Shown in pieces: positions 1-36,592 of a DNA stretch of 36,592 nt; position 1 is the stretch's first letter; each line of letters begins with the position of its first letter. This DNA is from Methylococcales bacterium (GTDB lineage: Bacteria; Pseudomonadota; Gammaproteobacteria; Methylococcales; Methylomonadaceae), in assembly GCA_003584895.1 (NCBI GenBank), contig QVQF01000091.1, positions 1 through 36,592 on the forward strand. The letters are read 5' to 3'. The notes beneath the pieces were generated by a model. That model made no database searches and had not been told where the DNA came from. It saw only the letters and a program-made list of their open reading frames with translations. Position numbers and translations under genes: made by a program.

Positions 1-596
1 ACTACAATCTTGGCGGCTAGGGTTTTAACTTTATTTTCAAGAGTATCTAAGACATAGGCGCCAATGATTCTTTTGCCATGCGCATCGTCTGTAGCTGCGG
101 TGATGAGTTCGACCACGTTATGATGATCTAATAATTCAATGTTGGGATGTTGTTGCGCACGTTCAATCAGTGATAGCGATACTGCTTTTCCAGTGGCATC
201 GTCAGAGTGAACTACGCGTCGGTGTGAATGTCCGCCTTCACGGTTTAAATGTAGTTGTGTTTCGCCCGAGGCGTTCTCTTCTTCAGTAAATACGACGCCT
301 TGTGCGCGTAACCATTCTATGGAATTTTTACCTTGAGTGACTGTCAGTCGGACTATGTCTGGATTACAAAGCCCTGCACCGGCATCAAGGGTATCTTCGA
401 TGTGTGATTCTATAGAGTCTTCGGCATCAAATACTGCGGATATGCCACCTTGGGCATAATAAGTACTGCTAGAGGTGAGTGCAAACTTCGATAATACGGC
501 AACCGATGTGTTTTGTTCTGCCAGTTTTAACGCTAGAGTAAGGCCCGCTCCGCCGCTGCCAATAATGAGTACGTTTAGTTTTCTGGTATAGGGCAT
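1..596 (-). CDS. nadB: L-aspartate oxidase, N-terminal part (runs off the left edge)
   Basis: FAD-dependent enzyme that oxidises L-aspartate to iminoaspartate, the first step of de novo NAD synthesis in the cytoplasm. The ORF track omits it because it has no stop inside the window. My reverse-strand translation gives about 198 residues with no stop. It starts MPYTRKLNVLIIGSGGAGL, a dinucleotide-binding GxGxxG motif at residues 12-18. It continues with SSTYYAQGGISAVF and HLNREGGHSHRRVVHSDDATGK, both signatures of the NadB/succinate dehydrogenase flavoprotein family; the second lies near the active site in NadB. The family is about 530 residues, so roughly the first 37% is here. It diverges from rpoE, the arrangement known in E. 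coli and Pseudomonas, which strengthens both calls. Confidence 0.95.
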   Translation of the reverse strand, partial: MPYTRKLNVLIIGSGGAGLTLALKLAEQNTSVAVLSKFALTSSSTYYAQGGISAVFDAEDSIESHIEDTLDAGAGLCNPDIVRLTVTQGKNSIEWLRAQGVVFTEEENASGETQLHLNREGGHSHRRVVHSDDATGKAVSLSLIERAQQHPNIELLDHHNVVELITAATDDAHGKRIIGAYVLDTLENKVKTLAAKIV

Positions 597-724
597 GGCG
601 GTCTATCTGTTAGTCTGTACTAAAAAGTGAATAATATGTTGGTTGCTAACTGAAGGTTGTGGCTTAGTTGGCAACGTTTATGGATAATAACGCTTTTTAG
701 CGTGATAGCACAAATTTGTACATA

Positions 725-752
725 AGAACTTTATGATAATTTGACTGTCCAT
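725..752 (+). promoter_or_regulatory. possible sigma-E type autoregulatory promoter of rpoE
   Basis: AGAACTT (725-731) resembles the sigma-E -35 element GGAACTT. Sixteen bases later TCCAT (748-752) is a partial match to the TCTGA/TCAAA -10 class. Autoregulation of rpoE operons from such a promoter is well established. If it is real, transcription would begin near 758, after the TTG start used in the ORF track and before the GTG start at 774. The match is imperfect, so this is suggestive only. Confidence 0.27.
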
Positions 753-773
753 GACCTTATTGTAAGAGCCGAA

Positions 774-1364
774 GTGATCAATCAGCCCAGAAATAGCGAG
801 CAGTTAGACGAAGAGTTAGTGTCGCGTGTGCAGCATGGCGATAAAGCGGCTTTTGATTTATTAGTGATCAAATATCAGCATAAAATAATTCAGTTAGTTA
901 ATCGTTATGTTAAAGATCCCAGTGAAGCGCAAGATGTCGCACAAGAAGCTTTTATTAAGGCTTATCGTGCCTTAGGTGCTTTTAGAGGTGAGGCTACTTT
1001 TTATACTTGGTTATATCGCATTGCTATTAATACCGCTAAAAATTATTTAATTTTAAGAACTAGAAGGCATTCCAATTATCAGCTTGATATACAAGAAGTA
1101 GAAGCTATAGGAAATGAACCTCAATTACAGGGTATGGATACACCTGAACAATTAATACTGAATGAAGAAATAATGACTACTCTTAACAAGGCTATTGAAG
1201 ATCTTCCAGAGGAAATGCAGCTTGCATTTAAACTGCGAGAATTTGAAGGCTTGAGTTACGAAGAGATTGCCCTAGCGATGGACTGTCCTATTGGAACGAT
1301 ACGCTCACGACTCTTTAGAGCGCGTGAAGCGATTGATAAACAATTATCGCCTTTACTTGAATAG
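774..1364 (+). CDS. rpoE: RNA polymerase sigma-E factor (RpoE/AlgU)
   Basis: Extracytoplasmic-function sigma factor that directs RNA polymerase to envelope-stress genes. Region 2 is clear (FDLLVIKYQHKI, DVAQEAFIKAYRAL, FYTWLYRIAINTAKNYL). Region 4 carries the helix-turn-helix LSYEEIALAMDCPIGTIRSR. It is close to E. coli RpoE throughout. The ORF track starts at TTG 741, which adds 11 residues with no counterpart in RpoE proteins I know. I prefer the in-frame GTG at 774 because TAAGAG lies 5 bases upstream and the protein then begins near the usual RpoE start; TTG 741 has no good ribosome-binding site. It is followed 11 bases later by its anti-sigma factor and then a DegP-type protease, the classic rpoE/algU operon context. 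Function is near certain; the start is uncertain. Confidence 0.95.
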   Translation: MINQPRNSEQLDEELVSRVQHGDKAAFDLLVIKYQHKIIQLVNRYVKDPSEAQDVAQEAFIKAYRALGAFRGEATFYTWLYRIAINTAKNYLILRTRRHSNYQLDIQEVEAIGNEPQLQGMDTPEQLILNEEIMTTLNKAIEDLPEEMQLAFKLREFEGLSYEEIALAMDCPIGTIRSRLFRAREAIDKQLSPLLE

Positions 1365-1375
1365 GATGATTTGAA

Positions 1376-1876
1376 ATGTCAGAAGATTTAAATCAGAAAA
1401 TATCTCAGTTTATGGATAATGAATTGGAGCATGCTGATGCTCTACAATTATTAGCTGCCTTAAATGCGCAGCCTGAACTACAACATAAATTGCATCGATA
1501 TACAGCGATTAGTCATGCTTTAAAGAACCAAGTTTATTTAAAGGTAAAAGATGATTTCTCAGCCAACATAGCTGAGCAGATACAACAAGAGCCTGTGCCT
1601 GTTATAGAGCAAGCACCCTCTTTTAAGCAAACTTATCAATGGCTAGCTTTGGCAGCATCACTCGCGTTTATTGCCTTTATTGTCGATCAAAGTTTTAATG
1701 CCCAGCTATTTACACCTGCTGCAACCTTACAGATGGCGCAGCGATGGCTGCCTGAGCAGTCAAATCTGAATAAACTGATTGGTCAGTATCTTAAGGAACA
1801 TAGTCTTGATGCTTATGCGAAAAGCGAGGTGGACGATAAACCTTACGGAAAGGTGACGACCTATAATCAAAAATGA
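1376..1876 (+). CDS. rseA: anti-sigma-E factor, RseA/MucA family
   Basis: Single-pass inner-membrane protein that holds RpoE inactive until stress-triggered proteolysis. The N-terminal cytoplasmic part has the RseA pattern (QKISQFMDNELEHADALQLL, then ...LHRYTAISHALK), which binds the sigma factor. One hydrophobic segment (WLALAASLAFIAFIVDQSF, about residues 88-106) is followed by a periplasmic tail of about 60 residues. At 166 residues it is somewhat shorter than E. coli RseA (216) and MucA (194). The start is supported by AGGAT upstream. It lies directly after rpoE. No RseB/MucB or RseC/MucC gene follows, unlike E. coli and Pseudomonas; the next gene is the protease. The symbol mucA would be equally fair. 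Confidence 0.88.
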   Translation: MSEDLNQKISQFMDNELEHADALQLLAALNAQPELQHKLHRYTAISHALKNQVYLKVKDDFSANIAEQIQQEPVPVIEQAPSFKQTYQWLALAASLAFIAFIVDQSFNAQLFTPAATLQMAQRWLPEQSNLNKLIGQYLKEHSLDAYAKSEVDDKPYGKVTTYNQK

Positions 1877-1944
1877 AGTCGCGTGGATTGATTAATCTGT
1901 AACAAACATGTTTTTTTTTATTACTTTTAGGGAATGGAGTTGTT

Positions 1945-3363
1945 ATGCTTAAAAAGCTTGCTTGGTGTGTAGTTCTCGTTTTTATGTTTAATCAAAATGG
2001 CTTAGCGCAATTGCCAGACTTTACCGAAATGGTAAAGACTAATGGCGTTGCTGTGGTAAATATTAGTACCACGCAAAAAGCAAAACCTGAAGCTGCTGAG
2101 GGTCCTCAAAAAGAAATTCCTATGCCTGAAGGCATGCCACCTGAAATGGAGGAATTATTTAAACGTTTCTTTAATAATCCTAATGGCGGTGGTAATGGTC
2201 CAGAGGGTGAGGGAGATACTCAGTCTTTAGGATCAGGCTTTGTGATTGATAAGAGTGGTTACGTGCTCACTAATCATCATGTTGTTAAAGACGCTGATGA
2301 AATTATTGTTAAATTTTCTGATCGACGTGAATTAATTGCCAAGCTCATTGGTTCTGATGCGCGTACCGATGTGGCGTTATTAAAAGTTGAAGCAACTGAT
2401 TTGCCAGTAGTGAGTATTGGTGATCCTAGTAAACTTCAGGTTGGTGAGTGGGTGCTCGCTATTGGTTCGCCGTTTGGCTTTGAACAATCAGTGACAGCGG
2501 GTATTGTCAGTGCTAAAGGCCGCAGTTTGCCTGGTGGTAATTATGTGCCGTTTATACAAACCGATGTAGCCATTAATCCTGGAAATTCAGGAGGACCTTT
2601 GTTTAATATGGATGGCAAAGTGGTGGGTATAAACTCACAGATTTATAGCCGCACTGGTGGCTTTATGGGGCTTTCATTTGCAATCCCTATGGATGTGGTT
2701 ATGAATGTGGTGGCACAAATTAAAGCCAATGGTAAAGCTGCGCATGGCTGGTTAGGTGTACAGATTCAAGATGTAACTAGAGAGCTCGCTGAATCTTTTG
2801 GTATGAAAAAACCTCAAGGTGCTTTGGTTTCTAAAGTGATACCTGATAGTCCTGCAGAAAAAGCGCAGTTACAAATTGGTGATATTATTACTGAATTTAA
2901 CGGGCAATCCATAGAAAAGTCGGGTGATTTGCCACCTATGGTTGGCATGACGCCGATTAAAGATAAAGCTACGCTGAAAATCATCAGGCAGGGCGATGAA
3001 AAAATCATTAACTTTAATATCGGCTTATTGCCTGAGCAAGTTGATAAGGTCGCTGACAGTAAGGCTGAAAAAGCTAAGCCGACTAACCGATTAGGCGTTA
3101 CTGTGACAGATTTAACAGTTGAAGAAAGACAATTGACACAAGTTAGTAAAGGTGGCGTGTTGGTACATAATATAGCTAAAGGTGCCGCCAAGAGTGCAGG
3201 TGTTCAGTTAGGTGATGTTATTCTACGTCTTGATAATCAACTTATTCAGGATGTGGCTGGCTTTGAAAAGATTGTTAAAAATTTACCGGCCGGTAAGTCT
3301 GTTGCTGCTTTAATTCAACGACGTGGTAATCCTGCCTTTTTAGCGCTTAAGATTGATAAATAA
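1945..3363 (+). CDS. mucD: periplasmic serine endoprotease DegP/DegQ/MucD type
   Basis: HtrA-family protease and chaperone that degrades misfolded envelope proteins in the periplasm. Residues 1-21 are a Sec signal peptide, likely cleaved after GLA. The trypsin-like domain has a complete triad by position: H112 in TNHHVV, D142 in DARTDVALL, S215 in NPGNSGGP. Two PDZ domains follow, around residues 260-370 (HGWLGVQIQDV...) and 385-470 (RLGVTVTDL..., LGDVILRLDNQ). Length (472) matches MucD/DegQ. A glycine-rich, acidic stretch sits before the catalytic domain in the LA-loop area. GGAATGGAG gives a ribosome-binding site. As third gene of the rpoE operon it matches Pseudomonas algU-mucA-...-mucD, so it is probably a sigma-E target. 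I cannot separate DegP from DegQ by sequence alone. Confidence 0.95.
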   Translation: MLKKLAWCVVLVFMFNQNGLAQLPDFTEMVKTNGVAVVNISTTQKAKPEAAEGPQKEIPMPEGMPPEMEELFKRFFNNPNGGGNGPEGEGDTQSLGSGFVIDKSGYVLTNHHVVKDADEIIVKFSDRRELIAKLIGSDARTDVALLKVEATDLPVVSIGDPSKLQVGEWVLAIGSPFGFEQSVTAGIVSAKGRSLPGGNYVPFIQTDVAINPGNSGGPLFNMDGKVVGINSQIYSRTGGFMGLSFAIPMDVVMNVVAQIKANGKAAHGWLGVQIQDVTRELAESFGMKKPQGALVSKVIPDSPAEKAQLQIGDIITEFNGQSIEKSGDLPPMVGMTPIKDKATLKIIRQGDEKIINFNIGLLPEQVDKVADSKAEKAKPTNRLGVTVTDLTVEERQLTQVSKGGVLVHNIAKGAAKSAGVQLGDVILRLDNQLIQDVAGFEKIVKNLPAGKSVAALIQRRGNPAFLALKIDK

Positions 3364-3426
3364 GCTTATGCGTGTGTGTTAAAACAGCACTCTATCTTGA
3401 GTTGCTGTTTGCATTACAAACAACAG

Positions 3427-3450
3427 CGGCGGATTTATTCCGCCGTTTTT
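3427..3450 (+). terminator. intrinsic terminator of the rpoE operon
   Basis: A perfect 7-bp stem, CGGCGGA / TCCGCCG, with a TTTAT loop, is followed at once by TTTTT. It lies 64 bases after the mucD stop. A second hairpin (AAACAGCA / TGCTGTTT, 3382-3410) sits just upstream but has no T-run. Confidence 0.85.
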
Positions 3451-3490
3451 GTGGACAAAGGCCTATACAACGTAAATACATTAACCGTCT

Positions 3491-3610
3491 TTCCGGCATG
3501 GACTGCCGGAATCCAGTTGCCATGGATGGCATTACAATATTTCCACATAGCATTTAGTCGGTTAATACATCCATGTGTTCTGGATCCCGGCAGTCCATGC
3601 CGGGATGACG
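3491..3610. repeat. REP-type inverted-pair element (REPIN/BIME-like), copy 1
   Basis: Two palindromic arms face each other about 70 bases apart. The left arm has CCGGCATGGACTGCCGG followed by AATCCAG. The right arm, read on the other strand, is CGTCATCCCGGCATGGACTGCCGGGATCCAG. Each arm is itself a hairpin (CCCGGCA, 5-base loop, TGCCGGG), so the whole can fold into one long hairpin. The right arm is identical over 31 bases to the left arm of the copy at 5841. The 416-base gap between mucD and prmB holds the terminator, this element and a T-rich stretch before prmB. The small ORFs at 3372 and 3376 are readings of the terminator and repeat and are not genes. Confidence 0.85.
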
Positions 3611-3779
3611 ATTTAGGTGTTTTCGGCTACATATAATTAGATTTTTTTTATTCGCTACGACTTGCATAGGACCGCTTTTTTTGTGCGTGATGGTGTATAA
3701 AACTTAAACTGAGAAGGCTGGATTAGTTTAAAATCCTCGCTTTAGTCAAAATCTCTCACTCTTGCTTAATAATTGACTC

Positions 3780-4712
3780 ATGCAATCTACACATACTGAT
3801 GTTTTAACGACCCTTTCAACGCTGCGTGATTATATACGCTGGGCAGCCAGTCGCTTTTCCATCGCTGGCGTTAGTTTTGGACATGGCACTCTGACTGCGC
3901 TTGATGAGGCGGCAGCTCTCGTCTTACATACGGTGCATCAACCCTATAATTTGGCTGAAGCATACCTGGATGCGGCATTAACCATGGCAGAGCGGTCATC
4001 GATTATTGATATCATCGACAGACGTATTAATGAAAGAACTCCTGCAGCTTATTTAACGAATGAGGCTATTTTCGCTGGTCTTGCCTTTTATGTTGATAAT
4101 CGGGTATTAGTGCCAAGATCACCTATTGCTGAACTCATTGAGCAGCGGTTTTCTCCGTGGGTGGAAGAAGAGCAGGTCGTTCGTATTTTAGATTTGTGTA
4201 CGGGTAGTGGTTGCATTGCGATTGCCTGTGCTTATGCTTTTCAAGAAGCCTACGTGGATGCAGTTGATTTATCTGCTGATGCCTTAGATGTGGCTACTAT
4301 TAATGTTGATAAACATCAGGTAGCTGAGTCGGTAACCTTATATCAATCAGATTTGTTTAATGAATTGCCTGCGGCGAAATATGACATTATTGTCAGTAAC
4401 CCGCCTTATGTTAGTCATCAAGAATGGTCAGAGTTGCCTCAAGAGTTCCGTGCAGAACCTGATATGGGTTTTAAAGGCGGTGAGTCAGGTTTGGATCTTG
4501 TTATACGTATTTTGGTGGATGCCGATGCGTATTTGGCAACGCAGGGTATTTTATGTGTGGAAGTGGGCAGTAGCGCTCAAACCTTACAAGATACCTTTCC
4601 GAACGTGCCCTTCTTTTGGATGAATTTTGAACGAGGTGGTGATGGCGTATTCTTACTGACGGCAGGGCAGGTTCATGAGTATCACAATTTATTTATAGCG
4701 GCGTTAGATTAA
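3780..4712 (+). CDS. prmB: ribosomal protein uL3 glutamine N5-methyltransferase
   Basis: SAM-dependent enzyme that methylates a glutamine of ribosomal protein L3 in the cytoplasm. The HemK-family catalytic motif NPPY is at residues 207-210 ([11 protein letters not shown]), and the SAM-binding motif I is [12 protein letters not shown]. The N-terminal helical domain ([21 protein letters not shown]) and the segment [21 protein letters not shown] are typical of PrmB rather than PrmC. The 310-residue length fits. It ends one base before aroC; prmB-aroC is a common gammaproteobacterial pair, and the two are surely cotranscribed. Confidence 0.94.
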
Positions 4713-4713
4713 T

Positions 4714-5802
4714 ATGTCTGGAAATACGATAGGAAAATTATTTACGGTCACCTCCTTTGGTGAAAGTCATGGTCCTGCCATAGGTTGTATTGTTGATGGC
4801 TGTCCTCCGGGATTGTTGCTGTCAGAAGCTGATTTACAAGAAGATCTTGATCGCAGAAAACCAGGTACCTCAAGACATACCACGCAACGTCGTGAAGCTG
4901 ATGTAGTAAAAATATTATCGGGTGTGTTTGAGGGCAAAACGACAGGTACGCCTATTGGCTTATTAATAGAAAACACCGATCAACGTTCAAAAGATTATTC
5001 TAAAATTGCTGATACTTTCAGGCCTGGTCATGCAGATTATACTTATCAGCAAAAGTACGGCTTTAGAGATTATCGCGGTGGTGGTCGCTCGTCGGCCCGT
5101 GAAACGGCCATGCGCGTTGCCGCCGGTGGTATTGCTAAAAAATATCTTAAAGAATTGGCGGGCATAGAAGTTCGTGGTTATTTATCACAATTAGGCCCAA
5201 TAAAAATAGAAAAACTGGATTGGTCTATCATCGATAGCAATCCCTTCTTTTGTCCTGATATCGATAAAGTGGCCGAAATGGAAGCTTATATGGATGCCTT
5301 ACGTAAGGAAGGTGAATCCATAGGCGCAAGAATAGAGGTGGTCGCAACCAATGTGCCGCCTGGCTTAGGTGAACCTATTTTTGATCGTTTAGATGCTGAT
5401 TTGGCTCATGCCTTGATGAGTATTAATGCGGTTAAAGGTGTAGAGATCGGTGATGGCTTTGGCTGTGTGAACAGTAAAGGCACACAGTTTCGTGATGAAA
5501 TAACGCCTACAGGCTTTTTGAGTAATCATGCGGGTGGTATTTTAGGCGGTATTTCTAGTGGTCAGTCTATTACGGCTAGTATTGCCTTAAAACCGACCTC
5601 AAGTTTACGCTTACCAGGTAAGAGTATTAATCAACAAGGTGAGGCCATAGAGGTGAGTACTGAAGGTCGTCATGATCCTTGTGTAGGAATACGCGCTACA
5701 CCAATTGCCGAAGCGATGATGGCTTTAGTCTTAATGGATCATTTGTTAAGACATAGGGCACAAAATCTACATGTTCAATCGGGCTTGCCCATTATTCGGT
5801 AA
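4714..5802 (+). CDS. aroC: chorismate synthase
   Basis: Last step of the shikimate pathway: converts 5-enolpyruvylshikimate-3-phosphate to chorismate with reduced FMN. Strong family signatures are the N-terminal [19 protein letters not shown], then [14 protein letters not shown] and the GRSSARET motif in [20 protein letters not shown], and [17 protein letters not shown] near the C-terminus. The 362-residue length is normal. The start follows the prmB stop by one base with no strong ribosome-binding site, so translation is probably coupled to prmB. Confidence 0.97.
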
Positions 5803-5840
5803 ATGGTAGAAGATAATTCCGAGTCATTATTTCTATTATG

Positions 5841-5980
5841 CCGTCATCCCGGCATGGACTGCCGGGATCCAGTGTACATGGATGTACTCATCGAATGTAA
5901 ATAGTGAATATAAACAATTTTTTGATGCTTTTTACTTGCATTCTTGGCAACTGGTATCCGGCAGTCAATGCGGAATAACT
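5841..5980. repeat. REP-type inverted-pair element, copy 2
   Basis: The left arm CGTCATCCCGGCATGGACTGCCGGGATCCAG is identical over 31 bases to copy 1 read in reverse. Similarity continues past the arm (CATGGATGTA is shared), so the two copies are homologous elements in opposite orientation. The right arm (CTGGTATCCGGCAGTCAATGCGGAATAAC) is a decayed inverted match. The element fills most of the 234-base gap between aroC and the MFS gene and may also end aroC transcription. Confidence 0.82.
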
Positions 5981-6036
5981 TAGTAATGTTATTACCCAAT
6001 GTAAATCACATAAAGCCTTTTTTATAACGTAAATAA

Positions 6037-7200
6037 ATGTCTATTCCTTACTGGCGGCTGTCAGGTTTTTATTTTTTATATTTTGCAACCTTAGGTGGCT
6101 TTATACCTTACTGGAGTCTTTATTTAAAAGATTTTGGTTTTGATCCCATTGAAATTGGTGAGCTTTCTGCACTCTTGGTTGGTACAAAAGTCATCGGACC
6201 TATTTTATGGGGCTGGATAGCCGATCATACCGGTAAAAGCATAGGCATTATTCGATTGGCGGCTTTTTTTGCTACGCTGATCTTCGCAGGGTTTTTATGG
6301 GCGCATGATTATGTAGGCTTTGCCTTGATCACCGTAGGTTTTAGTTTCTTTTGGAATGCCATGCTGCCGCAATTTGAAGCAGTGACTTTAGCGCATTTAA
6401 GAAATGAATCACATCGTTATAGTCGAATAAGATTGTGGGGGTCTATAGGTTTTATTGTCGCGGTACTGAGTATCGGTGCTGTTTTAGAACACTATCCAGT
6501 CACCTTGCTGCCGCTAATTATTGCTGCATTATTATTGTTAAATGCGGGTATTACCTTTGTCACTCCCGAAGCTAAAAGTATTAGTTTTGATGTGGCAGCA
6601 CATGGCATATTAAAAATCATTAAGATGCCAGAAGTATTAGCCTTTATCGCAGTTAATGTATTGTTGCAAATGGCGCATGCTCCTTATTATGTTTTTTACT
6701 CCATTTATCTAAAGCATGCTCAATACTCAGCCATGGTCACAGGGTTGCTTTGGGCATTAGGGGTCTTGGCTGAGATCGTGTTATTTATTTATATGCGCAA
6801 TGTGTTAAAACATTGTTCATTACGCGCCATTCTTTTGCTGAGTTTAGCGTTGGCAACCGCTAGGTGGCTAATGATAGGCTGGGGGGCAGATTATTTGTGG
6901 GTGCTCATTGTTGCGCAACTATGTCATGCCGCCACTTTTGGGGGTACTCATGTCGTTGCTATGTATTTGCTGAAGCGTTATTTTGGTGAGCAACATCAAG
7001 GTAAAGGCCAAGCTTTATATACCAGTCTTTGTTTTGGCTTAGGTGGCGTGTTGGGTAGTCTTTATAGTGGTTATTATTGGGATTTACTAGGTTCACGTTT
7101 TGTGTTTTCAATGGCTGCCGCGTGTTGTGGCTTAGCTTTTATTATTGCTTATGTTTGGGTAGGTAGGGAAAATACTCAAGATAAGCTTGTGGTAGGTTAG
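6037..7200 (+). CDS. MFS transporter, HcaT/3-phenylpropionate permease-like
   Basis: Inner-membrane major facilitator protein with about 12 hydrophobic segments over 387 residues. The N-terminus (YWRLSGFYFLYFATLGGFIPYWSLYLKD) and the loop GWIADHTGKSIGIIRL correspond to the MFS_1-like/PPP group that includes E. coli HcaT. Other landmarks are RIRLWGSIGFIVAV and the late GGVLGSLYSGYYWD. The start is the first ATG after the REP element; the ribosome-binding site is weak. Substrate cannot be told from sequence: no aromatic catabolism genes are nearby, and in many gammaproteobacteria relatives of this family stand alone near housekeeping genes. It lies 81 bases before lpxK and could be cotranscribed with it. 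Confidence 0.8.
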   Translation: MSIPYWRLSGFYFLYFATLGGFIPYWSLYLKDFGFDPIEIGELSALLVGTKVIGPILWGWIADHTGKSIGIIRLAAFFATLIFAGFLWAHDYVGFALITVGFSFFWNAMLPQFEAVTLAHLRNESHRYSRIRLWGSIGFIVAVLSIGAVLEHYPVTLLPLIIAALLLLNAGITFVTPEAKSISFDVAAHGILKIIKMPEVLAFIAVNVLLQMAHAPYYVFYSIYLKHAQYSAMVTGLLWALGVLAEIVLFIYMRNVLKHCSLRAILLLSLALATARWLMIGWGADYLWVLIVAQLCHAATFGGTHVVAMYLLKRYFGEQHQGKGQALYTSLCFGLGGVLGSLYSGYYWDLLGSRFVFSMAAACCGLAFIIAYVWVGRENTQDKLVVG

Positions 7201-7281
7201 AATAAGCCATTACTAATGTTTAAAATAAAGCTCTATGATATTACCGATAATCCCTTGCCTTTTGAAGCTTAAGGCAACAGC

Positions 7282-8280
7282 ATGAAGAAAACCCTTGCTC
7301 GTTGGGCCTTAGATATTTGGTATAAAGACCCTTTCATTGGTGTTTGGCTAATGCCTTTTGGTTTTTTATTCAGTGATGTGGTTCGCTTTAGAAAGTTTTT
7401 ATATCGAATAGGATTACTAAAAACCCAGACTTTACCCGTGCCTGTTATTGTCGTTGGCAATATTACTGTGGGCGGTACTGGTAAAACACCTTTAGTTATT
7501 TATTTGGCCGAACTCCTTAAGAACTCAGGCTTTAAGCCGGGCATCATTAGTCGAGGTTACGGTGGTCTAGCCGAATCTTGGCCGCAATGGGTAGATACAG
7601 ACAGCCTAGCAAAAGACGTCGGTGATGAGGCGTTGTTAATTGCTAAACAAACAGGTTGTCCTGTGGCAGTCGGGCCGTTGCGTGTAGATGCCGCTCGATT
7701 ATTATTAGAGAAAGCTGATTGTGACGTCATTTTATCGGATGATGGTTTACAGCATTATTCTTTACACAGAGATATTGAAATTGCTGTGATTGATGGTGAG
7801 CGACGCTTTGGAAATAGTTATTGTTTACCCGCAGGACCTTTGCGCGAGCCTATAGAACGCTTAACCAGTGTCGACTTTATTATCGTCAATGGTGAAAAAC
7901 AAGAGCCCAATGAGTTTTCTATGCGCTTAGAAGGTGATATCGCTATCAATTTATTAACGGGTGAGCAAAAGCACTTAGTTGACTTTATAACGGAGGATTG
8001 TCATGCCATTGCTGGCATAGGACATCCAGAACGGTTTTTTAAACAGTTAGCTTTAGCAGGACTCAACACTAGCAACAAAAGTTTTCCCGATCATTACTCA
8101 TTTAAACGTGAGGATATTGAGTTTTCTGATCAACAGCCCGTGCTGATGACAGAAAAAGATGCGGTAAAATGCACGTTATTTGCAGGTCAGCAACATTGGT
8201 ATGTGCCAGTGACAGCTAAGCCTGACAGTCTTTTTACAGAACAATTATTAAATCTTTTAAGAGAAAAGCATGATAGATAA
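7282..8280 (+). CDS. lpxK: tetraacyldisaccharide 4'-kinase
   Basis: Inner-membrane-associated kinase that phosphorylates the 4' position of the lipid A disaccharide. The P-loop [12 protein letters not shown] (residues 59-70) has the lysine at 68. ISRGYGG and the [20 protein letters not shown] block are hallmark LpxK motifs, and MTEKDAVKC is the conserved C-terminal motif. A hydrophobic segment near residues 20-35 fits the usual membrane anchor. At 332 residues it has family length. Its last 11 bases overlap the Trm112-like gene, and kdsB follows, the usual lpxK-ycaR-kdsB order. Confidence 0.96.
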
Positions 8281-8464
8281 AAAATTACTCGATATTCTGG
8301 CTTGCCCACTATGCAAAAGCCCATTGCATTATGATAAGGTCGCTGATGAACTGATATGCAGAGCCGATCGTTTAGCTTTCCCCGTTCGTGATGACATCCC
8401 TGTGATGATTGAAGATGAAGCGCGTCAGTTAAGTAGTGAAGAAGTAGACGCTTTATATCAATGA
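8270..8464 (+). CDS. ycaR: Trm112/YcaR-family small zinc-ribbon-like protein
   Basis: A 64-residue protein beginning [19 protein letters not shown], the classic YcaR/Trm112 opening with a CPxC knuckle, followed by [20 protein letters not shown]. Only three cysteines are present, as is common in bacterial members. Eukaryotic Trm112 activates methyltransferases; the bacterial role is not settled. It overlaps lpxK by 11 bases and kdsB by 4 (ATGA), so the three are translated as one unit. Confidence 0.92.
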
Positions 8465-9231
8465 GTCACCGTTTTAAAGTCGTTATTCCTGCTCGATATG
8501 GTTCAAGTCGCTTACCTGGTAAACCCTTATTAGATATAGCTGGCAAACCTATGATTGTTCATGTTTGTGAACGTGCTCAAGAAGCCGATGCTGAAGAAGT
8601 GGTCGTAGCAACGGATGATCAACGCATCTTTCAGGCCGTCACCGATTTAGGTATAAAAGCGGTGATGACACGAGTCGATCATCAAAGTGGTACAGAAAGA
8701 ATTGCTGAAGTGGCAAGGCTTTGTGGTTGGTCGGCGGATGACATTATTGTTAATCTGCAAGGTGATGAGCCCTTAATTCCTCCCGAAGCGATAAGAGAGG
8801 TTGCGCTAGCTTTGGCCAGTCAAAAGCTAGCCGGCATTGCTACTTTGGCGGCTAATATGCTGGATTCAGAAGAAATATTTAATCCCAATGCGGTTAAAGT
8901 GGTTTTGAATCAAGCTGGTTATGCACTTTACTTTAGTCGTGCGCCTATCCCGTGGGAAAGAGGTGTTTTTGATCAGATAAATAGAACACCGTCAGGTGCT
9001 GTGCCTTATCTTCGGCATATTGGTTTATATGCTTATAGGGTTGATTTTTTAAATCGCTATTGTTCCTGGCCAGCCTCAGCGCTGGAGTCTGTCGAAGCTT
9101 TAGAACAATTGAGAATACTTTGGCAGGGTGAGGCAATTTTAGTCAAAGTCATTGCTAAAACGCCTGAAGCTGGTGTGGATACTCATGAAGACCTACTAAG
9201 AGTGGCTAGAGTATTGGCATTGGCTCATTGA
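8461..9231 (+). CDS. kdsB: 3-deoxy-manno-octulosonate cytidylyltransferase
   Basis: Activates KDO as CMP-KDO for LPS inner-core synthesis in the cytoplasm. The N-terminal nucleotide-binding motif is [17 protein letters not shown]. Further family motifs are [30 protein letters not shown] and [13 protein letters not shown], with E-x-L-EQLR-L near the C-terminus. At 256 residues it has standard length. It starts inside the Trm112-like stop (ATGA) and completes a lipid A/KDO operon with lpxK. Confidence 0.97.
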
Positions 9232-9288
9232 TTAAATCAACTGTCGATTTTAATGTCAGTCAATTAATAGTAAAATCGTCGCTATTAT

Positions 9289-9317
9289 TTGACAGAAGCT
9301 GATTACATCAGTAATTT
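9289..9317 (+). promoter_or_regulatory. candidate sigma-70 promoter of alaC
   Basis: TTGACA (9289-9294) is a perfect -35 element. Exactly 17 bases later TAATTT (9312-9317) matches the -10 consensus at three positions including the first two and the last. It sits in the 179-base gap between kdsB and alaC, leaving a leader of about 90 bases. An 8-bp inverted repeat CGATTTTA/TAAAATCG (9245-9278) just before it could end kdsB transcription, but no T-run follows. Confidence 0.42.
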
Positions 9318-9410
9318 ACTCTGTTTTGTTGTGACTTCTCATGACCTAAGTGTTTTTTGAGGAGCTATTTTTTTAATCTTACTCATACTTGGGTTGCTTA
9401 AGAGCTGTTA

Positions 9411-10598
9411 ATGCAAGAATTTCAAAGAATAAATCGTTTACCTCCCTACGTATTTAACATAGTTAATGAGTTGAAAGCCAAAGCTCGTGCGGCTGGAGAG
9501 GATATTATTGATTTTGGCATGGGTAATCCCGATCAACCTACGCCGCAACATATTGTTGATAAATTGATAGAGGCCGTTCAGCGTCCTGATACCCATCGAT
9601 ATTCAGTTTCTAAGGGTATTCCTAGATTAAGAAAAGCAATCTGTGACTGGTATAAAACCCGTTATGATGTGGACTTAGATCCTGAAACAGAAGCCATTGT
9701 TACCATAGGCTCTAAAGAAGGGCTTGCGCATTTAGCCTTAGCAACATTGGGCCCTGGTGATGTGGTATTGGTACCTAATCCTGCTTATCCTATACATCCT
9801 TATGGTGTCGTTATTGCCGGAGCTGATCTTCGCCATGTGCCTATGACACCGGGTGGTGACTTTTTTGAAGAGTTGCAAAAAGCGATCGTTGATTCTTGGC
9901 CTAAGCCTAAGATGCTTATCCTTAATTTCCCAGGAAATCCGACTACCGAATGTGTGGAGCTCGATTTCTTTGAGAAAATTATTGCTGTCGCTAAAGAGCA
10001 TAATATCTGGGTAGTTCAGGATATTGCTTATGCTGATATCGTTTTTGATGGCTATAAAGCGCCTTCTATACTTCAAGTCGAAGGTGCTAAAGATATTGCA
10101 GTCGAATTTTTCTCCATGTCTAAAAGCTATAACATGCCTGGCTGGCGTGTCGGTTTTATGTGTGGTAATAAAGAGTTAGTCTCGGCTTTAGCAAGAATTA
10201 AATCTTATCTGGATTATGGCACTTTTGCGCCCATACAAATTGCAGCGATTGCCGCATTAGAAGGTCCCCAAGAATGCGTGACTGAAATTGCCGAGATGTA
10301 TAAAAAAAGACGCGACGTGCTGTGTGAAGGTTTGAATGCTGCAGGCTGGCCGGTTGTAAAACCCAAAGCAACTATGTTTGTTTGGGCAAAAATCCCCGAT
10401 GCTTATTTAGCAATGGGCTCCTTAGAGTTTTCTAAAAAACTGTTATTAGAAGCCCGCGTCGCAGTGGCTCCCGGCGTAGGTTTTGGTCAGTACGGCGATG
10501 ATCATGTGCGTTTTGGCTTAATTGAAAATGAGCATCGTACCCGCCAAGCTGTTCGTGGCATTCGTCTGATGATGAAAAAAGATGGCTTAGCTACTTAG
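9411..10598 (+). CDS. alaC: alanine transaminase (AlaC-type class I/II aminotransferase)
   Basis: PLP-dependent aminotransferase interconverting pyruvate/glutamate and alanine/2-oxoglutarate. The N-terminus ([19 protein letters not shown]) and [13 protein letters not shown] match AlaC (YfdZ) closely. The Schiff-base lysine is K238 in [25 protein letters not shown] supplies the conserved asparagine, and [19 protein letters not shown] the C-terminal phosphate-binding arginine region. At 395 residues it has normal length. It lies just upstream of hom-thrC, separated by a palindromic repeat; alaC-hom-thrC is a recurring order in gammaproteobacteria. Confidence 0.92.
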
Positions 10599-10607
10599 AA
10601 AAGTTAC

Positions 10608-10642
10608 GTAGGTCGGGTTACGCTATCGCTAACCCGACCTAC
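10608..10642. repeat. GTAGGTyGGGTTA palindrome, copy 1 (alaC-hom gap)
   Basis: A perfect 13-bp inverted repeat, GTAGGTCGGGTTA / TAACCCGACCTAC, with a 9-base loop CGCTATCGC. It lies 10 bases after the alaC stop, so it can act as a strong RNA hairpin there, although only A-rich sequence follows. Two relatives occur at 13181-13250, so this is a dispersed repeat family and not just a terminator. Confidence 0.85.
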
Positions 10643-10670
10643 AAAATATAAAGATGAATAATGTTTAACT

Positions 10671-10683
10671 GGAGCTTGAATTG
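10671..10683 (+). promoter_or_regulatory. ribosome-binding site that fixes the TTG start of hom
   Basis: GGAG (10671-10674) is followed by six bases and TTG. The nearby ATGs run into stops in their frames, and MKPVKVGVLGLG is the usual start of homoserine dehydrogenases in this group, so TTG is the real start. Confidence 0.75.
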
Positions 10684-11991
10684 AAACCGGTAAAAGTTGG
10701 TGTATTAGGATTGGGTACAGTAGGCGGTGGTACCGTTAATGTACTAAAGCGCAATGCGGCAGAAATCGCTAGGCGTGCAGGTAGGGAAATCACTATTACC
10801 CGTGCTTCAGTTAAAGACTTAGATAAGCTGCGTATCTGTGATACCCAAGGTATTATTTTAACTACCGACCCTATGGATATCATTAACGATCCCGACATTG
10901 ATATTGTTGTGGAGTTAATCGGTGGAGCCGGTCTAGTTAAAGAATTGGTTTTAAAAGCTATCAGTAATGGTAAACATGTCGTCACAGCGAATAAGTCGCT
11001 GATTGCTTTACACGGTAATGAAATCTTTGCCAAAGCTAGTGAAAAAGGCGTTATTGTCGCTTTCGAAGCAGCGGTTGCCGGTGGTATCCCTATTATTAAA
11101 GCTATACGTGAAGGCTTAAGTGGTAATCAAATTGAATGGTTAGCCGGTATTATTAACGGTACCGGCAATTTCATTTTGACCGAAATGCGCGATAAAGGCC
11201 GGGACTTTAATGATGTCTTAGCTGAGGCTCAAGCCTTGGGTTATGCAGAAGCAGATCCTACTTTTGATGTTGAAGGTATCGATGCCGGTCATAAATTGAC
11301 TATCTTAGCGTCGATTGCTTTCGGTATTCCTTTACAGTTTGACAAGGTTTACACCGAAGGTATTACCGGAATTACTCGTCTTGATGTTGAGTATGCTGAA
11401 CAACTAGGTTATCGCATTAAACATTTAGGCATCGCCAGAAAAATGCCAAATGGTATTGAACTTAGAGTACATCCTACCTTAATCCCAGAGCGTCGTTTAA
11501 TTGCTAATGTGAATGGCGTGATGAATGCTGTTGTCGTAAAAGGCGATGCGGTAGGTCCTAGCCTTTATTATGGAGCCGGTGCCGGTGCAGAGCCCACGGC
11601 ATCTGCGGTAGTCGCTGATTTGATTGATGTCGCTAGAGCACTAACTAGTGACCCTGAAAATCGCGTGCCGCATTTAGCCTTTCAGGCAGATGCCTTAGTT
11701 GATATTCCCGTTTTACCGGCGGCTCAATTTAGAACAGCTTATTATTTACGCTTAAATGCAGAAGATAAGCCGGGCGCCCTAGCCGATGTCACACGCATTT
11801 TGGCCGACCATCACATTAGTATTGAAGCGATTATACAAAGAGAGCCAGCAGGTGATGCCACAGCTATCCCTATTATTTTGCTGACTGAAATAACTCTGGA
11901 ACATGAAATGAATGCTGCGATTACAAAAATCGAAGCCCTAAAAACTGTGACCGGAAAAGTCAATCGTATCCGTTTAGAAACCTTGAGATAA
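10681..11991 (+). CDS. hom: homoserine dehydrogenase
   Basis: NAD(P)-dependent reduction of aspartate semialdehyde to homoserine, the branch point to threonine and methionine. The Rossmann motif is GVLGLGTVGGGTVNVL at the N-terminus. The catalytic domain shows NKSLIALHG, FEAAVAGGIPIIKAIREG and GIINGTGNFILTEM, with AEADPTFDVEGIDAGHKLTIL. A C-terminal ACT domain (RLNAEDKPGALADVTRILADHHISIEAI, about residues 355-430) implies threonine feedback. Monofunctional, 436 residues, no aspartokinase domain. The start codon is TTG, chosen for its GGAG site. thrC follows after 6 bases. Confidence 0.96.
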   Translation: MKPVKVGVLGLGTVGGGTVNVLKRNAAEIARRAGREITITRASVKDLDKLRICDTQGIILTTDPMDIINDPDIDIVVELIGGAGLVKELVLKAISNGKHVVTANKSLIALHGNEIFAKASEKGVIVAFEAAVAGGIPIIKAIREGLSGNQIEWLAGIINGTGNFILTEMRDKGRDFNDVLAEAQALGYAEADPTFDVEGIDAGHKLTILASIAFGIPLQFDKVYTEGITGITRLDVEYAEQLGYRIKHLGIARKMPNGIELRVHPTLIPERRLIANVNGVMNAVVVKGDAVGPSLYYGAGAGAEPTASAVVADLIDVARALTSDPENRVPHLAFQADALVDIPVLPAAQFRTAYYLRLNAEDKPGALADVTRILADHHISIEAIIQREPAGDATAIPIILLTEITLEHEMNAAITKIEALKTVTGKVNRIRLETLR

Positions 11992-11997
11992 ATAGTT

Positions 11998-13077
11998 ATG
12001 TCTACCCATAAACACCATACTGGATTAATTGAACGTTATAGAGACCGTCTGCCGGTTAGTGCAAATACGCGCATCATCAGTTTAAACGAAGGCAATACGC
12101 CGCTGATCGAGTTGCAAAATATTCCTAGATTACTGGGTAAAGACGTAAAGATTTATGCCAAGTTTGAAGGCTTAAATCCAACCGGTTCTTTTAAAGATCG
12201 CGGTATGACCATGGCGGTTACTAAAGCGGTAGAAGAGGGTAGTCAAGCTATCATCTGTGCCTCTACCGGTAACACTTCTGCGGCTGCTGCGGCTTATGCA
12301 GCTCGAGCCGGTATTAAAGCCTTTGTGTTAATTCCTGATGGCAAAATAGCCCAAGGTAAATTAGCGCAAACTCTAATGTACGATGCGACTATCATTCAGA
12401 TTAATGGTAACTTTGATCAAGGTATGGCATTGGTTAAAGAAGTGGCAGAACAAGCGCCTGTGACTATCGTTAACTCCATTAATCCTTATCGTATTGATGG
12501 TCAAAAAACCGCAGCCTTTGAAATTGTTGATGATTTAGGTTTTGCGCCAGATTATCACTGTTTGCCAGTCGGTAATGCCGGCAATATCACCGCTTATTGG
12601 AAAGGCTATAAAGAATATGCGACCGATAGAGTGTGTGGTAATCGCCCTGTTATGTGTGGATATCAAGCAGCAGGAGCAGCCCCCTTTGTAGCCGGTCTCA
12701 TGATTGATAACCCAGAAACGATAGCCACCGCTATACGTATTGGTCATCCGCAGTCTTGGGACTTCGCTTGGGCTGCACAACAAGAGTCTGGCGGTTGGTT
12801 TGATAAGTTTAGCGATGAACAAATTTTAGTAGCTCAAAGAATGCTCTCACAACATGAAGGTATATTTTGCGAGCCTGCATCGGCGACCTCATTAGCCGGT
12901 GCTATGCAAGACATTGCTTCTGGTAAAATCCCTGAAGGTAGTATCATTGTCTGTACTTTAACGGGCAATGGCTTAAAAGATCCAGATACCGCTATAAAAC
13001 AATGTGCTTCCGCTCATCCTGTGACCATAGAGGCCAGTTTGGATGCCGTTAAACGAGCCATCTTGGATAATTTATAA
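11998..13077 (+). CDS. thrC: threonine synthase
   Basis: PLP enzyme converting O-phosphohomoserine to threonine. The PLP lysine is K66 in NPTGSFKDRGM, and the cofactor phosphate loop appears as LPVGNAGNITAYWKGYKEY. SINPYRIDGQKTAAFEI is also typical. At 359 residues it belongs to the short (Pseudomonas/Bacillus-type) threonine synthases, not the longer E. coli type. It is cotranscribed with hom (6-base gap), forming the threonine branch unit. A block of palindromic repeats follows the gene. Confidence 0.95.
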   Translation: MSTHKHHTGLIERYRDRLPVSANTRIISLNEGNTPLIELQNIPRLLGKDVKIYAKFEGLNPTGSFKDRGMTMAVTKAVEEGSQAIICASTGNTSAAAAAYAARAGIKAFVLIPDGKIAQGKLAQTLMYDATIIQINGNFDQGMALVKEVAEQAPVTIVNSINPYRIDGQKTAAFEIVDDLGFAPDYHCLPVGNAGNITAYWKGYKEYATDRVCGNRPVMCGYQAAGAAPFVAGLMIDNPETIATAIRIGHPQSWDFAWAAQQESGGWFDKFSDEQILVAQRMLSQHEGIFCEPASATSLAGAMQDIASGKIPEGSIIVCTLTGNGLKDPDTAIKQCASAHPVTIEASLDAVKRAILDNL

Positions 13078-13085
13078 TTTAGTTG

Positions 13086-13150
13086 CCTGGAGTAAAACAG
13101 CTTTAGCTGTTTTAAAGTGCTATAGCTGAAGCTATTGCACTCCTGACTTA
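13086..13150. repeat. AGCTTTAGCT/AGCTGAAGCT double-hairpin repeat, copy 1
   Basis: Contains two adjacent palindromes: AAAACAGCTTTAGCTGTTTT (9-bp arms) and ATAGCTGAAGCTAT. Flanks are GGAG...CTCC, which also pair. The same 65-base unit occurs inverted at 18467-18532 with only a few differences. It begins 8 bases after the thrC stop and may serve as its terminator. Confidence 0.85.
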
Positions 13151-13180
13151 CTGTTTTCGCTTAACTGTGGGCAAGTTTAT

Positions 13181-13250
13181 GTAGGTTGGGTTAGCGTAAC
13201 GTAACCCAACATTACAGGAATTGTCGGGTTACGCTTTTGCTAACCCGACC
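13181..13250. repeat. GTAGGTyGGGTTA palindromes, copies 2 and 3
   Basis: Two hairpins in tandem: GTTGGGTTA / TAACCCAAC (13185-13210) and GTCGGGTTA / TAACCCGAC (13223-13249). The first opens with GTAGGTTGGGTTAGCG, the second ends TAACCCGACCT; both match the 10608 element in layout. Together with the preceding double-hairpin repeat they fill the 229-base gap between thrC and the ABC gene. Confidence 0.82.
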
Positions 13251-13306
13251 TTGTGTTTCTGGAATAATGATCGATCTAAAGATAACGATACAGAGCTTAC
13301 CATCTC

Positions 13307-15097
13307 GTGCAATCAAAAACGGCTAAACCATCCTACACTTGGGGCACGATTTATCGTATAGCCTTAGAGCATAAAAAAGCGCTGATTTATTCTCATTTCA
13401 TCGCTGTTTTAGCGATGATGGCCAGTGTACCGGTGCCGTTGTTGATGCCGATGTTAGTGGATGAAGTCTTGCTTAAAAAGCCAGGCGTGGCGATGAGTCT
13501 CATCAATCCGTGGTTTCCTCCAGAATGGCACCAACCAGTCCTTTATATTGCGGTTATATTGATAGTCAGTTTATTGCTGCGCATCATAGCCATCATCTTT
13601 AATATCATCCAAGCACGTCATTTCTCCTGTATTGCTAAAGATATAGTGTTTCGTATACGCCAAAATCTTATTGGCCATTTACAAACCATCTCTATGTCCG
13701 AATATGAAAGCTTAGGCACGGGCACAGTAGTCACGCATTTAGTTAAAGACCTAGATACCATTGATACATTTATCGGCTCCACAGTTAGTAAGTTACTGGT
13801 GGCCAGTTTAACGATTTTAGGCACGGCGGTGATACTCTTATGGATGCACTGGCAGTTAGGCTTATTTATCATGCTGTTAAATCCAGCGGTCATTTACTTT
13901 ACTCGCGTAGTGGGTTCACGCGTTAAGGATCTTAAGGCTAAAGAAAATTCAGCTTACCAAGTGTTTCAACAAGCACTAACCGAAACCTTAGAAGCCATCC
14001 ATCAAATTCGTGCCAGTAATCGCGAGCAACATTATTGTGCGCAATTAATTAGTACCGCACGATCGGTTAAAGACTATTCGGCGGCTTATGCTTGGAAAAG
14101 TGACGCGGCCTCTCGCATTAGTTTTTTAGTATTTTTGTTCGGTTTTGATATATTCCGCGCTTGCGCGATGTTGATGGTGTTTTATTCTGATCTGAGTATC
14201 GGCCAAATGCTCGCCGTGTTCGGTTATCTGTGGTTTATGATGGCGCCAGTACAAGAAATATTAAGTATACAATATGCGTTTTATGCCGCAAAAGCCGCCT
14301 TAGTCCGTATTAATTGTTTGTATGCTTTAAAACAAGAGCCCGCTTATCCGCATCTTGAAAATCCTTTTCTGGATAAAAAAACCGTCGCTATCCGCGTAGA
14401 AAACTTACACTTTAGTTATGGCGAAGAAACCATCCTTAACGGTATTAACCTAAGCATTAAAGCTGGAGAAAAGGTCGCCTTAGTAGGCGCTAGTGGCGGT
14501 GGTAAATCAACCTTAATACAAGCGCTGATTGGACTTTATACGCCTAGTTCGGGGCAAATCTATTTTGATAATGTGCCGATAGAGCATATAGGTTTGGATG
14601 TAGTTAGAGAGCATGTTGTTACCGTACTGCAACATCCAGTGTTATTTAACGATAGCATACGTGCTAATTTGACTTTGGGTAAACAGGTTGCTGATGCCGA
14701 ATTATGGAACGCCTTGGCGATTGCGCAATTAACCGATACCGTAAAAGATCTAGCTCAGGGTTTAGATACCATTGTTGGTAGACAAGGGATGCGGTTATCC
14801 GGTGGTCAACGTCAACGTATGGCCATTGCTCGTATGGTGGTGGCTGATCCTAAAGTGGTGATCTTAGATGAGGCGACCTCAGCACTGGATAGCGAAACCG
14901 AACATCATTTACATGTGGCTTTGGCTGAGTTCTTAAAAGGCCGTACCACGCTGATTATTGCTCACCGCTTAAGTGCTGTTAAACAAGCTGATCATGTTTA
15001 TGTGTTTGAACAAGGTCTGGTAATAGAGCAGGGTAATCATGAAACTTTACTAAACCAAAACGGTCTTTATGCGAAGTTATATGATGAATATCAATAG
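13307..15097 (+). CDS. ABC exporter, fused permease-ATPase (MsbA/MDR type)
   Basis: Half-transporter with an N-terminal six-helix membrane domain (about residues 25-320) and a C-terminal ATPase. Walker A is GASGGGKS at 394-401 with K400. The signature is LSGGQRQRMAIARM and Walker B is VVILDEATSALD, followed by the H-loop IIAHRLS. At 596 residues it works as a homodimer in this family. The start is GTG with a weak ribosome-binding site; the family normally has only a short N-terminal extension, so this start is reasonable. MsbA-like lipid export is possible, but the sequence does not identify the substrate. It is followed 51 bases later by a small secreted protein that may be cotranscribed. 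Confidence 0.9.
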   Translation: MQSKTAKPSYTWGTIYRIALEHKKALIYSHFIAVLAMMASVPVPLLMPMLVDEVLLKKPGVAMSLINPWFPPEWHQPVLYIAVILIVSLLLRIIAIIFNIIQARHFSCIAKDIVFRIRQNLIGHLQTISMSEYESLGTGTVVTHLVKDLDTIDTFIGSTVSKLLVASLTILGTAVILLWMHWQLGLFIMLLNPAVIYFTRVVGSRVKDLKAKENSAYQVFQQALTETLEAIHQIRASNREQHYCAQLISTARSVKDYSAAYAWKSDAASRISFLVFLFGFDIFRACAMLMVFYSDLSIGQMLAVFGYLWFMMAPVQEILSIQYAFYAAKAALVRINCLYALKQEPAYPHLENPFLDKKTVAIRVENLHFSYGEETILNGINLSIKAGEKVALVGASGGGKSTLIQALIGLYTPSSGQIYFDNVPIEHIGLDVVREHVVTVLQHPVLFNDSIRANLTLGKQVADAELWNALAIAQLTDTVKDLAQGLDTIVGRQGMRLSGGQRQRMAIARMVVADPKVVILDEATSALDSETEHHLHVALAEFLKGRTTLIIAHRLSAVKQADHVYVFEQGLVIEQGNHETLLNQNGLYAKLYDEYQ

Positions 15098-15148
15098 AGA
15101 AATCTTCATCAAGGCTAGGTTTTATAATATCAATCACAGAGGCACACC

Positions 15149-15505
15149 ATGTTGATCAACAAATCATTAATAATACTTATATTAAGCTTACTCGTTAGCC
15201 CAATGGCAAAAGCCGTTGGCGAAGAACAATCTTTATCGGCGATTAAATCATTAGTAACACCTCAGCAGCTTGAGTTACTGATACAAAAGTTTCAACCTAC
15301 CATGAAGCCAGAGCAACGCACTCAACTTTCTGGCTTAGTTCAACAGCAGCTTAATAATTTAAGTCCTAAGGAATTGATGGAATTTGGCAATGCCAAAATG
15401 ATAGAGATGCCTGAGCTAGTGAAAAAGCATATTAGTAAAATGCCAGCTAGTGAATTAAAGCAAATTCAACAAACCTTAAAATTACAAAAAAGTCCGCAAC
15501 CATAA
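15149..15505 (+). CDS. small exported protein of unknown function
   Basis: I do not recognise a family. The 118 residues start with a Sec signal peptide (MLINKSLIILILSLLVSPMAKA, cleavage likely after AKA). The mature part is about 95 residues, glutamine-, lysine- and leucine-rich, with no cysteine and probably all helical (QQLELLIQKFQPTMKPEQRTQL, LVQQQLNNLSPKELMEF, MPASELKQIQQTLKLQ). AGAGG gives a fair ribosome-binding site. It follows the ABC exporter on the same strand. The regular spacing of L/Q/K suggests a helical bundle or coiled coil in the periplasm; a link to the exporter is only positional. Confidence 0.72.
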   Translation: MLINKSLIILILSLLVSPMAKAVGEEQSLSAIKSLVTPQQLELLIQKFQPTMKPEQRTQLSGLVQQQLNNLSPKELMEFGNAKMIEMPELVKKHISKMPASELKQIQQTLKLQKSPQP

Positions 15506-15570
15506 AGCCGTTGTTATTAACCAAATCGTCATTCCAGTGGAAAGTCTTACGTAAATCCCTACCGGAACTG

Positions 15571-15602
15571 AAGCGGGACGGGGTTACAAACCCCGACCGG
15601 CA
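15571..15602. repeat. GGGGTT hairpin between convergent genes
   Basis: CGGGGTT (15579-15585) and AACCCCG (15589-15595) form a perfect 7-bp stem with loop ACA; flanking GGGA/ACCGG and CGGCATCGGCCG add GC-rich structure. It lies between two convergent genes, so it may act as a two-way terminator, though no clear T-run follows on either strand. Its form resembles the other intergenic palindromes here, but I see no second copy in the window. Confidence 0.5.
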
Positions 15603-15671
15603 TCGGCCGATTAACCACTAGCAAGCATCTTCTCTACTAGGGCTTAGATTTTTAAATGCCCATTAATATTA

Positions 15672-18356
15672 TCAAGCTAGTCTTAAATCTTTTACCACTC
15701 TGACGATGTCTTGATTTTGGGCAATGGCTTCTATGCTGAAACCTAGCTTACTAACTAGCGATAGCATGGGTTGGTTGATGGCCAGTACTTCACCTTCAAA
15801 AAATAACATGCCTTTGGTTTTGGCTGATTGCATTAAGCTGGTCATCAGGCGTGTGCCTATGCCTAGATTATGACAATCATCAGCTACCACTAGTGCAAAT
15901 TCGACGGATTGACCGTCGGGATTGGTTAGGTAACGTCCTACGGCGAGTTCAGTGATTTTGTGTTCATCTTCGGTAATGGCAATAAAAGCCATTTCTCGGT
16001 CATAATCAATTTGTGTAAAGCGCACGATCATTTCTGGGGTTAGTTCATGCAAGGCTTGCATAAAACGAAAGTATTTAGTGCGATCTGACAAACGACTGTG
16101 AAAGTTGGTTTCTAAGTCGGCATCTTCGGGACGTATGGGACGTATGCAGATATTAATGCCATTGCTTAATTGATGATGTGAGATCAGTTCATGAGGGTAG
16201 GGATGTATCGCCATGTGGGCATAATGACTGAGTTGGTTGCATAACTGCGCTTTAATACGAGCATCTACGGCAATGGCACCGTGCTCATCAACGATTAAAG
16301 GATTAATGTCCAACTCTAAGATTTCTGGTAATTCGCTGACCATGGTTGAGACATTCAGCAGTACTTCAATTAGAGCTTTTGTGTTGGCGGGGGGTAATTG
16401 TCGAAATGCCTTTAAGTATTTGGCCGCTTTGGTTTTGGCAATGAGTTGCTCAACCATATAGCTGTTAAGTGGGGGTAGGGCAACGGCATTATCTTGTAGG
16501 ATTTCTACCAAAGTCCCACCTAAACCAAAACTAATCGCCGGACCAAACAAGGGATCTCTTACTACGCCTATCATCAGTTCTCTGCCACTAGCGCTTTTAA
16601 ACATGGGTTCAACGGTCATACCTACCGTTGTGATCTCAGGATGTGTGAGTTTAATGGCTGCTTCCATCTCAGTGTAGTGTTTAGAAATTTCTTGAACGCT
16701 GTTTATGTTGAGCCTAACGCCGCCTATATCAGATTTATGGCTGAACTCAGCCATATTCACTTTTAAAACGACCGGGAAACGTAAGGTTTCTGAGGCAATC
16801 ATAGCGTCTTTTGCGCTAGCAACACTGATGGTTTGAGTGACGGGGATATTAAAGGCGGCCAAAATGGCTTTAGATTCTTGTGCGGTTAATACTTGGCGAC
16901 CTTCTGAAAGGACGCGTTCAATAATTAAGCGTGCGCCTGCAACATCGGGCTGGGCGAGTTCATCCGTTACTGTTGGGATTTGTTTAAGCAGGATTTGATT
17001 TTCTGCATAATTGGCTAAAAAAGCAAAGGCATCGACTGCTGTTTCAGGGGTATTAAAGTGCGCGACTTTGCTGTTTGCAAATAAATCACGCCCCGCCTGT
17101 ACTTTAGCTCCTCCGGTCCAAGACGCTAGCACTGGTTTATGGCTAGTCTTGGCGCCATCAATAATATATTCAGCGACTAAGGTGGGTTCGGTCATGGCTT
17201 GGGGCGTTAATATGACTAAGATGCCATCAATATTGTCGTCGTTAATGCAGACCTCTAAGGCTTGCCGATATCGATCAGCCGTGGCATCCCCTAAAATGTC
17301 GATAGGATTGGCGTGAGACCAATGCGGCGGTAATACAGCATTTAAACTTTCTAAACTGGTAGGATTTAATTGAGCCATTTGTATGCCTACATCTTCGGCG
17401 CGATCGGTACTCATCACACCAGGACCGCCGGCATTGGTAATAATAGCTAGGTGATCTTTTTTGACCACATAATTATTCGCTAGCACTCTGGCGGCAGAAA
17501 ATAACTCGGTAATGCTATAGGCTCTAACTACACCGGCTCTAGCAATGGCTGCATCGAAGACCTTGTCGCCGCCCACCATCGCGCCGGTATGAGACATGGC
17601 GGCTTTGCAGCCAGCTTCGTGGCGACCAGACTTTATCAGGATCACCGGTTTTAAACGTGCAGCGGCTTTAAGGCCACTTAAAAAGCGTCGGGCATCGCGT
17701 ATGCCTTCGACATACATTAAGATGCCGGTGGTTTTACTGTCGGTGGCTAGATAATCTAAGACTTCACCAAAATCAATATCAGCTGCACCACCCATAGAAA
17801 CCACGGTGGAAAAGCCTATGTCCTGAACTTTTGCCCAATCTAATATAGCTGTACAGACAGCGCCTGATTGCGATAACAAGGCAAGACTTCCATCTTTAAC
17901 AATACCATCACCAAAGGTAGCATTCAATTGGCCACTAGGACCTATGACGCCTAGGCAATTAGGGCCAATAATACGAATGCTGTAGCGATGGGCAATGCCT
18001 AGTATCTCTTGTTGTAAACGCTGGCCTTCTGCGCCTAGCTCTCCAAAACCAGCGCTGATGATAATGACTGAACTAACACCTTTGTCACCACATTGTCGCA
18101 ATATGCAGGGCACTGTCGGTGCGGGTGTGGCGATGACCACTAGATCTAAGTCTTCTGGAACAGCATGTAAATCAGGGTAAGCTTTGAGTCCTAATAATTG
18201 CTCATGTTTAGGATTGATAGGATAAAGTCCGCCGCTAAAGCCTGCTTCTTGCATGTTAAGCAGTAGTCTATAGCCCACACTATTTTCGCGTTCTGATGCG
18301 CCAACGATAGCAACAGAGTTAGGAGTAAAGAAATGTTGTAAATAATGAGGTCCCAT
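15672..18356 (-). CDS. pat: bifunctional acyl-CoA synthetase-like/GNAT protein lysine acetyltransferase (Pat/YfiQ type)
   Basis: Large protein built like E. coli PatZ/YfiQ (886 residues): an NDP-forming acyl-CoA synthetase-like region and a C-terminal GNAT domain. Residues 1-130 are a CoA-binding Rossmann domain (FFTPNSVAIVGASERENS). Then come succinyl-CoA-ligase-like parts (RIIGPNCLGVIGP, LLSQSGAVCTAILDWA and CKAAMSHTGAMVGGDKVFDAA), and an ATP-grasp portion at about 470-700 (VVLKVNMAEFSHKSDIGGV, ISFGLGGTLVEIL, ELDINPLIV). GNAT follows at about 720-894 (IRPIRPEDADLE, FALVVADDCHNLGIGTRLM, the acetyl-CoA loop). Known members acetylate acetyl-CoA synthetase and other proteins. It is alone on its strand, with a repeat upstream. 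Confidence 0.9.
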   Translation of the reverse strand: MGPHYLQHFFTPNSVAIVGASERENSVGYRLLLNMQEAGFSGGLYPINPKHEQLLGLKAYPDLHAVPEDLDLVVIATPAPTVPCILRQCGDKGVSSVIIISAGFGELGAEGQRLQQEILGIAHRYSIRIIGPNCLGVIGPSGQLNATFGDGIVKDGSLALLSQSGAVCTAILDWAKVQDIGFSTVVSMGGAADIDFGEVLDYLATDSKTTGILMYVEGIRDARRFLSGLKAAARLKPVILIKSGRHEAGCKAAMSHTGAMVGGDKVFDAAIARAGVVRAYSITELFSAARVLANNYVVKKDHLAIITNAGGPGVMSTDRAEDVGIQMAQLNPTSLESLNAVLPPHWSHANPIDILGDATADRYRQALEVCINDDNIDGILVILTPQAMTEPTLVAEYIIDGAKTSHKPVLASWTGGAKVQAGRDLFANSKVAHFNTPETAVDAFAFLANYAENQILLKQIPTVTDELAQPDVAGARLIIERVLSEGRQVLTAQESKAILAAFNIPVTQTISVASAKDAMIASETLRFPVVLKVNMAEFSHKSDIGGVRLNINSVQEISKHYTEMEAAIKLTHPEITTVGMTVEPMFKSASGRELMIGVVRDPLFGPAISFGLGGTLVEILQDNAVALPPLNSYMVEQLIAKTKAAKYLKAFRQLPPANTKALIEVLLNVSTMVSELPEILELDINPLIVDEHGAIAVDARIKAQLCNQLSHYAHMAIHPYPHELISHHQLSNGINICIRPIRPEDADLETNFHSRLSDRTKYFRFMQALHELTPEMIVRFTQIDYDREMAFIAITEDEHKITELAVGRYLTNPDGQSVEFALVVADDCHNLGIGTRLMTSLMQSAKTKGMLFFEGEVLAINQPMLSLVSKLGFSIEAIAQNQDIVRVVKDLRLA

Positions 18357-18466
18357 GTTTTTTCCGTAGCTAAGATAGTTAGAAAATCGTTGTTTTACGA
18401 CCTACAAGGTTTTATGGTTTATGTTGTTCAAGGAAGAAAAAATTATAAGTATATGAAACTTGAGGA

Positions 18467-18532
18467 GTAAGCAGGAATGTAATAGCTTCAGCTATTACTT
18501 TTAAAACAGCTAAAGCTGTTTTACTCCAGTAG
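18467..18532. repeat. AGCTTTAGCT/AGCTGAAGCT double-hairpin repeat, copy 2 (inverted)
   Basis: Read on the reverse strand this is TGGAGTAAAACAGCTTTAGC... through the second hairpin TAGCTGAAGCTA to TCCTGCTTA, nearly the same as the copy at 13086. Differences are confined to the spacer between hairpins and a few end bases, including paired changes that keep the stems. It lies in the 230-base gap between pat and ftsK, downstream of ftsK. Confidence 0.85.
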
Positions 18533-18586
18533 GTCATAAGTTCTGCAAGATAAAGCGATTGGGCTGCAGGTTTGCAGCCTAACACT

Positions 18587-20917
18587 CTAGTCTTTAATAG
18601 GTGGTGGTGCCAATACTACGCGTGAGCCATTAGATTCGGCGGAACTTACCACACCAGCCGCTTCCATGGCTTCAATCATAGTAGCTGCACGGTTGTAGCC
18701 GACTTTAAAGCGGCGCTGAACGCTGGAGATAGAAGCTTTTCTAGTTTCGGTTACAAACTGTACAGCTTCATCATATAAAGCATCTGATTCTGAATTACTG
18801 CTGTCGCCACTGGGGCTATAACCATCATTACTTTCTGAAGAGTCACGAGTAATATCTTCCAGATAATTTGGGGGTGCGGTTTGTTTTAAAAATTCAACTA
18901 CGCGATGAACTTCGTGATCATCAACAAAAGCACCGTGTGCGCGTATCGGAATGCTAGTGCCTGAGGGTAAAAACAACATATCACCATTGCCTAACAAGGT
19001 TTCTGCGCCACCTTGATCAAGTATGGTGCGTGAATCTATGCGTGAGGAGACTTGAAAAGAAATACGAGTGGGTACGTTGGCCTTAATCAATCCCGTTAAT
19101 ACATCAACCGAGGGGCGTTGAGTGGCTAAGATTAAATGTATGCCTGCTGCTCTGGCTTTTTGAGCCAACCTAGCAATCAGTTCTTCGACCTTTTTACCGA
19201 CTATCATCATCATGTCGGCTAATTCGTCTATGACGATAACAATGCTGGGTAGTTTGGTTAGTACAGGAAAGCTTTCACCATCTTCAAACGGATTAAGGAT
19301 TTGATACATGGGGTCTCTGATGGTTTCGCCTCTGGCGGCAGCATCATCGATCAATTGGTTAAAACCGGCTAGATTTCTAACGCCCATCTTGGACATCAGT
19401 TTGTATCGTCGTTCCATTTCAGCAACGGCCCAACGTAAGGCGTTACTGGCCTCTTTCATGTCGGTTACAACCGGTGTTAATAAATGCGGGATACCTTCAT
19501 AAACTGAAAGCTCTAGCATTTTAGGGTCGATCATGATCATACGTACTTCTTCAGGCGTCGCTTTGTAAAGCAAACTGAGGATCATAGTATTGATGGCGAC
19601 TGATTTTCCTGAACCGGTGGTGCCTGCGACTAAGGCATGAGGCATTTTCCCTAAGTCAGCAACCATAGGTGCGCCGGCAATATCTTTGCCCATAGCTAAG
19701 GTCAGCATGGATTTTGCGTTGACAAAGTTAGGAGAAACCAGCAGTTCGCGTAAGGTAACCATTTCTCGAGCGCGATTAGGAATCTCTAAGCCGACAACTG
19801 ATTTGCCCGGTATGATTTCTACTATGCGCACACTGGTGACTGACAAGGCTCTGGCTAAGTCTTTAGACAAGGTGCTAATGCGACTGACCTTAACGCCAGC
19901 AGCCGGTTGTAGTTCGAAGCGAGTAATTACTGGCCCAGGGTAAAATCCAACAACAGTAACAGCTACATTGAAATCTGCTAGGATAGCTTCAACCAATCGA
20001 GACATTTCTTCTAATTCAGTTTCTGAATAACCAACTACGCGGGTGTCTCGCTCATCAAGTAGGGCTAAGGAGGGCAATACGCCTTCACTAGCAATATATT
20101 TTGGAGGTGCTTGATGGGTAGTCGTTTTAAAATTTGATTCTACGTTTTCTTCTACTTGGGGCAGGGTAATCGACGGTGTGCTTTTAATGCTATCTTTCTT
20201 AGGGTTGTTTGGCTGTTTTTGTATGGCTGTGGGCTGATAAATTTCATCATCAATTTGAACCGTTACAGTTGAACGCCTATGGCCCGAATAATTAAAGCCA
20301 TAGGCTATGAATTGATAAAATAATACGCAGTATCGACCAATAGCGTCTATAAGGCTAAGCCATGATAGATTGGTAGTGAGCGTCAAGCCTGAAAGAAATA
20401 ACATGATTAAAAACAACGTTGCGCCAGAATTGCCAAATAGCACTAGAGTTTTATCACCAATTTCTTGGCCCAGATAGCCGCCTGTAGTGCCAGGCAATTG
20501 AACAGCTACACGATAGATATATAGATAAGATAAAGCCGCGCTAGAAACTATGAGTGCTAAAGAACCTAAGCTACGTAAGGAAAGGGATAGTTTTTCTTCA
20601 TTAAAGCGGGGCTCAGCGAAAACTAAATAGCCATGCCAAGTAATAATTAAAGGAAATAAATAAGCTGATAAGCCAAAAAGGCTTAGCATTACATCTGCGA
20701 TCCATGCGCCTAAAACACCGCAGCAATTAGTGATCGTTGTGAGTTCACTACTATGAGTCCAAGCGGCATCACCCGTATTGAAGGTAAATAAAGCTAATAA
20801 AAGAAATAAGGCTCCCGTAAAAAAACTTAGGATGCCAATTTCACGTAAGCCCCTGATCGGTTTTTTATCTATTATTGCAGACATATCTAAGAGCTCGACT
20901 TGTATGGAATCATACAA
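18587..20917 (-). CDS. ftsK: DNA translocase FtsK
   Basis: Septum-anchored ATPase that pumps DNA toward the terminus during division and activates XerCD at dif. The N-terminal 200 residues contain about four or five membrane helices. A short linker (about 100 residues, proline/lysine/threonine-containing) follows, much shorter than the E. coli linker. The RecA-like motor has Walker A GTTGSGKS at 432-439 and [13 protein letters not shown] as Walker B. The C-terminal gamma domain ([29 protein letters not shown]) binds KOPS sites. At 776 residues it is of the short FtsK/SpoIIIE type. The ORF starts at ATG 20917; an in-frame ATG at 20884 ([17 protein letters not shown]) is an equally plausible start. 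It diverges from trxB, as in Pseudomonas. Confidence 0.95.
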
Positions 20918-21086
20918 AACAGGGTTAAGTGGTAATTAGTTGCGTATTCTACATGACTATTGTCCATATAAAAAACATAAGAATACATTTTGGTATCATT
21001 AAATTGAGGTTATGCATAATAATATTTACGAAAGCTTATTTCATGGGCATAATCTTAGGCAACTTACTGAACATAGAGGATTTTAA

Positions 21087-22040
<954 letters not shown>

Positions 22041-22237
22041 GCGGTATGTGCGCCGCAGTAAAAATAAGTGTAAATATAAATATATTTACTGCTAAGTAAT
22101 TTTTAATTACTCAATAGAAATCTAACACAACTAGGTTGTTTTTTAACCTAATATAACTTCGGCATCATGTTGAGTTGCGAAAAGAAGCGGCTCAACACAT
22201 GTCACCTTGATTTCTGTATTTGTGAATAAACTAACTC

Positions 22238-22933
22238 ATGCAACTGACATTATTAGATCCCCATAATCCAAGACAAGATTTTCCTCCTTTAACAAAAGCC
22301 ATGACTGACCCCGATGGATTGTTGGCAGCGGGTGGTTGTTTGTCAGAAAAACGATTGCTTAAGGCTTATCGATTAGGAATATTTCCTTGGTATAGTCCAG
22401 GTGAACCTATCCTATGGTGGTCCCCTAATCCAAGATTAGTTTTATTTCCAGAGCAACTGAAAGTATCACGCAGTCTTAGTAAAACATTACGTCAAAATAC
22501 TTTTACCTTCACTATTGACCGAGCCTTTAATCAAGTTATTGCAGCTTGTGCAAAGCCACGCAGTTACAGTGAAGGAACATGGATTAGTGACGATATACAG
22601 CAAGCGTATCGTCGATTACATCAATCTGGTTACGCTCATTCTGCTGAGGCTTGGCTGAATGGTGAGTTGGTCGGTGGTTTGTATGGTATTGCTTTAGGAA
22701 AGGTGTTTTTTGGCGAATCTATGTTCCATACTTGTACGGATGCATCAAAAGTTGTTTTTGTAAGCTTGGTTGAACAGCTTAAAGCTTGGGATTATCAGGT
22801 TATTGACTGTCAGGTCCACAGCGAACACTTAGCGAGTTTGGGTGCGATCAATTGTGAGCGCAGTGAGTTTATAGGCTTACTTAATCAGTATTGTGATGAG
22901 CCTGCTAATGATTGTGCTTGGCAACAACTATGA
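22238..22933 (+). CDS. aat: leucyl/phenylalanyl-tRNA--protein transferase
   Basis: Adds Leu or Phe from charged tRNA to proteins with N-terminal Lys or Arg, marking them for ClpAP by the N-degron pathway. Family motifs are strong: DPDGLLAAGGCLSEKRLLKAYRLGIFPWY, WWSPNPRLVLFPEQL, and the catalytic-domain block GELVGGLYGIALGKVFFGESMFH, followed by DCQVHSEHLASLGA. At 231 residues the length is normal. It overlaps the next gene, another N-degron transferase, by four bases (ATGA). Confidence 0.96.
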   Translation: MQLTLLDPHNPRQDFPPLTKAMTDPDGLLAAGGCLSEKRLLKAYRLGIFPWYSPGEPILWWSPNPRLVLFPEQLKVSRSLSKTLRQNTFTFTIDRAFNQVIAACAKPRSYSEGTWISDDIQQAYRRLHQSGYAHSAEAWLNGELVGGLYGIALGKVFFGESMFHTCTDASKVVFVSLVEQLKAWDYQVIDCQVHSEHLASLGAINCERSEFIGLLNQYCDEPANDCAWQQL

Positions 22934-23628
22934 TATCCATCCCACTTTATTTAACTGCAGCGCATGAGTGTAGTTATTTAGATGATCAGTCTGCTCAGTC
23001 GGTATTTGTGCATCCTTCTTGTGCATTAACGAGTGACCTATATGCTCAGCTAATTGAACAGGGTTTTCGACGTAGTGGTGATGAGGTTTATAGGCCGCAA
23101 TGCGCTCAATGCAGTGCATGTATTCCGGTTAGATTAGCGGTAGAGCACTTTAAGCCTAATAGAAGGCAAAAGCGCTGCCTAATTAAAAACAGTCAAATAA
23201 CAGTCGAAGTTAAACCGGCAATATTTGAACAAGCCCATTACGAATTGTATATACGTTATCAGATGATTCGTCATGGTAGTGGCGATATGGCTAAAGCTAG
23301 CCCAGAAGAGTATCTTGGTTTTTTAGGATCTACTTGGTGTGATACCCTGTTTGTGGAGTTTTCAATTGACAATGAGTTGGCAGGTGTTGCTGTAGTGGAT
23401 CAGTTTGAAAACGCTTTATCTGCTGTTTATACTTTTTTTGATCCGAAGTTCGCCAGCGCCAGCTTGGGTGTCTATGCGGTTTTATGGCAAATTGAGCAAG
23501 CACGCTGCATGAAAAAAGAATTTTTGTATTTAGGATATTGGATAAAAGCCTGCCAAAAAATGAGTTATAAAAGCGACTATCAACCGCTACAAGTATTAGT
23601 AGGGGGGCAGTGGATAGATGAGCGATAA
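22930..23628 (+). CDS. bpt: aspartate/glutamate leucyltransferase
   Basis: Transfers Leu from Leu-tRNA to proteins with N-terminal Asp or Glu, the second bacterial N-degron enzyme (Bpt/Ate type). The N-terminal domain has the cysteine cluster PQCAQCSACIPVRL after EVYRPQ, with the C-terminal acyltransferase fold ending LGYWIKACQKMSYKSDYQPLQ. The ORF track begins at TTG 22912; I use ATG 22930 because it overlaps the aat stop as ATGA and begins MISIPLYLTAAHECSYL, matching the family's usual start. At 232 residues length is normal. In Pseudomonas infA follows this pair; here it does not. Confidence 0.95.
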   Translation: MISIPLYLTAAHECSYLDDQSAQSVFVHPSCALTSDLYAQLIEQGFRRSGDEVYRPQCAQCSACIPVRLAVEHFKPNRRQKRCLIKNSQITVEVKPAIFEQAHYELYIRYQMIRHGSGDMAKASPEEYLGFLGSTWCDTLFVEFSIDNELAGVAVVDQFENALSAVYTFFDPKFASASLGVYAVLWQIEQARCMKKEFLYLGYWIKACQKMSYKSDYQPLQVLVGGQWIDER

Positions 23629-23643
23629 GTATTTTGTATTATT

Positions 23644-23652
23644 TGTTATAAT
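23644..23652 (+). promoter_or_regulatory. candidate extended -10 promoter of the penicillin-binding protein
   Basis: TGTTATAAT is a perfect extended -10 (TG-N-TATAAT) just after the bpt stop, with no good -35, as is normal for this promoter type. It would give a leader of about 145 bases to the 1267-residue PBP gene. The rest of the 174-base gap is AT-rich with no hairpin I trust. Confidence 0.42.
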
Positions 23653-23802
23653 GCTAAAAATATTAAGTTTCTGATGTTTGCTATCTTTACCCCATCTTTT
23701 AACGCACAACTTAAAAAATTAGATAATCATTTTGAAATCAATTCTTAAGAACTTAATCTTAGGTGCCCCTTGTTTGAGAATATTATCTTTTAACAAGCAT
23801 CA

Positions 23803-26800
23803 ATGGCCGTTATGAGAAGGCGTACCCCAAAGAAAGTGCAGAAGTTTCGATCTGTGTACATCGCTGTGGCATTGGTTGTTATTGGCCTTGTTGTGACTAA
23901 ATTAGTCCGTGATGAAGTTAAGACCTCTAAATATCAGGCACGTTATTTATCTTCTATTAGTGAACAATTAAGCTTTAAATTAGTTTCAGGCCCTAGTACC
24001 TCTATACGTTATCCTGAATATGGACCATATGACGAAAGGTTAGGGTATACCTTATTACCCGATGTCATTGAGCGTTTAGAAAGCACAGGCTTTAGCGTGA
24101 CCTCGCAAGCCTATGTTTCACCGATGATGACTGAGTTGGCTGATTATGGCTTATTTACGGTATATCATGAAAAAAGTCAGGCTGGACTTCGTATTACTGA
24201 TAAAAACGATCAAGTCGTTTTTAATGCATTATTCCCTGCTTATGGTTATTCAAATTTTAAAGCGATCCCGCCATTAATTCTTAACACCTTACTGTATATA
24301 GAAAATAGAGAATTACTAAGCGACGATAATAGTACGGTTAATCCTGCTATCGAATGGGATCGTCTAGGTTTTGCCGGTTTGCAATTAATGGCTCATAAGT
24401 TGGGTGTAACGGGTGCGGTTCCTGGTGGAAGTACGCTAGCGACGCAACTTGAAAAATACCGACATTCAAAGAATGGCTACACCAATTCCATTATGGATAA
24501 GTTTCGTCAGATGGGATCGGCTTCAGTACGCGCCTATTTAATGGGGCCGAATACGCTTGAAATGAGACAAGAAATAGCGCTGTCTTATTTAAATTCAATG
24601 CCATTAGCCGCAACACCTAAGCTTGGTGAAGTGCATGGCTTAGGTGATGGCTTATCCGCTTGGTTTAATGCAGATTTTGAGCAGACAAATCTATTACTCA
24701 AAGCTGATGCGTTAAAGCCACCTAAGCAGATTACTCCACAACAGGCACTCGCTTATCGCCAAGTGTTAAACATATTATTGTCGCAAAGAAGACCCTCGTA
24801 TTTTCTTGGGCGAGGTTTTGATGCCTTACAAAGGCTTACCGATAGATATTTACGTGTCATGACTGAACAAGGCGTGGTGTCGGTAGCTATGCGTGATGCG
24901 GCATTAAAGTTATCGAGCGTAACTCCGAATCGAAACATTAGTGCACCTACCAAGTTTATGGCCGAAAGAAAGACGCAAAATGTATTACGCACTCGTCTAG
25001 CTAAAGCACTGGGTGTTAGATCAAATTATGAACTAGATCGCTTAGATTTAACCGTTAAAACCACCTTAGATTATGACACTCAGCAAGCAGTCACTGATGC
25101 CCTTAAACAATTAAGTAAACCTGAGGCCGCTCGCAAAGCAGGTATATTAGGTTTTCGGCTGCTAAATGAAAACACTGATCTTACGCCTATAGTCTATAGC
25201 CTGATGTTATTTGAACGTAGTAATGCCGGTAATCTATTGCGAGTTCAGACCGATAATTATGATCAACCTTTGGATATCAACGAGGGTATAAGAATAGATT
25301 TAGGCTCTACTTCTAAATTACGTACCATGGTGCATTATCTTGAATTAGTCACTGATGTCTATCAACAGTACAAAAAATTATCTATCAAAAATTTAAATAC
25401 GCTAGAACTACACCCACGAGATAATTTGTCGACTTGGGTGGTCGAGCAGTTACGTTTGACGCCTAAAATCAATTTAGAAGATTTACTTAATCGAGCTCTT
25501 GATAAAACCTATTCTTCAAGTCCTGGCGAATATTTCTTTACTGGAGGTGGCCTACATCATTTTAATAACTTTACGCCCGATGAAGATGGGAAAATGATGT
25601 CAGTGCGCGATGCGTTACGCGATTCTGTCAACTTAGTGTTTATACGTTTGATGCGTGAAGTAGTTTATCATCATCTTTATAAACCAGATGGTCTTGCACG
25701 CTGGCTAGATAGTCCTGATGACCCAAAGCGAAATGAATATTTACAGCGTTTTGCTGATAATGAGGGGCGTGTTTATTTACAACGCTTTTATGCCAAATAT
25801 AAAGATAAAACACCTAAAGAAGTTTTGGCTATGTTATCAGGTAGGGTCGGCGTTACCCCTGCACGATTAAGTATGTTATTTCGCTCTGTCTATCCTGATC
25901 AAGATGAGGTCGCGTTAACTGCTTTTCTAAAAGAACATTTTGCAAAAACTGTAACGACTAATGATTACGATTCGTATAGTTTGTTTGATAAATACTCAGT
26001 GGAAAAATTTGATCTACAAGATCAAGGCTATATCACCAAAATTCATCCCTTAGAGTTATGGTTGGCGGGTTTTCTAGCCAAACACCCTAAAGCAAGTCAA
26101 GAACAAATCATGGCTGCCAGTGTCGATGAGCGCCAGGAAGTCTATCGATGGTTATTTAAAAATCATCGCGTCAATGCCCAGCAACAACGTATTATGACCT
26201 TGCTGGAAGAAGATGCCTTTAATGAAATCCATACCGCTTGGAAGCGTGTCGGTTATCCCTTTGATGCACTCACGCCTTCTTATGCAACCTCTATTGGAGC
26301 CTCAGGTGATAGACCAGCTGCTCTAGCCGAACTGACCGGTATTCTGGTTAATGATGGTATAAAATTACCTGTGGTGCGTTTTGATAGTTTGCATTATGCC
26401 CAAGGTACGCCTTATGAAACTCTGCTTAATAAAACGATTACTCCAGGTGAGAGGATTTTTGCTCCAGAAATTGCCAAAGTAGCTAGGGGCGCCTTAGTAG
26501 GTGTGGTTGAAGGTGGAACTGCCTCAAGGCTAAACGGTATTTATAAAGATGAGCAGGGTCAGTTATTGTCAGTGGGTGGCAAGACCGGCACTGGAGATCA
26601 TCGTAAGCAAATTTGGGGCCCAGGTGGACGACTCATAGAGTCAAAGTTTGTGAGTCGGGCGGCTACTTTTACCTTTTTTATTGGCGAGAAATACTTTGGG
26701 GTGATGACCGCTTATGTCGAGGGCGAGAACTCAGGGCTTTATCACTTTACCAGTTCATTGCCTGTGCAAATCATGAAATTTCTAAAGCCGACTTTATCAC

Positions 26801-27606
26801 CGTTGATTAATGGTTTAACTAAAGAGGCGCAGGCAAAACCAGAAGATCAGGAAGTGATTGCAGAAAAAGCTAAGCCCGTAATGACGTCAAATAGTACTAG
26901 TATAGTTCAGCCATCATTAGCGCCTGTTGCTAAAGCTACGATTGTTGAAAAACCCAAGCCCATACTTACTTCAAACAATACAACTGTAGTGCAGCCATCG
27001 GTAGCACCTGTTACAAAAGTAACGATTGCAGAGAAAGTTAAGCCTGCAATAACACCTAGCAACACAGCTATAGTTCAGTTGTCTGCACAGCCTATCTCTA
27101 AAGCAACAAATGTTGAAAAACCAAAGCCCGTGGTGGCTTCAAGCAATGCTACTTTAGTTCAGTCATCATTAGCACCTGTTGCAAAAGTATCGATTGCTGA
27201 AAAACCAAAGACCGTAATAAATCCAAGTAATCCTGCTTTAGCTCAGTCATCTGAAAAGCCTGTGGTTAAAAACAATTTGCCGTCCAGTGATAAGACTAGT
27301 GCTAATAAGGTAGTGAGTATTAATGATGCCAAGTCTGTAATTAAACCAGACAGCTACAAAATACCTAATCCGCCAGTAAAAGAGGCTACCGCTAAGGTGT
27401 TAACATTGCCTATTAAAAAAGCTACGTCTGAAGTGCCGGCTGGTATTAGTAAGGTTGTTAAAGCAGCAGTGGCAGAAACATCAATCAAATTGCCTAGTTC
27501 GGTTACAGAAAATACTAAGCCGCCTGTTTTAGGCTCTTCAGAGCCCGCAGATAAAAGTCGCTATTATAAATATCCCGAGTCACAGAAAGCTGTCATTAAT
27601 CATTAA
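23803..27606 (+). CDS. divergent class A-like penicillin-binding protein (GT51 + transpeptidase) with long repeat tail
   Basis: Inner-membrane, mostly periplasmic protein. One helix (about residues 20-37) follows a basic N-terminus. A divergent GT51 domain covers about 130-300: motif 1 is YIENREL with E167 kept but the following Phe and His lost; motif 2 is GGSTLATQLEKYRHS; in motif 3 the usual RKxxE reads RQMGS, so the second catalytic Glu seems absent. The transpeptidase domain looks active: S502-T-S-K505, S608-V-N610 and K927-T-G929. The SxN-to-KTG distance (over 300 residues) is unusually long because of an inserted region at about 640-830. Residues 1019-1158 are five 28-residue repeats, then a Lys/Pro/Ser-rich tail to 1267. 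Start has a weak ribosome-binding site. The gene ends 6 bases from convergent mobA. I have a weak memory of similar proteins in other proteobacteria with the same altered GT motifs. Confidence 0.82.
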   Translation: MAVMRRRTPKKVQKFRSVYIAVALVVIGLVVTKLVRDEVKTSKYQARYLSSISEQLSFKLVSGPSTSIRYPEYGPYDERLGYTLLPDVIERLESTGFSVTSQAYVSPMMTELADYGLFTVYHEKSQAGLRITDKNDQVVFNALFPAYGYSNFKAIPPLILNTLLYIENRELLSDDNSTVNPAIEWDRLGFAGLQLMAHKLGVTGAVPGGSTLATQLEKYRHSKNGYTNSIMDKFRQMGSASVRAYLMGPNTLEMRQEIALSYLNSMPLAATPKLGEVHGLGDGLSAWFNADFEQTNLLLKADALKPPKQITPQQALAYRQVLNILLSQRRPSYFLGRGFDALQRLTDRYLRVMTEQGVVSVAMRDAALKLSSVTPNRNISAPTKFMAERKTQNVLRTRLAKALGVRSNYELDRLDLTVKTTLDYDTQQAVTDALKQLSKPEAARKAGILGFRLLNENTDLTPIVYSLMLFERSNAGNLLRVQTDNYDQPLDINEGIRIDLGSTSKLRTMVHYLELVTDVYQQYKKLSIKNLNTLELHPRDNLSTWVVEQLRLTPKINLEDLLNRALDKTYSSSPGEYFFTGGGLHHFNNFTPDEDGKMMSVRDALRDSVNLVFIRLMREVVYHHLYKPDGLARWLDSPDDPKRNEYLQRFADNEGRVYLQRFYAKYKDKTPKEVLAMLSGRVGVTPARLSMLFRSVYPDQDEVALTAFLKEHFAKTVTTNDYDSYSLFDKYSVEKFDLQDQGYITKIHPLELWLAGFLAKHPKASQEQIMAASVDERQEVYRWLFKNHRVNAQQQRIMTLLEEDAFNEIHTAWKRVGYPFDALTPSYATSIGASGDRPAALAELTGILVNDGIKLPVVRFDSLHYAQGTPYETLLNKTITPGERIFAPEIAKVARGALVGVVEGGTASRLNGIYKDEQGQLLSVGGKTGTGDHRKQIWGPGGRLIESKFVSRAATFTFFIGEKYFGVMTAYVEGENSGLYHFTSSLPVQIMKFLKPTLSPLINGLTKEAQAKPEDQEVIAEKAKPVMTSNSTSIVQPSLAPVAKATIVEKPKPILTSNNTTVVQPSVAPVTKVTIAEKVKPAITPSNTAIVQLSAQPISKATNVEKPKPVVASSNATLVQSSLAPVAKVSIAEKPKTVINPSNPALAQSSEKPVVKNNLPSSDKTSANKVVSINDAKSVIKPDSYKIPNPPVKEATAKVLTLPIKKATSEVPAGISKVVKAAVAETSIKLPSSVTENTKPPVLGSSEPADKSRYYKYPESQKAVINH
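26857..27276 (+). repeat. five in-frame 84-bp tandem repeats in the PBP tail
   Basis: Units begin exactly at 26857, 26941, 27025, 27109 and 27193, each 28 codons. The consensus is roughly I-[AV]-E-K-x-K-P-V-x-x-x-S-N-x-[TA]-x-V-Q-x-S-x-x-P-V-x-K-x-T, for example IVEKPKPILTSNNTTVVQPS. DNA identity between units is only moderate, with many silent and conservative changes, so the array is old and is kept as protein. The composition is that of an extended periplasmic linker. Confidence 0.93.
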
Positions 27607-27612
27607 AGTCGT

Positions 27613-28215
27613 TTAGGTATCTTGAGCTTCAAGTGCCGCTAATTCATCTGAACTATTAATATTTATAAAGATAGTGGGCTCATGGCTAAAGTCGACATAG
27701 ACGCTATTTAGCGGCTTTAGCCAATCTCCAACCTTACGCTGACCACTAGCCAAAAAGTCCTGTAGGTTCTGGGTTAATGAAGCTTTAAGCGCTAAAAATA
27801 GTGGGTGTAGTTGTACACCATCAAAAGCGATAGCAATATCGGCATCGTGTTCTGTCCTAGCAGTCAATAGCTGTTGTAAGTGTTCTGCCTTAAAATAGGG
27901 AGTGTCACAGGGCATAACAAGCAATACCTCGGTATCTGTATGGATCAACGTCGTTAAGATACCCGCTAAAGGGCCATCAAAACTATGGGTTTGATCTGTA
28001 ATAACAGGCAGGCCAAAGGCTTCATAAGCTACGAGGTTACGATTGGCATTAATGAAGGTTAGGTCGGAAACAGCTTTCAAGGCCTCAAGGGCATAACTGA
28101 TCAACGCTCTATTTTTAAATTGAATTAGACCTTTATCTTGATTAGCCATACGCCTAGCACGCCCCCCCGCTAATACTACACCGGCTATTTTAGAGTTCTT
28201 TATTTGAGTAGACAT
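27613..28215 (-). CDS. mobA: molybdenum cofactor guanylyltransferase
   Basis: Adds GMP to molybdopterin to make the MGD cofactor, in the cytoplasm. The N-terminal nucleotide-binding motif reads AGVVLAGGRARRMANQDKGL, where the family has GGxSxRMGxxDK; here Ala replaces the last Gly but the Arg, Asp and Lys remain. DGPLAGILTTL and LVMPCDTPYF (the metal-binding PxDxP-like region) are also typical. At 200 residues length is normal. It is convergent with the PBP gene and lies 103 bases downstream of the exporter-like operon, on the same strand, so it might receive read-through. No other molybdenum cofactor gene is in the window. Confidence 0.93.
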   Translation of the reverse strand: MSTQIKNSKIAGVVLAGGRARRMANQDKGLIQFKNRALISYALEALKAVSDLTFINANRNLVAYEAFGLPVITDQTHSFDGPLAGILTTLIHTDTEVLLVMPCDTPYFKAEHLQQLLTARTEHDADIAIAFDGVQLHPLFLALKASLTQNLQDFLASGQRKVGDWLKPLNSVYVDFSHEPTIFININSSDELAALEAQDT

Positions 28216-28318
28216 AGTTCATGAAATATTGCGGAAATATTGAGCTCTGTAGGTTGAGTTGTTTGTTTTTTTACTCAAAACTTATATTTAAATACCGACA
28301 GTATAAATGATCTTAAAC

Positions 28319-30433
28319 TTACCAGCCGCTTTCTCTGATCATAACGGCAAGTGCAGAACGAACTAAACGTCCAGATATACTTTCAGCAGGTGTAGTTAGT
28401 TTCAATCGACCTCGAACGGCATACGGAAGTGTATCGCTGGTATTTTTAATGTCTAATTGTAGACGATAAACACCTTGCTCAGGAATCAAGTGATGTTGCT
28501 CATCTTCTCTGACGGCAATAGCGCCACCATAGCGCGAACTGAGTTCAGCTAAACTTAATTGGCGTGTGCCAGAAGGATCAATACTGAGTACGTTAACTAA
28601 AATAGGCGCTAAATCAGCACCATCAGGATAAAAAACACCACTTGCTCCTAGTTGTAAGCGTTGTAAATCAGCTTCTTCAGTATAAGCGATGACTACGTTA
28701 CTGGGACTAATCACTACACCTAAGGGTTCGTCTTTTGCTAGCCATTCACCTGAGCGCAAAGAGTCAGATAAATCTCGTATTTGGCCATTAAAGCTGGCAC
28801 GTATGGTCAGTTTATCATATGCAGCGTGCAGACCTTGTAGTTCGGCTAAGGTTGACTGTAAGGCTTCCATATCCATAGGGTTATGTCTAGCTAAGGTCAA
28901 GTCAAGGCTCTGTGATGCGAGTTGTTGCGTTAACTCAGCCCAACGTAGTTCAGCGGTATGTATACGAAAATCAAGGTCTGGCGAGGTTAATTCCAACAGT
29001 ACTTGTCCTTCTGTAACTGCATCACCCTCATGAATTAATACGTGTTTAACCTTTGAGGGTTGAGGACTATATAAGATAAATTCAGCTGTCCCTTTAAGTA
29101 AGCCTGGAATCAGTATATGTGTTTGCCAAGGTACAACGAGTATGGCGATAGCTATAATAGGTATAGACCAAGCTAGATGAGGTCTAGGACTAGCGTCTTG
29201 CTTCGTAAATAACTCACGCCAAATAACGATTTCTTTAAAAATAGGCCTAGCGACAAACCAGATAATTTCTACGGCAAATAAGCCTAAACCCAGTGCTTTA
29301 AAGAAAAAATGATAAACCGCCCAAGCGATGCCGGTAAATAATAATAAGCGGTAAACCCAAGTCGCGTAAGCATAGGCAATGAGTAAACGTTGTCGATTTT
29401 TATGCCATAATTCAGGTGGTGATAAGTTAAAGCGAAATAGACATTCGCGTAAATGCCAACGCGCTAAAGCAAAGGAACGGTCTTGTAGATTAGCAATGTC
29501 GAGTAGATCAGTGAGTAAATAATAGCCATCAAAACGCATAAAAGGGTTTAGATTGATGGCTAAGGTGACTAACCAGGTTGAGCTAGCCAAAACATAAACC
29601 CCACTGCGCAAAGAGCCATCGGGTAATAAAGCCCATAACAAGGTTGCTAAGGCTGCCAATATCAATTCGGCAAACATGCCTGCAGCATCAATGATTAAAC
29701 GATCTTGGCGACGAGGCAAACGCCAAGCATCGGTAACATCGGTCCATAGTACCGGGAAACCCATCATAAGAGCGATACCCATGCTAGGCACACGACAGCC
29801 AAAATGGCTGGCAGCTAAAGCATGACCTAACTCGTGTATTAGCTTAGCTAATGACAGCATGACCGCTGTCGTTAGCATGCCTTCTGGTGTAACTACATAA
29901 AGAAAACTATGGCTAAAACTTGTCCATTGCTGCGTGATTAGATAAGCCGCTAATACAGACACTAATAGTAATATTAGCAAGCTGCGGCGATTAAAAAATA
30001 GGTTAACGATGGGCAGAGCTCTTTTTAAAAAAGGCCCAGGCTTTAATAAGGGTACGCGCATAAACAAATAGTTATGCAATAGCCATAGCCAAAACCCAGT
30101 ATGTGAGTTCTTTTTAAGCTGAGCTAAAAACTGACTCGCTTCGGCACCTTTAGGTTTAGATAAGTGATGATTGAGGAGGAATTTAGCAAAAGCTTCAATT
30201 TCCGAGATTGAGGTACTTATAGGTGTAGAGTGTTCGATGGCTGCGACAATTTGTTCTGCGTTAGCTAATGACCAATATTGTAAACATTCGAACTCTAACC
30301 AACCTAATCGATAATAGCGATGTGCAGCTTGATCATATAAAGTCCAAGTAGGTGAACCATCAAGTGCTCTAGGTCCTGGATAAATAGCTAAGTCTTCACG
30401 TAGTTGTGGCCAGCTTGCTAAGCTTTCTACCAT
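28319..30433 (-). CDS. M50 (site-2-protease-like) membrane protein with C-terminal HlyD adaptor and possible PqqD-like N-terminus
   Basis: Polytopic membrane protein of unusual design. Numbering from the ORF-track start: residues 20-75 (LREDLAIYPGPRALDGSPTW, LYDQAAHRYYRLGWLEFECL) look like a compact strand-rich/helical domain similar in pattern to PqqD-type peptide-binding domains. About 160-450 hold eight or more membrane helices with the zinc motif H215-E-L-G-H219 and the third ligand region NPFMRFDG (D317), both M50 hallmarks. After about 455 comes a periplasmic HlyD/lipoyl-type adaptor (PSKVKHVLIHEGDAVTEGQVL, coiled coil, then beta-barrel). I start at ATG 30433, which overlaps the previous stop (ATGGTAG); the ORF-track ATG at 30478 would overlap by 52 bases and neither has a good ribosome-binding site. 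Related proteins are annotated as putative peptide zinc metalloprotease. It is last in the operon. Confidence 0.85.
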   Translation of the reverse strand: MVESLASWPQLREDLAIYPGPRALDGSPTWTLYDQAAHRYYRLGWLEFECLQYWSLANAEQIVAAIEHSTPISTSISEIEAFAKFLLNHHLSKPKGAEASQFLAQLKKNSHTGFWLWLLHNYLFMRVPLLKPGPFLKRALPIVNLFFNRRSLLILLLVSVLAAYLITQQWTSFSHSFLYVVTPEGMLTTAVMLSLAKLIHELGHALAASHFGCRVPSMGIALMMGFPVLWTDVTDAWRLPRRQDRLIIDAAGMFAELILAALATLLWALLPDGSLRSGVYVLASSTWLVTLAINLNPFMRFDGYYLLTDLLDIANLQDRSFALARWHLRECLFRFNLSPPELWHKNRQRLLIAYAYATWVYRLLLFTGIAWAVYHFFFKALGLGLFAVEIIWFVARPIFKEIVIWRELFTKQDASPRPHLAWSIPIIAIAILVVPWQTHILIPGLLKGTAEFILYSPQPSKVKHVLIHEGDAVTEGQVLLELTSPDLDFRIHTAELRWAELTQQLASQSLDLTLARHNPMDMEALQSTLAELQGLHAAYDKLTIRASFNGQIRDLSDSLRSGEWLAKDEPLGVVISPSNVVIAYTEEADLQRLQLGASGVFYPDGADLAPILVNVLSIDPSGTRQLSLAELSSRYGGAIAVREDEQHHLIPEQGVYRLQLDIKNTSDTLPYAVRGRLKLTTPAESISGRLVRSALAVMIRESGW

Positions 30434-31761
30434 GGTAACCAGAGTCTTGCCGTACGTAATGGCTTGCGTAGCAACCATAACAAAAAGGGTCTACGTGTAC
30501 CGTATAATTTAGCAATACCGTGATAACCTAAACGCGGTAACTCTGAGCCCTCAGTAAATTCTGCTTTAAGTCGATAAGCCATAACATCCGCTGGAGTAGG
30601 ACTAGTACGATAACTAAAATAAGTCAATTTAGCTTGTAAAGGTTGATGGGGAGATACATTAGAGAAAAACTGCACCAAATCGCCTGCCTGCAGTTCGATT
30701 AAATCATCCATGGGTAAGCGTATTTCCAAATCAATCGTTTGAGGATTGGCGATTGCTAGAATTTTTTCACCCTGAGTAACAGGACGTCCCAGCCAATCAT
30801 TGGGATCATCAAATACGGCGACACCTGATTGATTGGCCACGACCTCGCAACGCTCGAGTAGGGTGTGTACATAATCGGCTTCTGAGTTTTGTTGATCCCA
30901 TTTGCTTTTTAAACCGGCTAATTTAGCTTTTACAGTAGGATCCAGTAAGGCTTGCTGGGTCATTTGTAAATATTCAGTTTGGGCAATATCACGCGTTTCT
31001 TCAGCGACATTAAGACGGCTTTGTAATTGCGCCTTATCTAAAGAAAATAATTTTTGGCCGGCACTGACGCTTTCATTAGGTAATACATAAAAGTTTTCTA
31101 CTACACCTTCAAGCGGCGCTCTAACCAGATTGGGTTGATGAGGAACTACTTCCGCTTCAGCCAACACAGATTGATGTATAGGAAAAAAAGTTGCGGCCAG
31201 TAGCAGACCTCCGACTATAAACCCCCGTCGGTGTCCTTTTACATGCGTTTGCCAAGAGACTTTAGTTTGATTAGCTTCCGACAACGCTAAGGTATAGCCA
31301 TAGGCTTCACCTAAATAAGCCAGTAAATGCAGCTCTGCTTCATGCCAAGAAGTCTCTCTAAATAATACCAAGACATAAGTGCCGCCTGAGGGAGCAGGTA
31401 AGGGGAGCCATAAGGCATATTCAGGTGCCCAACTGGGCCAATCATGAGCCAGTTCCTCAGCTAAGTCTTTAGCACTAAATTCTGCAATATTATCGGCACG
31501 AATATCGTTACTAAAGTGTTTTAACACAGGCAGCAGCCAAAGTGCGTAAGGACTGTTTTTTTCTAGACTGACAACGCCTGAAGCGGCGTTAATAGTATTG
31601 CTAGCTTTATTCCACAGTATTGCCTGTCGATAAGGCAGTAACTCGCTAGTTTCATTGACTATGACATAAGGCAATTCTGCAGCAGGCGCTAACCTAGCGC
31701 GTGATTCTAACTGCAGTAAAAGTGTCAGCCTTATTAAGCGAGGATCAGGAAGTTCTGTCAT
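30427..31761 (-). CDS. HlyD-family adaptor with cytoplasmic GAF-like domain
   Basis: Membrane fusion protein with an extra N-terminal domain. Residues about 1-165 are soluble and have the look of a GAF domain (ELPYVIVNETSELLPYRQAI, ALWLPLPAPSGGTYVLVLFR, ELHLLAYLGEAYGYTLAL). One membrane helix follows (about 179-200, GFIVGGLLLAATFFPI), then a periplasmic adaptor: a first lipoyl half (LVRAPLEGVVENFYVLPNES), a coiled-coil hairpin at about 250-300, the second lipoyl half (CEVVANQSGVAVFDD...GEKILAIA) and a beta-barrel. It starts inside the stop of the preceding gene (ATGA) and overlaps the M50 gene. The GAF call is by overall pattern, not by fixed residues. Its likely role is a sensor or energising-partner contact inside the cell joined to an adaptor outside. 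Confidence 0.8.
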   Translation of the reverse strand: MTELPDPRLIRLTLLLQLESRARLAPAAELPYVIVNETSELLPYRQAILWNKASNTINAASGVVSLEKNSPYALWLLPVLKHFSNDIRADNIAEFSAKDLAEELAHDWPSWAPEYALWLPLPAPSGGTYVLVLFRETSWHEAELHLLAYLGEAYGYTLALSEANQTKVSWQTHVKGHRRGFIVGGLLLAATFFPIHQSVLAEAEVVPHQPNLVRAPLEGVVENFYVLPNESVSAGQKLFSLDKAQLQSRLNVAEETRDIAQTEYLQMTQQALLDPTVKAKLAGLKSKWDQQNSEADYVHTLLERCEVVANQSGVAVFDDPNDWLGRPVTQGEKILAIANPQTIDLEIRLPMDDLIELQAGDLVQFFSNVSPHQPLQAKLTYFSYRTSPTPADVMAYRLKAEFTEGSELPRLGYHGIAKLYGTRRPFLLWLLRKPLRTARLWLPW

Positions 31762-32504
31762 GGGTTGCTGATAAATTCTATTGCACCGCTCATGCCCGGT
31801 AACAACTCATCCGCTTTATCAATAATGTGACCATACACTTTAATGGTTTGACTAACAGGATCGACCTTGCCGCCCACTTTAGTGATTTCAGCAGTATACG
31901 ATTTAGCGACTTCATCTAAGGTGACTTTAAAATGCTTACCCACCGTTAGGTTGGGCATGGAACGAGAAGGTGCCATAAACTCAATTTCTAAGTCTTTATC
32001 ATCTAAAATTTCTAGCAATGGATCGCCAGGACGGACTGATTGATAAAGACGAGCATTGACTTCAGAGACTCTGCCAGAAAAAGGAGCATGTATCACACAT
32101 CGATCCAGCATAGCTTGAGTGATACGAACATCGGCTTTAGCTTCTTCTGCCTCGGCTTTAGATACAGCGAGTTCTAAGGCACCAATTGAACGGCGAGTTT
32201 CTAGTTGTTGATTAACTTCATAGACTTTAAGTTTTTTGCCAAGAGTCGCTTGGCTTTTGCTTAATTGGGCTTCCTCAAGAGTACAATGAAAGCCCACTAG
32301 CACTTGTCCGGCACTAAAACGTTCCCCATCATGCAGTTTAAGCTGGCTGATTCTAGCGCTAATTTCACTAGAAATCAGAGTGCTTTGCCTAGATTTAAGT
32401 TGTGCGCGTAAATGCAGGTCTGAACTCATAAATTGAGCCTCGGCCAGTACCGGCAGTTGCCAAAATACCAAGCTCAAAGTTAGTAATAAGCAGCGAAAAC
32501 TCAT
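31758..32504 (-). CDS. small RND/HlyD-type periplasmic adaptor subunit
   Basis: A 248-residue adaptor with a Sec signal peptide (MSFRCLLLTLSLVFWQLPVLAEA). The order is lipoyl half (SSEISARISQLKLHDGERFS, GQVLVGF), a helical hairpin (about residues 80-130), the second lipoyl half (CVIHAPFSGRVSEVNARLYQ, GDPLLEI) and a barrel domain ending KVYGHIIDKADELLPGMSG. It lacks the C-terminal membrane-proximal domain of full RND adaptors, so it is short. Expected partners are the TolC-like protein upstream and the two membrane-bound adaptors downstream. It overlaps both neighbours by 4 bases (ATGA), so the genes are translationally coupled. No RND pump or ABC ATPase is next to it. Confidence 0.88.
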   Translation of the reverse strand: MSFRCLLLTLSLVFWQLPVLAEAQFMSSDLHLRAQLKSRQSTLISSEISARISQLKLHDGERFSAGQVLVGFHCTLEEAQLSKSQATLGKKLKVYEVNQQLETRRSIGALELAVSKAEAEEAKADVRITQAMLDRCVIHAPFSGRVSEVNARLYQSVRPGDPLLEILDDKDLEIEFMAPSRSMPNLTVGKHFKVTLDEVAKSYTAEITKVGGKVDPVSQTIKVYGHIIDKADELLPGMSGAIEFISNP

Positions 32505-34036
32505 TCTGTGATGGCTTCCTGTGTTGGGGGTGTAGATATTTCTGGAAGTTTGGGTAAATCACCGGCATACCAGCGGTTTAAAGTCTTTTCTAGTTGAACT
32601 GACAGTGTTCGTACAGTGACATGTTCAATAATGCCGCTAGCAGGGTCAAGGCCAATAGACGCATAAATATTGCCTAAAGCAGTATAAACATCGGCTAGAC
32701 TTTGCTCTTTTTCTAGTTGAGAGGCTAAAGCTGAGGTTGCCGCGTGAATACGATCTAGCTCAGAGCCCGCGTCAACTTCGGTATTATTGCTAATGGCTTT
32801 AAACAGGCTTTGGTCTATATTGCTTAATTCACTGGCACTTTGATAACCGTCTAAGGCTTTAAGATATTGCTGATAACCAATGTTAATTTGCACTACAGCA
32901 GCAATGCTTAAAGCTTTGCGTCGAGTTTTGGCCACTTCAATTTGAGTTTGGGCTGTTTTCCATGTTTTAGGTGCTGAGACCAAATTAACTAAATTAAAAG
33001 TTGTGCGTGCACTCGCTTCCAGCCACGTTGTGTGTACCAAAAAGGAATTGCTATCCCAGTTAGCTGAAAGAGGAATGGTTAAACCTGGCATAGCTTTTAA
33101 CAGTTCTTTCCAGACTTCGTTACGACTGATACGTTCCTGATAAAGTTCTTCACGCAATTCTGGTCTAAAGAACAAGCCCATGCTTTCTAATTCAGCTGGC
33201 GTAGATTTTAATACTGGTGCTTCTGGGGTTTGTTCAGGATGCGCCAAGGTAAAGTTAGAGTTCATAGGGACATTAATTAAACCGGCTAATTTAGGCTTAG
33301 CAGAGTTTAAATCGGCTCTTAGTTTTTTTAATTGAGCAATGACACGTAACAAACTACGTTGATATTCTAGGACGCCCACCACTGGTTGCAAGCGGTCTTC
33401 GCCGATAGCTTTGCTTAATTTAAGCGCTTCTTCTGCTTGGGCCAGTACCGGTATCAGTTGTGGCAATAAGCGTTCAGCAATATTAGTACTCCAATAAGCC
33501 GACAGCACTTCTTTAACCAAATTATTGATTACTTTACGGCGACGTTCTTGCGCGATTAAGATTCTGTCCGCTTGTTGTTTGGCTTGAAAATAACTGGTAC
33601 CAAAGTCGAGTAAATTCCAAGTAAAGGCCAAGTCAGCAACACCTCGGTTAGTATCTTGAGATGTTGACGGCACCAAAGATTGGACACGTGTAGTCACATT
33701 AGTGCTAGATGATGCCAGCTCACTTTGTCGTCCCATATAGCCCGCATCAACCGCCAATCGTGGCAACATGTTGAGTGTAGCCACTTCAAGTTGAGAATCT
33801 TGTAATACTTTTTCCATCATAGTTAAACGATGATCAAAGTTATATTTAAGAGCCCGTGCTAAGGCATCATAAAAAGTCAAAGGCTGAGTGATAGGTTCCT
33901 GGTGACTATAAATTTCTGTTTGGTCACTCAACATAGTGTTTAAGCGCGATTGGGCATCTATGGGTTGTGGCGTAATGGAGCAACTGCTTAAGGTGCTTGC
34001 TATCAAGGCAAGACTAACGGTTTTGTAAAAAGACAT
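32501..34036 (-). CDS. TolC-family outer-membrane efflux lipoprotein
   Basis: Outer-membrane channel of the TolC/OprM type. It starts with a lipoprotein signal: hydrophobic core then lipobox LSSC, with Cys19 as the likely lipidated residue. Two OEP repeats are visible: the first around 55-280 (FYDALARALKYNFDHRLTMME, DLAFTWNLLDFGTSYFQAKQQ) and the second around 285-480 (FFRPELREELYQERISRNEV, ARTTFNLVNLVSAPKTWKTA). Long helices follow each, as in TolC. At 511 residues it has family length. The C-terminus is Pro/Thr-rich. It begins 26 bases after the giant repeat protein and overlaps the adaptor gene, so one transcript probably covers all five genes. Confidence 0.9.
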   Translation of the reverse strand: MSFYKTVSLALIASTLSSCSITPQPIDAQSRLNTMLSDQTEIYSHQEPITQPLTFYDALARALKYNFDHRLTMMEKVLQDSQLEVATLNMLPRLAVDAGYMGRQSELASSSTNVTTRVQSLVPSTSQDTNRGVADLAFTWNLLDFGTSYFQAKQQADRILIAQERRRKVINNLVKEVLSAYWSTNIAERLLPQLIPVLAQAEEALKLSKAIGEDRLQPVVGVLEYQRSLLRVIAQLKKLRADLNSAKPKLAGLINVPMNSNFTLAHPEQTPEAPVLKSTPAELESMGLFFRPELREELYQERISRNEVWKELLKAMPGLTIPLSANWDSNSFLVHTTWLEASARTTFNLVNLVSAPKTWKTAQTQIEVAKTRRKALSIAAVVQINIGYQQYLKALDGYQSASELSNIDQSLFKAISNNTEVDAGSELDRIHAATSALASQLEKEQSLADVYTALGNIYASIGLDPASGIIEHVTVRTLSVQLEKTLNRWYAGDLPKLPEISTPPTQEAITE

Positions 34037-34062
34037 AGTAAGAGAATTAATGAGTTAAATGA

Positions 34063-36592
34063 TTACAGGTTTTTTAAGCTATCTAGCAGGGCACGACTTT
34101 CTTGCAGTCGACTTAGTTTTCCTGCCATGTGTACTTGTTGGGTAAAGCTTTGTTTGCTATGCAGTGCTTCAAAATGATTAACCAAGCGAGTATTGCTTAT
34201 AGGTTTTTGAATGCTGGCATTGGGACTCGGTGTATTAGGTAATACAGGGATATCTCCTTGCTGATTATCTAATTGGGGTTTTGTTTGGGTATTATCCTCT
34301 TTACTAATGCCAACTTTAAAAGTAGCACTCACTTCTTTGCCATAACTATCTTTAGCCGTCACTGTTACCGTTTCTGGCGTAACACCTTTAGGCGGGACAC
34401 CAGAGAACTTTAAGGTTTTTGGATCAAAGTTTAACCAAGCGGGCAAAGCTTTACCTGAGCTGGTTGTAGCTTCAAAAACCAATTGTTCATTAGGATTACT
34501 ATGCACAAATATTGAAGCGGGGATTTGAAAGGAATAATTTTGGTTCTCCGTGACCAACTGGTTACGAACAGATCCTACTAGCGATAGTTCGAAATTTAAG
34601 GCGTTATCTTGTGATTTAGCTTGTTGTGATGGAGAGGAAAAATCATTGCTGCTAGTAGTAGCTTCATTTTTAGCACCAGAAACAGGGTTCATTACAGTTA
34701 CAGTGCTAGGAGTACTGGGAGGCGAGTATGTAAACGGCGAAGGAGTCGGGTTAGCTAACTGAATACTTGAACCTGGTGAGCTAAAAGTACCGTTGATAGT
34801 AATAGTTAATACTGTGGTGCTATGGTTGCCATCGCTATCAGTGATAGTGTAAGTAAAAGTTTCGGTTAGTGTTTGTCCAAAAGGTAGTGCCGATACCGCA
34901 GCATTGCTGTTATTTAGTGTGTAAGTATAGTTTCCATCAGCGTTGAGGATCAGGTTGCCGTAAGTTGAGGCAAAAGCAGAGCCTACTGTGTAAGGAACGC
35001 CGTTAAAGCTGACAGCAGATACGGGCGTTGCTGTCGTGTCAGCACCAATACGATCGTTAGTGACTACATTGCCGGAGACGATTACGGCAGTGTTGCTTTC
35101 AGTAACACTGGCTGTATCAGGGTTAGCGGTAGGCACATCATTAATGATGTCGACGACTAAACTACCATTGCTGCTAGTATCCGCCGCGTTAGTAATGACT
35201 AAAGCGATAGTATCAGTGCTGTCAGTTCCCCCTGTTTGAATGAGGTTATGAGGTAAGCTGTAACTGTAATTTAAAGTGCCAGTGGTCGTTACACCGCCGA
35301 CACTCGTCGTGGTTGTAAAGCCGGTCAGCGTCAGAATGCCACTGCTAGTCGTTATCGCCACCGGTGTAGTGGTTAAGTGATTCAAGGCTTCGACGTTAAA
35401 AGATTGCCCAGCCACCGAGACGCTCGTTAAGCCATCCAGTGCACTGAGGGTAATAGCGCCTGTGGTTGTTTGGCTATTATCTGAAGGTGTAACCAGTCCC
35501 TTTTCATAAACAGTGATTTGACCCGGTGCACTATCGTTAGCATCTACTGGCGTAATAGTGGGTGCGCCATCAGTATGGCCATTAATGGTGATCGTCAGCG
35601 TAGTGGTTGAGGTGCCGCCTCTGCCGTCATTAATAGTGTAGGTGTAAGTATCCTGTAGGGTTTGACTAGTCAATAGTCCGTTGACCGTAGGGTTATTGTT
35701 ATTCAGCGTATAGGTGTAACTGCCATCGGTGTTCAGCACGATGCTACCGTAGTTACCAGATACTGTGTTACCGACATTGGTATTACTCACCGGACCGCTA
35801 TTGCTTCCAGATACTATACCCTGCACCGCTAATGTATCGCCATCTTGGTCAGTGGCAGGGCTATTGCTAGCGCCGGCGCCTGAAATGACATTTCCGGTAG
35901 CTGTGTTAGGTGTTGCATCTTCGGTAATGCTAGTAGTTTGAGCAGGAGTGACCGGTAGACGGTCGATGTTGACGGTGATAGTGCCAACGGCCGTTAATAG
36001 GCCGCCGCCGCCTTGATCTTGTCCGCTACCTGCTGTGCCGCTACCCGTATTATTGTTGTTCTGGTCATTAATGGTGATAGCTAAAATCACGCTGTTATAA
36101 CTTAAATCACCAGGGGTAGTGACTGCATTGCTATAAGTAATATTCTGTAAGGCTGTATTAACTAAAGACGCAGTGGCATTACTATTAAAGGTAAGCTCTA
36201 AGGTGCCGCCGCTGTTGGTGTAACTGCCTATATTGGTTGAACTGACCAGCAAATTACTGGCAGTTAAGCTAAGACTGCCGCTGGCGCCGAATTGGTCATC
36301 GGCACTTGAAATGCCTTGACGGGTAACAGTTAGCGTCGCGCCGCTCCAATTATTGCGTTCGGTGACCAATTCTTGATCGACCAAGGTCAAGGTGGCGATG
36401 CTTTCTAGCACTACAGCAGTTCCAGACTGTATGTAAAGATTGGTGGAAGTCGCAGGTAGGTCGATAATTGTGGGAGCATCGTTGATAGCAGTAACACTGG
36501 TATTCAGCGTTACTGCATTGCTGCTGTTGCTGTAACGAGTAGTGCCACCTGATAAGCTGGTGTCATTAGATACGTCAACTGAAGTTCCTGTC
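34063..36592 (-). CDS. C-terminal part of a large VCBS/Ig-like repeat surface protein (runs off the right edge)
   Basis: The ORF track begins at GTG 36411, but the frame stays open to the window edge (about 60 more codons, including the domain-boundary phrase TSVTAINDAPTI), so the real start lies outside. The visible 840 or so residues are Thr/Ser/Asn/Gly-rich repeat domains with almost no Cys: cadherin/Ig-like units, two VCBS-like repeats, a Pro/Ser-rich linker (NPTPSPFTYSPPSTPSTVTV), one putative Ig/dystroglycan-cadherin-like domain (LPAWLNFDPKTLKFSGVPP...VTVTAKDSYG) and a charged helical tail ending LSRLQESRALLDSLKNL. Proteins of this type are secreted adhesins, often several thousand residues. 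No RTX nonapeptides or LPXTG motif are visible in this part. It is first in line of the exporter-like operon, so it is the natural substrate candidate. Confidence 0.87.
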   Translation of the reverse strand, partial: TGTSVDVSNDTSLSGGTTRYSNSSNAVTLNTSVTAINDAPTIIDLPATSTNLYIQSGTAVVLESIATLTLVDQELVTERNNWSGATLTVTRQGISSADDQFGASGSLSLTASNLLVSSTNIGSYTNSGGTLELTFNSNATASLVNTALQNITYSNAVTTPGDLSYNSVILAITINDQNNNNTGSGTAGSGQDQGGGGLLTAVGTITVNIDRLPVTPAQTTSITEDATPNTATGNVISGAGASNSPATDQDGDTLAVQGIVSGSNSGPVSNTNVGNTVSGNYGSIVLNTDGSYTYTLNNNNPTVNGLLTSQTLQDTYTYTINDGRGGTSTTTLTITINGHTDGAPTITPVDANDSAPGQITVYEKGLVTPSDNSQTTTGAITLSALDGLTSVSVAGQSFNVEALNHLTTTPVAITTSSGILTLTGFTTTTSVGGVTTTGTLNYSYSLPHNLIQTGGTDSTDTIALVITNAADTSSNGSLVVDIINDVPTANPDTASVTESNTAVIVSGNVVTNDRIGADTTATPVSAVSFNGVPYTVGSAFASTYGNLILNADGNYTYTLNNSNAAVSALPFGQTLTETFTYTITDSDGNHSTTVLTITINGTFSSPGSSIQLANPTPSPFTYSPPSTPSTVTVMNPVSGAKNEATTSSNDFSSPSQQAKSQDNALNFELSLVGSVRNQLVTENQNYSFQIPASIFVHSNPNEQLVFEATTSSGKALPAWLNFDPKTLKFSGVPPKGVTPETVTVTAKDSYGKEVSATFKVGISKEDNTQTKPQLDNQQGDIPVLPNTPSPNASIQKPISNTRLVNHFEALHSKQSFTQQVHMAGKLSRLQESRALLDSLKNL
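34789..35137 (-). repeat. VCBS-like domain repeat, copy B
   Basis: Encodes the unit PTANPDTASVTESNT...GNLILNADGNYTYTLNN...TFTYTITDSDGNHSTTVLTI. It parallels copy A at 35576-35950 (YGSIVLNTDGSYTYTLNN..., YTYTINDGRGGTSTTTLTI) with the same order of motifs but clear divergence. Confidence 0.7.
35576..35950 (-). repeat. VCBS-like domain repeat, copy A
   Basis: Encodes TTSITEDATPNTATGNV... followed by YGSIVLNTDGSYTYTLNNNN and YTYTINDGRGGTSTTTLTI, the typical VCBS pattern. Between copies A and B lies a different Ig-like unit of about 145 residues rich in TTT/STS runs. Confidence 0.7.

Follow-up and report, generated by a model that had tools for sequence, protein, structure and literature searches.

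The window (the whole 36,592-nucleotide stretch of contig QVQF01000091.1, from a bacterium of the Methylococcales) carries the gene for a divergent, bifunctional class A penicillin-binding protein (PBP). Judging from its sequence, the glycosyltransferase (GT51) domain has a rewired active site but is probably still able to polymerise lipid II. The basis for this reading is that the catalytic base E167 is invariant among homologues, motif 2 and the lysines that align with K274 and K287 of PBP1b are kept, and the motif-3 glutamate is replaced by an invariant glutamine. The initial annotation had suggested that the protein may be a transpeptidase with a retired or altered glycosyltransferase. Alteration is borne out, as the motif changes are found throughout the family. 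Retirement is unlikely because E167 and most of motif 2 are invariant (as are K218, K233, Y262 and N264), the GT51 and transpeptidase domains are about equally conserved, the predicted GT51 structure resembles that of Aquifex, and glutamine occupies the same position in PBP1c.

Domain organization and predicted structure

The gene (23803..27606, + strand, as for all features of the protein given below) encodes 1267 amino acids. The assignment draws on the open reading frame, a Pfam GT51 match and Foldseek comparison of the AlphaFold2 (AF2) model with structures 3dwk and 5hlb. A hydrophobic stretch, VYIAVALVVIGLVVT, is modelled by AF2 as an N-terminal membrane-spanning helix (residues 10-41, 23830..23925). 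This is followed by an alpha/beta domain in the AF2 secondary structure (residues 58-144, 23974..24234), which occupies the place of UB2H in PBP1b, and by the GT51 core (residues about 146-340, 24238..24822), identified by Pfam, an AF2 model of residues 122-385 and Foldseek similarity to Aquifex GT51. The PF00912 (GT51) match covers residues 150-296 with 38.9 bits (gathering cut-off 27). The transpeptidase motifs S502xxK505 (25306..25317), S608xN610 (25624..25632) and K927TG (26581..26589) are intact, as originally noted, and invariant in homologues. The protein has the features of a class A PBP: GT51 and a penicillin-binding transpeptidase in one membrane-anchored chain, with SxxK, SxN and KTG all present. 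The order of parts and the overall fold are those of canonical class A PBPs (E. coli PBP1b and PBP1a, S. aureus PBP2), but the protein is only about 12% identical to them and differs in motif 1, motif 3 and the R286 position. It also differs in that a conserved insertion of mostly helical structure (residues about 631-790, 25693..26172, from AF2 and conservation) separates SxN from KTG, and its transpeptidase domain was not recognised by PF00905 in the genome profile scan. SxN and KTG are 319 residues apart; the spacing is much shorter in PBP1b, by its numbering.

The AF2 model of residues 1-1008 has a mean pLDDT of 89.6 and a pTM of 0.81, and in the PDB Foldseek matches it best to the class A PBPs of S. 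aureus (PBP2, 3dwk, E 1.9e-14) and E. coli (PBP1b, 5hlb). For the GT part modelled alone (residues 122-385, pTM 0.82), GT51 structures with the lysozyme-like GT51 fold rank at the top, with TMt values of 0.79-0.83 for Aquifex GT51. Searching PDB sequences with a profile of the GT domain gave only chance matches, so the structural relatives are drawn from Foldseek alone. The closest solved fold to the GT domain is that of Aquifex aeolicus PBP1a (3nb6, 2oqo, 3d3h), with about 15% identity. Unlike the divergent protein, the Aquifex domain has the canonical catalytic pair.

The C-terminal tail includes about five imperfect 84-nucleotide (28 amino acid) repeats rich in Lys, Pro, Ser and Thr (26856-27275). 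Tail length among homologues ranges from 0 to 439 amino acids.

Conserved and altered positions of the GT51 domain

Conservation was counted over 118 distinct homologues. The letters YIENREL, GGSTLATQ and RQMGS, on which the initial annotation relied, are present in the open reading frame. Its statement that motif 1 keeps E167 (24301..24303) holds in 118/118 homologues, and hhalign and MAFFT place this residue at PBP1b E233, the motif-1 glutamate that is the GT51 catalytic base (PMC3608906; PMC8119973). Also invariant are GGSTL, T214, Q215, E217, K218, S222, K233, Q236, Y245, R255, Y262 and N264. Motif 2 (GGSTLATQLEKYRHS, residues 208-222, 24424..24468) is nearly invariant in the homologue and MAFFT alignments; its GGSTLxTQ is kept in full, K218 corresponds to PBP1b K274, and E217 takes the place of V273.

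Several positions usual in GT51 are changed, and the survey of the 118 homologues indicates that the altered motifs are conserved throughout. D234 is replaced by Asn, and the motif-1 Phe and His reported as lost are replaced family-wide, F237 by Leu171 and H240 by N180 (24340..24342), the latter an Asn in all homologues and preceded by a six-residue insertion in the MAFFT alignment. The R286 column holds position 232 (D232 here, 24496..24498), which is Asp in 82 and Glu in 36 of the homologues and is a candidate relocated acid. PBP1b R372, to which tuning of the E233 pKa is ascribed (PMC8119973), aligns with Leu in the MAFFT alignment. The changes at D234, F237, H240 and R286, together with the Leu in the R372 column, count against a working glycosyltransferase.

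The clustering of family-wide changes in motif 1 (the insertion and N180), after motif 2 (EKYRHS) and after motif 3 could instead reflect an active GT51 domain in which the new motif 1 and insertions near the site accompany a changed acceptor or donor, or short, non-processive products. We regard this as distinctly unlikely, as no unusual peptidoglycan-precursor gene was seen nearby and the neighbours are housekeeping genes that differ between clades.

Mean pairwise identity is 0.61 for the GT core (residues 146-300, with 43 of 155 columns conserved to at least 97%), much like the values of 0.59 and 0.61 for the two halves of the transpeptidase. A decaying domain would not be expected to look like this. 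Such conservation could also be compatible with a GT domain that only binds.

In six genomes of one genus (G015, G106, G131, G136, G145 and G160), the alignment of the homologue is split in two near residue 303 within a single long open frame, which suggests that extra sequence has been inserted where the GT domain ends.

Position of the motif-3 glutamate

The initial annotation proposed that the GT51 domain had lost a catalytic glutamate, and one glutamate is indeed missing, but at a different position from the one named. It had read RQMGS as the RKxxE motif, with Ser in place of the second catalytic Glu. This is possible if R235-Q236 are matched to R-K. Comparison with PBP1b shifts the register: K287 corresponds to K233 and E290 to Q236 (24508..24510). 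The HMMER alignment to a canonical GT51 profile built from 38 proteins pairs 'srKikea' with 'MDKFRQM', and hhalign gave the same K233/Q236 register in local and global modes with three different trims. A joint MAFFT alignment of 96 sequences, including PBP1c, PBP1a, PBP1b and MtgA, is gap-free across motif 3, which reads DKFRQMGSA in the divergent family, GKIRQLWRA in PBP1c, RKANEAYMA in PBP1b and RKIKEVFLA in PBP1a. In the AF2 model the first residue of the motif-3 helix is 230, which agrees with the alignment of S229 to PBP1b S283. The alignments and the helix start set the register and contradict S239 as the E290 equivalent: the change at motif 3 is Glu to Gln, with S239 (24517..24519) one helical turn beyond Q236. 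Position 236 is Gln in 118/118 homologues, so the RKxxE glutamate is absent throughout, and position 239 is Ser in 75 and Thr in 43.

Of other acids considered as substitutes, E257 (in RQEIAL) was rejected, as the position is poorly kept among homologues (E 51, Q 33, R 15). E217, aligned to V273 beside K274, is invariant. No intermediate homologue with Glu at position 236 was found in the profile search, in which full members score above 340 bits and all else about 28 bits or below.

Comparison with PBP1c

Glutamine at motif 3 is a known natural state of GT51 sequences, since E. coli PBP1c (PbpC) has KIRQ and Gln occurs in 9 of 17 PBP1c-type proteins (16 readable proteins above the cut-off plus E. 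coli PbpC), the others having Glu (7) or Ala (1). In the canonical PBP1a, PBP1b and MtgA sequences of the comparison, this column holds Glu. Because E. coli PBP1c and roughly half of the PBP1c type carry Gln, the motif-3 Glu is not a strict requirement of GT51. The divergent PBP shares with PBP1c the K-x-R-Q motif 3, with Gln in the E290 column and an adjoining Met or Leu, and shares with the TIGR02073 (PBP1c) group the combination of GT51 and transpeptidase. The two differ in that PBP1c has a standard motif 1 (EDxxFxxHxG), retaining D234, F237 and H240, and lacks six-residue insertions. The family is not PBP1c: in the GT51 tree it forms its own clade (support 100) on a long stem, with PBP1c outside, and TIGR02073 was not among the NCBIfam matches of the protein. 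The best match to TIGR02073 in its own genome is PBP1b, under the cut-off.

PBP1c is said to have been found by Schiffer and Holtje in 1999 to polymerise glycan in vitro. It is listed among the glycosyltransferases (PMC10455606), and its overproduction brought back LdtD-dependent wall labelling in the absence of PBP1b, an effect that its authors connect with GTase supply (PMC6131605); little in vivo role is known for it (PMC7554673).

Proposed mechanism and alternatives

In the favoured reading of a rewired but active site, E167 would take a proton from the 4-OH of lipid II, K218 and K233 would grip the donor pyrophosphate, and the role of E290 would fall to Q236, perhaps together with the acidic residue 232, which precedes it by one turn of the helix. 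The attached transpeptidase (S502) would then cross-link the new strand. Mutation of the E. coli GT base greatly reduces the transpeptidase activity of PBP1A and PBP1B (PMC4632607), so an intact transpeptidase fits a need for an active glycosyltransferase.

The Gln at the E290 position and the Asp/Glu at the R286 position, on the same helix, allow two active scenarios. The second carboxylate may be dispensable, as the analogy with PBP1c suggests. Alternatively, it may have moved by one turn, from the E290 site (Gln236) to the R286 site (Asp/Glu232), with the motif-1 His becoming Asn; we consider this relocation unlikely.

A rather unlikely alternative is that the GT domain does not polymerise but binds lipid II or nascent glycan and passes strands made by RodA, FtsW or PBP1b to the active transpeptidase. 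The loss of the motif-3 Glu, the change of four more motif residues in nearly every homologue and the invariant transpeptidase motifs fit such a role, and the genome encodes PBP1b and two SEDS proteins able to make strands. However, the base E167 is kept in 118/118 homologues, as is GGSTL, constraint on the GT domain is not relaxed relative to the transpeptidase, Gln at motif 3 is common in PBP1c, and genomes with the gene have no extra SEDS gene.

SEDS proteins, genome content and neighbourhood

The source genome (2.6 Mb, 96% complete) encodes its two SEDS proteins on different contigs (C45 and C16), each sharing the contig with a class B-like transpeptidase. No SEDS family match was found among the scanned window ORFs around the gene. 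Dependence on a SEDS partner, as the initial annotation suggested, is not supported by gene content: whether or not a genome carries the gene, it nearly always has exactly two SEDS genes, and on these counts we dismissed a dedicated partner. Given also the motif-3 register, the version with Ser in place of the second catalytic Glu and polymerisation supplied by a SEDS partner is very improbable.

One other GT51 protein is encoded in the genome, an ordinary PBP1b-like protein (on C85); a whole-genome GT51 search found no PBP1a, PBP1c or MtgA. We compared 41 genomes of the same family, with Pfam hits sorted by eye according to extent and score. PBP1a-type proteins are missing from 10 of 25 genomes with the gene vs 0 of 16 without it (Fisher p 0.003), or by genus from 7 of 18 vs 0 of 11 (p 0.026, one genus being mixed). 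Replacement of PBP1a-type synthases by the divergent PBP in some genomes is a hint only, because of the sorting by eye, the mixed genus, the relatedness (non-independence) of the genomes and the small sample.

A conserved neighbourhood was rejected, as flanking genes differ between clades and are shared only among closer relatives. In the window, a cluster at 28319-36411 (- strand) resembles an adhesin or peptide export system. It encodes a 719 aa protein in which an M50 site-2-type protease is joined to an HlyD-like adaptor, along with two further HlyD-like adaptors, a TolC-like outer membrane protein and a large protein with Ig/cadherin domains. The M50 protease matches a daptide biosynthesis metalloprotease model, under the cut-off. 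Also encoded (15672-18356, - strand) is an 894 amino acid acyl-CoA ligase of the ADP-forming type whose C-terminal part is a GNAT acetyltransferase, resembling the protein acetyltransferase Pat.

Distribution and significance

Members of the family occur across the Methylococcales, in Burkholderiales (Massilia, Cupriavidus, Caballeronia, Herbaspirillum) and in Pseudogulbenkiania, Aeromonas and Sphingobium. No transitional form is seen, given the gap between members (>340 bits) and the highest-scoring other sequence (28.3 bits). Public annotation, where there is any, is mostly 'transglycosylase domain-containing protein', and our literature search found no paper on this subfamily. The family forms a discrete and apparently undescribed clade of class A PBPs.

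The second GT51 glutamate is usually counted among the active-site residues (PMC12229560). Its role is less firmly established than that of the motif-1 glutamate. The clade-wide Gln, together with E. coli PBP1c, provides a natural experiment on whether this carboxylate is needed for glycan polymerisation. If active, the altered GT site could differ in moenomycin sensitivity. The protein represents a widespread type of class A PBP that may substitute for PBP1a in some methanotrophs.
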